Shown here one piece after another: positions 1-64,000 of a stretch of 64,000 bases of DNA. This DNA is from Daucus carota subsp. sativus (lineage: Eukaryota > Streptophyta > Magnoliopsida > Apiales > Apiaceae). The notes under the pieces were generated by a model, which saw nothing but the letters and a program-made list of their open reading frames with translations, made no database searches and was not told where the DNA came from. The stretch lies in assembly GCF_001625215.2 (NCBI RefSeq), contig NC_030385.2, positions 2,597,135 to 2,661,134 of the forward strand. Direction: 5' to 3'. Every line of letters begins with the position of its first letter. Positions within the stretch are counted from its first letter, which is position 1. Both the position numbers and the translations under genes were made by a program.

Positions 1-660
1 AAAAGCGTCCGTTTGAATAAATGAATTTTATCTATAAATAGTTTATTATAGTGAAAAATTATGCCGAGATCACTATTTTACTACAGATCTTGAAAATCAT
101 GTATGTTTTAAAATTTTTAATAATTTATAAATCAAATATTAATAGTATTTAAAGTCTTCGACAACAAAATTATCTCTATAAAACTCAACCCGTTTATCAT
201 AAGTCAAAAATCATGTACAGTTTTCGGGTTATGACATCTTTTTGGCTAAATACTTTATAAGTCCATAAAAATGCTGTATACATGTACAATAAAATATAAG
301 TGGAACTCAATAAAATCAAATACAGATTTTCAGAAATAAGAATGAATGATGAATGTTTAGCCAAAAGGTTTATAATTAGATTTATAATGATTGAGAGAAA
401 TAAATACAGATGATATCTAAGTATACCTGTAAATACAACTGCATATAGCAAATGAGAATACTTATCATTGAAATAAATTCCAAGCATAGTAAAGAACATC
501 TGGAATGAACGTTAGAAAGACATATCTTTCATACTCCCCACTATACAATAATTCACTACCTCATTATCTCCCCTCCACATAGCTCATTTATTTTATAATA
601 ATTTTTATTTAATTTAAAGTATAAAGTACTTTAAATCTCCCATCACCTCTCTCCAATGCC
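1..660. other. Upstream region of the SWEET gene, no gene seen
   Basis: AT-rich sequence with no convincing exon. The one open frame here (minus strand, about 197-499) has no splice context, no recognisable domain and the low-complexity hydrophobic composition expected of random AT-rich DNA. The right end presumably holds promoter elements of the SWEET gene; no transcription-factor site could be assigned with confidence. Confidence 0.6.
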
Positions 661-661
661 C

Positions 662-669
662 TATATAAA
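662..669 (+). promoter_or_regulatory. TATA box of the SWEET gene
   Basis: A TATATAAA match lies 113 bp before the start codon. That spacing leaves room for a transcription start near 695 and a leader of about 90 nt, typical for a plant pol II promoter. It is inferred from sequence and position only. Confidence 0.65.
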
Positions 670-782
670 GGACTCTCCGAACACTTTGATAGATGTGCTT
701 GACAGAGAGAATTAGATAACACTACAGACATCTCACTTCGTGGGTGTGTGGGAGAGATTGTGTCAATTTCCTCAGAAAACAA

Positions 783-2227
783 ATGGCTCCTTTATCTCCT
801 CACTGGACTCTTGCATTTGGCCTTCTTGGTATGTGTTTTCACATCACTTTCTCATCTATTCTTCTTCATCAATTCATTCTCCCTGTACTATAACTCTATA
901 AGTGTTGCATAGTATGCATGGCAAATCCATGCACGCAAATTATTAACAATGTGTACTTTATGTTACTGGTATTGCAGGTAATGTTGTGTCCTTCATGGTG
1001 TTTCTGGCACCGATGTAAGTACAAAGTTTCCGTGCACTCCTACCTTATTTTCCATTACGAAGTTTTAAAATTCGTATCGAGCCTAATTATATATGTTTAT
1101 TGCAGCCCAACATTTTATAAAGTATACAAAAAGAAATCAACCGAAGGGTTCCAATCAGTTCCGTACGTGGTGGGATTATTCAGTGCCATGCTCTGGATCT
1201 ACTACGCTTTGCTCAAGTCCAACGCCTTCCTTCTCATCACCATCAACTCTGTTGGATGTGTCATCCAGACCATTTACATTGTTATCTTCCTCTGTTATGC
1301 ACCCAAGAACGCCAAGGTAACTCACGTACACATCTTATTTTTGACAAGATTCGAACCCTGACAAGGGGTACTCGTATCTGACGAGATACCACTTGACCAT
1401 ACATGTAAACTTACACATATATATTGTTCTGTATGATGCAGCTTCAAACTATTAAGCTACTGGTCGGGATGAATGTCGTCGGATTCGGAATGATAATCGG
1501 ATTAACTCAATTTGTGGCGAACGGAGTAGCAAGCCGTGTGACTATTGTAGGCTGGATATGCCTGGTGTTTTCCTTGTGTGTGTTCGTTGCTCCTCTCGGT
1601 GTCGTGGTAATTATCTAATTAACTAATTAATCCCACTAAATACTTTCAAATTCTCACTGATTAATTAGTTAATTAATCTCATTTTTGCTAATTATATCTT
1701 ACTAATATTAAATTAACAGAGACAAGTTATCCGAACAAAAAGTGTGGAATACATGCCATTTCTCCTGTCTTTATTTCTCACTCTGAGTGCTGTTATGTGG
1801 TTCTTCTACGGCCTTCTTCTCAAAGATATCAATATCGCCGTAAGTACAAACATTAATTAAACCTATAATTATTTTATTATTCGCGAAATTTGATTAATTC
1901 ATTTCGATAATTTTGTTACAGGTTCCAAATGTGCTGGGATTCTCCTTCGGTGTAATTCAGATGGTGCTCTACATGATGTACAAGGACGCACAGAAAATCA
2001 ACACAAAATCCGAAAAGCTCCCGGAATTTCAAGACCAAATTATAGTCGTAGATGAACGCAAATTTCCGGAACTAGCTGAACAAATAGTCGACGTGATGAA
2101 GCTTAGTGCACTGGTCTGTTCGGAGATGAAGCCAGTGGCGCCTCCAACTCCTTGTGGAAACGAGACTCCGGTGGTCGTGGCGGTGCCTCCACCGGCATTG
2201 CCAGTGCAACCAGTGGCCGTAGCATGA
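783..2227 (+). CDS. SWEET-family sugar transporter, six exons
   Basis: Bidirectional sugar uniporter of the SWEET (MtN3/saliva) family, acting in the plasma membrane or tonoplast. Exons read 783-828, 978-1014, 1106-1316, 1442-1606, 1720-1839 and 1922-2227; all introns are GT-AG, phases match, and the 37-nt second exon and 120-nt fifth exon are characteristic of plant SWEET genes. The product is 294 aa with seven predicted membrane segments in two MtN3 repeats (about residues 10-98 and 132-217). The [17 protein letters not shown] motif after helix 1 is the family signature. The long cytosolic tail, rich in Pro and Val, ends in alternating PV/PA dipeptides. Length and tail suggest a clade III (sucrose-type) member, but that is inference; clade needs a tree. 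Exon 3 carries unsplit KSTEGFQS and the conserved N of helix 3, so the pore looks intact. A TATA box precedes it. Confidence 0.93.
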
Positions 2228-2836
2228 GTTCTGATATATGAAGTTCATCAATGGAGTGGGATTGCGGTTTTTGTTAATTTGCCATGCATGTATGATCACG
2301 TGCGTCATGAGTGTCACGTGCATGCTCTCTTCTTAATTTGTAGTGTCTTTAATTAACCGTGATCAATCATGGGTTATCTAATTCTCTCTATGTAATTACA
2401 CTTTAATTATGATAATTATGAAATATATCTCGACTTTTATATACACACTTTCTTTGCTGGATATTTCTATTTTTGTTCGTTGGATTTTTTAATTAATTAA
2501 AAGCACGCAAACCACAAGTGAATATTGCTTGATTAATTTGATTTCTATCTTTTTCAAAATTAATTAAGTATCGAATTGTAGTTGATCGGGTTAATCTTTA
2601 TAGCGTATACGAATGTAGGACATTATTGTTTAATGTAAGTGTAGACCGGACACGTACGTACAATTATTTGAATGTCGTTGTAGGCTGATGATCTGTATTC
2701 AAATTCAATTGTGTGGGCCGGAGGACGATTGTTGTGAGCTACTCCGGCTTGATGGGACTGTGTAGCATTAAACTTGAACAGGTTCATGATTTGAGCATAA
2801 TCAGAATAATAAAATCAGAATAAATTAGTAACTATG
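2228..2836. other. SWEET 3' flank, no gene seen
   Basis: AT-rich 3' flank containing the presumed SWEET 3' UTR. No ORF with splice context, RNA gene or element end was recognised. Confidence 0.5.
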
Positions 2837-3140
2837 GGGTATTTGGACGCGACCGGCTTAAAAGCACGGCTTTTAAGTTCATAAATTAGAAACACTTTTT
2901 TTACTGTTATAGTAAAAATCAAGAAGTACTCGTAAGATGAATTAGAAACATTTTTTGTACTGTTATAGTAAAAATCAAGAAGTACTCGTAAGAAGAAGCC
3001 GAGAATATTGATTTTTGTTTTCTGATTTCTATTTATATCACAAACACTTTAGTCGCTTACGAGTCCTAACTTGTTTCTAACTTCTACTTATTTTTTACTT
3101 TGAACAACAAATCTTTATTTTAAGTTCACCACATAGCGCT
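2837..3140. repeat. Degraded hAT-like MITE with an internal 56-bp tandem duplication
   Basis: Begins GGGGTATTTGGACGCGACCGG, resembling the 'G(T)GTTTGG' ends of other short elements in this window, and holds the same 'agaagc/ttaagc'-rich interior. Two adjacent copies of a roughly 56-bp block (about 2883-2938 and 2939-2993, each with AGTAAAAATCAAGAAGTACTC) make up the left half. The right terminal repeat is poorly preserved, so the boundary is approximate. Confidence 0.4.
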
Positions 3141-3522
3141 GTATATAATCTTTATATGTGGTATTTTCAACTCGGAAAACAAAAGGAGATGCACTGTATG
3201 TATTTTTCTACATAAGATAAAGCTAATCAATGAGAAAAAAGATCACAGCTGAAAGGCAGAACCCTAGCTTTTAAAGCAGACAGAGAACCTGTCGGGTTGA
3301 GTTGGTTTATAAATAATTCAGCACCGAGTAATATGGTTAATTCATTTATATTAGCATCATCCTAATTCAACATATGTAATCTGTTAAAAAATCTGATTAC
3401 AAAAACATTTTCCGGGGGCTGAAAATTTCATGAAAACTAAATTAATTTATTACAAAAACAATTATATATATAGGATTACTTTTCACTATTTCTAAAATTC
3501 AGGAGATCAACATAGCCTCTTA

Positions 3523-3850
3523 GAGCATTCCCCATCATGAATATCTTTTAGCTAAAAATTAAGTTTGCATAACAAAAACAAAAAAAAAAATATAGCCAAT
3601 ATCTTCAAAAAAGCACACTCCAACCACACATTATGTTCATAACAATATAAATATTAATAACATAATATTTTTAAATTATAGCCAACCAATATATTTTTTT
3701 TTGCTAGTTGATTACACACGCACACGTGGGAGTCGACCTCCCGACCTCCCGCAGGGGGTACAAGAGCTCTACCACCACACCAACACCTTGTTGGCTATAG
3801 CCAACCAATATAGCCAATACCATCGAAGCACAATTTCTTGCAGGTTCAAC
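3523..3850. mobile_element. Truncated Tourist-like MITE (GAGCATCTCC family)
   Basis: Starts with TTA followed by GAGCATTCCCC and shares its interior (TATAGCCAACCAATATAGCC, 'accatcgaagcacaat...caggttcaacaaatttta') with the two complete copies at 31481-31890 and 32059-32482. The right terminal repeat is missing. It is interrupted by a SINE at 3693-3795. Confidence 0.65.
3693..3795 (-). mobile_element. tRNA-derived SINE inserted in a Tourist MITE
   Basis: Read on the minus strand it contains a pol III A-box-like GTGGTGGTAGAGCTCTTG and a B-box-like GGTCGACTCC, and ends in an A-tract (seen as T10 at about 3694-3702). It is bracketed by identical 16-bp repeats TATAGCCAACCAATAT at 3677-3692 and 3796-3811, the target-site duplication, and those 16 bp belong to the host MITE. 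About 103 bp long, so probably 3'-shortened. The perfect duplication implies a fairly recent insertion. Confidence 0.75.
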
Positions 3851-4004
3851 AAATTTTAAATAATTTTATTAATCAAAAATTTAGATTTATGTTTTTATTA
3901 TTTTTAAAAACTGAAAAAATTATTTTAATATAAATTATATATATTTATAATAATTTAAATTTTTGATATTTTGTATTATATATATATATAATATATATAT
4001 ATAT

Positions 4005-4560
4005 GGGCTTACTCCACTAGAAACTAAATTAACCTAGAAACTAGTCCCTGACCAGTTTTTCATCACTGGTTTTAACTACAAAAATCACTACAATTAGAAA
4101 TCACTATTTTATATATACAAAATCTGACAAATATAGATATATGGATACACATATATACAACGTATGTCATCATCATCTTCACTCATACTATATTTATGAA
4201 ATTCCTAACATCATTATCAACGTCTTCCACTACTACCGCCGTCACCTACAATCATGATTTGCTTTTCACGTTTGTCACCATAACTTGCCACTACTAATAA
4301 CTATCTACTATCACCACACACCTCATCTCGTCATTTTCTATCATCATTGACCTCCCACAACTATAATTCATGATAAATAATCAACCACCAATACCAATCA
4401 TAACTAAATTTTCTCAATTATCAAAAATAAAAACTAATGATTTAACTACATAAGATAGTGATTAACAACATAGAAACTAGTGATTTATGTTATAAACAGT
4501 GATTGAAGGAATGGTTTCTAGTTTTTAGAATAAATTTAATTTCTATTTGATCACTTGCTT
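4005..4560. mobile_element. MITE with imperfect terminal inverted repeats, superfamily uncertain
   Basis: The left end GGGCTTACTCCACTAGAAAC and the reverse complement of the right end (AAGCAAGTGATCAAATAGAAA) can be aligned for about 45 bp, including ACTAGAAACTAAATT against the same order of bases on the other side. The element is flanked on both sides by (TA)n. The interior has repeated 'tcactagt/accatcat' words and no coding potential. Confidence 0.55.
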
Positions 4561-4669
4561 ATATATATATAGTTCACTTAAACTTCGGTCATTTCACAAC
4601 CAAAAAAGGCACGATATATAGGAGTATGAGAGGTGAAGTCGTTTTACGTGTTTAAGAAAGTGAATTATT

Positions 4670-5230
4670 GGGGGTGTTGCTGCTTCCAGTTTCTGTTTTT
4701 GTTGACCCATCTACGTAGATAAGCAGAAGTATTTTTAAGAAGTATTTAAGTAAGAATCACTTTTTTTAAGATAATCAGCAAGGTTAGGTACCTATGCGGC
4801 TAGCCGCCGCCAACTTTTTTCCAATAATACCTAGTCCCATTTTTTTCAATGAAGTTTGAAACTTTTGAATTAAAGAACTTATATTATATTCGTAATATGA
4901 AAGAGTCGTGTGAAGAAGGTAACGTATACACTTGATTAGGAATATAATAGTTTGACTTAGTACACGAGTTTCTAAAAGACTATGGGGCCATTTGTGTGAG
5001 ATTAAAATAAGTGCTTCTTGCTTAAAATAAAAAAGTGATGTAGAAGTTATAAGCAAGTTAAGACTTATAAGTGATTAAAGTATTTGGAAAATAAGTAGAA
5101 GCCCTCAAACAAAAGCTAGCCTTCCTAGCTTTTTATAAGTGCTTCTTGACTTGTTACACAAACAGTACGAATAAGTGCTTATAACTTATAAACCAGAAGC
5201 TGGGCTTAAAAGCCCTAAACAAACACCCCC
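4670..5230. mobile_element. hAT-like MITE
   Basis: Terminal inverted repeats begin GGGGGTGTT at the left and end AAACACCCCC at the right; the next 25 bp ('...cttccagtttctg' against 'ccagaagctgggctt...') also pair imperfectly. No clear 8-bp target duplication. Related short elements occur at 8050 and 25734. No coding capacity. Confidence 0.55.
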
Positions 5231-6285
5231 TATGATTGATAATAAATCATTTGTTTTGATATTGTAATTAAAATAATAAATTTTGATAATAATACATAAG
5301 TTATTGTAAGAGTTTCTAAAGATTTATATTAGAAGATGTAATACACTACATTCTAGCAATAATTGGATAAATATCAATTTTTTCAGATGTTGGAATTTTT
5401 ATAATAAATTATAAAATATGATAATCAAAGTTATTATTTGTCTAAATATATTATTATTTGTCTAAAGAATAATTTATTTTAGACAAATAATATTGACAGA
5501 AAATTATCATAAATTATCTAAATTTATTTTTCAATACATTTACAACTTAAGTTACTAGAATAACCGAAGGTAAGCCATAAGCAAGAAGACAAAGGACAGT
5601 CTGAAATCACTTTCACTTGATGCATGGTGGCATTGTATCATTTTGGAACATGTAAACAATCAAAGAAAGAACGATAAGAAACTGTGATCATGATAAACAA
5701 GTTAAGAAGAGCCATATGATTTGAGCTAGGCAGCTAGAAACACTGAATTGAGATCAAGGACGTTTTTACATATTCTTTTGTTTTGTGGTTTATCTTAAAG
5801 CCAGATACTTTTAGCTTTCTAGTATTGCTTGGTGGGGTGTACATGTGATGAAATCATGTCCCATTCTCTAGATTTTTTTCAATCATTAAGTCGTGAATTC
5901 CAATAATGTCTTCACTAATCACTTTGGTTTTGTTCTTGGACCATAATCTTTATTCATTCATGACGTTATTGTCAACTAAGAGCAGTAGTCTTTTAATCAA
6001 CGTGTTCGGCGTATCTTATTTACAAAAACATTTATTGCCAAAATGATTGCACTTGTATATAAACTTTTCTGGAAGGTAAATATTTTGGGAGCGTTTAGTA
6101 TTTTTATATTATATATTAAATATTATAAACTGAATACATGTCTGAGAATTTTTTTAAGAAAAATTAATTATTCATTTTTGAGAAATATCATAGTACCTAT
6201 ACTTAAGGTGCACAAATTAACTCAATTAAATATGGATCAATCTAAGTCCGATGAAACTAATTAAAAATATCAGAAACTTAAAATA
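5231..6285. other. Intergenic, nothing recognised
   Basis: AT-rich DNA without gene, RNA or element signature that I can support. A small ORF at 6043-6264 has no domain and ends inside unrelated repeat sequence. Confidence 0.5.
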
Positions 6286-6548
6286 CTACTCCCTTCATCC
6301 CATTTTAAGTGTCCTGTTTGACTTTTGAATGGTCAAATTGACCAAATTTTGACTGAGATTTACATATATAATATGATTTTGAAAAATAAAAAAAATTATG
6401 TCATTATAAAGTACATACAATATACTATAAAATGTAATTTTCAGTTTTTTAAAATGATAAATATTTTGTTCTCTATGCTTGGTCAAAAATTGGTCAGTTT
6501 GACTGTTCAAAGTCAAAACAGGACACTTAAAATGGGATGGAGGTAGTA
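6286..6548. mobile_element. Stowaway-like MITE with long inverted repeats
   Basis: Left end 'ctactcccttcatcccattttaag' pairs with right end 'cttaaaatgggatggaggtag', and pairing continues through 'gtcaaaattggtc', so almost the whole 263 bp can fold back. TA dinucleotides flank it. The CTCCCTCC...GGGAGGGAG-type end is the usual plant Stowaway (Tc1/mariner) signature. A relative lies at 36058-36314. Apparent ORFs on both strands here only reflect the inverted repeat. Confidence 0.8.
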
Positions 6549-7329
6549 GTAAATGTATAAAAAAAACTAGTCAAATATATAAATTTTGTTAAAATACCTT
6601 AAGGTAAATTTTGTCATTCATAATACCACCCATCTTATCCGAACAAAACATTTAGGAGATAATTTTTTGTTCATTCTTTTTGGACTAATTAAATAACCAA
6701 GAACAGTATCGTGGTCAATAATTTATTTTGTTTTGTTTTGGCACTTGCTAAATGGATAGTGATATATGGTTAAAAAGCAATAGTGCCATGCATGATGAAT
6801 ATATATATAATCTTAAGGTGCACACACTGAAAACCACCGGTTCCCATGTATATATCTAATAAATCTGGTGTATCCGTATCTTTATTTTTTCTGTCGGTAT
6901 TAATATTTGCATGCCCCTATCCATTTTTATCCATATCTAGCTCTTTAAATAATATAAAAGGCGCTTTATAATGGTTATTGGGTAGATTGGTGTTACTCTC
7001 AAGGAAAAGCTCGTAACATTTATTGACTACCAATTCAGTAATCTATTGACACTGGACAACAGATGGCCAGTAATCTCAGGCAAGGATTGAGTATTGGGCT
7101 AAATTAGGTGAGAGTTATACCTAAGGTGGATCGTACCAGTCGTTTAAAGGCGACAAAAATAATTATGTTACACGTGACAAGAATTTTAAAATACAAACAT
7201 ATGCTAGTGTTTTTAATTTGTTAAAAACCAATATATTTAAACCATTTGTTTATTAGCCTGATCAAATTTACAATCGGTTGTATGGATTCTTTGTTTATAA
7301 ATAAGTATAAAATCTAAATCTTCCATGGA
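6549..7329. other. Intergenic, nothing recognised
   Basis: No gene or element could be supported. The sequence is AT-rich without long open frames. Confidence 0.45.
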
Positions 7330-7633
7330 GAGCATCTTCAGGGTTAACAACTGTTTGGTAAAAATATATGTGTCATATCATATGTATTTTAGGTGGCTCT
7401 TTCAGATTATATGTAAAAAAGATGCACTCCAACCATCATCTCTTAAAAAAAATATATAGATAATTAGGTACCATTCAATAGATTTGTTTAAAAAAATTAA
7501 ATATAATTTTAAATTAACATAATTATACATAACATCACTAGAGTGTATATCTTTATTGTTAGCAATAAAATTGTATGATTCAATTAGATAAATATAAAAT
7601 TAATAATTTTAAATATTAATATTTGAGATGCTC
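7330..7633. mobile_element. Tourist-like MITE, diverged
   Basis: Terminal repeats GAGCATCTTCA and (reverse) GAGATGCTC match the GAGCATCTCC family seen at 3.5 and 31.5-32.5 kb. The interior is AT-rich with the phrase 'gcactccaacca'. Target duplication is not preserved. Confidence 0.6.
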
Positions 7634-7665
7634 TAATGCAAAGCTGTTTTCTCATTTCTAACAAA

Positions 7666-7842
7666 TGTTGTAAAAAGCGGGATTCGGACTTAATCGGTGA
7701 AGTCACGGAATAAGGATTAATCGGTGATTAATTGAATTGATCGGGGATTAATCGGATTAATCGGAGATTTAATCAGTTCGGCGAGTTACGGAACAGGGAT
7801 TAATCGGTGACTAATCGTGATTAATCACCGACTTTTTGAACA
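7666..7842. mobile_element. Short MITE built of GATTAATCGG repeats
   Basis: Left end TGTTGTAAAAAGCGGG and right end CCGACTTTTTGAACA are inverted. Inside, GATTAATCGGTG-like words occur at least six times. A second, more diverged member in inverted orientation lies at 17611-17758 inside the TPD1-like gene, which supports a mobile family. Superfamily probably hAT, from the termini only. Confidence 0.55.
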
Positions 7843-8049
7843 GAGTTTCTAACCATTAAGAGGCTGAGCTGAAGGAATTCTAGCTATAATTAACTTCTCA
7901 TTTATTATAATGATATTTTTTAAAATTAAGCTAAATGACCCATACGACCTCGGCTACTATTTTTGTCATAATATTTTAGAATTCTAGTTCCATTTGGAAC
8001 CACGTGAAAAAAATTGCAGTATACACTTTAGACGGAGTCCAGATAACGA

Positions 8050-8273
8050 GGGTGTTTGTTTATAAAAAACTGAGGCGGCTTCTAACTTCTGTTTTTTTAT
8101 CCGTTCGTGTAAAGAAGTAGAAGCACTTTTAAGAAGCTGAGAATGCTAGCTTTTCCCTCACAACTTCTGTTTTTTTTCCAAACACTTTATTAACTTATTT
8201 ACTTCTCACTTCTACTCCACTTCTTTATTATAAGTAAGAAGTCAATTTTTTTAAGTTAACCCAAACGGTCCCA
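8050..8273. mobile_element. hAT-like MITE
   Basis: Left end GGGTGTTTGTTTATAAA and right end 'aagttaacccaaacggtccc' are imperfect inverted repeats; subterminal 'cttctaacttctg' and 'gtaagaagtcaa' also pair. Same general type as the element at 4670-5230. Confidence 0.5.
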
Positions 8274-8677
8274 ACTGATCAGATCTTTGTGAGTTGCTTA
8301 GTAGATTATCTCAGATTTTTTTTTTATCATGCAATAATCTATTTCCGCTTTATAGAAATTCAACTCTTAATCATCTTTCAAGCGAGAGAACGCGTTGAGT
8401 CATCCCACAAGATACAACACCTGCTGTCCGAAAATAGACAGCTTCCTAGTATTTCGAATTTCAGGAACTCCTGATCCAACGAACATAGGACCACAGGAAT
8501 AAGAACCTGCCAAATTTCATAATTTTCCTTTCTTCATGACAATGTTGTTTTGATCCTACCAAGAGCCAAAACTTACAACATAACAACATATCCTAGCAGT
8601 GTCACTTCAGCTCAAAAGTGCTAGCAAATTGGTATACATTAGTTATTTGTTTGTTCGGCCAAATACTATTTATCTAA

Positions 8678-10180
8678 TCAACGTGGGATAAGACTTATAT
8701 CAGCTGTAATCGTGATCAGCGCTGCATTTTGAATAAAATCAATGGCACGAAAGGCCTGCGTAGTCTTATCAACAGGATCCACATCTATACGAGTTATGAA
8801 GGCCTGAAAAATGCTGCAATTTTTGTAAAGAACAGACAGCAGATTGGTCCAGCTCTCGTATCAGGATAACAATGAGTGCCAAACTTCTTACATCATATGC
8901 AGCTGCACAACCACTACAACTATCAAGAGAATTCTAATTATAAAAATACACCACTATGAAAAGAAGTTCCACTCAAAGCACATTGATAAAGACAACTCCG
9001 ATGGCTCAGCAGATCTATTCCACCTCTTGCTGTCCAGATTGGTCTTGCAGACCTGCTCGCATTAGTTTAAACGTTTAATAGTACTAAAGCTACCGATATT
9101 TTAGAACTTGGATAGTTAGTATGAGACTATTAGGCACAATTTCATATAGTTAAGTGACTAAAAGGATATTATCTCATCAATAATGTAATGTATTAAGAGT
9201 ACTGTCATTACTCATTAGTACCCCAGATATTCGAAGCAATGTAGATATTTGATTTCCTAGATATATATACTCAGATGATTAATGGATCATATGCTGAGAG
9301 ACAGCATCCGCGCACAAGTGAAGAGAAATGTATGGTTCAAGGCCATCATTACATCTTAGATTTTAAAAAATATAACTACTCATATTAGCTAAAAATCTGG
9401 CCTATCTCAAATGAATTTTAAGCTCTGAATATGCTCTGCATTTGCGTATACAGGGTAGAAGTTCTGCAAACAATTTAAAGAAGCTATATATATATATATA
9501 TATAATAAAAAACGATGTGAGGACTCGTACAAAACCAATTTGCCTGGTTTGCCTAAAACTATTGAGGTTTAACATTATACTTAATCAGTTAATCCTCCTG
9601 CAGCGGAGCAGTCTCCAGACTGTACTTCTTCATGCTCTAACCGAACATAAACACCTCTCCCATCACAACAGAACAGTTGGTCCTCGTCGAACAGACTATG
9701 GATCTTACATGTGGATGGGTTTTAGGACTGCTCCTGATGAGGCTTGTGACCGAAGTTCCTGATGCAGCAAAAAATAAATATAAATTTGAGAAGCAAAGAC
9801 TTAAAGGCAAGTTATGAAAGAAAATTTAGGCATTTTTATAAAAAAAATTGATTGAGCAGAACTATACTAAATGGTCCTGTTTTTCGACCTACTTGAGCAC
9901 TCTACATAACTGAGCAGATTAAAATCAGTTTTTGTTGCCACGAGGATTATTTGAAACCTTAAGGCATACAAATAAATTAAATGGTAAGACGGAAATAAAG
10001 ACAGGTCCATGACCTTGCTTAGCAAATATATATGGGCACAAATATATCCCATGACTTAGCTGGAAATTGTCTGGATCGAAATCGAAGGCACAAAACCATC
10101 CATGCTTGATTTTGAACGTTGAGAGAGCTGAAAGGAGATGCGAAAGTCCAGGAGGAAGGAAAAAAAAGAGAAAAGGGAAG
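8678..10180 (-). other. Unrecognised, probably spliced minus-strand locus
   Basis: Three signals suggest a transcribed gene. First, TATAAATA at 10202-10209 followed by a pyrimidine-rich leader. Second, a possible internal exon near 9716-9764 (acceptor 'tgctgcatcag', donor GTAAGATCC) reading ELRSQASSGAVLKPIH. Third, a terminal frame 8678-8812 after acceptor 'aaattgcag' encoding 44 residues that include RIDVDPVDKTTQAFRAIDF. The first ATG after the TATA box opens only a 15-codon frame (MDGFVPSISIQTISS). I cannot join these into one supported CDS, and no family is recognised. It could be a real small gene with short exons, a spliced non-coding RNA or a decayed gene. Repeat 'tatatata' sits in a presumed intron near 9485. 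Confidence 0.3.
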
Positions 10181-10201
10181 GAAGTCCTCAGTGCTCTTGT
10201 C

Positions 10202-10209
10202 TATTTATA
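10202..10209 (-). promoter_or_regulatory. TATA box of the unrecognised minus-strand locus
   Basis: TATAAATA on the minus strand, 20 bp downstream of the tRNA-Ser 3' end and directly after its T-tract. It is followed at the usual distance by a C/T-rich leader. Confidence 0.4.
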
Positions 10210-10212
10210 GAG

Positions 10213-10218
10213 AAAAAA
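10213..10218 (-). terminator. Pol III T-tract terminator of tRNA-Ser
   Basis: Six T residues on the minus strand 12 bp beyond the tRNA 3' end, the standard RNA polymerase III stop signal. Confidence 0.7.
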
Positions 10219-10229
10219 GTACTAGAATT

Positions 10230-10310
10230 CGTGGACGGCAGGATTCGAACCTGCGCGGGCGAACCCACATGATTTCTAGTCATGCCCGATAACCACTCCG
10301 GCACGTCCAC
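10230..10310 (-). tRNA. tRNA-Ser (anticodon AGA)
   Basis: On the minus strand the sequence folds as a class II tRNA: acceptor GTGGACG pairing with CGTCCAC, D-arm GCCGGAGTGG, anticodon stem CATGA/TCATG around the loop CTAGAAA (anticodon AGA), a long variable arm (GTGGG..CCCGC) and T-arm GCAGGTTCGAATCCTGC. There is no intron. The pol III internal boxes are intact and a T6 tract follows. It reads UCN serine codons. The variable loop is one base shorter than in the Arabidopsis gene as I remember it. Confident. Confidence 0.96.
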
Positions 10311-12669
10311 AAGATGTTAAAATATGATTTTCTTCTTGCACAAACAATGCAAGACAAGTGACTCTATATAAATTTACCCTGGCAAAAAGTTCATGTAAAA
10401 GAATGAACTTTTAGCTCCACTATACTAAACACAATGTATCAACAGGCCTTCTTCAGATCCATATCTGCACCAAAAAATTAGCTTTTCCAATAATAAGCTG
10501 CAAGACTCTCCGAAATCGACATGAACAACATGTAAAGCAATTGAAATCACTGCATTTGAGAAGACGTTATGAACAATAATATGAGATATTTGGCTAGCAG
10601 TTAAAATCACAGCACTTGAGAGTTGAGAAGATACAAGACTAGCAAACTACATTCGCGAAGCCTATAAGACCATCCAATGCACCATACACTAAGTTCCGAG
10701 TGAAAACGCAATGACCAAGTTCTAAGTGAAAAACACAATTGACCTTTAAAATTTATAGAATCGTAAACTTAGCATTTAGCTCTGCTTCTTCCTTCCCGGG
10801 GTGTTGTAAACTACACTCGCACTGAAAATTTGATGAAGGTGCAATCATATAACAGCAAAATATTAAGATATATTCTCAAGTATAGTCCAAAAAAAAAAAA
10901 GAAAAAGAAACGGTAACACTATTATAACCAAATACAGTTTGACAAACAACAGAGCATCATACCTCGCCCTCTAGAGAATACCTTCTTCAATCTGAACCTA
11001 CAACAGAAAAATTCATCTGTATAAAGAGGATGAACCTGTTAGTTTTTGTGAGCAATGGCTATTTAAATTTAGAGCTACGTACATACAACAGAAAAGTCCC
11101 AACATAAGTCCTAGATAATAGAGTGCTGAGCTTGAAGCTCAGCTATTACTTAGATAAATCAGACTCTGAAGCGCTTCTGGCCTAGATAAGCAGTCCGAGG
11201 AGCAAGCGATCAGGTTCTGAACAAATGGTAAATTCACGGAAATAAATCTCTTTTTGCATAACTTAACTATTCTATCTCAAACAGGCCTAGGAAGAGTCAT
11301 GCCTTAAAAGTTAGAACTAACTGCAGGGATCCACAAAATTTGAAGACATGTCGCGCACTAAAACAAGAGGAGCTAACCAACAGAAAGCACGAACAGATGA
11401 CAATGTATCCTCGTGTTGACATGTAAAATTGAATCAGAAGAAAACACTGGTATCTCCATGTCGTCCTTCTACAATGTCGCTTAAGGCAAGAACGTTGATA
11501 CGATTAAATGCAGCATATACTAGTAACAATCAGAAGGGAACATAAGAACACATTCAAATTCATATTCAAATATCTATGGTGACAATATCTTGAAAATGCT
11601 GAGACAAAGAACACAAAAACGTAGTGCTGCATGACTCAAGTTAGCATTGCAGATTTCCATAAGAACTATTTCATTCTGGTGTTCAGACAATTCAAATTAT
11701 TTTTAAAATTCAAATTTTAATTGGCATTTATTCGCACCAATTTTTTATATTTTGAGCACTTAAAATATCCGAAATTATTTTAAAATAATTATTTTAAGTA
11801 TTTGCAGAAAATTGAATTTCCAAACAACTTGAGGATTTTCATTAATTATATTATTACGTGAATAATGATATGGTCAGTCATATCAAGTGCATTTTAATTA
11901 TTTATTTTCTTTTTGAGCAGATAATTTTAAAAAAAAGAATGTTAAAATAATATAAATAATTAATTTATTATTTATAAATAAAAGGAATATTCATACAACT
12001 ATTTCTAAAAATTGGGTGATTATTTCAAAAATATTATTTTTGTATATTTTAAAGATTTGTATTTTTGAAATATTTTAAAAAATTTATTTTGCAGGAAAAC
12101 TTATTAAAAGTACTACTCCGAAAATTAATTTTTAAATTTTTTTAAACAAAAGTATTGTTTCAAATTAAATATTTTGAAATTCTCTTTTAAATTGATTATA
12201 TTATACTATCTTTTAACTAAAATTCATATATATTTATTAATACTTTGTTATTGGATTATCTACATTCGATCTCAAAATAGTCATTTTATATAAATTATAT
12301 ATTTCAAAAATGTGTATACCGCTAATAAATGAAAATATAAAGTTTATAATTCGGAAAAAGAAATATATTCTTACAAAACTAATAAACATAGTTATAATTT
12401 CAAAAGAATCCAAAAATAAATTATTTATCACAATAAAATCTTATATCGTGGAATTATAATTTATACAATAATATATATAAATTGTGTATATAGAAGAAAT
12501 ACCAAAAAAAGGTAAAAAAAATTAGACCATTATATTACATATTCCACATAAAAATTAATTATGTCTCAGGGCCAAAATAAACCGGTCCAATACCGATAAC
12601 ATCAGGTCCTCTGTTGTACACACGTTTATAAACCGGAGTTGTACGTATGTAGAGCTCCTGAGAAATCTG
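10311..12669. other. Intergenic, nothing firmly recognised
   Basis: 2.3 kb without a supportable gene. The part to about 11.6 kb has a more balanced composition and exon-like stretches, for example a minus-strand open frame at 10425-10610 with acceptor-like 'caaatgcag', but no recognisable domain. From 11.7 to 12.5 kb it becomes very AT-rich. Confidence 0.4.
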
Positions 12670-15463
12670 ACAGCAAAACGAGAGAGCAAACCCTAGAAAA
12701 TCAAGAGATCTGCGATGGTGAAGTCGGTGGTGTACATATCGTCGGGCTTCTATCTCATTTGATCTCCAATGTTCAATTTGGAGATCCTCCCTGAAGATCT
12801 AATCTCCTCTGTTCGATTTGGGTTCTTTTCAAGATATAATCTGGACTGTTGAAATCGATTTGCGAATCAGAAGTGTTAAATCTCTGCTCATCTCTTCTCG
12901 TACGGTTAATTTAAAATTAAAGGTATGACGATCAATATTCGAGTTGTAATTCTTTGCCGATTGAATCGTGTTTAATCTGACTTATGTTAATCTTCTTTAT
13001 TAACTTAGGTCTCTGGCTTGTCATACTGTACAAAAATTATGCATACTAAGCGGAAAAAGTAGTGTAGAATAGCCGGTGAATTTCTTCTATTAGCTGGGCT
13101 TGAATTTAATGTCTTGAATTTTTTGAGATTAGTCTACTTGGTTAACCACATTAAGGGAGATAGCAGCTTATATACTAGATTAGACCCAACTGCATGACCC
13201 TTTCACTTCTTCTAAATTAAAAGTACTGAAAATTTTGAAAGTTTTGGAAATTCAACTTTTTTTTACACATTTTATGCATATATTTTAACAGGCGCGGATA
13301 GCTTTTCTTTTTAAAAATCGTGTAACAATAAGTTGTATATTTATAAATATAAGTCCATATATTGACTATGATATATTGATATTTTTCTCTTAAATGCTAG
13401 AATAAAAGAATTCTGCACTTTTTATAAATTCAGTGTCACGACAAGTGGTTGGAATATCCGTGTGGTGCTCTTCATATGACCATGTTAATGGATTCCAAGT
13501 GTGGAAAGGGTAAATACAGTCCTTCAGCATCTGCAAGGAACAAACATGAGGTTCCGTTCATTTACTAGACGAGGTTCCATTCATTTACTAGACCCCTCTT
13601 ATTGTTGATTAAGCCTTTTTCTACTCATTGCATTATGTTTTTGCAGGGTCTCGATGATAAGTGTTTTCTTAGTTTATCAGGGTCCCTAAGTTAATTAATC
13701 GACATATTTTAGTTCTGTACTTGCATATATATTTACTTGTGGTTATGGCAGAACTGTTGTTGCGTCCATTTTGTGACCCCTGCACAAACAATTTTTCAGG
13801 GGAGCCAAGATAAGCAATTGCTATTTTATTATTTTCTAGACTAATTTATATGAATTAAAGATTAAATTCAATGTGAGGAGGCAATTATAATTATTCCTGA
13901 TAATAAAGATTTATATAGATTATGTACATGTATCATTGTTATATTATTCCATCGCCTTTGCTAGATATAAAAGTTTGAAACAAGTTGAACCATGTTACTT
14001 ATATCAACTTATATGTTGCAGAAGTGAGTGATAGCGTGACAAATCGATGGTCTGTAACTCTATGTTTTATGTTGGCAGTTGACACTAAAAAAATAAACTA
14101 AAAATATTTATACTTCCCATCTTGCAATCAAAAAGATTTGAATTTAATGTTTAAAAGTCCAATCTGAGAACTACTACCAGCCCTCTAGTTTTCATGGTTC
14201 TTATGTGTTGTCTGTTCCGTATCACAGTTTTAGAAAATGTAGAAAATAATATATATTGTAATTTGCATTCTACTTGGTGTTCGGCAGCAACTACAACTCG
14301 CAGGTTCTCCTTACCTGTTTGTTTACGTAACTAATACACAAGAAAATACCACAATCAATGATTAAGTTGGAAATCACTGTTGTTTTCTATCCCCGGCGGC
14401 CGGCACAGTGATTATTTCTTGTTTTTCGACTTTAAAAAATTTAGGTTTTGTTTGTCTTAAAATTATATGTTCTGGTACTATAAATTGTTTATCACGGGTA
14501 TGAATTAATATCTTGTTTTTCTTGCCCATGCCATTCTTGCGTGGTGCCAGATGAAGCCTGAGGGTATAAAGTAGGAATCACAGAGGATACAAAGTTGGAT
14601 ATTGCTAAACACCTTAACCTCTTAAGTATTAAATATTCTGGTATTGTTGGAGGATTTCGAGTTCAGGAAACCCCTGTTTTATTCTCATAAATGTTGTTTC
14701 TTGCTGAAGCCTAGTTGTAGCAATTTCGTCCATACTATTAACCTCTGGCCTTTGCCGTCTTGTACATGACCTTTGCATTATACATCCACAAGCTTTTATC
14801 ATATTCATAACATGCATTTCACTTGGTCTAACTTCAGATCATATATTGCAGGTTGTTGCGCTATTGTGCAGTTAGTATATGATTTTGAGAAACTATACAT
14901 CATGTTAAACGTAAACAAGACGTGAAAGTTGAGGCTGCTGATAGGCCTAGATTGTAGAATGAGAAGGAAGCTCTTGAGTCAGAGGTTTGCTTTTATTCTA
15001 CTTCCTAAGCATATAATTGTTATGTGGTCTTCATATTATTAGTTTTGCATTTTTTTAGTAGATAAGTGGTGAGTTTGCATTCAAGTTGTAGAACTAAGTG
15101 AAGATCACCTGGCTATTATTTTTCTTTATTAGTAACTGTAATATAAAAATAATAGACAATGAAAATATCTCTAATTGTGTAATAAATTTTAAGGTTACAC
15201 TTGAAAAAATATATCCTACATTTGTACCTGAACTATGGCAACGTCAATCTGCAGATATCAGACACTATCGAGGAGGCGGCCACATGTTATACAGCAGAGA
15301 AACCCTTTTCTGTCAAACTTTTAAGCCCTGCAAAGAGACGACATTGACGCCCATCTCGGATCATCACAAAAGAGGTCTTTGCCTGAAACAAAAAAATGGA
15401 GAGTCAGAGGACAAGCTTCAAAGTCTTTCAAGGTGGACATATAATCAGCAGAGCCAATCATAG
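12670..15463 (+). other. Unrecognised transcribed-looking locus
   Basis: The leader region contains AAACCCTAGAAA (a telo-box, common in promoters and leaders of plant housekeeping genes). The first ATG, at 12715, gives only MVKSVVYISSGFYLI before a stop. Exon-like islands follow: a boundary AAAG/GTATGACG at about 12921; about 13429-13508, 'tgtcacgacaagtgg...'; about 14852-14989, read in one frame as KVEAADRPRL, then stop, NEKEALESE; and 15243-15463. The last contains a possible frame SDTIEEAATCYTAEKPFSV; a second frame there runs 71 codons to 15463. No complete coding frame survives in any splice arrangement I could find and no family is recognised. A decayed gene or a non-coding transcript is the likeliest reading. 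Confidence 0.25.
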
Positions 15464-15708
15464 TTTTTTTCCTTTCATTGTAATGCTTCTTTTTTATAAA
15501 AAGAAATAATGCCATCATCATCAACATTTATATATGTATACAAGTACAACCTTATTAGTTAAATGACTCATTTATACATTGGATATGACTCATTTATACA
15601 TTTAATTTACATAGTATGTGATCAATGTCTTTTAAGATGTATTGTCTACGTAAGAGAGCAAATTGAGGTTAATAAACAAAAAAATTAAAAATTAAAAAAA
15701 AACTTTAT

Positions 15709-16045
15709 GCGTCGGCATTTTTGTTAACCGACGCTGTAGGTCTATATTTATAGCGTCGGCATTTCTGGTAGCGACGCTTATTCTTATATCTATAGCGTCG
15801 GCATTTTAAGTAACCGATGCTTATGCCTACATCTATAGCGTCGGCGTTTCAGGTAACCGACGCTTATGCCTATACCTATAGTGTCGGCATTTTAGATAAC
15901 CGACACTTATGACTGTTTTAAGCGTCGCCTAAATAACCGACGCAACAGGTCCATACCTTTAGTGTCGCCTGCATATACTACGCCACTTGACCGACGCTAA
16001 AAGTATATTTTGACCGACGCTATAGACCTTTTTTGTACTAGTACC
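15709..16045. repeat. CACTA-type subterminal repeat array
   Basis: About six to seven copies of a 50-60-bp unit, each with GCGTCGGC and ACCGACGC facing each other ('tatagcgtcggcatttt..ggtaaccgacgcttatgcc'), ending in CTTTTTTGTACTAGTA. GCGTCGG/CCGACGC arrays next to a TTTTTTGTAGTG-like end are typical of En/Spm (CACTA) subtermini. No transposase is present and the other end was not found, so this is a single-end remnant. Confidence 0.6.
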
Positions 16046-16900
16046 CGAGCTATTGCAATTCATTTTTTGTTACTCCCTCTTGATCAGTCCCTCTGGGTCT
16101 TTTTAACATTTTTTATTCTTTTCTTTTCTCTCTTGAACACTATCAAAGGTTTTTTAGTATTACATTTTTTTTTTAATTCTTAATCATTTTTACTGCTGGT
16201 GCTATAGCATTCAAAAGAGGTGTTCATCCCATAAATCACTCCTGCAGCCAACTAATACAAAGTACAAACCCCCAACTTTGATCAAATTTACTTGTGAAAT
16301 AAAAGCTTAATTATTTTTCTGTAATACTGTAACTTCAAGATCAACATTTTCATATAAGTATAACTATTATTATTATCATCATCATCGTTATTATACATTC
16401 TTATCAACTTTTCTAGAAACTCAACGACTGCATAAACTGATAGACATGCAGTCTCCTGTAAAAAGAACCACATTAGCTTTGTCATAGAATTGATACAGAT
16501 GCAACAAAGGTAAGGGGAACATTTCCCCTGCCGATTCCAATAACCAATGGAAACCGCTGTTCATCGTTTTTTGTACCCTTGTAAAGTGCAGCACATAACA
16601 ATCTCATTTACCAAAAAGGTCCACAAAATATATACGAAACAAAAATCAAAGCGACACTTATTTTAGCACAGATTCAAACGCTGAATTATGATTAACGTAT
16701 GTTAATTGAGCATGGTTCGAAAGTATCAAATATATTTCATATATTCATATACCAAGTCCAGTGTCAACACTCCTGCTTCAAGACCACCATTTTACCTATG
16801 ATCAGAAAATATATCCCTCAAAAAAATATTTCTCATTTACAATACGGACCCCTATATATACTCATATATTGCAGCTATATAAAATCATAATGTGTCCAAG
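16046..16900. other. Downstream flank of the TPD1-like gene
   Basis: Low-complexity and AT-rich sequence including a (TAT/CAT)n stretch near 16367-16393. It probably includes the 3' UTR of the minus-strand TPD1-like gene. No other gene seen. Confidence 0.45.
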
Positions 16901-16903
16901 ACA

Positions 16904-18426
16904 CTAGCACTTGATTCTCTGAACTGAAAGTGGGTACCGGAAAGAGTTTGCATAATGAAACGAGAGGGTACGCCCATTGGCAAGAGGCTTTCCGTCGTTA
17001 ACAATGCAGTCATTATATCTCAGGCGCTTGAATATCCGTGGATTCACCAGACGAATGGAGCTAAACCAGCCACAACTGAGGTGAATTTCAGCGATATCAC
17101 AGCCTGTGACACACACATTAATGATCTCCACGGTGTATGTAGGTACCCCGGTGGGAAGAGGGGCAGCTGGACCCTGATTGATGAGAATATCAGCCCGGGA
17201 ACATTTGTCCCCCCAGACCCTGGCTGGTTCCACCAATGTAGCTGATGGTGCAGATGGTTCTGTAAATACAAAACAAAACAAGTTTAAAGACATGCATGAA
17301 AATGGCATTGTTTGTTGTACTTGTGAAAATTGGAATTGCTTTTTGTAAAGCTGGAATTGTTTTCTTTTTACATGGTCAACTTTTAAGTCTGCTAGTACAG
17401 GCCCTGATGCCCTCATAGTCTTTCCCTAGACAAAGCATACAGTTCTACAAGTTTCTTCATTCTACACAATGGACAAATTTCGATTCACTAATTCAAAACC
17501 TATATAGGAAAAAAGCCTAATTGCCTATTATCTTGAATTTCAATTTTATGAATCCTCCGAGGATTCATAAAATTGAAATTCCACGAGGATTATCCTCGTG
17601 TGGTGTGCATTGTTCTAAAAATCGATCATCAATCCCCATTAATTATCAATTATTCCATGTTCTGTAACTCGTCAAATTGATTTAACCTTCCGATTATTTG
17701 ATTAAATTTATTCTATGCATTCACCGATTAAATTCGATTGACCTTTTTTTTTTACAATAATGGGGGAGTGACATATACATGGATCACTAGCAAATTAACT
17801 TTTCTATTTTCTTCTTGAATCAAATATTGAGATTTACTTTTTTATTCATAATAAGAATACCGAAAAATATTAAGAGGCCAATACAAATTAAGTGAAAAAT
17901 GAAGTACGACAGATAAATACATACTATATTTAAATGTATTACAAAGAGAGACGTGCGCAAGCTATGTGCAAGGACAAAATAGTAGAGTACAAGAGACAGC
18001 TAGGCCTAGGCAAGAGCATGCACAGAGACGGCGAGGAGACATGTAACAGAAAACAGAAGCTAAAAAAGATGATAATGTTACCAGAGATTCTACACAGTAT
18101 TATACTTACATGATACATACAAAAAACAAGCAGTAAATCTCACCGGAATGGATGAGGAGTTTCCGGTGCGGCGAGGCAAGTGGATGGGTGAAAGAGATGC
18201 GACTGTGGTGGAGAGCTGAGGTAAAAAATGATTAAATGAGAGAGTGATTTGGTTGTTAAATGAAATAAATGAGGAAAATAACAAGTCACTTGGGAGATGT
18301 TAATTTAACGAGACAAAAGAAATAATAGAATGATGTTGATGTACCTGTTGGAATGGCTAGCATGAGTAGAAGTAGGAGAGAAATTGTCGCTGCGATCCGG
18401 GAAAGTCTTTGGTGATTCTCCGACAT
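16904..18426 (-). CDS. TPD1-like small secreted cysteine-rich protein, three exons
   Basis: Member of the TAPETUM DETERMINANT 1 (TPD1/TDL1) family, secreted ligands; TPD1 itself is the ligand of the EMS1/EXS receptor kinase that fixes tapetal cell fate in anthers. Exons on the minus strand are 18345-18426, 18144-18215 and 16904-17259; introns are GT-AG and phases agree, giving 169 aa, close to the 176-179 aa of the Arabidopsis proteins. Residues 1-27 form a signal peptide with a Leu-rich core. Exon 2 encodes an HRKLL dibasic motif like that preceding the mature domain in the family. The last exon carries the conserved domain with six Cys, including CVTGCDIAEIHLSCGWFSS and the final Cys. The 72-nt exon 2 is my own placement from splice sites and the RKLL match. 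A (CT)n-rich leader precedes the ATG. Confident on family, less on its developmental role. Confidence 0.9.
17535..17600. repeat. Two adjacent palindromes inside intron 2 of the TPD1-like gene
   Basis: Arms of 23 bp (17535-17557 and 17559-17581) are perfect inverted copies around one central base. They are followed at once by a second hairpin with 9-bp arms (17582-17590 and 17592-17600, CACGAGGAT/ATCCTCGTG). Transcription of the intron would give a 23-bp stem with a minimal loop. The sequence abuts a MITE at 17611. Confidence 0.85.
17611..17758. mobile_element. Second member of the GATTAATCGG-type MITE, inverted
   Basis: Starts TGTTCTAAAAATCGATCATC and contains 'gttctgtaactcg' and repeated 'ccgattat/cgattaaat' words. 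These match the reverse complement of the 7666-7842 element in order (there TGTTCAAAAAGTCGGTGATT, CTGTTCCGTAACTCGCC). More diverged than that copy. It lies inside an intron of the TPD1-like gene. Confidence 0.5.
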
Positions 18427-18477
18427 CGAATGAAATGTAGCTGAAGCTGTAGATGTTCGAACTGTAGAAACTGAGGG

Positions 18478-18523
18478 AGAGAGAGACCGGGAGAGAGAGA
18501 GGGAGAGAGACCTGTTCAAACTG

Positions 18524-18554
<31 letters not shown>

Positions 18555-18660
18555 GACTTGTGACTTGTGAGGAGGGAGAGAGATGAGAGAGAGAGAGAGA
18601 GAGAGATGTTTAAACTGAAGAAAGTGAGGGAGAGAACGCGGGAGAGAGAGAGAGAGAGAT
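18478..18660. repeat. (GA)n-rich microsatellite in the TPD1-like leader
   Basis: Several pure GAGAGA runs separated by short spacers, read as (CT)n on the coding (minus) strand just upstream of the start codon. Pyrimidine-rich CT leaders are common in plants and may affect expression; the run length is likely polymorphic. Confidence 0.85.
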
Positions 18661-19397
18661 GAAGTGAAATACAGGAAGGTACTTATATTGAGGATTTATG
18701 AACCTATACTATAAGGCTGTGTTTGCCAAACACAAAAAAACAAAAAGCAAATTAACACTTACGGAACAAGTCACTCAAACTCCAAGTATAAAAAAATTAC
18801 AATGCATCTCAGTAATTACAGAACACAATTTAGATTAGATATCGCCAAACACATCCTAAATCTGAAATGACAGAGAAGAAGCTGCTCTGGGAAGCTAAAT
18901 TTGTACATATATGCAAAATTCAAAAGATGTCGAGAACGAAGGTAATAAAGGGTCAAATCAATGACAGAATAGACGTGGAGAGGTCTCACGAGCAATATTG
19001 ACTAATAAAAATGGCGAAAATCGACGGCAGGAATTGAGAAGAAAATATATGCTTACATGAAAAAGGCAAGCCTCGAATGTGTAAGCGTGTAGAATGAAAA
19101 TGAAAGGCTTCCAGCTCTATGAAATCCTGGAAATATTCTTGGTGAAATTAGTGTGTCTTGGTTCAGAAGTGAAAAGGGTGAAAATATGTGTAGGCAATGG
19201 AAAAGGCAAGTTCAGTTGTGCCTACAAATATATACATGTGTGTGTACTTTCATATTCGTCATACATCGAGAGAATATATATGGCCCAACGAGACATTCGA
19301 CTTCTATTGTGACCTCTATTTGACTCGATTTAATAGAGTGATATATAATTAAATTTTTTTTTTCATGTTATGGAAATTGAGAATCAGACGAGAATAA
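18661..19397. other. Upstream flank of the TPD1-like gene
   Basis: Presumed promoter side of the minus-strand TPD1-like gene, ending at the Helitron. No other gene is supported; an ORF at 19094-19312 has no recognisable content. Confidence 0.45.
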
Positions 19398-20775
19398 TCT
19401 TTATATTTATATAAAGGAGGATCCTTCAGAGGATGACGTGGCCTCTCTTACAACTCTCCATTTAAATTTCCTATTTTCCTATGAATTCTGTGTTTTCTTA
19501 ATTTTTAATTTACTTTACTGTACTTTTATTTCAACTCTTTTTGCTTTCTCATCTCATTAATTATATTTCGGTTACGTCCTTTTGATTTTGTTCTTAGACT
19601 TCGTTGGCTCTTCTCAACTTTCATTTGTCTGTTCTACCTCCACGTTTCTCCAACTCCCCCTCCAAAGCACCCTCACTCTCTCTCCTCCCCGCCTGTTCAA
19701 TCACCCATCTCAAGAAATTGGGATCTCTTTCGGGTTTAATAGTGAACTACACAAATCATGAAGTGTGGCCTTGAGATTTTGGGAACCTCTTCTCTCTCGG
19801 AAAAAAGCTGAAATGTCAAGTTTTTTGGCGAGCTTTGGACATAATTGGAGGGTATTTTTGTGGGTATCAGATGATGCGCAATGGATTTCTCTGTAGTTGT
19901 AACCTTAAACCTCAGTTGTGAGCCTTTGAACATTGTGGTAAGTTTTGTCCTGTCCATTGTATTATTTGCTAAAATCACCGCGTTCAGTAGTATATTTGTA
20001 TGTAGCTTATCAATTTATTTATCAAGTGCTAATTCTGTTATATATTTATATGTGCCTTATCAAGTGACAATTTATCAATTGTGTTTGTTTCCCAACGTTG
20101 CTTTTCTGTGTATGATATGTAGCAGATAGTAATTACATGCTCTTAAGACTCTTACATACTCTTACTAGGGTGATGTATAAAAGGGCTATAAGTTAATAAT
20201 CTTTCATGCCCTATGTAGGATTAACTTATCCCCTACGAATGGCATCTCCTATCTCTTATTTAGATATCAGGGAATATTTTAATGCCATCCAGACTTTGCA
20301 CATCGAATAACACTGAGAAATATGTCCTTATTGTATGGTATCCAGAGTTTTGAGGTGGCTATGAAATCATACTCCTTTCGAGCTTGATGAAGCAATGCAT
20401 TAAAGAGTGCTTTGTCAAGTAAAGTGATTCAGATTACATATTGAGTTTAAGACGAGAGAAAAATAGGGGCCCTTACTACCTTCATCTGAGCAGCGCCCCA
20501 AAGTTTTGTGATGAGCAAAGCAAAAGGTTGTCTGTTTCCAGATTTTGTACCAGACTGGTCGCAAGGAATGCAGATATTATCTACTTTATTACATAACTCT
20601 GTTCATAATGAGTTCTCCACAAATTTTAAGCGTCCCTGATAGCTACTTGAAATTGGTAAGTTCCATATAACAAAAAATTTAGTGCCTTAATCTTTCAGTA
20701 AGTTTTTTATTATTTGTAAATAATTTCCGCTTTCTTTGCTGGGTGATTAATACACACAGATGTGACAAGACTGAA

Positions 20776-20970
20776 TTACTGCTGAAGGAGTGACATCATT
20801 TCGCAAGACTCTCCCTGCACCTGACCAAGAAACAGGTTCAAGAAATGATTTCTCTTATGATGTGTCCGATGATGTAACCCGTATCAGCCCTCACCTTATG
20901 GATTATGACCTTGGTGATATTTTGGCTCTTGCTAAGATACGTGATTGTGGCATGGCTTGCTATATTTGAT
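20776..20970 (+). pseudogene. Unidentified captured coding fragment in the Helitron
   Basis: A single frame stays open from about 20776 to a stop at 20970 with normal protein composition, containing GVTSFRKTLPAPDQETGSRN and, further on, YDLGDILALAKIRD. It has no start context of its own and lies directly before the GH9 fragment. I do not recognise the donor gene. Confidence 0.5.
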
Positions 20971-20994
20971 GCTTTTTTTTTATGTGGCCAGTGG

Positions 20995-21260
20995 TCACTT
21001 TGATTATCATGATGCCTTGAAAAAATCACTCATATTATTAGAGGCGCAAAGGTTAGCAGAACTTCCTTCTAACAATATCATTTCTCGGAGAACTGATTCT
21101 GCCCTTCAAGATGGTGCATTGTCATGGGCAGCGAAGTTCTATGCAGCAGAACTTGAGGCTGCTGGAGAAATGGAAAATGTGAGGTGTGCCATCCTTTGGG
21201 ATACCGGTTATTATCTGAAAGCCGCTGACAGAGAGAAACTGTTTGTCCAGGTCCTGGCTG
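20995..21260 (+). pseudogene. Captured fragment of a GH9 endo-beta-1,4-glucanase
   Basis: The frame reads FDYHDALKKSLILLEAQR, then TDSALQDG, then ALSWAAKFYAAELEAAGE and WDTGYYLKAADREKLFVQ. This follows the N-terminal part of plant GH9 endoglucanases (YxDALxKSxxFFEAQRSGKLP..RGDSxLxDG, then the ELxxAGELxNxxxAIRWGTDYxLKA block). The stretch that should hold the catalytic-site motif GGYYDAGD between DG and ALSW is missing, and the rest of the enzyme is absent, so it cannot be functional. It was brought in by the Helitron. Confidence 0.75.
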
Positions 21261-21363
21261 AAGTAAGTAAATCTCTCTCTCCCTCCCTCCTCCTCTCTCG
21301 TCTCGTGAGTATATAAATTTTGGTGTAATTATGTTTGTCTATCTCATCTGTTTATGTTCAAAG

Positions 21364-21510
21364 ATGGAGATGAACTCAAGTTGGCAACAAGAGAGGCTGA
21401 GAGAGTTCTGCCAGGCCAACAAAATCATGATGGCTGCTTATTCTCCTCTTGGAAGGAGCTTCTGGGGAACCAAAGGAGTGCTTGAATCTGAAAGGAGTGC
21501 TTGAATCTGA
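21364..21510 (+). pseudogene. Captured fragment of an aldo-keto reductase
   Basis: Reads EMNSSWQQERLREFCQANKI, then AAYSPLGRSFWGTKGVLESE, matching the VEMNPxWQQxKLREFCxxxGI..AxSPLGxxGxxWG block of plant NADPH-dependent aldo-keto reductases (chalcone reductase/codeinone reductase type). Only one exon's worth is present. A short direct duplication (GGAGTGCTTGAATCTGA twice in a row near 21475-21510) disrupts the end. Confidence 0.75.
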
Positions 21511-21941
21511 GCTTGTTATTGTGTCAGGAGCTTCTTAAATCTTAAAGAAAGACCTAGGTAGTATCTACAGATTTTTGACTAGGAGTTGAGTGAGTGATGA
21601 AGAGTCCGAAAAGGTTGCTGAAATTCCTTGAACATGTAACCATCCTTTAAATATTTGTTGAACTTCACTTTGTAGTGAGGTTCCTTAAAGGCCTCTGCAA
21701 CTTCTTCTGCATATATTTTCTTATATTTTGATAATAAATGTGAAATACAAGGATTAAGAAATTATAGTTCATAAATTTTTTTTATAACATCTTATATTTA
21801 TATTTTTATCACTCGCGCGAAGCGCGTTTTTTTCACTAGTATGTAGATATAAAACGCGGAACTAATCCAATGAAGATTATCCAGCTACTTGCATGACTGT
21901 TTCAGCAGAAAAAGCATAAGTCATTCAAATATATAAATATA

Positions 21942-22196
21942 CTCCCTCTCTCCCATTTAATTGTATACGTTTTTTTTCAACTGCTCGACACGCATTTCAA
22001 TATTCTTATAAAATATAGTTCCGTAACTTATTTTTGAGATTTTCTTTTTCTGAATAAAAATATAACATCCAAATTTTAATTCAGAAAAAGAAAATTTTAA
22101 AAATAAATTACACAACTGCACTTTATAGAAGTATTAAAGTCCGTGCCGCGTCCCCGTCCCCCAATGTATACTACTCATCAGGGAGAGCGGAGGGAG
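21942..22196. mobile_element. Stowaway-like MITE ('cgacacgcattt' family)
   Basis: CTCCCTCTCTCCCATTTAAT at the left and 'gggagagcggagggag' at the right, with TA on both sides (21940-21941, 22197-22198). It shares the subterminal GACACGCATTT word and AT-rich centre with the copies at 27508-27758 and 61663-61790. Confidence 0.75.
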
Positions 22197-22414
22197 TAAC
22201 ACATTAAAACTGGTGTTTGAGCAATTATAGTGGCTGTTTGGATGCAGTACTTCTGGGCTTAAAAGTGGCATAAGCCCACTTCCATTTATTTGCTGCCCGT
22301 TTGGCAAATTATATGAAATGTTCAAATACTGTAATAAAAGCCCAAGAAAAAAGTCAGAGAACCTAGCTTTTTTCCACGACGGAGGGAGTAACACATTAAA
22401 ACTGGTGTTTGAGC
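22189..22414. repeat. Exact 34-bp direct repeat around a hAT-like insert
   Basis: The 34 bases at 22189-22222 (starting GGAGGGAGTAACACATTAAA) recur exactly at 22381-22414. The copies include the right end of the Stowaway MITE. The 158 bp between them begin with 'tggctgtttggatgcag' and contain 'gcccgtttggcaaa', like hAT-type short elements. The repeat is too long for a transposase target duplication and fits break repair or a local tandem duplication. Confidence 0.8.
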
Positions 22415-22695
22415 CCGGCTACTTGTGTCATTAAAGTTTTAAACAAGCGGCCAATCCATCGAAGGTAATTGTTGAAAACACACCTACTACATATACCTAC
22501 AATATTTGGGCTCATCCTGGTGAAGCTTCGCACAGCATAATTTAGTCAAAGTCTTTTCATGTAATTTACATTAACTGCCTCGCTTAATGTTATTAGCGAA
22601 TGGCTGAGCTGTCATCAGTAAGATGCATGGATAGCATAAAACACAATCTTATAATTGAAAAAAAATATAAAAAAATGAGAGTGACTACGTACGTA

Positions 22696-22998
22696 CTCCC
22701 TCCGTCTCAATTTATAGGTCCAGTTTGGAAAAAAAATTTGTCCCAAAATACTTGTCCCTCTCTTCTTTCAATACAAATTTATCAACATATTAATTGTGTT
22801 TTTTTTGAAACTCAACATTATTCTCATTTCTCAATGTACTAACTCCCTATATTTATTGTGATTTTTTTGAAACTCAACTATATTCTCACTTATCAATGCA
22901 CTAATTAATGATACATGAGATAAGATTCTATCTAACCAACTTTTTTCTTAATATGTGTGTTTATTCCAAAATGGACCTATAAATTGAGACGGAAGGAG
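22696..22998. mobile_element. Stowaway-like MITE ('ctcaatttataggtcca' family)
   Basis: Left CTCCCTCCGTCTCAATTTAT and right 'aaattgagacggaaggag' are inverted repeats of about 30 bp, flanked by TA (22694-22695 and 22999-23000). A second copy in opposite orientation is at 33042-33481. Spurious ORFs read through it. Confidence 0.85.
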
Positions 22999-23169
22999 TA
23001 ACTTGCTAATTCAACTAGCTAATTCTACTGCAGGTTCATGGATAGCAGCTGAATGCAGATTAGAACTTAAAAATGGGCTGTTAGTTAGCCCTGCCGTCTA
23101 TTTCATTATCTCCCATTGTTTTTAATGAATATACATCATGTATCATAGCCGAACTAAAAAAACATTAGA

Positions 23170-23260
23170 CTTGTTGACATAAACATTGTAATATAGAATT
23201 AATCGAATATCGGGCTAGGGGAGGGAGTATCTGTAACGGTATGAGGCTATATATATATAC
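23170..23260 (+). promoter_or_regulatory. Conserved SAUR-unit promoter block, copy 1
   Basis: Contains TTGTTGACAT, GGGGAGGGAGTATCT (23218-23232) and the TATA region GGCTATATATATATAC. The same order of words recurs at 27424-27505 and 34742-34820 before the two intact SAUR genes, which marks it as the shared promoter of the tandem family. Confidence 0.6.
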
Positions 23261-23529
23261 ACGAGAGCAAGGCATCCATTTTACTAAACACTCCTGCAGC
23301 ATTTAACCATATCTCTTCTAATTGCTTAATTTTCCATTCATCTTATATAAAGAGTGTCTTAGCAGCTTTTTGTTCTTCATTCGGTAAATAGGATCTAATT
23401 AGGGTTTCTTTTTTTTTTTTTTTGCATAAATGGGCAAATCCAACTTGTCTGCAACCCTAGCTATATAGCTTAATTATATATATTTTTAATATTTATTCAT
23501 TTCATCATCTTGTTGGACCTCATATATAT

Positions 23530-23836
23530 ATGTTGATGGATTGCGAAAAGGCTAGTGGTGGGAAGAAAAATCTAATCACCAAGACATGGCAGCGTTGTCG
23601 ATCCATCCCGGCCAGCCGAGGCAGATCTTTCGCAACACTTCCAACTTCCAAGCCTTCCCAGATCTCTCTCAACAAAAGAGAGCAAAACAAAAACAAACTG
23701 CAAAATGGCGACCCGACCCGACGCATACGGGTCATGCAGTCCGTTTAGTCCGACCCGACGCTCGTACAGAAATGGCGATACGGGTTTTGGTTCATATGGT
23801 CTTCTAACTCCATCTCGGCTGATTAGAATGAATTAG
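23530..23836 (+). pseudogene. SAUR pseudogene with its core domain deleted
   Basis: The first 58 codons (MDCEKASGGKKNLITKTWQR and on to about LQNG) match the two intact SAUR genes downstream, and the last 90 bp encode the family's C-terminus (TRRSY..GFGSYGLLTPSRLIRMN). Roughly 245 bp between them, the whole SAUR domain from GCFFVYVG to the CG-rich linker, are absent. At the joint sits a short filler of repeated GACCCGAC, probably copied from the neighbouring CCGACCCGACGC. The frame is lost across the joint, giving a 72-codon ORF. The promoter block is retained, so it may still be transcribed. Confidence 0.85.
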
Positions 23837-25733
23837 TGTAATGTCTGGATACTTGTCCAACAAGAACAAGACAGTTAGTCATATATGTGTACTCGGCTGT
23901 TAGTTGTATAATACAACTTGTAATTAGTAATGCATGCAGCTTGTAACATAATGCAATATCGGTAGATATATTAATCATAAACATGTTGGTTCTATTTTAT
24001 TTTTAATATAGTGCAAAATTTATTACCAAAAATCTTTACAAAACCACAGCATTCTAATTTCCGACAGTCTAATTTTGACAGAATGCAACCGAAATTAAAT
24101 TTCTGAATTTCATTTAAAAACTGAAAATTTGGACGAAAAGTTAAGATGACTGCCCAAATTTGCTAAAATTTGAACTTGACGACAGTATATTGTTGAACTA
24201 ACTGACTCTACAAACAATTTTTAAAATTTGAATTTTGACTGACTATCTTTGCTATCAAAATTAAATATTTTAAAATTCGACTGACTATCTTTACTATCAA
24301 AATTAAATATAATTTTGACAGATTAAATTCGACAAGAACCAGCTTCTTCGATATTATGCGGTCGAAAAAATTAATTTGATGATTATTTTCGACAGCTGAT
24401 AATTTCAACAATATTCCGTTATAATTAACAATATAATGTCATATTACAATAAATAAATTATCATAACATCAATTACGATAATTATTTTCAACCACCAACT
24501 AATAGTACTCGATGAAAATCAGCTATTATGAACCACAAATGTAGAGCATAATTATTTTCGATAAGAAGCATATAATAGAAGCTCATCTTTACACCTCGAA
24601 CAGACTTGTTAGAGGTCGATGCACTGGTCAGAAGAAGATCTCCCTTGTTTCACGGACAAACCTAAACATTTAATTCTAGGTATAGACTAGAAGCTCATCT
24701 GATCGGTCTGTATTCTCTAGAAAACATGGAGCATTCACGCTAATACCAATTTTGGTCGTTTTAGTCTTTCATAATCATTATAGGAGATGGTATAGCATAG
24801 AGATAAACGAATTTTGGTTGAGGACCCTATAACCAAAATGAATTGGTAAATCATTTAAATCAACTGAATAGCCCCGGTCCTTTATATCGATATAAAGCCA
24901 CACTTGAAACTTAAGAAGAGGGGTTCAAACACATTCAAGAAAATGAGGAGTACAAGTTATTACCATTTCTTCTTCGCCCCCTCCTTGTAAAAAATACGAC
25001 ACGAATATACCCTTCTTGAGATTTTAAAAAAGTAACTTCGATTAATGCAGTTTTGAAATGTGATAAGTATAAATTATGATTATGGCATAATCCAGGCTTG
25101 AATAATTTGCATTAATACGATGTTTAAGGAGTAATAAAATATAACTATTGACATGTAATGTTATGACATATACGAAATGCCAGACTCATCTAATTAATTT
25201 AACATTATCCACTTGCCATATAATTTAAACACGAGGCATCAATTGTTGGTGTTTGATAAACAGGTGGCCGACGAATTTATCTTAAGTATTTGGCAAACAC
25301 ACACGTACCACTTATGTATTCAAAATATTTGTTTAGGTAGTTTGATTTATTATAATAATAAAGATTATTTATGAATAAATTATGATCATAAGTAATTTTT
25401 ATCAAAAAATTATTAAAAATTAAGTAAATAAAAAAATATCTCAAATTAACATCTAGTTTTAAATCAGTTTTGATTTATTTCTGATTTGAAACCCGTTTCG
25501 ATTTATTATATAAACAAACATTCTTAAAATTGAAACAGTTTTGAGTCTCAGCTTAAGTCGGTTTTAATTGTCCATCCAAAAGATTCTTATCATCGTGCTT
25601 ATATTAATTAACAATAGCAAGCTGTGTACTTCCCTTCAATTATAAGCTATTTGTGTATACTAGTTGCTGAACATAATGCTCGACATAATGGATTCATCCT
25701 CAAGCCAACTTTAACCCTAATCTTGATATTGGT
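23837..25733. other. Spacer between SAUR units, partly duplicated
   Basis: No gene. Around 24681-24790 the phrase 'ggtctgtattctctagaaaacatgga' and following bases match 28944-29060 downstream of SAUR copy 2. Around 25190-25330 'gttatccacttgc' and 'aacaggtgg.cgacgaatt' match 33580-33720 upstream of copy 3. This shows that flanks as well as coding regions were duplicated. Repeated 'gactgactatctttgctatc' words lie near 24235-24300. Confidence 0.5.
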
Positions 25734-25908
25734 GGTGTTCGGCCCGGCTTCTAGATTTACAAATTAAAAACAGTTATTCGTACCGATAAAAAGTGAAGAA
25801 GTACAAAGTTGCAAATATTTTAATCACTTATATGTTTTAACTTGTTTTTAATTTCTACTTCACTTTTTTGCTTTAAACACTAAACACTTATTTTAAACTT
25901 CACCGAAC
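25734..25908. mobile_element. Short hAT-like MITE
   Basis: GGTGTTCGGCCCGGCTTCTA at the left and 'aaacttcaccgaacag' at the right are inverted; subterminal 'acagttattcgta' and 'acttgtttttaatttctact' are typical of the short hAT-like elements seen elsewhere here. No clear target duplication. Confidence 0.45.
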
Positions 25909-26025
25909 AGTTCCGTTATTTTCTCAGGCTTTTGCTGTATCATCTTCATGATTCCCGTGTATTGGTTGATGAACTAATGCTCGGGCGGAATCACAGATAT
26001 TCAACATAGAACTTGTGTACACAAA

Positions 26026-26333
26026 TGTTGTGTTTGGTTGGGGTGAATGATTCCGGAAGGAATGGAATGAAAAATGAACTATATTATGGGCAATTGTTAA
26101 CAAATTTGATCCGATACTCCATTCCATTCCTTACATTATGTGCTAGAGATCATACCTTCAATTTGGGATGGAATGCTCCATTCTCTCCTACCCCCAATTT
26201 CTTCTCAAATCTCATCATAGCAATTTTGCATTCACTTAAATTTATTCTAAAATTTCCCTCCTATCTCTATTAGTTCCAAGTAATTTTACTCATTCCATTC
26301 CATTCCATCCATTCTCCCCAACCAAACACAACA
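26026..26333. mobile_element. Tourist/Harbinger-like MITE (TGTTGTGTTTGG family), copy 1
   Basis: Perfect 18-bp terminal inverted repeats TGTTGTGTTTGGTTGGGG/CCCCAACCAAACACAACA, with 3-bp flanks AAA on both sides. Subterminal 'gaatggaatg' runs. A second copy, inverted, lies in intron 5 of the FATB gene (62821-63128). Confidence 0.85.
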
Positions 26334-27423
26334 AAAGCGTACAATAGGGAAACTACGGTTGCGTCACTGCGTTCAACTCTAAATTATACATGCACGTGAC
26401 ATATCAATAAAATGCATGGTTTTTAAAACAAGAACTTTAACTACAATTTTTCAACTAAAATTAAAAGCAGAATTGGGCGTTAGTTTTAGACTAGTTGCTA
26501 CTTGCTGGCAGTTGTATGTTTACTTTCTGTTTACAATCTTATGGACCATCCGATCTGTAACTAAGATTGCCTTTTATATAAAATTTTTATAATTTGTGGA
26601 TTGGTCAATATATTTTCTTTTACACAAAACTTTTTTATGCCTAATTGTTTGGTAACAATTATTCCTCCACACCTTATTTTTCCACGCTGCATTTTAAGCG
26701 ATATTCGATTTTTTGATATATAAATGTCAAAGTATACACAATATAAGGATAATACCTGACAAAGTTCTTAATTCTTATGTTAGGAGCAAGATGGTAAACC
26801 TTTTTTCATGGCTTGTGGCTTATAAACAGTTTATTTTATTCCTACTATTTATGTAAAGAAACTGTAAGTTAACTTTCCATTTATGAGGTAGAATTTGAAA
26901 TAATAAACACTTCATTTAATTAAGTATCTTACAAATACTGTAATAATTTTGTAGAAGACCTTTTCTATGTCTTATATTATTATTTACTAAAAAGTTATAA
27001 CCCCGTTCTGACTATACTTTATTTTTGATACACATGAAAAACGATAGGACCTGACAGTTTCTCACAAAATATAGTTTAATAAATTAATTTTTTTTCTTTC
27101 TCAATAAAAATTTATTGTTTAAACTTTTATGCACAACATACACATTTTTTAAGAAAATGGTGAACTCCATTTTAATGTACATTCGAAATTCGTGTCAAGA
27201 AAAATGTAAAAATCAGAGGGACCCATGGAGTATATATATATTTTTTCAATATTCTTAAATATAAATATGTATAAAGTCGCCGGGCATGGTCGCATGGAGC
27301 TAGCTTTACTTTTCAACTAACAAATCCAGCTGAATGCAGATTAGAAGTAGTGGTCCATTACGTGTTTGTCGTTATATAGAGCCCTTTAGTTTTTAATGCC
27401 TTAGACGAATACGAACACTTTGG
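26334..27423. other. Upstream flank of SAUR copy 2, no gene seen
   Basis: AT-rich sequence without recognisable gene or element ends. Confidence 0.45.
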
Positions 27424-27505
27424 CGTCGTTGACATAGTAATCCATCATTCGAATCAGGCCGGGGGAGGGAGTATCTGGCTAGAATGGATTAGGCTATACA
27501 TATAT
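27424..27505 (+). promoter_or_regulatory. Conserved SAUR-unit promoter block, copy 2
   Basis: GCGTCGTTGACAT, GGGGGAGGGAGTATCT (27461-27476) and GGATTAGGCTATACATATAT match the blocks before the other two units. A Stowaway MITE has landed directly downstream (27508-27758), between this block and the coding region. Confidence 0.6.
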
Positions 27506-27507
27506 AT

Positions 27508-27758
27508 GCTCCATCTGTCCGCATGTCCCTCTCATTTTTTTACAGTTTTTTTACACTACTCGACACGCATTTTAAGAAGCATATACAACATAGTTTTATA
27601 CTTTATTTTTTTATTTTTTTTATAAAAGTTTAAACATCAAATTCTTATTTAGAAGTGAAAAAAAATTCAAAATAATTTCTCAAACTACATTATATGAGGG
27701 CATTAGAATGCGTGTCGAGCCCCGTTCACACATAAACAAATTAGGGTGATGGAGGGAG
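27508..27758. mobile_element. Stowaway-like MITE between promoter block and SAUR copy 2
   Basis: Left end 'gctccatctgtccgcatgtccc' and right end 'gggtgatggagggag' with TA duplications; subterminal CGACACGCATTT / 'gcgtgtcga' inverted pair. It is absent at the same position of units 1 and 3, so it inserted after the unit duplication. Confidence 0.75.
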
Positions 27759-28021
27759 TATAAATGTAACCATTTTACATTTTACTAATCATCAGCTCTC
27801 TCAAATACATCATCTCTTAAATATCTTTTCCACTTTGTTCTTTAAACAACAATATAGTCTAGCTAGGGTTTGTTTCCGTGGGTAAACTGCCGTAAACCTA
27901 GAGCAACACTATCAAACCCTATATAGAGCAACACTATCAAACACTCGACCTTAGGAATATTATTATTATTTATATTCATTTCTATCATCTTAATTCTTTT
28001 CTATCTCAACCATATACGTAC

Positions 28022-28543
28022 ATGGAGTGGGAAAAGTTGAGCAATGTTAAGAAAAATCTAATCACCAGAACATGGCAGCGTTGTCGATCCATCCCGAGAA
28101 GACGGAAATCTTTCGCACCACTTTCAATTCTTCCCAGATCTCTATCATGCAAAGAGAGCAAAACAAACTGCAAAATGGCTCCTCGTGGTTGCTTCTTCGT
28201 CTACGTCGGACCGGAGAAGCAGAGATTCGTAATCAAGACCGAGTACGTGAATCATCCTTTATTCAAAATTTTGCTCGAAGAGGCCGAAACCGAATACGGT
28301 TTTATGAGCGACGGTCCTATCTTGCTTCCATGTGATGTGAATCTTTTTTACAAAGTCTTAGCAGAGATGGATAGTGGTAAATGCGAGAATCAAGTTTACA
28401 TGAGGTCGAAATCATGTGGCCTTGCATACGGACTATGTAGTCCGTTCAGTCCGACCCGACGATCGTATAAGAATGGCGGTATGGGGAAGGAATTTGGTTC
28501 ATATGGCCTGCTTACTCCATCTCGGCTCATTAGAATGAACTAG
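28022..28543 (+). CDS. SAUR-like auxin-responsive protein, copy 2
   Basis: Small auxin-up RNA protein. SAURs are short-lived plant regulators; the best studied inhibit PP2C.D phosphatases and so promote H+-ATPase activity and cell expansion. Single exon, 173 aa, as expected for intronless SAURs. The SAUR domain spans about residues 52-116: MAPRGCFFVYVGPEKQRFVI, NHPLFKILLEEAETEYGF and ILLPCD are the conserved blocks. The basic N-terminal extension (KNLITRTWQRCRSI) and the C-terminal SYGLLTPSRLIRMN are shared with the other tandem copies. An internal ATG at the domain start (MAPRG) exists, but the longer frame is conserved between copies and was preferred. Promoter block at 27424-27505, now separated by a MITE. 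Confident on family; which SAUR subgroup is not determined. Confidence 0.92.
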   Translation: MEWEKLSNVKKNLITRTWQRCRSIPRRRKSFAPLSILPRSLSCKESKTNCKMAPRGCFFVYVGPEKQRFVIKTEYVNHPLFKILLEEAETEYGFMSDGPILLPCDVNLFYKVLAEMDSGKCENQVYMRSKSCGLAYGLCSPFSPTRRSYKNGGMGKEFGSYGLLTPSRLIRMN

Positions 28544-29169
28544 CTAGTAAGTGTCTGGATCCTTGTCCAAAAAGAACAAGACAGATTGGTCATAGGTATG
28601 TATTTTGTTAATTATTTAGAAATCTTCGCGGCTTGTTTGTATATATCCCACCATACATAATCTATTGTTGCATAAATCAATAATACAGTTCAAGTTTGTC
28701 TTTCTACTGTCAATTATAATTGTTGCAGTTTAAATAAAATGACATCCGAAACCTAGTCATACAAAGTATCATTTTCTTCGGCGACAATGCCGATAAAATA
28801 TTGAAATATAGACATATAATGTAAAATATTTTGAAAGATATCCACCTGTTTCCTCAGATAGATTTAGTGATACATAGAGATTGTTAGTGTCATAGCTAGT
28901 AGTCACCATTTTTAATCACGGTACAGCTCAGAGGACCATCTGACCGGCCTGTATTCTCCAGAAGACATGAAGTATTAATGCTAATATATACCACTTTTCG
29001 TTTTTTCCAGCAAGTCTTTCGGAACCTGTATAATTAGATCAGTTTATGATCATGATGATGGATATTGGTAGAGGAAAGCGATAAAATAATTAAAGCACAA
29101 TTGCTAAACTACTTCTCTCACTGCCAGACACCGATTCTAAGTACTTCCAAGGCAACCTGCATCAAACTG
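28544..29169. other. Downstream flank of SAUR copy 2
   Basis: Begins with 'gtctggatccttgtcc...gaacaagacag', a 3' flank shared with the other two units, and includes the duplicated 'cctgtattctccagaagacatg' segment. No gene. Confidence 0.5.
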
Positions 29170-29790
29170 TGATCAAATGAGTTCAATCGTTCAATTTTAT
29201 TTAGGGGCCTACTTTCTGTAGAAATTTTGAGATACATAAAAGGTACGCTAATCATGGTTTATTTTACTTGCACTCTCAAAATTCAAAATTAGTAGGGTAT
29301 TGATATAGTGATTATGGTGGAGAGACTTGGAAGACCGAAAAGAAAAAGCACTTCAAACTGTGCTTTTCATATCGGTTGGGCTATATTTTCATGATCATCA
29401 AAGAAATAACAAATAATTGCACTCTCATCATGTGAAGCCGAGTATCTCGCGGTAGCGGTGGCAGCATGCCAAGCTTATGTGGTTAAATTACAATTTGGAC
29501 GAGTTAAATCTTGTAAAGGACGATCCGGTTACCATATTTATATAGATAATAAATTTTCTATTTCTCTCGTGAAAAATCCGGTCTCACACAGTTTTAGCAA
29601 ACACATCGACATAAAATATCATTTCTTCACGAAATAGTTAATGATAAAATCATGGAGCTAGTGCACTATTGAACATAAGATAATCTAGCCGATATTTTCA
29701 CATAACCGTTAAAGTCGAACGTGTTTCAGAAATTAAAACAAATTTTGCAATGCAAAATCCGATTTGAGGGGAGTGTTAGAATTCAAACCC
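29170..29790 (+). mobile_element. Fossil Copia LTR-retrotransposon fragment (RNase H end)
   Basis: A fragment from the 3' end of a Ty1/Copia polyprotein: words such as ALSSCEAEYLAV and KHIDIKYHFF mark the RNase H region, followed by a polypurine tract and the first bases of a 3' LTR. The rest of the element, including the 5' LTR and upstream domains, is absent here. It is broken, with several breaks, and looks old. Confidence 0.8.
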
Positions 29791-31480
29791 TCGTAAGTAT
29801 AGTAGCAGTATTGGTAATAATGCATGGAAATTAATAGGCATCCTAGAATTATGGATTTAACAATATTGCAGCAGCAGCATCTGGATAAAATATAGGGGCT
29901 GAATTTAAAGATGATGCGAAATCAGATACAACTGCATACATGTACAGCTACAAGAAATTTGAAGCATGAAAGTGAACACGTACGGAGCATGCATATACTA
30001 GCAGATTAGCAGTCATCCAGGATTAAAAGGCTCGGTTTTTAAAGATATAAGGTCTGGAGGCTGACAGTGATTAGATGCAGTAAACATCAAAGGAGTAAAA
30101 TAAGGTAGGCTGATGATAACACCGTAATATCATAAATTAATTATTAGATCAGCCCGAAGCTTTGGTACTAGAAAAAGAATAAAAGCTCTGTGTTTGTAAC
30201 ATTGTGTAATAATTATAGTTAAATTATAAACCGAAAATGATTTTCCTTTTTTTTTAAGCCATATTATTAATAGAAAAACCAGCATACAACAGACAGAAGA
30301 GCTACACTTGCTTGAAACTAGAACAGCTGAAAATAACTACTCCTGAAACAAAGAGAAAATGATAAGGAAGTCCATCACCATTTCAAGAGAAAGGCTATAA
30401 GTCCATAAGACTAATATTGGAATACCCGCTTCCAACCTTCACAATAAAGTACCAAACACCCTTCAAATTTGATGAGCTTATTCAAGAAACGAGTTGATTT
30501 TATCATGATACAACCAAGTCTGATTTCTAAATAATTGAATGATAAGTCCTGTAGAATATATTCCGTAGTAGAGATATAGTTATCATTACAAATAAAATTA
30601 TTTAATTGATCTCAAAAGACTTCTAAAAGTTTAAGGAAAAATACAAAATTCATTTGACACCCGGAGAATTATAGTATTCCCCAATATTTCAAAATTTAAC
30701 GATATAAAACAATATTAAGAGTTGAGCTAGCCAGATAAAAAAAAAAAATCAATACACCATTTCAATATCGTGTTAAATTTTTCTGTATAATAATTTTGGT
30801 TGTATATATGATTGAGGATCACGCACTTTTCATACAAGTGGTATTGAAATTCAATCGCGTTTTTTGTATGCGGGTAAGTCATGAAAATGGGGTCACTTGT
30901 TCAGTAACAAAATCAACAATTCGATGATTTTTATTATGTACATGTGAGCTAAATTGGATCCAAATATAAAAGAATAAATTATATACATGATTGGTGGTGG
31001 CTATATATTTTATCAAATTTCAAAAAATGATTAAAATTTCAAATTAATAAATTAATGGCCGGATCCATTTTCTAATAATAGTTCCTACTAAGTTGTAACA
31101 TGAGAATGACTCATTATTTTAAAAGTCTAAAATAAAATTTGTCCATCCTTTAATTAAAAAATGAGATACATAAAAAACTATCATTATTTTAAAATATGTA
31201 AAAACCAAAATCGATCGTTAATATGTAAATTTGAAAATTTAACTAGTTCAGAAATTCGACATGAAAAACGGCTCAAGAAAAAATTCTGTGGGAGGCATTT
31301 GCGGAATGAGGATCTCCGACCATCAAAGTCTTTAGCTAAAAATTTAATTGGCATATTAATTAAAAACGATAAATATAATCATTTTTGTTAAAAATTCACA
31401 CTCCAATCATACTCATCCCGTGCCTATAATTATATATAGCTAACCTCTTAATAATCAACCTCTTATGAAAGGCTATATTA
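29791..31480. other. Spacer, nothing firmly recognised
   Basis: Contains a T/A-rich stretch starting near 30243, followed by a more complex segment to about 30560 that could be an old retroposed tail. Near 31308-31430 there are words ('ctccgaccatcaaagtctttagctaaaa', 'cactccaatcat') related to the Tourist family that begins at 31481. No gene supported. Confidence 0.4.
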
Positions 31481-31890
31481 GAGCATCTCCAACCATGAGA
31501 AGCCCTTAGCTAAAAGTCTAAGTGTCTTACCAAAATTAAAAATTATAGCTAATACCCACAAAAAACAGCACTCCAACCATAGCAAGCCCTTGTCTATAAT
31601 TATAGTCATCCCCTATGGATGACTATATATATTTGTCGAACCACTACAGATCTGTAGTGAATTCCACGTCATCTCTCGCAATTTATTTTCCACCTTTCCG
31701 CCGATTACATATTATTTATTACTATATTAAACTGATATATTTTATTAATAACATATTATTTTTAAATTATAGCCAACCAATATAGCCAATACCATTGAAG
31801 CACAATATTTTACAAGTTCAACAAATTTTACATAATGTCTTACAAGTGCCATTTAGCCAACGATTACCGCCAACGCTATTGGAGATGCTC
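31481..31890. mobile_element. Tourist-like MITE (GAGCATCTCC family), copy A
   Basis: Terminal inverted repeats GAGCATCTCCAACC and 'ttggagatgctc' with the TTA target duplication of PIF/Harbinger elements on both sides (31478-31480 and 31891-31893). About 410 bp, no coding capacity. Confidence 0.85.
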
Positions 31891-31919
31891 TTAGTCAATC
31901 AACTACATATCTGTAAGAA

Positions 31920-32050
31920 ATCAGTAGGAAGATTACACATCACTTATTACCTTGTTAAATTGATTTATTCTATTTATAACAATCTAAAATATTAATAACA
32001 TACTATTTTTAAATTATAGACAACCAATATAGCTAATACCATCGAAACAG
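31920..32050. repeat. Partial internal copy of the same Tourist family
   Basis: Sequence from 'gattacacatcacttatta' to 'accatcgaaacagatgtc' repeats the interior of copies A and B (including 'attatagacaaccaatatag') without its own ends. It lies between the two complete copies. Confidence 0.55.
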
Positions 32051-32058
32051 ATGTCTTA

Positions 32059-32482
32059 GAGCATCTTCAACCATGAGAAGCCCTTAGCTAAAAGTCTAGG
32101 TGGCATTCCAAAATAAAAAAATTTAGCCAATGCCCAAAAAAACACCACTCCAACCATAGCAAGCCCTTGTCTATAATTATAGTCATCCTCCTATGGATGA
32201 CTATATTTGTCGAATCACTACAGATCTGTAGTAAATTCCACGTCATCTCCCGCAATTTATTTTCCTCCTTCCCGTGGATTACATATAAATTATTATCATA
32301 TTAAAATGATATATTCTATTTATAACAATCTAAATATTAATAATACACTATTTTTAAATTATAGCCAACCAATATAGCCAATACCATTGAAGCATAATGT
32401 CTTACAGGCTCAGCAAATTTTACATTATGTCTTACAGGTCCAATTTAGCCAACGATTATAGCCAACGCCATTGGAGATGCTC
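32059..32482. mobile_element. Tourist-like MITE (GAGCATCTCC family), copy B
   Basis: Same ends as copy A and TTA duplications at 32056-32058 and 32483-32485; the interior is closely similar and in the same orientation ('agcaagcccttgtctataat', 'actacagatctgtag'). Confidence 0.85.
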
Positions 32483-32918
32483 TTACATGTTTAGTAAGTT
32501 TTACATAATGCCTTACAGGTCTAATTTAGTCAACCATTATAGCTAACCATTATAGCTAACCTCACTGATTATAGTTTGCTTGACCAAGTATAATATGTGG
32601 GATATATTTGATCCAGAAAATATAATTTAGTATGATGTGGTATAAATTTCATCTAAGAAATATAATTATTGGCTACATTGCATTGAAAGTTGAAATAAGA
32701 CAACTAATTTAAAACAATTTTTAGTTATCAAAAGTGGAAATATAATATGAAACAGAGGGAGTAACCGCCAAATATGTGCTCTTGGTTTCAAAATCAATGA
32801 TTTCGATTTTCGTCAGCTTGCATTAAACATGTCTTTAAGCTTTGGCCGGTTAGCTGAACTCTATTAATTTCAATCTCTACAGTTTCTTTTTTATCACATT
32901 CCTCATTCGTATTACTTA

Positions 32919-33039
32919 CTCCCTCCGTCCCAATGAATAATATATATTGGGATTGGACACTCTCCACCAAAAAAAAGTGTAAGAAATGAGTAAAGTTAGA
33001 TGAAAAGTGGTTGAATTGGTGGGTCCTACTTATTTTTAA
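32919..33039. mobile_element. Truncated Stowaway-like MITE
   Basis: Left end CTCCCTCCGTCCCAATGAAT and subterminal 'gggattggacac' of a common plant Stowaway type. The right end is missing where the next MITE begins at 33042. Confidence 0.6.
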
Positions 33040-33041
33040 TA

Positions 33042-33481
33042 CTCCCTCCGTCTCAATTTATAGGTCCATTTTGGAATAAATACACATATTAAGGAAAGAA
33101 GTTGGTTAGATAGAATCTTATCTCATTTATCATTAATTAGTGCATTGATAAGTGAGAATATAGTTGAGTTTCAAGAAAATCACGATAAATATAGGGATTT
33201 GGTGCATTGAGAAATGAGAATAATGTTGAGTTTCAAAAAAATCACATTTAATATGTAGATAAATTTGTATTGAAAGGGCCCGCAAGGGTTGGTTCAGCTG
33301 GTTAAAGAGGGGACAAGTATCCTCTTGATCACAGGTTCGACTCCCGAAGGGAGCAGAATTGATGATTATGCGCTCGGGGGTTTACCCAGTGCGCACCCGA
33401 AGGGTAGCACCCGAAGGGTAGCGGCTGCGGGTTCCTACGTGGAAAAAAAATAACTGTATACAATTGACCGGACGGAGGGAG
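33042..33481. mobile_element. Stowaway-like MITE ('ctcaatttataggtcca' family) hosting a SINE
   Basis: Left end CTCCCTCCGTCTCAATTTAT and right end GACGGAGGGAG with TA flanks; the left 230 bp match, in opposite orientation, the element at 22696-22998. The right part is replaced by a SINE, leaving only about 20 bp of the right end. Confidence 0.8.
33278..33449 (+). mobile_element. tRNA-derived SINE (Au-like) inside a Stowaway MITE
   Basis: Contains an A-box-like GGTTCAGCTGGTTAAAGAGG, a B-box ACAGGTTCGACTCCC, the body GGGTTTACCCAGTGCGCACC and GCGGCTGCGGGTTCCTACGT, and ends in A8. This composition fits angiosperm tRNA-derived Au-like SINEs. The word CACCCGAAGGGTAG is tandemly duplicated, peculiar to this copy as far as I know. 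Target duplication is not clear. Confidence 0.7.
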
Positions 33482-33816
33482 TACAACATGTTTTATCAAT
33501 TATACTAATCGACCAAGTATAAATACATGAAGATGGCGTATCAAGGCTCGAATAATGTCCACTAATTATTCTAACGTTATCCACTTGCATGCTTGTTTCA
33601 TAAAAGCATACGTCATTTAAATATACAACACGACTACACGAGCCATCGATGGTCGATGTCAACTAATGGCATTAAAACAGGTGGTCGACGAATTCGTCGA
33701 AAGTGTGTGAAATACACACGTAGCACACGAACGTGATTATAATATTTGGGCTAAACCAAGTGAGACATGCCATTGCATATATTTTCTCAGGTATATATAT
33801 ATAGGCCAACATTCCA
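33482..33816. other. Upstream flank of SAUR unit 3
   Basis: Shares 'gttatccacttgcatg..tgtttca.aaaagcata..tcatt.aaatata' with 21885-21935 (unit 1), and 'aacaggtggtcgacgaatt' with 25260-25280 (unit 2): duplicated flanks rather than a gene. Confidence 0.55.
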
Positions 33817-33825
33817 CAGAGGGAC

Positions 33826-34207
33826 TCCTTATATGGAGTTACATAGTGCATCATTATAAATCATCAATTTTATTATAAATTCTGTTATAGAATACATATA
33901 AAACGTGATTCTAATATAAAATACTATAAAATAAATCTATTTTAAGTGATTTAACACTTAAAATTTGATTAAAAAAAATATATTTTCGAAACTGATTCTA
34001 CAACAGAATAATTCTGGATGATTATTATTCTGTTATAGAATCATGTTGAGATATTGCATAATTTTAGATGATCTTTGGAATAAAAAAATTGTATAACTTC
34101 GTTTACGGTTTAATAATCAAAATTTGCAATTATATTTCATAAAAAATATAATAGAATATATATTATTAATATATTATAATGGTGTGCTACGTAACTCCAT
34201 ATAAGAG
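33826..34207. mobile_element. MITE with TTATATGGAGTTAC ends
   Basis: CTTATATGGAGTTACATAGTG at the left and the inverted copy CTACGTAACTCCATATAAG at the right; AT-rich interior of about 330 bp without coding potential. Superfamily unclear. Confidence 0.6.
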
Positions 34208-34346
34208 GGTATGCTATGGAGTGCTACCCATATAGGAGTATATAATATTGATTTAAATAATAAATCAATTATATACCTTGCTCATCTGTGATTAGGGAGT
34301 GCCTGCAGACTAATAAACGGAAAGGAGAGGCGGTAGAAAATTTTAT

Positions 34347-34546
34347 AATCCCTCCCTCAGTTCCCATATAATAAACTTTGTGTACGTAATTATTTTCTAA
34401 ATTTATTTTAATAAAAATATAAATGTTAAACTCTTAGTCAGAAAAAAGAAATTTCAAAAAGAAAGCGTAGAAGTTTGTTGTTTTATTTTACCTCAAATTA
34501 TGTTTAAAAAGTCATCACAACATCTATAATCTTGAAATGGAGGGAG
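34347..34546. mobile_element. Stowaway-like MITE
   Basis: 'atccctccctcagttcccatataataaac' at the left and 'cttgaaatggagggag' at the right, about 200 bp, typical Stowaway ends with degraded flanking TA. Confidence 0.65.
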
Positions 34547-34741
34547 CATGCATATTATATTATATTATATTTAATTTGAAAAATGAAATTATTAGGACAG
34601 ATTCCAATATTTAAAGAATCCAAATTATAAATTTAGCACTGGACCCTAAATACATATTCCCTGCATTAATTTTATATCTCTAATTTTTTTAATGTATTAC
34701 AATTTATACATCATTATTAAAGATGAATAAAAAATACTTCG

Positions 34742-34820
34742 GCGTCGTTGACATTGAATAGCATTATTCGAACCAGCCCGGGGGAGGGAGTATCTATAAT
34801 GGTATTAGGCTATATATATG
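34742..34820 (+). promoter_or_regulatory. Conserved SAUR-unit promoter block, copy 3
   Basis: GCGTCGTTGACAT, GGGGAGGGAGTATCT (34781-34795) and TTAGGCTATATATATGTGC, in the same order and spacing as before units 1 and 2. The coding start lies about 310 bp downstream. Confidence 0.6.
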
Positions 34821-34953
34821 TGCAACCTTCCACTTTGTTCTTTAAACAACAATATTTGAGTCTAGCTAGGGTTTCTTTGTATTAGTATCTTCAAATTTTA
34901 CTTAGGTTTTATTGTTCATTTGATTAATTTTCACTTGTTAGCATTTCGCATAT

Positions 34954-35034
34954 ATGGGCAAATCCAACTCTTCTGCACCATCAATTCCCATTGTAAGCTC
35001 TTCCATGCTCAATCTCGCATACGACAGAGGCTGA
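34954..35034 (+). other. Upstream ORF in the leader of SAUR copy 3
   Basis: ATG-initiated 26-codon frame starting MGKSNSSAPSIPIVSSSMLN. Unit 1 has a shorter frame with the same start (MGKSNLSATLAI, from 23430). Unit 2 has lost the ATG. A retained upstream ORF could lower translation of the SAUR frame; this is inference. Confidence 0.35.
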
Positions 35035-35126
35035 ATTTAACGACAACTACCAAACCCTAGCTTGCATTATTTTCTTGTTTTTATTCCATCGTTTTTTTTT
35101 CTTCGATTTGATCCATTTATAGATTC

Positions 35127-35651
35127 ATGGAGTGCGAAAAGGTGAACGGTGGTAGGAAAAATCTCATCACCAAAACATGGCAGCGCTGTCGATCCATCCC
35201 GGCGAGCCGAGGCAGATCTTTGGCAACACTTCCGAGCCTTCCCAGATCTCTCTCAACAAAAGAGAGAAAAACCAACTGCAAAATGGCTCCTCATGGTTGT
35301 TTCTTCGTCTACGTAGGACCCGAAAAACAAAGATTCGTGATCAAGACCAAGTACGTGAATCATCCCTTATTTAAAGTATTGCTCGAAGATGCAGAAAACG
35401 AATACGGGTTTATTAGCGACGGTCCTATTTTGCTTCCATGTGATGTGAATCTTTTTTACAAAGTCTTAGCAGAGATGGATGATAGTAAATGTGAGAATGA
35501 AGATTACATGAGGTCCAAATCGTGTGGCCTTGCATACGGATCCTATAGTCCGTTTAATCCGACCCGACGATCGTATAAAAATGGCGTTATGGGTAAGGGA
35601 TTTGGTTCTTATGGCCTGCTCACTCCATCTCGGCTCATCAGAATGAATTAG
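35127..35651 (+). CDS. SAUR-like auxin-responsive protein, copy 3
   Basis: Intronless SAUR of 174 aa, closely similar to the copy at 28022 over its whole length. SAUR domain at about residues 53-117 with GCFFVYVGPEKQRFVIKTKY, NHPLFKVLLEDAENEYGF and ILLPCDVNLFYKVLAEMD. The N-terminal extension (NLITKTWQRCRSIPASRGRS) is closer to the pseudogene at 23530 than to copy 2, so the order of duplication is not simply linear. The start is conserved in all three units. Role as for other SAURs: rapid auxin-linked control of cell expansion, inferred from family. The promoter block and an upstream ORF precede it. Confidence 0.92.
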   Translation: MECEKVNGGRKNLITKTWQRCRSIPASRGRSLATLPSLPRSLSTKERKTNCKMAPHGCFFVYVGPEKQRFVIKTKYVNHPLFKVLLEDAENEYGFISDGPILLPCDVNLFYKVLAEMDDSKCENEDYMRSKSCGLAYGSYSPFNPTRRSYKNGVMGKGFGSYGLLTPSRLIRMN

Positions 35652-36057
35652 TTAAAATGTGTGGATACTTGTCCAAGAAGAAGAAGACAGGTAGTTGGTT
35701 GTTTGCATGTATGTTGTTAATTGGTTGTGTTTAATTAGTAATCTTAGTTATAATTTGTAATTTTCAATACATACCGAATGTTAAAACCATCAATAATACA
35801 GTTCAAGTTTGTCTTTCGAACGTCACTATTAATTAGTTACACTGAAGCTGAACTGGATATGGACATTTTTTTCCTTTCTTTTATGACGACAAACCTCAAA
35901 CTTTTCTATTATTTTTGATAAGATTTAAAATCTAATGTGTCGTAAAGAGAAGGTTTTTATCTTCTTGGTAAGATTCAAAAATTTGACATCACGTAGAAAG
36001 AGTGTGAGGAAAATAATTAGATCAAGACACGGACAGTTGGGGAACATTAATAATCAC
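35652..36057. other. Downstream flank of SAUR copy 3
   Basis: Starts with the shared 3' phrase 'gtggatacttgtccaagaag.agaagacag' and 'caataatacagttcaagtttgtctttc', also found after copy 2. No gene. Confidence 0.5.
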
Positions 36058-36314
36058 TCTCATCGTCCCTTTTATATATCCATTTTTCAATGATCAAATC
36101 GACATTTGTTGACCAAAGATTGAGGACAATCATTTTCTTATTTTGAAAAAATGAAATTTATATTTTAAAATAAATTATACAATTAATATTATAATGATAT
36201 AACTTTTTTAATATTTTTTCAATATTATATAATATATACAAAGTTCAATCAATCAAATTTGGATCAATTTGGTCATTGAAAATCAAAACCGGATAACTAA
36301 AACAAGACGGATGT
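36058..36314. mobile_element. Diverged Stowaway-like MITE
   Basis: 'catcgtcccttttatatatcc' at the left pairs with 'ggataactaaaacaagacggatg' at the right, and 'atgatcaaatcgac' with 'ggtcattgaaaatcaaaacc' inside. Same type as 6286-6548. Confidence 0.55.
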
Positions 36315-36836
36315 TGTTACAAGGAAATTTTAGCTACTGAGCTGGATTCCTGGCTAATGAAAGGAAGAATTAATCTGAAAATGATTAGTTGACAAAATGA
36401 TAGTGGTTGGGACTTGGGAGAAGTTAGTAGTATCTTAACCAAATATCTCTCAGGTGACGAAATTAGAGTTGGATCCCGCAACCAACTCGAATGACCAAGT
36501 CAAGCCTAACACAAATTTATATTCTTATGTACACCATGTCAACAATAATCTGGTTCAACTCAAGTTAGTAGGTGATCTGTTTTTCTGTTTACTAAATCCA
36601 ATTACCTCTTTCTCGAAATGGTTTCTGAAGATTTTGTTTTACTAACGAGTCAGTGTTTACTTGATATCCGTTAGCTAGATGTAAAACTAAAACATCGCCG
36701 AATGAAATAACAAAGTGCCTTAATTCGTCCATGAGAGAAATTACAGTATAAATATGTATAACATATATATGATGCTTGATTATAATGAAGTGATGCAGTA
36801 TCAGCCAGCATTTCGAACACGAAATGTTCTGAATAA
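36315..36836. other. 3' flank of the HHT1-like gene
   Basis: No gene supported; an ORF at 36454-36645 has no recognisable content. The right end includes the HHT1-like 3' UTR (minus strand). Confidence 0.45.
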
Positions 36837-38241
36837 TTAGATGTTCATCGATTCTTCGAAACGTTTCATTGCAGAAGCTGGCAAGCCGAGAAGCACATTG
36901 ATGCTTTTACGCGTATCTCCGTGTGACAGAAACAAGATCACTTCTTTCTCCGGCAATGCAACAGGCCCTGATAGAATAGGCTCGCCCCACCCGAAATCGG
37001 TTGTGTGAAAAGCCAGCCTAGACCAAGTAGTGATCAGAAGAGTCGCGTCTAGAGAAGGCCTTGCTCTGGTCACTTCAAAATAGTCGATTGCTGATTTCAT
37101 GTAGTTATCTGTCACCAAATTTACGGCCTCGTGGACTAGCTTGACAGTGAACGACAACGGATTCTCCACGAGGTCCCCTGATGTGCACAGGGAGTTTGTT
37201 AAGACAATGCCATTGCCGAAGTACCCTTTAGGGAGTGGTGGATTGAATCTGGAGCGTCCGTCGACAGCAAATAGGAGCTTTGTTTGCTGATCAGGATTCA
37301 ATTTTAAGGCCTGGCTTCGGGCCCTCCAGACGAATGCTGAAAGGGCTTCAAAGGTTGTGCATTTTTGAAGTGTACCATCTTCCAAGGCTTTCTTTTTCAG
37401 ATAATCAAGCTTTTCGGGGCTAAAACAGAAGGATCTGTAGTGCATTTCTTCTTTGTAGAGCTCAGCAGTGTCTGAAATGTCATCAATTTGAGCAAATTCT
37501 TGGTGTGGGAATTCGATTTTGGGAATGTTCCTAGCTTTCAATATGCTTCTATCAAGAAATGGTACGACTTTCATTGGTAAGTTTCTGGCAATCTCACCCC
37601 ACGAGTTCACGAAGTCCATAGCACCAAGCCCGTCAAACATACAATGGTTCATGCATAACCCGAGAACAAATCCTCCACATTTGAATTTTGTCACCTGGAA
37701 AATCAGTTTTAAAACCGGTTGGTATCGGTAAAGAAATAGTGAGAACAAAAGTGGCAAGTCTTGTGAAATTTACTAGTACAGAAGTGACGTAATAACTAAC
37801 CTGAGCAACAAGAGGAGGAATTTCTAGCACGTTTTTGGCCCCAGGAACATTATAAACCAGTTTACCAAGAGTGACAGGATCAGGCTTCGTAATATCACCA
37901 ATCTCTTCCAAAACACCGTTGGCCTCTGCCTCGACAAAAACAGCCCCTTCACCGGTACAATCTATAATCAGCTTGCCCTCCTGGCTAATTGTCAACCGTC
38001 CAGCAAGAGGGTAATAGTGAACAAGAACCTTTGCTAAAGCATTCTTAATCACCTCAACAGCATTCTCATTACCTTTATCCTCTGCTTTGAAGCAGTAAAT
38101 TGTACGAACAATCACAGCGATGTTCTGGTCAAGATTTGACAGAAAGTACAGCCCCTTCTCGGTCTCCTCTGCAGGAGGAACCAGCATTGGCTCACCTTGT
38201 TTGACCACTAGTTCAAGATAATCAGCACCAGAGTTTCCCAT
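36837..38241 (-). CDS. HHT1: Omega-hydroxypalmitate O-feruloyl transferase-like BAHD acyltransferase
   Basis: BAHD-family enzyme that transfers a feruloyl group from feruloyl-CoA to omega-hydroxy fatty acids and fatty alcohols in the cytosol, making the aromatic esters of suberin (Arabidopsis HHT1/ASFT). Two minus-strand exons, 37801-38241 and 36837-37694, with a 106-bp GT-AG intron, give 432 aa, the usual BAHD length. Catalytic HxxxD is present as H164-CMF-D168 right after the intron, and the structural DFGWG at 380-384. Long blocks such as [20 protein letters not shown] and [15 protein letters not shown] closely follow the ASFT/FHT subfamily rather than other BAHDs. No frame defect. A minus-strand TATA sequence lies at 38418-38425. 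The exact acyl acceptor cannot be told from sequence. Confidence 0.93.
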
Positions 38242-38417
38242 GACAAAACACTCCTGAATTTACAAACCTTAGTTAAAATACAAAGAAAAAAAAGATGACA
38301 AAGTGCAAGATAATGATGAAGATCGACAAACCTATAATTGAGTAAAGTATACAGTTGGTGCTTGGAGTGTACTAACAGAAGAAGTATAAGATAATTTCGT
38401 AAAGAGTTTGCAGTTGG

Positions 38418-38425
38418 TTATATAG
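38418..38425 (-). promoter_or_regulatory. Probable TATA box of the HHT1-like gene
   Basis: CTATATAA on the minus strand, 177 bp before the start codon; spacing fits a leader of about 145 nt. Confidence 0.5.
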
Positions 38426-38579
38426 GAAGATAAGGATTAAAAGATCTAGAGATTTGGAAGTTTTGGTTAACAAAGATTTAGTCATGAAAGGGACAAGGTT
38501 TGCTGCATATTCAGAGCAAGTACTAGAAGAAGGGCTTATCATAATTATATTATATTCTAACCTTCCCCCTCACTGGAAA

Positions 38580-38702
38580 GCCCATTTGTGGGTCAAGAGT
38601 GGATCCCCGAGTCTCCCATGAGCCTGAGCACTGATATCATGTTAAGTGATCAATTCTCCAAAAAGCTCAAGGTGTTAGGAGGGCTTACCAGGATCATATT
38701 AT
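38580..38702. repeat. Dispersed repeat with 'gatatcatgttaagtgatcaattctcc' core
   Basis: 'atgttaagtgatcaattctccaaaaagctcaaggtgttaggagggcttaccaggatcatattatat' recurs in diverged form in FATB intron 5 at about 62735-62790 and 63129-63175. Probably the remnant of a short LTR-type element; family not certain. Confidence 0.4.
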
Positions 38703-40424
38703 ATTCAAACAGTCGTACACAATGCTATTTTGGTGTAGGTGTTTCCCGTGGGGAAAAAAAGAAGACTTTTCGAACATTTCCATTGGAAGAATCTTCTAAT
38801 GTCATATAATGCAGGTAGGCTACTAGCAACAAACCAAACATACCAGACAGATGCTGGGCTGGAGTGTTTGGTGAGGTTGGCATCCAAACTTTGTTGATTA
38901 ACCTAACTTACGCATGATGCTAAACCAAGTACTATGATGCACAAAGCACAAGTTATATCTTCAGTGAAGCAAAGGAGTTGCGACTACAGCTTCATACGTT
39001 AGCCAGCAATAACTCTTTAAATGAGCGCAATTATATGTTACCCCGTACCTGAGTTCATATAGACAAATTCAGAATATTAGATCTGTAAAATCATAAGTTG
39101 TGCAATTTCAAATTGGACAAATATCTAAAATTCTAAAATATGGTAAAAATTTCGCAGCTTCAAGCACACAGTATATATATTTGCTGAGACTGCGGAGTAG
39201 AACTTGACAACAGGTTTAAGCCAGTTATTCCAAAACTTCTAGAGTAGCTGCATGCCTGCAATCAACTAACTGTGCAAATATTAACCACAGCCATTGCAAT
39301 TCCAACTAGAGCGAGGCTCATAAGACAGAAGCAACTTATTCGTACCGTTTATGAAACGAACCTATAACTCAATTTCCAACTTATAAGTCAAAATATGATA
39401 AATTAAAAATACTAACTCTTTTTCAATAACTTGTTTTTATTTTTGAAATTTGATTTTACAGGACCACTTAAAATGATAATTTATAATAATTTATTATTAT
39501 ATTAATAATTATTATACCAATATATTGTAAATACCTAAAAAATTATTCAAACACATAAAATAGAAATTACTTATAACTTCTCGTTTATAACCAATACACA
39601 CTTCTTTTAAATTACATCAAACAGCCCTGTATTACCCAGCTTCATTTGAATTTACTTTAGACTCCCTTAACTTGAACAAAAAATCCTCTTGACAAAAACA
39701 AAACAAAACTACATTTCCAGTTACAGTTACCTGGTGAAGAACATGAGCCCTGATGCTATAATACTTGACGACAGAGTTCATAAGCATAACTGGGGCAACC
39801 AGCACTAAGTTAACAATTCCATTTGGTCTATAACATTTACTTACACAAAACAAAACCTCGGACGACACAAGCAGCGCAGATGAATCAGTAAAATGACAGG
39901 TTACAATATCACCAGCTTGAACCATGACTGCATACAGCCTTACCTTGAACTATGGTCTATGACAGTCAAAAGGTTCCAACTTCCAATACAGAAGACGATT
40001 ATTTGACAAAATTGCACGCAGAAAGTCATAGTATAGACAGTTGAAGGTAAAAAAAAGATTTAAAATCTGATACAAACCTCAAGGCATCCAAGAGCACAAG
40101 TTAGAGGGTTAACAAGTGAGACTAATGTCACTTGTTAATCCAGATACAATTTAAATCAAAACCAAGGAAATACCAAAGTAATATCACATTTGTAATAATA
40201 TCAGCTAAAGATAGGTGGAGTACAGCCAAAGGGAGGCTAGCTATCAAGACAAGCAAAAGAACTGAAGTAACATCTACAGTGCAGCCCCCAAAGTATAGAG
40301 CTAAAGTCATTTGAAATAGAATTTATTTGAACCTTCATCTGGACTGGGGGACCTGCCCCATTTACTCGTTACACAGCCTTATGTGCAGCAGATGGATTCA
40401 ATAGCGTTTCCTAAACTATGCCAT
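38703..40424. other. Intergenic between HHT1-like and DEK genes
   Basis: No convincing gene. The segment 39331-39630 is AT-rich with hAT-MITE-like 'cttataagt/acttataact' words. The part beyond about 40320 is DEK 3' UTR. Open frames here (for example 39632-39925 minus) lack domains and splice context. Confidence 0.45.
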
Positions 40425-43028
40425 CTAAGCATTGTTATCATCTTCTCCATCCCCTTCCCCATCTTCTCCGTCATCATCCTCCCCATCATCATCCTCATCA
40501 GTCATGTTGCTTATAACATCAGTAATAATTAATCTCACCTCAGCTTTTCGGTGCGAAAGATCTACATCGAAGTGGGTACCTAATAAAAACGACACAGTTT
40601 AGAAGATCAATGTTGATAAGTAGCTTATGACTTGAGGAAGGTAAAAACAAATCACTTCGATAATTTTCACTTACAGAGCTGTCTCAGTATATCAGATAAA
40701 GTTGCCTGCATGGTAACAGATACAATGATGTTATAATTAGTGAATAACCTTGCATAGCATAATTCAAAAGAAAATATTGTTAAATTAGAGCTGGAAGCAA
40801 ATATTACTAACCGTGTTGAAATCAACTTTTTTCAGAATATCTGCTACAACTGCATGCATCTCCTCTTTACTTGGTTCAGGCTTAGCCTTTTTGCCACCTT
40901 TTTTATTTCCTACTGCCAGCAAAGTTAATATGAAATATTATCACTTGCAGGCTTTGGTAAAAAATTCTAACAAGTTTTTTAATTGATAATGATCTACAAG
41001 ATGGGTTGTTTTGGTGTCACGTCTTCTATACTCAACTTTTTAGCCATTCGTCGCCTTAAAAAAATTTGTCTATTACATAAATGGACAAATAGGGGTATAC
41101 GTCATAATTCATTCACCAAGAGTAAAAACCAGAAGAATGCAATTTACACAATGCAGCATGTAATATCATATACTACAGCTAAACCTCCATAATTGAAAAT
41201 CAATAAGATAATGAAAATGTCAGTTTTCTTTATAGGCCAAAAATTCAAAGTTGTCAAGCATCAGATTTTAAAGCATTGCATACTTGCATAACAAGAGGAG
41301 ATGAAGTGGAGCTATTGAGGAGATGAGAACATGTACAATTAAAAGAACACACTGGCTAGGAAGGTTCAAGAATATATCAGAAATAACACACCTTGATCTT
41401 TTGCTAGTGACTTTGTGGAAGACTTGTTCGGTTCTTTTTTGCCTGAGGTTTTCGCTTTTGCAGATAAACTTTCATCCTTGTGTTCCTTATCCAGCTTTTG
41501 CTTCTTAGTCGAAGGCACCTTGGGTTTACGAGATGAGCCAGAAGCTACACTGGTGTCATTCTTTTCAGCATCACCCATGGACATTAAAGACTTCTTAGTC
41601 GGCTTTGGAGTTATTTTGGATGATTTCATAGGAGGGGTCCTTTCAACAGAAGTTGATTTGCCTGCAGTTTTAACCCCAGAATCATTCTTACTAACTGCCT
41701 TGGAAGAATTCTTTTTGCTTGTCAGTTCCCTTCTTGGTTTACCTTTCTTGTTCTCTTCCTCATCTTCAGACTTACTGTCCTGATCACTCTCCTCTAAATC
41801 TTCATCATTTTTCTCTTCTTCCGACTTAATGTCCTGATCAGTCTCCTCCTTTGAATCTTCATCATTTTTCTCTTCTTCAGACTTACTGTCCTGATCACTC
41901 TCCTTTGAATCTTCAGCATTTTTCTCTTCTTCAGACTTACTGTCCTGATCACTCTCCTCCTTTGTATCTGCATCATTTTCACCATCATCCTGTGAAACAT
42001 CTCCGTTTTCTGAGGGTTCAGCTTCATCATCTTCTTCTTCCTTTAAAGGTCTCTTACGTTTCTTCTCAGATTCAGACTCGAGTTTTTGTTTCTATTAAAC
42101 AGTGAAAAGATTATGGCACTCTTTAGGTTTGTGATGAGACAGCCACGGAAAAAAAAGAATAATCAGAGAATTCATGCACATCTAGCTAATATACATGCAT
42201 ACACATGTTAATAGAAGGATCTAAAATCTAAACTGTTACTGCAAACTAAATATATGAATCATTATGCCACAACAAAGATTAAAACATACATATATTTAGA
42301 TATTAAATCTCTGAAAGAACATTACAAAAACATGCTATGTTGAAATAGTAACTTTAAATTGCAAGAAATAAACAAGCTGTAGATTCTATTTTGAAGTACT
42401 TTATATTTCAACTACACTTGTGTATGTGTCTGCACTTCATTAGCATATGAAATGGTTATCATAAGCATATTGAAACTATGAAGTAACCGGCAATTTCAAA
42501 AAATAGCAGATAGTTTCCAGCCTCCTATTTTTTACACAATTGGAAACACGGACAATATAAAGAATTAAATATAGGTAGGCAACATAATGATACATTGACA
42601 AGCCTCCCCCCTGGAGGAGGGGTAATTAAATACTGTAGAAGATAACGCTATCTATGAGCAGAAACATAATTTTATTCAAACATTAAAAGTAGCTATGTAT
42701 CATCAATTCATCATTATGTTAGTAAAGTGATAATATAAACAGAAACCAAATAAAACATATGCACACCTTGGACTTTGTTTTTGAAGCTTTTCTCACAGAA
42801 CTCGGTGACTTGCTAGATTTTGCCTTCCTCTTCAGCTTTTTACCTTTCTGCAAACAGTAATCAGGAGATTTGTTTAAAAAACAAAAAACAGAACATATAT
42901 ATGCTTGCAATTTTTTGTAACTGATTTTAACTAATCGTGTACAACAGGACATGAGAAAGGTTTTGCAACAGAAATGACATCTAAACATACGACATGCCTG
43001 GTGTGCATGTTTTAATGAAAAAGCTGAA

Positions 43029-43096
<68 letters not shown>

Positions 43097-45069
43097 GCAC
43101 TTTACTCTCAGCTAGCAATTTTTCAGTTGTGGCATGTGGAGATTCCAAAAACTCCAATAGCTTCACAGAAAGATCTTCCTGCAAACAGTTAGCAAATAAT
43201 CAGAACACTGCATCAGTGCATGTAGCATTAGTATCAGCACTTTTTTTGTGAAGACTAACCTTCTTAGAAGAGGCTTTGTTAACTGGTATATTAAGAATAT
43301 CGCAAAAAAACAGCAGTTTATCTTTGACACACCTATCAATCCTCTCCTTAACCTTAATTCTCTGCTTTTCCTGCTATAGGGTAGCAAACAATATACTAAA
43401 CAAGCAACACTACATCAAAGCTCGAAACAAAAACTATAATATGCTTCAAAAGTAACTGCCTTAGGCCAAGGCCAGGAGAAATGTATATATGATCCATGTA
43501 TCAATCTGATACAGCACAAACTAGACATAAATAAAGTCTTAGCAATAAGAAAATGACTACACTCAAAAATACCTCATCTGCATCCCACACAAAGCCAGAA
43601 AATAAACCAATGTTTCGTTTTAATACGTGCACCTGCAATATAATCTTATGATTAATAATAAGCTTCCTCATAATTCATTAAACAAACTTTACAACAATTT
43701 GTATTAGTTGAGAACATGTGCATATAGCCATATACACAAGGCCTATCAAGAGCAAAGAACAATACATTATCAATTTGATTCCTTCCGATAAGAAATATTG
43801 GTGTAGCGCAAAGAAGACTACCTTTATCCTCTTCCCAAAAAGAATGCTATGAAGTATCTTCAAGTTTTCATCAGGTTTTATCTTTGACAGCTTGAAGGCC
43901 ACTGAAATGTTGAACAATATCAAACTGAGAGAAAATTTAAGCTTTTCAAACATTATTAAATAATGCTATATTGTTACAGTTGATAAAAGGGTTGAAAACA
44001 GCAATCAAGAAGCAAAAAATTGGCCACCGGACTTGTACAAGTATATGAAACTTGGTAGTGTATATTGACACCAATTACTTTCTCCAACTCTATCATCAAA
44101 AAACAAGATAAATAGATATTTTCATGTGATGGTATGACTATAGTATATGATTAGAAAAACCTGCGTTCTGATTTCACTTCATTCAATTATATATAAACCC
44201 AACCATTTACCGGTCAGGGCCATAAAGGCATATATAAAATCCTAACAACAGCATGGCATGTTCAATTATCTCTCAAACTATCTACAAATTTTCAGTGCAC
44301 ACAATGGGACAATTAGATTGGTGGGAATAAATTAAAACTGTACGAACATAAAATAAAGACACTAGTCAAGTGCGTTTCATACATGCATAACACCCAAACC
44401 CAATACCATGATCTTTACCGATACAAAATAAATTATACTCAATTGCATAAATATAGAACTCGGATGTCATTTTTACAAGCCAAACTAATGCAATTCTAAA
44501 CATTCAAAATCATCAACAAGCGAATCAAGCCATACCATTCGGAATGTCCTTAAGCGGCATTCCTTTCCCCTACATTTCCACAAAAGAACTCACATTAATT
44601 ACACAAACTTAACAAATCATAATAAAGCAAATCAACTAGTAAATTAAATAAATTCATAAATTCAATCAAATACCTTCTCAATCAACACAGCTTTACCAGC
44701 AGAACTTCTCGAATCCGACATTTCCATATACCTCTCAACTGTCTTTCTCTCCCTACTAGGTCTCTCAATCGGAGTAGCCGGAGCCTCCTTCACGCTCCCT
44801 CGCCTTCTCCGCTTTTTCGCCACAACTTTCTCATCCCCACTCTTCTCCTCCTCTTCATCACAATTCTCCTCCTCCTTTTCCCCATCTTGCTCACCATCTT
44901 CCCCTTCCCCTTCTTCTCCTTCATCGCCTTCCGCCTTTTCGACATCTTTCTCTTCAAGAACCTCCTCTTCCTCCACCAATTTCACATCTTTCTCTCCTCT
45001 CTCCGCACCATTTTCAACTTTCTCAACAACCCTCTTCTCCTCTCCCACAATTCCATTCTCAGACGCCAT
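40425..45069 (-). CDS. DEK-domain chromatin-associated protein, eleven exons
   Basis: Nuclear chromatin-architecture protein of the DEK family (plant DEK1-4 chromatin proteins, not the DEK1 calpain), which binds histones and DNA topology. Minus-strand exons: 44674-45069, 44536-44569, 43822-43901, 43573-43632, 43260-43370, 43101-43178, 42767-42847 (or to 42765), 41392-42092, 40812-40912, 40675-40705, 40425-40579. Order: acidic N-terminus with KKRRRRG; central DEK/SAF-like region ([48 protein letters not shown], then [20 protein letters not shown]); a Lys/Ser/acidic region with four imperfect copies of [18 protein letters not shown]; C-terminal DEK domain ([26 protein letters not shown]) and acidic tail. 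Exons 7 and 8 join in frame only with a donor 2 nt further on, giving 609 aa; otherwise a one-base excess in an A-run shifts the frame. The start is ATG at 45069, two codons into a longer open frame. Confidence 0.88.
43034..43094. repeat. (GA)n microsatellite at a DEK splice donor
   Basis: About 30 uninterrupted GA units, read as (CT)n on the transcribed strand, starting six nucleotides after the exon 6 donor GT at 43100-43099. Intronic. Confidence 0.95.
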
Positions 45070-45415
45070 CAAACAACACTTTCACCACCACAAACAAGAT
45101 TCAAGATTTCGAAAATTGAATCTTCTGGGTGGCCGGAAAATGGGATTTGAAGAAAACAGTCAAAAGGGTCGTCAAGAAACCCTAAAAGATTGAATCTTGG
45201 GGCACGAGAGAGATGGGGTTTTGGGTAAATTGGGAAGAGAGACAGAGTATATAAGAGAGAGACAGAGTGAGAGACGGCAGCTTTGTATTACAAAATCTGG
45301 GAATTTTTAGTGAGGCGGGTTATTTTTGCTTTTCAAACTTTTCGTTCCAAATATTTGCGCGGCATGGTGTATCAAAATTGGTTGTTATAAATCCAAATTA
45401 ATGCTCTCTATCTGG

Positions 45416-46142
45416 TAGGGATGGGCATCGGGCCCTTCGGGTCGGGGATTGCTATACCCGGCCCCGATCCCCGAATCCAAACTCAATCCCCATCCCCGGC
45501 CCGATCCCCATCGGGGATTATTTTTCGATCCCCATCCCCAGCCCGATCGGGATTCGAGTATACCTGCGGGGATTCGGGGATTTTTAATTTAAGCTAAAAT
45601 TTCTATTTAAATACTTAAATTCATAATTACGATTAGTTTCTAATATGTCTAATTAATACCTAATCATTTTAATAAACAGATCTTCAATGATTTAATTATG
45701 ATCTTTTTAGTTTTAAGACTCATATTAATAGAAATAAATATTAAAATTTATTTCAATAAATTTAATTATATTAAAGAGGTATATAAACATGTTAATATAT
45801 GATTATAAACATGTGAAAATTCATGACTGAAGTTGATCTAAAGAGGTATATAAACATGTTAATAAATGATTATAATATATATGTATATATTTATATTATA
45901 TATATATAATATATAATATAATAATCGGGTCGGGGATCGGGTCGACAATCGGGGGAAATCGGGTCGGGGTTCGGGGATCGGGCCGGGGGAATGTGAAAAA
46001 CCGTACCCGACCCGATCCCCGATTTTTTTTCAAAGTCATCCCCGATCCCCGGCCCGTACTCGAAAAAATCCCCGAATCCCCGCACTATTCGGTGCGGGGA
46101 TCGGGTCGGGATCGTGCGGGTCGGGATTAATGCCCATCCCTA
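45416..46142. mobile_element. Non-autonomous hAT element (TAGGGATGGGCA ends)
   Basis: Terminal inverted repeats TAGGGATGGGCAT / 'atgcccatccc ta', 8-bp flanks CTATCTGG (45408-45415) and GTATCTGG (46143-46150) differing at one base. G+C-rich subterminal arrays of 'cgggtcggggatcggg' at both ends enclose an AT-rich centre. No transposase frame. A relative with a perfect 8-bp duplication is at 54149-54819. Confidence 0.85.
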
Positions 46143-46150
46143 GTATCTGG

Positions 46151-49100
46151 CCTGATTTAAATATATAATTTCGAAATTTCAGATTGGAATCAAGGATTAA
46201 TAAACACAAATCAACAGTCGAATTATTATAGAAATTGTCGAGGATGACAAATTTTTATATAAAATGTATTTAGATGTCCTTCTAAAATTTCTGGCTTTTC
46301 TTTTTTGTCAAAAAAAAAAAAGATGTACTTCTAAAATCTCTGATTCGGTCTCTCCGACCATTTTAAATTTTTCTCAAATAATATATTATAGAATAAATAA
46401 AATTAATATACCAAATACTATTATTATATCATATAGTTATATAATACTTGATTTCAAATCAATTTATTTTTAAAATTAATTATTGGTCATCTGATTATTT
46501 CATAATCAGCACTTTGACAAATTGATTCTGATGATTAAACTTCACAAACATACTTATAACTGACGAGTAATATAATTTATATCTAATAAATAATAATATA
46601 TTAAGATCAATATATAATATAATAAATGAATAAATATGTCATTACTTACAAAAATAAATGTATTTATTGTTTTTTTAATTAATAGATTAGGGTTGATAGA
46701 AAAAAGGAGCGAAATATTTTTTTTGTTTATACAATTTTAATGTCTAAACTTTTGAATCATAGAAAATACATTCTATGAAAAAAATAGTAATAAAGAGAAT
46801 AGTTGTCAAAAAATTAGGTTATAATATGTTGAGTTAAAAAATGCTAATCGATGATATTCATGTGAGTTTAAAACAGTGATACAAATATAATCTAATTTAA
46901 ATATATGGAAAAAGTTAGGTAAATTCATGCTAAAGATAAATATTTATGTTATATCTATAATAAAACTAAAAAGAAATATTATATTAATAATACTAAAGTA
47001 TAATAACTATTTAAAGATTTAATGAGTTTGTTTATAAATTGTGAAGTTAGCTGTTATATAAAATTTCAAAAAACTACTAAACTGGTCAAAATTATATGTA
47101 TATAATTTGAACGATTCGACTTAAAATAATATTTAGATTTTGAGTATTTGTTTCCGAGTACTAAGTTATGTGAAGACCATCATTCTTTGGAGTATTGGAG
47201 TCCCGCATCCTACCATCCATCTTGTTCTAATCTAGGAGCTTATTAACCAATCTAATTAGAAAACTCCCTCAACAAGAAACATTTGTGTACATATAGTACA
47301 TGTACGTTGTATAACTTCTCCTGTAACGGTTAGTTTTAAACTACACCGCCATTTTAGGGAGCGGTTTTTCCGATAAATCCTTGCAAGTTTTATGTTTATC
47401 GAATTGATGTCCATGTAATCTGTAATTGTAATTTTTCATAAATTCCGTTAGGGTATCAGTAATTGACTTACAGGCCTTCATCTTTACTCTAATTTCCAAA
47501 TGGCTGTTCGAAAAAAGCATAATTAAACAATACGAAAACTGAAAGGTTAGTTCTTTCACATATGAATTAGGATGAATCAAACTTGAACTCATATCTTGCA
47601 GTTTCCCAATAAGGCATTTCTTGTAGATGGTTCTTCAATTTATCAGTATGTTATGCACTCTATCCGCGTTGACAACCTTATCCCACGAAATTCTGGATAT
47701 TAATTTGGGGCGATAGTCAAGAACATCAATTGATTGATAATGGTTGATGGAAAGTTCTGAATTACAGTAGTGTGTAAAGTACTGTTTATACGAAATGCTA
47801 TACGGAGGTTATATATAATTATTTAAATTTTAAAAATTTGCTAGTTGTCCTTCACATCTACCATTGATTTTTGTTTTAGTTCAAAGGTGTAAGATATGAT
47901 CTCCAAATAATTCAATATAATAATACTCTAAAGAGCCCAACTCTTGTTTCAGAGTGCTCTAAAAATATCACAGATTCTTCACAGATTCTTCATAAATTGA
48001 GTTAAAATCGTAAATTGTTTTAACCCCACTCTACATTGTACTTTGTTGTGTATAACACAATACACACACAGACACGTATAAGAATATATTTAGGTGACAT
48101 ATATACAAATTGGAATCAGTTAAACAAGTAATCACATAATTAAAAAACAATTAATTACTATTTATTATTATATGCTTCATCTCACAAATTTACTGATAAA
48201 ATAGTTCATATTCAATACTAATCATCCATCACACCAAATATATGCATATCATATTCGTATATTCATTAATATATTAATAAAACCCAACCGATTTTATAAT
48301 GTTCTCGATATCATGATCATATCAATTCAATTTAATTTAACTCGAAAATAAATAATCAAATAATTCTATAGTAGTTATTCGAATATAAATATAGATGTGA
48401 GTTCCTAGCACACTACATATATTTTAATTTAAAAAAAGGACAAACAATATTATTAGTTAATAATATATCTAAGTTTCGGTGAAACCTTATTATTTAATTT
48501 ATGCGCAATCAACAAAAACATTTCCACATAAATAATTAAAGCATAAATGGAATTTAAATTAATAAATTATTGATTATTAATATTATTATTTATCATGATT
48601 ATTATGAAGATATTAGATATTAAAATTTAATTTATTAATATTTTAGTTTTCTAAATTTTCACGAGTTCGGCCAAACATCCCAAATTCGCTCCCCTCCACC
48701 CATCTTCTCTCCTCCCCCTCCATGGCTCCATCTCTCTCTTACATCACCATGACTCCATAAATGTCATCTTTTTCGGCGTCAACACATTACACAACCCTCG
48801 AAATCCTCCTCTATCCTTGATTCCTTACACCTCTTTCCACCATTTCACCACCATTTTCCACTTTCCTTCACCTTCAACCATCCCCATTTTCATTCCTTCA
48901 TGGCTTCGCTATCACCGCTGGCCACCAAACTCTTTCACCACCATGACTTACCCTCACTTCAGGTTCCCACCTTCTCCTCTTCTTCCTTTCCCCTCCCGCT
49001 GCAACTATTTGCAGGAATCCACATATATGACGAATAATATGAGTATTCACCTAAATACATATATAACAAAATTTTCAATATCTCACAAACTCGGAAAATA

Positions 49101-50434
49101 AATAAATAAATAAATTTAAAAATTCAACAAATTGGAGAAAAATATAAAAATTTATTCCACTTTTTCAGGAAAATCATTGATACGATAATAAGATAATTTC
49201 AAAAAAATATGGGTTGTAAGTATAAACTAGGATTCATGCATCTGTTCTCTACTTGCATCGCAGTGATTAAGGTTAATTTCCAGTTTGATGTTGATACATT
49301 TAATATCATAAAACATAGCACCATGATTCAATTGAATGAAAAAGTGGTTTCAGCACTTAGATTATAACTAGCCATAATAATCTTATATGGGCTCGAAAAT
49401 GGGTCTTTGAAGGGACAGATGCGCCACTTGAGGATGAGCCCTATAATGATATAGCCAGGTAGGCTTCCAGTATGGGCCTATGGGGAACCGAATCACACAC
49501 TAGGAGACAGATATCGGCAGGTGTCGAGCACGATATATGAAAAAAGAGATTGTTAGAATATGTCCTCAATCGGTTGTGAAAGTGGCAGAAAGTTAGAATT
49601 GAAGCCAACTAGATAACTTCATTAGTATTAGGTATTTTGAAAGATGTCCACACAAAAAAAAACACGTGCGAGCTCGGGCCAAAGTGGATAATATCATACT
49701 ATCATGGAGATAGGCACACTTGGCATGCCCAACAATTATTACTTAAATTATAAAAATTGATAATGGAAACCTTATTTGATTATTATAAATTTACTATTAA
49801 ACTAATAACTTCCAACATTATAATAAATTCACAAACTTATCATTACAGCTTATATTAATAAAATCTTTGTGTATCCAAAATATATAAAAGAAATATGGTT
49901 ACATTTAAAGAATCATTCAGTTCCAAAGCACTATAGATCAGGTTATATCTATATCAATAATATATTACCATCTCAGAAAATCTAAATATTATCTATAAGA
50001 TTATATAAAGGGTCGTGTGTCTATGGTCGTAGCCATTGTTCACTAAATCTGGTTTTAAGATAGTGTGTAAAAGGTAATATGATCTGCTTCCTCCAACTGT
50101 AGCCGACTGATGATTATGAATTTTAAGCTAATATCAAATTATATGTATAACTATTCTGTGACATTCATATTGAAAAGATTCGTGGATCTAGGTATTGTAT
50201 AATCATCTATCTTCGATTAATTAAACATTCTTATTGTTGTAATTGTAATTTTAGTGGCATATAGATGCATTTCACTTTTATCAACAATAAAAAGAGTAAT
50301 TGTACTAATTTAACATTATACTTATTACTTGGATTTTCAAAGCATTGCATATGCATTGATTTGTAACTATTGATTTGCATGAAAATAAAACTAAAGATCG
50401 GTTAACATATATAGTTTTTTAAAGCGAGGAATAT
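46151..50434. other. Long AT-rich intergenic region, no gene recognised
   Basis: 4.3 kb with no supportable gene, RNA or complete element. 48660-49040 is unusually pyrimidine-rich ('ctcccctccacccatcttctctcctcc', 'tttcaccaccat'), and its ORF at 48817-49101 is low complexity. 49390-49740 is less AT-rich and may be an old repeat, but no family words could be identified. Confidence 0.45.
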
Positions 50435-50938
50435 ATGGCTAAGAAGATTGAAAGTTCCAAGAAAAAGAAATTGTCTGCACTTGTCGTAGATGATTCTAGC
50501 GTCTGCAGGACGGTTCATGTTGCATGCCTTAGAAGGCATGACTTTGAAACCTATGTTGTTGAAAATGGTAGGGAAGCAGTTGATCTTATCCGTTCCGGAG
50601 AACAGTTTGATGTCATTTTTATGGCTGTGGAGATGCCAGTTTTGAATGGTATTCAGGTTAGTCAAATTACACACACTAGGATTGTTGAAGCATTAAAGAA
50701 TACAAATAATACTCAAATATTATTTTCATGATGATAAATATATATAATTTCATTTCAGGCTACTAGGGAATTGCGTGGAATGGGAGTGAAAACCATGATT
50801 GTTGGAATAGACTGTGATTTAGGATATCTCGGTGAACATCCTATAATTGCTGGCATGGATCGTATGTATGAGAAGCCCATGACACAAGAGATCGTCATAT
50901 CTGTTCGTCAAGCGCTTCTAAACAACTACAATATTTAG
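50435..50938 (+). CDS. Small receiver-domain protein (type-C response-regulator-like) lacking the phospho-Asp
   Basis: A stand-alone receiver domain like the type-C response regulators of two-component (cytokinin-type) phosphorelays such as ARR22/ARR24. Exons 50435-50656 and 50759-50938, with a 102-bp GT-AG intron, give 133 aa. The acidic pair is present (LVVDDSS, D19 D20) and so is the conserved Lys (YEKPMT, K113). The phosphoacceptor position in FDVIFMAVEMPVLNG is Ala64, where the family has Asp (LMDxEMP). The switch Thr/Ser of VGVT is Asp92 (IVGID). It should therefore not accept phosphate from a histidine phosphotransfer protein; it could act as a phosphate-independent partner. Frame and splice sites are intact, which argues against a simple pseudogene. 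N-terminus is Lys-rich. Function is inference. Confidence 0.85.
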
Positions 50939-52002
50939 ACATTTATGAATTCAATATGTATCAATGTTATAATATTATAAACAAAGTCTTCATCTGGTTC
51001 CTTATAATTCTAATATATATAATTTTGTTTATGATATTTTAAGTCAATTGCAAAAATCATATTAAAATACCTAACATATTATCACATTATGAAATATAGA
51101 AACTTGGGAAAATATAATTGTTATAACCCTTTGGTATGAGTTGAAATTGAGAATTTTATGAAGATCATGTTTTGATACAAGAAAAGTATTTACATGACAC
51201 TTAAAATATGTGTACAAACAAAATGAAAATGATAAGAAAATGAGTGGTTAACTCGCAAACTCATAACTAAGGATTCCAAAATCTTGAGGAAAATCTATAC
51301 TTTAAAGAAAAAGGACAGCCACCTTAGTAGAGAAATTGATCAAGAATCCTTTACAAGATTTTAAGTTCAAATATGAGTCTATAATTTTAATTAAATAAAA
51401 ACCTTTAAAAGTTTCATTTATGGTAGAAAATTAAGTTCCTTATTGAAACCATTTATATGAAGTTTTTCTATCATCAACAAGATTTGATTATAAAACAAAT
51501 AGATAACAAGTATTTAAACTTGATTAAAATGTGGCCTATGTAGGATAATTGACCTAAGAATAACTAAGGTGCACTATTTCTTTACTCCACAATACTTATT
51601 CTTTGTGATCAAATTTCTATTTGTCGTTCAAGTATATCTCTTTTCTAATCGCATTGATCTGCCTTTGTTCTTAGTAATTCCACTACGAAGTACTTTAAAA
51701 TAATTTGGTCGAAAAAGATATTGTGCCCCTTTAGCTAAACTTATTTTTCAAAAATAAAGGTTTATTTTTGTGCTAAATAACGAATATAAAAAAATTTCTT
51801 AACATTAATATCTATAACAATATACATTTTTAAAAAAGAATAAACTCTTAAATTTGAAAAAAAAAATGTCTAAACAAGCCCATTATTAAAGCACCTCAAA
51901 CCAGTCCTTTTTAACATATTTAAAGGATAATAGTTCACTTTTATAAATTATCTCTTGCAATAAATATAGTATTAAAAGATTATAATCCTTGAAATTAATA
52001 AG
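50939..52002. other. Intergenic, nothing recognised
   Basis: AT-rich sequence after the receiver-domain gene with no further gene or element that I can support. Confidence 0.5.
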
Positions 52003-52724
52003 TAGGGGTGTCAAACGGATAAAACAGATACGGATTTGCTCATATCTGTATCCGTATCCGCTTACTCAAAATCGGATCCGGATCCGGATACGCAAATTTT
52101 AGAATAAAAAGATCCGTATCCGTATCCGGACGGATATTATCCGGATACGGATAATATCCGTATCCGCTTTTTCAAACATCACCAAAAATCAAATATACAT
52201 TCTGAGATTAATTAGAAAAACATATTTTGAACCGTTCAACAGCAAATGTATACCCAATCAGAAATTAATAACATACTTCAACAGAAGTTTGGGCATTCAG
52301 GCCAACTATTTCGAACAAAATATTAATTTTAACAACTTAAAATCACAAAACAACACTATTTGCAACAATTTTAAAAAGAAAAAGTTTGATGAAGATAGTT
52401 CCATTTTCTCCATTTGCAAGATACTTAATGTTTCTTTTTTTTATTTTAAATATTAATTCTTTTTCAAAATTTATATGATAAAATAAAAATATAAGTAAAT
52501 AATAAATTTATATAAATATTATTATATCCATATAATAATAATTTCGGATACGGATATTTCGGATACGGATTCGCCTATATCCATATCTGTATCCGCAAAC
52601 CCCGGATTCGAATACGGATAATATCCGTTTTATTCTGGATACGGATTATATCCGTTTTTTTCCGGATACGATAACGGATTTTTCGGACGGATATCGGATC
52701 TTTCGGATTTTTTTGACAGCCCTG
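52003..52724. mobile_element. Non-autonomous hAT element (TAGGGGTGTCAAA ends)
   Basis: Ends TAGGGGTGTCAAACGG and 'ttttgacagccctg' are inverted repeats, flanked by identical 8-bp TTAATAAG at 51995-52002 and 52725-52732. Subterminal arrays of 'ggatacggat/atccgtatcc' occupy both ends around an AT-rich middle. No transposase. The perfect target duplication suggests a relatively young insertion. Confidence 0.9.
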
Positions 52725-52732
52725 TTAATAAG

Positions 52733-53639
52733 GAAGAATCAATATACTTATAGAAAGGAGAAGCGAGGGGTGTGTAGGTGGCGCCTCTCAGATTACTCCA
52801 TTTTATTTTTCTAATATTCTGAAATTTTTGGATGAAAAATATCAAAAATAAGAACTATCTTTTTCAATTTGGGAGATATTGGAAGCAAGTTTTAAAACTA
52901 CCTTTTTCAAAATATAAAAAATAAAATTTACCTACTTTTTTTAGTATCAAAATTATTAGAAGAAAGTTTCAAATTATGATTTTAATTTTAAACAAATCAA
53001 AAATAAAAATTACCTTTTTTAGTTTCGTATATATTGGAAGAAAGTTTCAAAACTACCCTTTTTAATATATCAAAAATAAAAAGTACCGACCTTAATAAAT
53101 ATCAAATCAGAATTTGAAACTTCTTTTCGATTATTTTGATACCGAAAAAGACTTACTTTTCCTCCAAAACCATAACCATATTTTTGGAAAAGTGTATATC
53201 AAAAACAGAAAATATTTTTGATAAGCCGGTCTTTTCTCAAATCAACCCCTATAAATTGAAGTCAAACATCATAAAATTTAACATAAACAAATTTTTTGTG
53301 CCTATTTATTTTCTCCATCTAATACAATAATGAGTTACATTATACTAGAGTTTTGAATGACGATAGAGATGATTGGCTAATTACAGTAAGAGTTTGTTAG
53401 ATGTGGAGTCACCAAATCCAAACACGGGAGTCTTAACATGATATTGATGAATGAAAAGGTCAATGAATTAATGTTAGTGATATATGTTTGTTGGTTATTT
53501 TTTTATAATATTTGTTTTGTTTATCATACATGTTTGTTATTGTTAATTTTATATGGTTTACTTTGTATACACACAAATATTATTCATGTAACACTTTCAT
53601 AATATCTGTTTCATCGGTTCAAACACTTTTTAAGTGAAG
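52733..53639. other. Intergenic, nothing recognised
   Basis: AT-rich with recurrent phrases ('ttggaagaaagtttcaaaactacc', 'aaaaataaaaattacc') repeated three to four times between 52850 and 53080, which suggests an old local repeat. No gene. Confidence 0.45.
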
Positions 53640-53649
53640 GTTGTTTATA

Positions 53650-54895
53650 GGGTTTTATATCAAATTGTCCACCTGTTATGTCAAAATATCTCATTTGACC
53701 CACCCATCTCATCGGGGACTCATTTAAGCCATTGGAACCCAAGTATATATCATTTCACCCACATCAATATTCATACCTCTTTAATTAATCATTTATCAAA
53801 AATTAACCTTTTAACTTTTTACTATAAAACCACTTCGACTGCTTTCATAATTGTGTCTATTATTTATCAAAATATTTTGAAAATTCCTAAAGCGACATAG
53901 CTATGTGGTTAAAAAAATACATAGCTAGAAATATATACATATTTATGTGATCACCCTAGCTATGTTGCTTTATAAATTCTAAAATTATTTTGATAAATAT
54001 TTTAGACAATTATGAAAGTGCTCGAAGTGATTTCGTTGTAAAAAGTTAAACGGTTAATTTTTTTTTATAAATGATTAAATAAAGAGGTATGAATAGTGAT
54101 GTGGGTAAAATGATATATATATTTGGTTTAGAGTGGCTTAGATGAGTCTAGGGATGGGCATTCACCCCGCCCCGCTCGACCCTGATCCGATCCCCGCCCC
54201 GTTCGGGTCGGGGATTCGGGAAATTTTTCGGGGGCGGGGCGGGGATCGGGTAAAGTTTTATTAAAAATTCGGGGATCGGGGCGGGGTCGGGGATTCGTGT
54301 CTCCCCGCCCCGATCCCCGACCCCGATTGTGTATATATAAAAACAATAATATGTTTACATATATTATACTAAATAAATAATTAAAAAAAGATTGTTTATA
54401 TAATATTATTAAAATTAAAAAATAATCTTTATTTTTATTGGTTGATTATAATTATATTTGTAATATAATATATTTTGTAATCTTAAAATTATCTTTTATT
54501 TATATTATAAATCAATTTTAATATGATTTGATGTTGAAAATATGAGATAATATCATTTTATTAGTATATTAGGAGTTAGTATTTTGTTTTCTTTATTAAA
54601 AAGTATATTATATAACATAAAGTCATTATTTTTTTATTAAAAAAAATTAAATTTCCCGAATCCCCGCGGGGATCTCCGTTTCCCGTTCGAGGCGGGGATC
54701 AGGGAGGAAAAAAATCCCCGTTCGGGGTTCGGGGCGGGGTCGGGGGTGGGGTTGGAATTTGGGGATCGGGGGCGGGGATAGCACTCCCCGACCCCGAAGT
54801 GCCCCCGCGCTCATCCCTAGATGAGTCGCCGGTGAGATGAGTGGGTCAAGTGAGATATTTTAACGTAATGAATGGCCAATTTGATATAAAAACCC
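53650..54895. mobile_element. Mutator-type MITE (GGGTTTTATATCAAA ends), split by a hAT element
   Basis: Terminal inverted repeats of about 70 bp start GGGTTTTATATCAAATTG and end 'caatttgatataaaaaccc'. Flanks are 10-bp GTTGTTTATA (53640-53649) and GTTGTTTACA (54896-54905), the length expected for Mutator-like elements. A complete sister copy is at 60018-60563. Removing the nested element at 54149-54819 leaves about 570 bp, the size of that sister. Confidence 0.85.
54149..54819. mobile_element. Non-autonomous hAT element (TAGGGATGGGCA family) nested in the Mutator-type MITE
   Basis: TAGGGATGGGCATTC at the left, 'gcgctcatcccta' at the right, and perfect 8-bp GATGAGTC at 54141-54148 and 54820-54827. 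G+C-rich subterminal 'cccgccccgatccccg' arrays and an AT-rich centre as in the copy at 45416-46142. Confidence 0.9.
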
Positions 54896-54905
54896 GTTGT
54901 TTACA

Positions 54906-55547
54906 CAGTATTACAAAAATAAAAGTCATTGCAAGTAAGAGTTGTTATGGACCGCTATCCCATGGATTTAAATTGATATTCTTACGAACAACCAATCCAA
55001 AGAAATTGGAGGATAGAGTCACTAATATACCCCTGCATGGATTTGAGTTCATACAACCCGGCATGATTAATGTTCGTATTCATGATAAGGATATATTCTG
55101 AGGTATTTTTTTTATACAAAATATTATTAATATTAATTACATGTAGAAATTTATTTTTATTTTTTCGCTCATGAATTATAATCCAATTTTATAATTTTAT
55201 GTAATAATATTGGTATTGCATCGAGATGTTTATAATACAAAATTTATTTTATTCTACAAATGTTAATTTTGAATCATTAATATAATTTGTATAGGGCGCC
55301 GCAAATTTACTTTTTTTTACAAATATTAATTTTGAATTATTAATATAGTTTTTAAGACTGCCGCAACGAGTAGCTTTTCAACTAGTTAGACTGTAATCAC
55401 AAACAAACATTGACCAGGAATACACTTAAATCTCCGGTACAAAAAGGGGAAACAAGAGGTCTCTAAACTCTAAGTTTTACACAGAAAACATTAATGCCCT
55501 TGACCATATATTCTTGAATATCTTCAAGTAGACTTCCCCCTGCACAA
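54906..55547. other. Flank with one unexplained open frame
   Basis: The open frame ending at 55101 reads CYGPLSHGFKLIFLRTTNPK and then PLHGFEFIQPGMINVRIHD, of protein-like composition, but has no recognised family and no splice context; its start lies inside the MITE end. 55430-55547 (minus strand) has an acceptor-like 'cattgtgcag' and could be 3' sequence of the HVA22 gene. Both uncertain. Confidence 0.3.
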
Positions 55548-55760
55548 TGTTAAAATATAAGGTATAAGATCCATAAAAGAGTCTCTTCTAACACCTTAAG
55601 ATTTTAGATGGAATGGTTCTCTACATGGTATCAGAGCGAGGTTCGCGGGAGGTCTCGGGTTCGAGCCCTGCCACCCCCCAATTTATGCTCCAAAGATGGG
55701 CGCCCATAATGGGATTTCGAGTGAGGGGGAGTGTAGGTATAAGATCCATAAAGGGGACCA
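55548..55760. mobile_element. TRIM-like LTR fossil next to the HVA22 stop codon
   Basis: A miniature LTR element. A left terminal repeat of about 78 bp (55548-55625, TG...CA) is followed by the primer-binding site TGGTATCAGAGC (initiator tRNA-Met type) at 55626-55637, a short non-coding middle, a polypurine tract near 55721-55731 and a shortened right terminal repeat. No coding domains, as usual for TRIMs. It is incomplete at the right and looks moderately old. Confidence 0.65.
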
Positions 55761-55766
55761 ATATAC

Positions 55767-56800
55767 TCACTTTTTTTGCGAAGAAAATGAAATCAACTTC
55801 CTGAGTCTGGAGGAGTTAGGAGACTGTTTGGGAGAATGTGCTGCCCCGTCTCCATTTGCCTTAAATAGTTTCGGAGAATGTACTGCCCCGTCTCCATTAA
55901 TCTTGAATAATTTTTCCCTCACGATCTTCTCGTAAATAAAAGCAGCTCCTCTGAACTGTGGTAATACCAACCATGCCGCGAATACTAATTTTATGTCATA
56001 CCAGATTGGAATCCTGCAGTATCATAACCAAACAAACATTGTATATTTAGATTCTAAATTTTTGTCTAGAAGTCCTAATTTTTTTTTCAAATTTCATTTG
56101 GTTGCAAAGAGTTCAATTGATCTGTATACCATTCTAAGAGAGGTTGTAAAAGCATTTCGAGTAGAGTGAGGAAGGAATAAAGGATCCAATAAGCAAGCCA
56201 CTGCTGATCATCCAGCTTTGAGGTGGTCTCCATTGCTATCACCGACGCATATCTGTTAATTCATCAACAAAAAACCGTTGATCATGAATGGTGAAATATA
56301 GCATAAGATCCAATTAGAATCTTGCTCTAACACCTTAAGGTCAAATTAAGGTATTAGATGGACTGATTCTCAATATAATATCAGAAAATCACGGAAAAAG
56401 AAGGTACTCATGGTCATGAACACTCACAGTGGATACATCAACATGGTGGCCGGCCTGCAAGTAGGCAACAATATGAATTTTAGCACAAGCAGTAAAATAA
56501 AGTAAAGGTTGCGTTTGAAAATATATATTCCATTTCAAAATTTGGATTTTAAATGAAATGATTTAACGTGTCATATCAAATTATCAGATTTATACTAATA
56601 TTCGAATTTTCAGATTTGAAATAAAATCCAAATCCAACTTTTTTTTAATCTAAAAATTTCAGGATTTCAAATTAAATCCAAATTCTCAAACAAGAGATGA
56701 CTTCAATCGGAAAAATCAAAATCAAAAGAGTGATCGGAAAATAAACATACCCAGCCAGGGTGTGGGCATGGCCGAGCAGAGTCCATAGACGGCTCCCCAT
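55767..56800 (-). CDS. HVA22-like (TB2/DP1, REEP family) membrane protein, four exons
   Basis: ER-shaping protein of the TB2/DP1/HVA22 family, often induced by ABA and stress in plants; yeast Yop1p and animal REEP5 are relatives. Minus-strand exons 56751-56800, 56428-56454, 56130-56252 and 55767-56013, all GT-AG with matching phases, give 148 aa. Two hydrophobic hairpin segments surround YASVIAMETTSKLDDQQWLA, YWILYSFLTLLEMLLQPLLE and WYDIKLVFAAWLVLPQFRGA, the family core, ending in AFIYEKIVRE. The tail carries a 14-residue tandem duplication (KINGDGAVHSPKLF / KANGDGAAHSPKQS) from a 42-bp DNA repeat, unusual for the family. A TRIM fossil ends a few bases after the stop codon and an LTR relic fills most of intron 2. 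Family certain; subgroup not determined. Confidence 0.9.
56293..56400. mobile_element. LTR relic in HVA22 intron 2
   Basis: 'ctctaacaccttaaggtc...ttagatgga.tgattctc' resembles the terminal repeat of the TRIM-like element at 55548-55625. A solitary, decayed piece only; broken, old. Confidence 0.5.
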
Positions 56801-57458
56801 TCTTCTAATATGTTACAATTCAGCTTCTGATAACAACAACAATAAAAAAAACGCTGATGTGCTTGGCAGTTTCAATTTTCTGTTCGCAAACCTGATCGCG
56901 GATCAGAGAAGAAGTAGAAGTAGAAACCAAGAAATGAAAGATGTTAAATGATGTAACGTCGGGCCTGCAGGGATTATGAGGTGTTATCAGTGACCATGAC
57001 GGAGAGTTGACGGACTTGGAGTTTGTACAGGTGTTAAGCAGATTGATTACGAAGATTAGGAACCGAAAGTTGATTATTTAATTAATTGGTGATTAAGAGC
57101 CGTGTTCAATGTTAATGTTACTCATCAGTTTATACGTTGGTTTAGAAAAACGTCCGCATCGAGATAGAGTATTTTATGGAGGAATTTTGGTGACAAATGA
57201 CGAGCAAGAATTGAGAGCATACCGTGTGTCTCGGCTCTGTTTATTATATTGGGACATAACTATTGTCATCTCCTCATTGTATTGGGCTTTCTGGAAGAGA
57301 AGCCCATTCTGGGTATTTAAGATTTGAATAACTGGACTTCAAAATATTACAGTCCTTCTTCATCTTCTGTTTCATATCGGACCTTGTGATATAAAATTTC
57401 AACGAGCTGTCACGCTAATTTGGCGTATGGTCAAAATATAAGTTGTTTGGAAGTTGGC
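56801..57458. other. Upstream flank of the HVA22 gene, no other gene seen
   Basis: Presumed promoter side of the minus-strand HVA22 gene. Open frames at 56760-56951 and 57109-57327 have no recognisable content. Confidence 0.45.
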
Positions 57459-58007
57459 CAGGGGCGGAACCGGGGGGCCAGCTCCGGCGCCAGCCCCGGT
57501 TGAAAAAAAAATAATAATTAAAATTTTTTTATTTTTTATTTTTGAGCTCGGGGACAAATTTAAAAATAATTATATATAAATTTTTTAGCTCTAATTGAAA
57601 TTTGAAATTTTAAAAAAAAATTGAAATTAGCTTATCCTTTGGTTTACCGCCTCATTGAGCTAGCCTTGATTTTACCTGTCGCGACAGCTACTGTTGAAAG
57701 AGTGTTTTCTGCAATGAAAATACTTAAGACTTATTTGCGTAACAGGATGGGGATGCGTGGTTGAACGATGGCATGGTGGTTTACATCGAGAAGGCCATAT
57801 TTAGACATAGACGATGAAGTTATCTTGCAACGCTATCAAAATATGCAGAATCGTAGAATTCAGTTGTCTTCCATTCCTTCCTCCAAAAAAGGCGGTAAAG
57901 ATGTCACTGGTTAACCAATTAAGGTATGCATATTTACTTTTATTTTTTTTGCTGAAATTTTAATGATAGTTTAGCCGGGGTCAATATTAATCCTGTTTCC
58001 GCCACTG
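57459..58007 (+). mobile_element. Deleted Tip100-type hAT transposon with perfect target duplication
   Basis: Ends CAGGGGCGGAACC and 'tccgccactg' are the Tip100-group hAT terminal repeats; identical 8-bp AAGTTGGC flanks it (57451-57458, 58008-58015). The interior (about 57640-57890) encodes the C-terminal hAT dimerisation region: LIELALILPVATATVERVFS, then AMKILKTYLRNRMG, a stop, and then the family's 'YIEK.IF' segment in another reading. So a remnant of a transposase gene, not a functional one. Confidence 0.9.
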
Positions 58008-58256
58008 AAGTTGGCATGTATTAAAAGTCTTTATAAAATATAATTTATAATTATTTTTAAATTTAATTATTTTTGAATAAAAAATTAAATACTAAATACT
58101 TATTCAAAAAATAAAAAATATTTATGAAATTGTATTTTATAAAAGTTTTAAAACGTGTGTCGGACATTCCTTCTCAAATATAGACAATTCAGGAGAACGA
58201 GAGAATATACAACCAACGTAAAAACACGTGCAAGTATTTTTGTCACAAGAGTTTGT

Positions 58257-58432
58257 CTATTATGTGCCCATGGGCACATGCTAAGCACGTAACATTTATA
58301 AAATTGGATGGTTTTGATTAGTGGGATTGTTGTAACCGCAAGGGGTCCATCATTATTAAAGAAGGTAAGCCAATAAAACCATCCAAATTCATAAATTTTG
58401 GTGCTTAGTGTGTGCTCATGGGCACACCATAG
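58257..58432. mobile_element. Foldback MITE with TGCCCATGGGCACA ends
   Basis: About 57 bp at each end are inverted copies, from 'ctattatgtgcccatgggcacatgctaagcac' to 'gtgcttagtgtgtgctcatgggcacaccatag', and pairing continues through 'aattggatggtttt'. The centre is only about 60 bp. TA-rich flanks; superfamily not assigned. Confidence 0.75.
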
Positions 58433-58481
58433 AAAAATCGTTGTCATAATTTTATACTTCAAAAAGAAAAATGATGATATA

Positions 58482-58482
58482 G

Positions 58483-58525
<43 letters not shown>
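58482..58525. repeat. (AT)n microsatellite
   Basis: An almost pure TA run of about 40 bp. Confidence 0.95.
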
Positions 58526-58526
<1 letters not shown>

Positions 58527-59061
58527 TATATGATTTTATTCTAATATTTAATTATATTTTGCATCGATTTGGATATTTAGTTAATAGATTTTAGTGCTTT
58601 ATTGTAGAGTGCAAGGAATTTCTAAAGTTGGAAAGATTTGAAGGAAAAAACCTTAATTAGACTCAAATTTAGATTAAAACTCGGATCGGGCTACACGTAC
58701 TATAACGCTGTTTGGGTCATATCTAGAGTTCTATACGTCACAATTTAACGATCTTACACCTCACGCGAAACTTGGAGAATTTTTTTTTAATTCAGAGATG
58801 ATTCAATATCCAAAACCCAACTGAAACATCCCAGTAACTTTGGAGATATAGTTATATAAGTTATTTTAAAATATTTTATTCTAGATAAAAATCTAATAAA
58901 AATATTATTATTTAGTAACAAATTTTTTAGAAATAAATTATAAAATTATATTTTTTAATTTTTTTAACATGTATGTCCAGGAATGAACATATCAGTACAA
59001 AAATGGGTCGAACAAAGAGAGTAAGTATTTTAATTTCCACGGCTAAAATTTGTTAGCAGAG
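58526..59061. other. Intergenic, nothing recognised
   Basis: AT-rich; no gene or element end identified. Confidence 0.5.
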
Positions 59062-60591
59062 CAGTGCCGGAACCGAGGGGGCTAGAGGATTCTAGAGCCC
59101 CCCAATCTCGAAAAAATAGTGTATATTTTCTTTATCCCCGTTAAATTAGTGATGTCAATATAACTTTTTTTATCTTGGCAATTACTAATGATTTGTCAGA
59201 AACTTTACAACAAAGAACTCAGAATATTAAAAATGTTATGACAATGATTCAAAGGATGAAGGTTATATTGCAGCTATTAAGGGAGAAAGAATGGGAGATA
59301 ATTTTTAGAAGATGTGAAGAAATTTTGTAATGATAATTTGATTGAAATACCCAATATGAAAGATATATTGGCTATCCGACATCGCTCAAGACGTGAGGGA
59401 CAAGCTGTTATTCACTTCCATATTTCGTGTTGAGATCTTTTGCGAGATTAGTTACTTGATTAATTAAGTATTTCATATTATGTTCACTGCTGTAAAACTT
59501 GTTTACTAACAAGAGGTTGTTGATCTTATTTCCGAAGAAATGGATAACCGTTTTACATAAAGAAACACAGATCTACTGCTTTGTATTGACTCTTTGGATC
59601 TTAGGAATTCATTTTCAAGTTTCAATAACTCAAAACTTGTCCGCCTTACACAATTTTATCTAGAAGATTTCTCTCTACTAGACCTGAATTTAATGTCAAC
59701 TCAGTTAGACAATTTATCTATGATGTGAGAATGGATAAAAGATTTATATGGACTTCAAAGTATATATAGAAGATCATTCTGTCGTGATGGTTAGGACACA
59801 CAGACACACTGCTTATCCTTTGATTTATCTTCTGGTTGAGTTAGCTCTGGTCGCCACTGCTATTGTTTAGAGTGTTTTTTTACTATGAAAACAATCAAAA
59901 TTTATCCGTGTAATAGGACGGGAGATACATGATTAAATGATAGTATGATGATATATATCGAGAAAGTTATTTTTGCAAGTGTGAATAACAAAATATTTTA
60001 GACCTCCTTAAATCTTAGGGTTTTATATCAAACTGGCCACCCATTTCGTCAAAAAATCTCACTTGACCCACCCAAAAAATTTCAGACTCATTTAAGCCAC
60101 TATAAACCAAATGTATATCATTTTACCCACTTCATCATTCATACCTTTTTACTTAATTATTTATAAAAAATTAACCGTTTATTTTTTTACTACAAAACCA
60201 CTTCGAGTACTTTCATAATAGTTCCTGGTATTTATTAAAATAATTTGGAAATTTCTAAAGCAACATAGCCATGTAGTTAAATAAAATATATAGTTATAAA
60301 TATAGTTATATGATCATCCTAGCTATGTTACTTTAGGAATTCCCAAATTATTTTGATAAATACGAGGGACTATTATCAAAGTACTCGAAGTGGTTTTGCA
60401 GTAAAAAAACAAACGGTTGATTTTTTTATAAATATTTAAGTAAAGAGCTATGAATATTGATGATATATATTTTGTTTATAGTGGCTTACATAAGTCCGAA
60501 ATTTTTTGGGTGGGTCAGGTGAGATTTTTTGATAAAATGGGTGGGCAGTTTGATATAAAACCCTTAAATCTTAAGCCATGTTCCGCCACTG
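59062..60591 (+). mobile_element. Decayed Tip100-type hAT transposon carrying a nested MITE
   Basis: Ends CAGTGCCGGAACCGAGG and 'ttccgccactg' are inverted; the 8-bp flanks are no longer identical. Words such as SETLQQRTQNIKNVMTMIQ near 59195-59260 match the hAT transposase region upstream of the dimerisation domain. Near 59840-59990 the dimerisation region itself (ATAIV..VFFTMKT, 'YIEKVIFA') is recognisable but full of stops. It is an inactive relic, older than the copy at 57459, and hosts a Mutator-type MITE at 60018-60563. Confidence 0.8.
60018..60563. mobile_element. Mutator-type MITE (GGGTTTTATATCAAA family), complete copy
   Basis: GGGTTTTATATCAAACTGGCC at the left, the inverted 'gcagtttgatataaaaccc' at the right, with inverted similarity extending about 200 bp inwards. 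Perfect 10-bp duplication TTAAATCTTA at 60008-60017 and 60564-60573. No coding capacity. Confidence 0.9.
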
Positions 60592-61201
60592 AGCACGAGG
60601 TTGAAAATTCTAATTTCGGATAATTAACGCGTGAGATGAAAAATATTAAGTTTACTGAACACCAAACATTGTAGAAGACCAACAATTTACCATAAAACCA
60701 ATAACGGGCAACTAAAAGTCACAAGGTCCTCCAAATCAGTTATCAGTCAAAAAAAATCTAATAAAGACCCATAGGCCATAGTCATTTGGAAGAAAATATT
60801 GACCTATTAGTAAAAGAAATAAGACCAGTAATTACCCATTTATCATGATTACGATATTTCTCCCCAAACCTTAACCACTCTCCATTAATCTCCAGATATG
60901 CCATCTAATCTATAATTAAGAACCCACTAAACACCAAGCAAACAAATATCAAAAGCACCACAAAATCATCTCTATTTTTTGCGTGTAGCTAAAGATCAAA
61001 ATCTAGCCTCATTTTCCCTCCCACCCAAAATGTGGTTGAGCAACAATTTCCATTTTCTCTACTAATCCAATTAACATTCACACGTTTTACTAGTCATTTT
61101 TTTGGCTTTCAATTATTTCTATCAACTATCAGCTAATAACCACCCTATTCTTTTTCCTCCTTGACACTTATAAAATTTGACCATTTTGTTGCATTTTTAC
61201 A
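60592..61201. other. Promoter side of the FATB-like gene
   Basis: No other gene. C/T-rich stretches ('tcattttccctcccacc', 'tcttttttcctcc') precede the start codon, as often in plant leaders; no clear TATA box was assigned. Confidence 0.45.
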
Positions 61202-63503
61202 ATGGCTTTGATGAACAATGCTGCTACATTTTTGAGTCCAGAGCATTTGTGTAAGCCGAAACAGAACATTATGGGCACGGCCATGCAGGCTCTGAGGGCT
61301 AATTCTTTTCCGATTTTAAGCGATTCGATGGTTTCGAGCCGACGGCTTGTGGTGAAGGCCAGTGGAAGGACTTCTAAGGGCATTGACATGATCAATGGAA
61401 AAAAGGTTAATGGAATTTATGTGAATGGTGGAACTTCACAGCTGGGGCAAAAAAGAATTAGTGAGATTCTGAAAGGTGACGAGGAGGAGCCGGAGATGAC
61501 GTGTCTTCCAGGTGGCAGATTTTTGGAAGGGCGATTGGTTTTTAGACAGACATTTGTTATCAGGTCTTATGAAATTGGCCCTGACAAGACTGCTACCATG
61601 GAGACTCTGATGAATTTGCTTCAGGTTGGTTTTCTTGATTAAGTTTTCTGTAACTAACATTTACTTCCTCCGTCCTATTCAATTCTATACGTTTTTTTTC
61701 GCTGGACACGCATTTTAATGTTTCTATATTTTTATAGTAGTTCTATAACGCATTTTAATGTTTTTATAAAATATAGTTTTATAACTTATTCTGAAGTCTG
61801 AACTAATTTAATGAATGCAGGAGACGGCGCTTAATCATGTCAGGAGATCAGGTCTTGCAGGGAATGGATTCGGAGCAACCCATGAAATGAGCCTAAGGAA
61901 ACTTATATGGGTTGTGACTCGCATTAACATCCAAGTGGACAAATACAGCTCCTGGTAAATTATACAACTTTCTCAGCATTAGAAGAAGTTAATCTGTAGC
62001 GGTCCTCTGTAAATAAAAGAACAGAAATCTGGCATAAATTAGGACATTTAAATTTGTTAAAACTATTAGCTTAACTTAACATTCTCCAAGCTAATCAATT
62101 GGTAACAGGGGAGATGTTATTGAGATTGATACATGGGTTGATGCGGCAGGAAAAAATGGTATGCGTCGAGACTGGATCATACGCGATTTCAAGTCTCAAA
62201 ACATCATTACCAGAGCTACAAGGTACTAGTAATCAACATTTCGAATCACTTATTTCAATAAGATTTTTACACTTACCAATCTCTCCTTTGGCATGCAGCA
62301 CATGGGTTATAATGAACAGAGAAACAAGGAAACTGAGTAAAATTCCTGAAGAAGTCAAGCGAGAAGTTGAACCATTTCATCTGAACAGAGTTGCAATTGC
62401 AACAGAAGATATCGATTCTGAGAAGATTGAAAAACTTAACAATGATATTGCTGATAGAATTAGATCTGGTCTAGCCGTAAGTACAATTAACAGATCACAT
62501 TTCATGGTTTTTACCACATACTTTAGTCTCCTCGCTGATATTTTTATTTAATCTGGCGTGTTTTTTCCCTCGTCTTTTTCCAGCCAAGATGGAGCGACAT
62601 GGATGCTAATCAACACGTAAATAATGTCAAATACATTGGATGGATCCTCGAGGTATATAAATTTCAATTACACGAATAAATGTGTCATAAACTCACCTAT
62701 TTAGTCCACAGACCACAACTGATTCAAAGTAACCTGTTAAGTGACCAATTCTCCCAAAACCTCGAAGTGTTGGGAGGTGGGCATTACAGATGTTGAGAAC
62801 CGGTCCATCTAAAACACTAATGTTGTGTTTGGTTGGGGAGAATGGAATGGAATGGAATGGAATGAGTAAAAATACTTGAAACTAGTAGAGATAGGAAGAA
62901 AGTTTTGAAATTTTTTTGAGTGAGTGCAAAATTGTTATGATGAGATTTGAGAAAAATTGAGGATAGGAGAGAATGGAGCATTCCATCTCAAATTGGAGGT
63001 GTGATATCTAATACCTGATGTAAGGAATTGAATGGAGAAAGGAATGAAATTTCTTAACAATTGTCCATAATATAGTTCATTTTTCATTCCATTCCTTCCG
63101 GAATCATTCACCCCAACCAAACACAACATAAGGTGTTGGGAGGAGAGCTTACCAGGATGATATTATATTTTAACAAATCCTAATGTTGATACATGCAAAA
63201 ATGATTGAATTGCAGAGTGTGCCAATGCACGTGCTAGAAGATTACGATCTGAGCAGCTTGACACTGGAGTACAGGCGAGAATGCAGGCAATCCAACATGC
63301 TCGACTCCTTGACAAGTATGAAAACACTGTCTTCCGACCAGAATAATTCAAACACTCTTCAAACTAACTGTAGTACAAGTAGTGAACATAATGGAACTTT
63401 AGAAAAATTACAATGCACGCACTTGCTTCGTATGGAAACCGATCATGCAGAGATTGTCCGCGCAAGATCCACATGGCAACCAAAATTGTATCCCTCGATG
63501 TAG
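61202..63503 (+). CDS. FATB: FATB-type plastid acyl-ACP thioesterase, six exons
   Basis: Hydrolyses acyl-ACP in the plastid stroma, ending fatty-acid synthesis and releasing free (mainly saturated) fatty acids. Exons 61202-61624, 61821-61954, 62109-62222, 62299-62476, 62584-62652 and 63216-63503, GT-AG with matching phases, give 401 aa. Residues 1 to about 55 look like a Ser/Ala/Arg-rich chloroplast transit peptide. Catalytic residues are in place: N292 and H294 in MDANQHVNNVKYIGW and C329 in LEYRREC, 35 residues apart as in the family. Blocks RSYEIG, ETALNH, WGDVIEIDTW and KNGMRRDW are FATB-like rather than FATA-like. The usual FATB hydrophobic stretch before the first hot-dog domain (LPDWSMLLAAITTIFLAAEK-type) is missing; a short acidic segment takes its place. 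MITE pieces lie in introns 1 and 5. Substrate length cannot be told. Confidence 0.9.
61663..61790. mobile_element. Truncated Stowaway-like MITE in FATB intron 1
   Basis: Left end 'cttcctccgtcctattcaattc' with GACACGCATTTTAATG as in the copies at 21942 and 27508; the right end is lost. A 'cgcattttaatgttt' word is repeated. Confidence 0.65.
62821..63128. mobile_element. Tourist/Harbinger-like MITE in FATB intron 5, copy 2
   Basis: Perfect ends TGTTGTGTTTGGTTGGGG / CCCCAACCAAACACAACA with TAA on both sides (62818-62820, 63129-63131). Inverted relative to the 26026-26333 copy. It has itself split an older dispersed repeat (about 62735-62817 and 63132-63175). Confidence 0.88.
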
Positions 63504-64000
63504 GAAATCTGATCAGTTTCGTTCATGTTGGCCTTTTTGTTTGGTTTTCTGCGGAATATCTGTACTGAATGTTGTAATTTTCATGTAAGACTGGGATAAA
63601 TTGATTGCTGATTTATTCATAAATTGTAAAAGATCACAGAGTTGTGAGTGGTTCTACATATCATAATTTGAATTTTCAGAATGAATAGATTAGCAGAAGT
63701 TGTGACATTTCAGCTCTCGCACTCCACATGTAGGAAATAACTTGCACCAGAGTAAATTATATTCGAAATTTTATGAGAGACGACAAAAAATAAGTCTTTA
63801 TCACTTCAAGTAGACGTTAAAACAGATGTTCAAATATATCATTTCTGTTATGATCTAAGTGATTGTTCAAATATATCATTTCTGTTATGCACATACTTCG
63901 AGAATAGTTAAGTACTAAGTTATACACTAATTTCAAGCATATTTAAGTATTAATTATGGTACACACGTACTCAGAGGACACCTAAGTAATACTCCCTCTG
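63504..64000. other. FATB 3' flank; another MITE begins at the edge
   Basis: Presumed FATB 3' UTR, then AT-rich sequence with a near-exact direct repeat of 'gttcaaatatatcatttctgttatg' (about 63830-63852 and 63865-63889). The last bases, TACTCCCTCTG from 63990, look like the left end of another Stowaway MITE running off the window. Confidence 0.5.

Follow-up and report, generated by a model that had tools for sequence, protein, structure and literature searches.

Helitrons are well known in plants as collectors of gene fragments. Their hallmarks are a 5' TC, a 3' CTRR and a GC-rich hairpin that precedes the 3' end by about 10-12 bp; they have no terminal inverted repeats, and they insert between A and T (or between T and T) without a target duplication. 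Among described systems, maize provides non-autonomous Helitrons with gene fragments that were captured stepwise (Dong et al. 2011, PMC3288121), insects provide the Hel1 family, in which acquisition is internal and stepwise and junction overlaps measure 2-13 bp (PMC6544945), and plants provide Mothra, a high-copy non-autonomous group with TC...hairpin...CTAG ends that captured a gene fragment before the family spread and for which a putative mother element is described that has an RPA homologue (PMC4683698).

We analyzed a 64,000-bp stretch of the carrot genome (C5:2597135-2661134; hereafter, the window), which contains a 2442-bp element on its plus strand at positions 19398-21839. We consider it very probable that this element is a non-autonomous Helitron of recent origin belonging to a carrot family, whose ends would be recognized in trans by the Rep/helicase of another Helitron, and that its cargo was gained through stepwise captures and is now decaying as a passenger. 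Like the maize elements, it shows shared 5' and 3' ends, fragments from several loci, a one-by-one capture series and internal losses; its host, ends and cargo are different and, unlike the maize elements, it has a fragment within an earlier captured fragment (PMC3288121). Since stepwise gene-capturing Helitrons are known from maize, the carrot element is of an already known kind. Its likeness to the insect Hel1 family lies in the capture pattern, and its junction overlaps are 0-3 bp (PMC6544945). It resembles Mothra in its end structure, in belonging to a high-copy non-autonomous group and in the capture of a gene fragment before the family spread (PMC4683698). In the part of the carrot Helitron literature that was covered, we found no description of this element, and the literature searched contained nothing joining Helitron gene-fragment capture with aldo-keto reductase (AKR). 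The locus is a well-resolved dicot case of stepwise gene capture, with source-like genes, intermediates and recent copies in one assembly.

Termini, young copies and family

The element lies between an A (19397) and a T (21840), starts with TCTTTATATTTATATAAAGGAGGATCC and finishes with ...CGCGCGAAGCGCGTTTTTTTCACTAG. It thus has the 5' TC, and its 3' terminus, CTAG (21836-21839), conforms to CTRR. A hairpin, CGCGC-GAA-GCGCG (21814-21826), with a 5-bp stem and a 3-nt loop, is located 13 nt before the 3' end. The clean termini between A and T and the size given in the initial annotation are therefore both confirmed. The first 310 bp (19398-19707) form a 5' terminal region that is common to relatives, and element positions 2315-2442 (21712-21839) form the 3' terminal region of the family, which is present also where no cargo match was seen. 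The hairpin has a folding energy of -6.3 kcal/mol, and 9 of 200 shuffled sequences fold equally well, so the hairpin on its own is weak evidence. It is also shorter than the 15-20 bp hairpin motif quoted in the Mothra report (PMC4683698). Inspection by eye revealed neither a target duplication around the window element nor terminal inverted repeats in its sequence, and no long frame fit for Rep/helicase was found within it. When the two flanks are joined, they match only the window's own place in the one assembly searched, which thus yielded no empty site. The element sits between a TPD1-like gene (window 16904-17425, minus strand; PF24068, 5.2e-39) and a SAUR gene (window 27902-28543, plus strand; PF02519, 3.5e-25).

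The initial annotation had read this interval as a Helitron whose terminal sequences should recur in the genome, and they do. The 3' 29-mer has 71 genomic matches and the 5' 28-mer has 70, both at ≤3 mismatches, and the corresponding reversed-pattern controls have none. Querying with the element extended by 1 kb of flank at either end, we also found three other full copies in the same 441-Mb genome, with the match ceasing within 1-2 chance bases of both ends: L009 (C2:53100677-53103642, 2966 bp), L010 (C3:46938196-46934360, minus strand, 3837 bp) and L011 (C8:2076980-2080431, 3452 bp). The four copies, on four chromosomes, share exact ends. The target dinucleotide is A|T in the window, L010, L011 and the older relative L013, and T|T in L009; the 5' boundary of a second older relative, L012, is ambiguous. 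These results bear directly on the idea that the interval is no transposon at all and represents a locally rearranged pseudogene cluster with Helitron-like ends that arose by chance. A hairpin just moderately better than shuffled sequence is what such a cluster might display, but the same end points on four chromosomes and the 71 and 70 terminal matches against none for the reversed controls make this explanation vanishingly improbable.

Over element positions 341-1277 and 1326-2442, to which the divergence calculations are confined, the window element differs from L009 at 6 of 2034 aligned bases, from L010 at 15 of 2032 and from L011 at 11 of 2035, and all six pairs of the four copies differ at 6-17 of 2031-2035 aligned bases. 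Plant substitution rates of 7e-9 and 1.3e-8 place the age of the copies at roughly 0.1-0.5 My. In carrot, the young copies are likely to be usable as presence/absence markers, and they may also lead to false gene annotations. L010 and L011 hold an additional 0.9-1.4 kb between element positions 340 and 341. Since this stretch is found also in L012 and L013, it was probably lost from the window element and L009.

The young copies also display rearrangements of their own. L009 contains at its positions 951-1484 an inserted 534-bp element. As judged by eye, this insert is bounded by long inverted repeats at its termini (GGGTTAATAATCAAGTGAGTCAC), and its target is duplicated over 10 bp (TTTAAATTTC). 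In the C8 copy, element positions 1278-1325 are replaced by an inverted copy of positions 1-208 (L011:3127-3337). L010 is bordered immediately at both ends (flanks C3:46938197 and C3:46934359) by an identical 11-bp direct repeat, TTATAAATAAA. A target duplication is not expected of Helitrons, and this repeat could be a chance occurrence in AT-rich DNA or a short repeat that existed beforehand.

In the wider family, a same-strand 5' end is found no more than 20 kb away for 29 of the 71 3' ends. When each of these 29 is paired with its closest 5' end, 23 members measure 2.4-4.0 kb and the remainder 1.7-8.1 kb; an 8.1-kb relative lies at C2:49694857-49702952. We compared 30 loci, the window's own included, over 1.5 kb on each side of the 3' end, a span that would miss cargo lying farther away. 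At 23 of them the match to the window is solely in the last 72-128 bp, and at the other 7 it includes cargo as well. Thus, the family has differing cargo behind constant ends. At three places (C2:39843140-39845452, C6:20780665-20783708 and C7:33642095-33642436), several 5' ends, four to six of them, stand in series ahead of one 3' end; multiple termini are likewise reported for maize Helitrons. L013 (C2:6673700-6679600) and L014 (C2:6631900-6641000) have about 3.2 kb in common at 90% identity, upstream flank included, and L014 has the appearance of a segmental duplicate whose match does not extend over the 3' part of the Helitron.

Captured gene fragments

The cargo resembles four unrelated genes on four chromosomes: an AKR gene (C8), a GH9 endoglucanase gene (C2), an Ulp1/C48 protease gene (C7) and a SAUR gene (C6). 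A single ancestral gene at the site is rejected on this basis, and the continuous gene that would have overturned the initial annotation did not materialize. The best source matches are at 84-90% identity among the 40 of 169 candidates that were scored, and the actual donors may be different paralogues of the genes named here. The annotation had listed at least three pieces in a single orientation. Multiple captures are indeed present, and their number and identity are amended here to four, one of which is antisense to the element.

That antisense piece is a fragment of an auxin-responsive SAUR gene (PF02519) at 20276-20441 on the minus strand (element positions 879-1044). Its nearest gene is C6:31895809-31895974, with 90% identity, and this host gene scores 3.4e-24 against PF02519. 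The same SAUR piece, together with some flanking sequence, is contained in L021 and L026. These two elements are 92% alike across 2.1 kb, and both terminate in a related hairpin and CTAG. Upstream of the SAUR piece lies a stretch (19708-20270, plus strand; element positions 311-873) whose genome matches are four in number and are the four young copies themselves, two of them aligning from query base 31 on. Because the matches are confined to these copies, no source was found for the stretch; the lack of matches elsewhere is no proof of its rarity.

The piece that had been left as an unidentified coding fragment is now seen to consist of an Ulp1/C48 protease fragment with some 33 bp from AKR exon 2 behind it. 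The protease fragment occupies 20535-20906 on the plus strand. Its first part (20535-20876, element positions 1138-1479) matches C7:39815163-39815506 at 85% identity, and the sequence beyond 20876, to 20906, is common to the relatives L012 and L013 only. The host exon reaches 21.4 bits against PF02902, for which the cut-off is 20.7, and no Pfam match was found for the window's own piece. Judging from its reading frames, the piece seems to retain an intron.

Downstream of the protease fragment, the remaining cargo derives from AKR and GH9 genes, all on the plus strand. It begins with a remnant of AKR exon 2 (LGDILA.AKI) at 20910-20942, which is longer in L012 and L013. GH9 sequence follows in two parts: an exon 1 part at 20942-21114, matching C2:52334602-52334776 at 84% identity, and an exon 2 part at 21117-21253, matching C2:52335013-52335149 at 87% identity. 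The GH9-like host gene at C2:52334602-52335149 is multi-exon, and the window's GH9 frame scores 4.1e-8 against PF00759. The 236 bp that separate the two parts in the host gene are gone; they comprise the last part of exon 1, the intron and the start of exon 2 with VDLVGGYYDAGDNV (YYDAGD), in agreement with the earlier description of a GH9 piece lacking its DAGD segment. L012 and L013 have the same 236-bp loss from the same joint. Because adjoining coding sequence, upstream as well as downstream, went along with the GH9 intron, the loss is attributed to deletion and not to splicing.

AKR sequence resumes at 21252-21721 with intron 2, exon 3 and 3' flank. These match the host's own AKR genes, which confirms the earlier identification of this piece, in a tandem array at C8:32.16 Mb (around C8:32157377-32164169). 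Host AKR exons score 1.2e-14 and 7.5e-12 against PF00248; the window's 47-residue AKR piece reaches 18.5 bits, under the 24-bit cut-off, and its exon 3 contains stops and deletions. Alignment to the host genes with their introns therefore gives different outcomes for the two fragments, with AKR intron 2 kept and the GH9 intron deleted. Given the retained intron 2, AKR was captured as DNA, and capture via cDNA is rejected for this fragment.

The arrangement of the two fragments is best seen in L012 and L013. There, AKR exon 2 continues to AAGATACC or AAGATACT before the sequence switches to GH9, and downstream of GH9 it picks up near the AKR exon 2/intron 2 boundary. By this comparison, which was made with one host AKR gene, the GH9 fragment is nested inside the AKR piece and not placed beside it. 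The initial view of unrelated gene fragments lying side by side is thus upheld as to their unrelatedness and revised as to their placement. The GH9-AKR joints overlap by about 3 bp and 2-3 bp, as judged by eye, and the internal GH9 joint overlaps by 0-1 bp.

Order and mode of capture

The junction between AKR and the 3' end is common to nine elements: the window element, L009-L013 and L023-L025, with an insert at the joint in L025 and a small deletion in L013. GH9 and Ulp1 are present in six elements, and no match to either was found in L023, L024 or L025 in the stretches compared. Among the nine, SAUR is present only in the four young copies, which also have the unsourced stretch; outside of the nine, SAUR is found in the two sister-family elements L021 and L026. 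This distribution suggests that AKR was captured first (junction in nine elements), that GH9 was patched into AKR and Ulp1 was added next (six elements), and that SAUR and the unsourced stretch would have come last. Two further elements contain AKR sequence. L044 has some of it and falls outside the nine-element junction alignment. L018 has AKR without GH9 and a different 3' junction, and it may represent a second AKR capture, a divergent branch or a later change; L018 does not settle the order.

As we picture its history, the element would move by a rolling-circle mechanism with the hairpin acting as the stop signal, and breaks inside it would be mended by filler-DNA repair, with gene pieces being taken up stepwise in the process. 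The filler-DNA model, as described in the Hel1 report, entails that sequence is acquired internally and step by step and that the junctions have short overlaps (PMC6544945). The overlaps of 0-3 bp estimated by eye at the carrot joints are little evidence for filler DNA. The GH9 patch in an older AKR fragment, with the family 3' end downstream, does bear on the choice between internal break repair and end bypass, in which replication runs past the 3' end into neighboring genes and halts at a new terminator. End bypass has been demonstrated for Helraiser, a reconstructed bat Helitron (PMC4778049), and AKR is the piece nearest to the 3' end, as might be expected from such an event. However, the captured pieces come before the last 128 bp of the family, which form the sole match at 23 of 30 loci, and GH9 lies within AKR. 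Since all of the captures are inside the termini and one is within another, filler-DNA repair fits better, and we regard end bypass as unlikely.

Probable decay of the cargo and candidate sources of Rep

Both GH9 parts are covered by a single 123-aa open frame, and the reading frame is intact across the 236-bp deletion, which raises the question of whether the GH9-AKR fragment yields a selected short protein or a chimeric RNA and is thereby a gene in the making. Between elements, the Ka/Ks ratios of the second GH9 part (41 codons) are 0.25, 0.33 and 0.35, calculated from 4-6 synonymous changes, and among 26 GH9 changes that are private to one element there are 0 stops, with about one expected. 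These same 26 changes divide into 8 synonymous and 18 nonsynonymous, as anticipated without selection (25-29% synonymous, 67-71% nonsynonymous and about 4% stop). The first GH9 part has no synonymous change between the window and L012, and its ratios are 0.65 and 0.33 in the other pairs. Furthermore, L013 is frameshifted in GH9, GH9 divergence (6.8-10%) is about equal to that of the surroundings (5-15%), the DAGD segment is gone, and AKR exon 3 of the window copy, aligned in the gene's frame, is interrupted by 5 in-frame stops as well as several deletions. Counting against the passenger reading, the Ka/Ks of AKR exon 3 is 0.46 (window-L012) and 0.52 (window-L013). Neither the private GH9 changes nor the Ka/Ks ratios gave a clear sign of selection on the cargo. 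From sequence comparison, a gene in the making is highly improbable, and the most likely status of the cargo is that of passenger DNA in decay. Also very unlikely is a combined scenario in which the cassette is transcribed and the antisense SAUR piece or RNA from the GH9/AKR joint regulates the parent genes via small RNAs, with the young copies as dispersed switches.

Mobilization would depend on the Rep/helicase of another Helitron acting on the ends in trans. The genome has 168 Rep-domain matches, and we compared 149 of them with 86 3' ends; among these, no locus was found that combines a Rep gene with both family ends. A Rep gene at C4:20251662, with an open frame of 1501 aa, is situated 4.6 kb 5' of a similar hairpin-CTAG end and shares its strand. 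The C4 hairpin is identical to that of many family members. With about 0.29 same-strand coincidences of Rep and a 3' end expected by chance, a differing subterminal sequence and 5 kb of upstream sequence in which no family 5' end was seen, the C4 locus is a lead only. Another Rep match, C3:13562455, is near a 3' end on the opposite strand.

A further Rep-domain match, C7:39180360-39180818 on the minus strand, lies about 6 kb from the SNP chr7_39186121; within 30 kb of this match, no 3' end belonging to the family described here was found. The SNP is the marker used for DCAR_730022, the candidate gene for Y2 in carrot. According to the carrot DH1 v3 paper, a Helitron disrupts this gene, as an insertion of 17 kb in DH1, and it occurs in 97% of orange accessions as well (PMC10581907).
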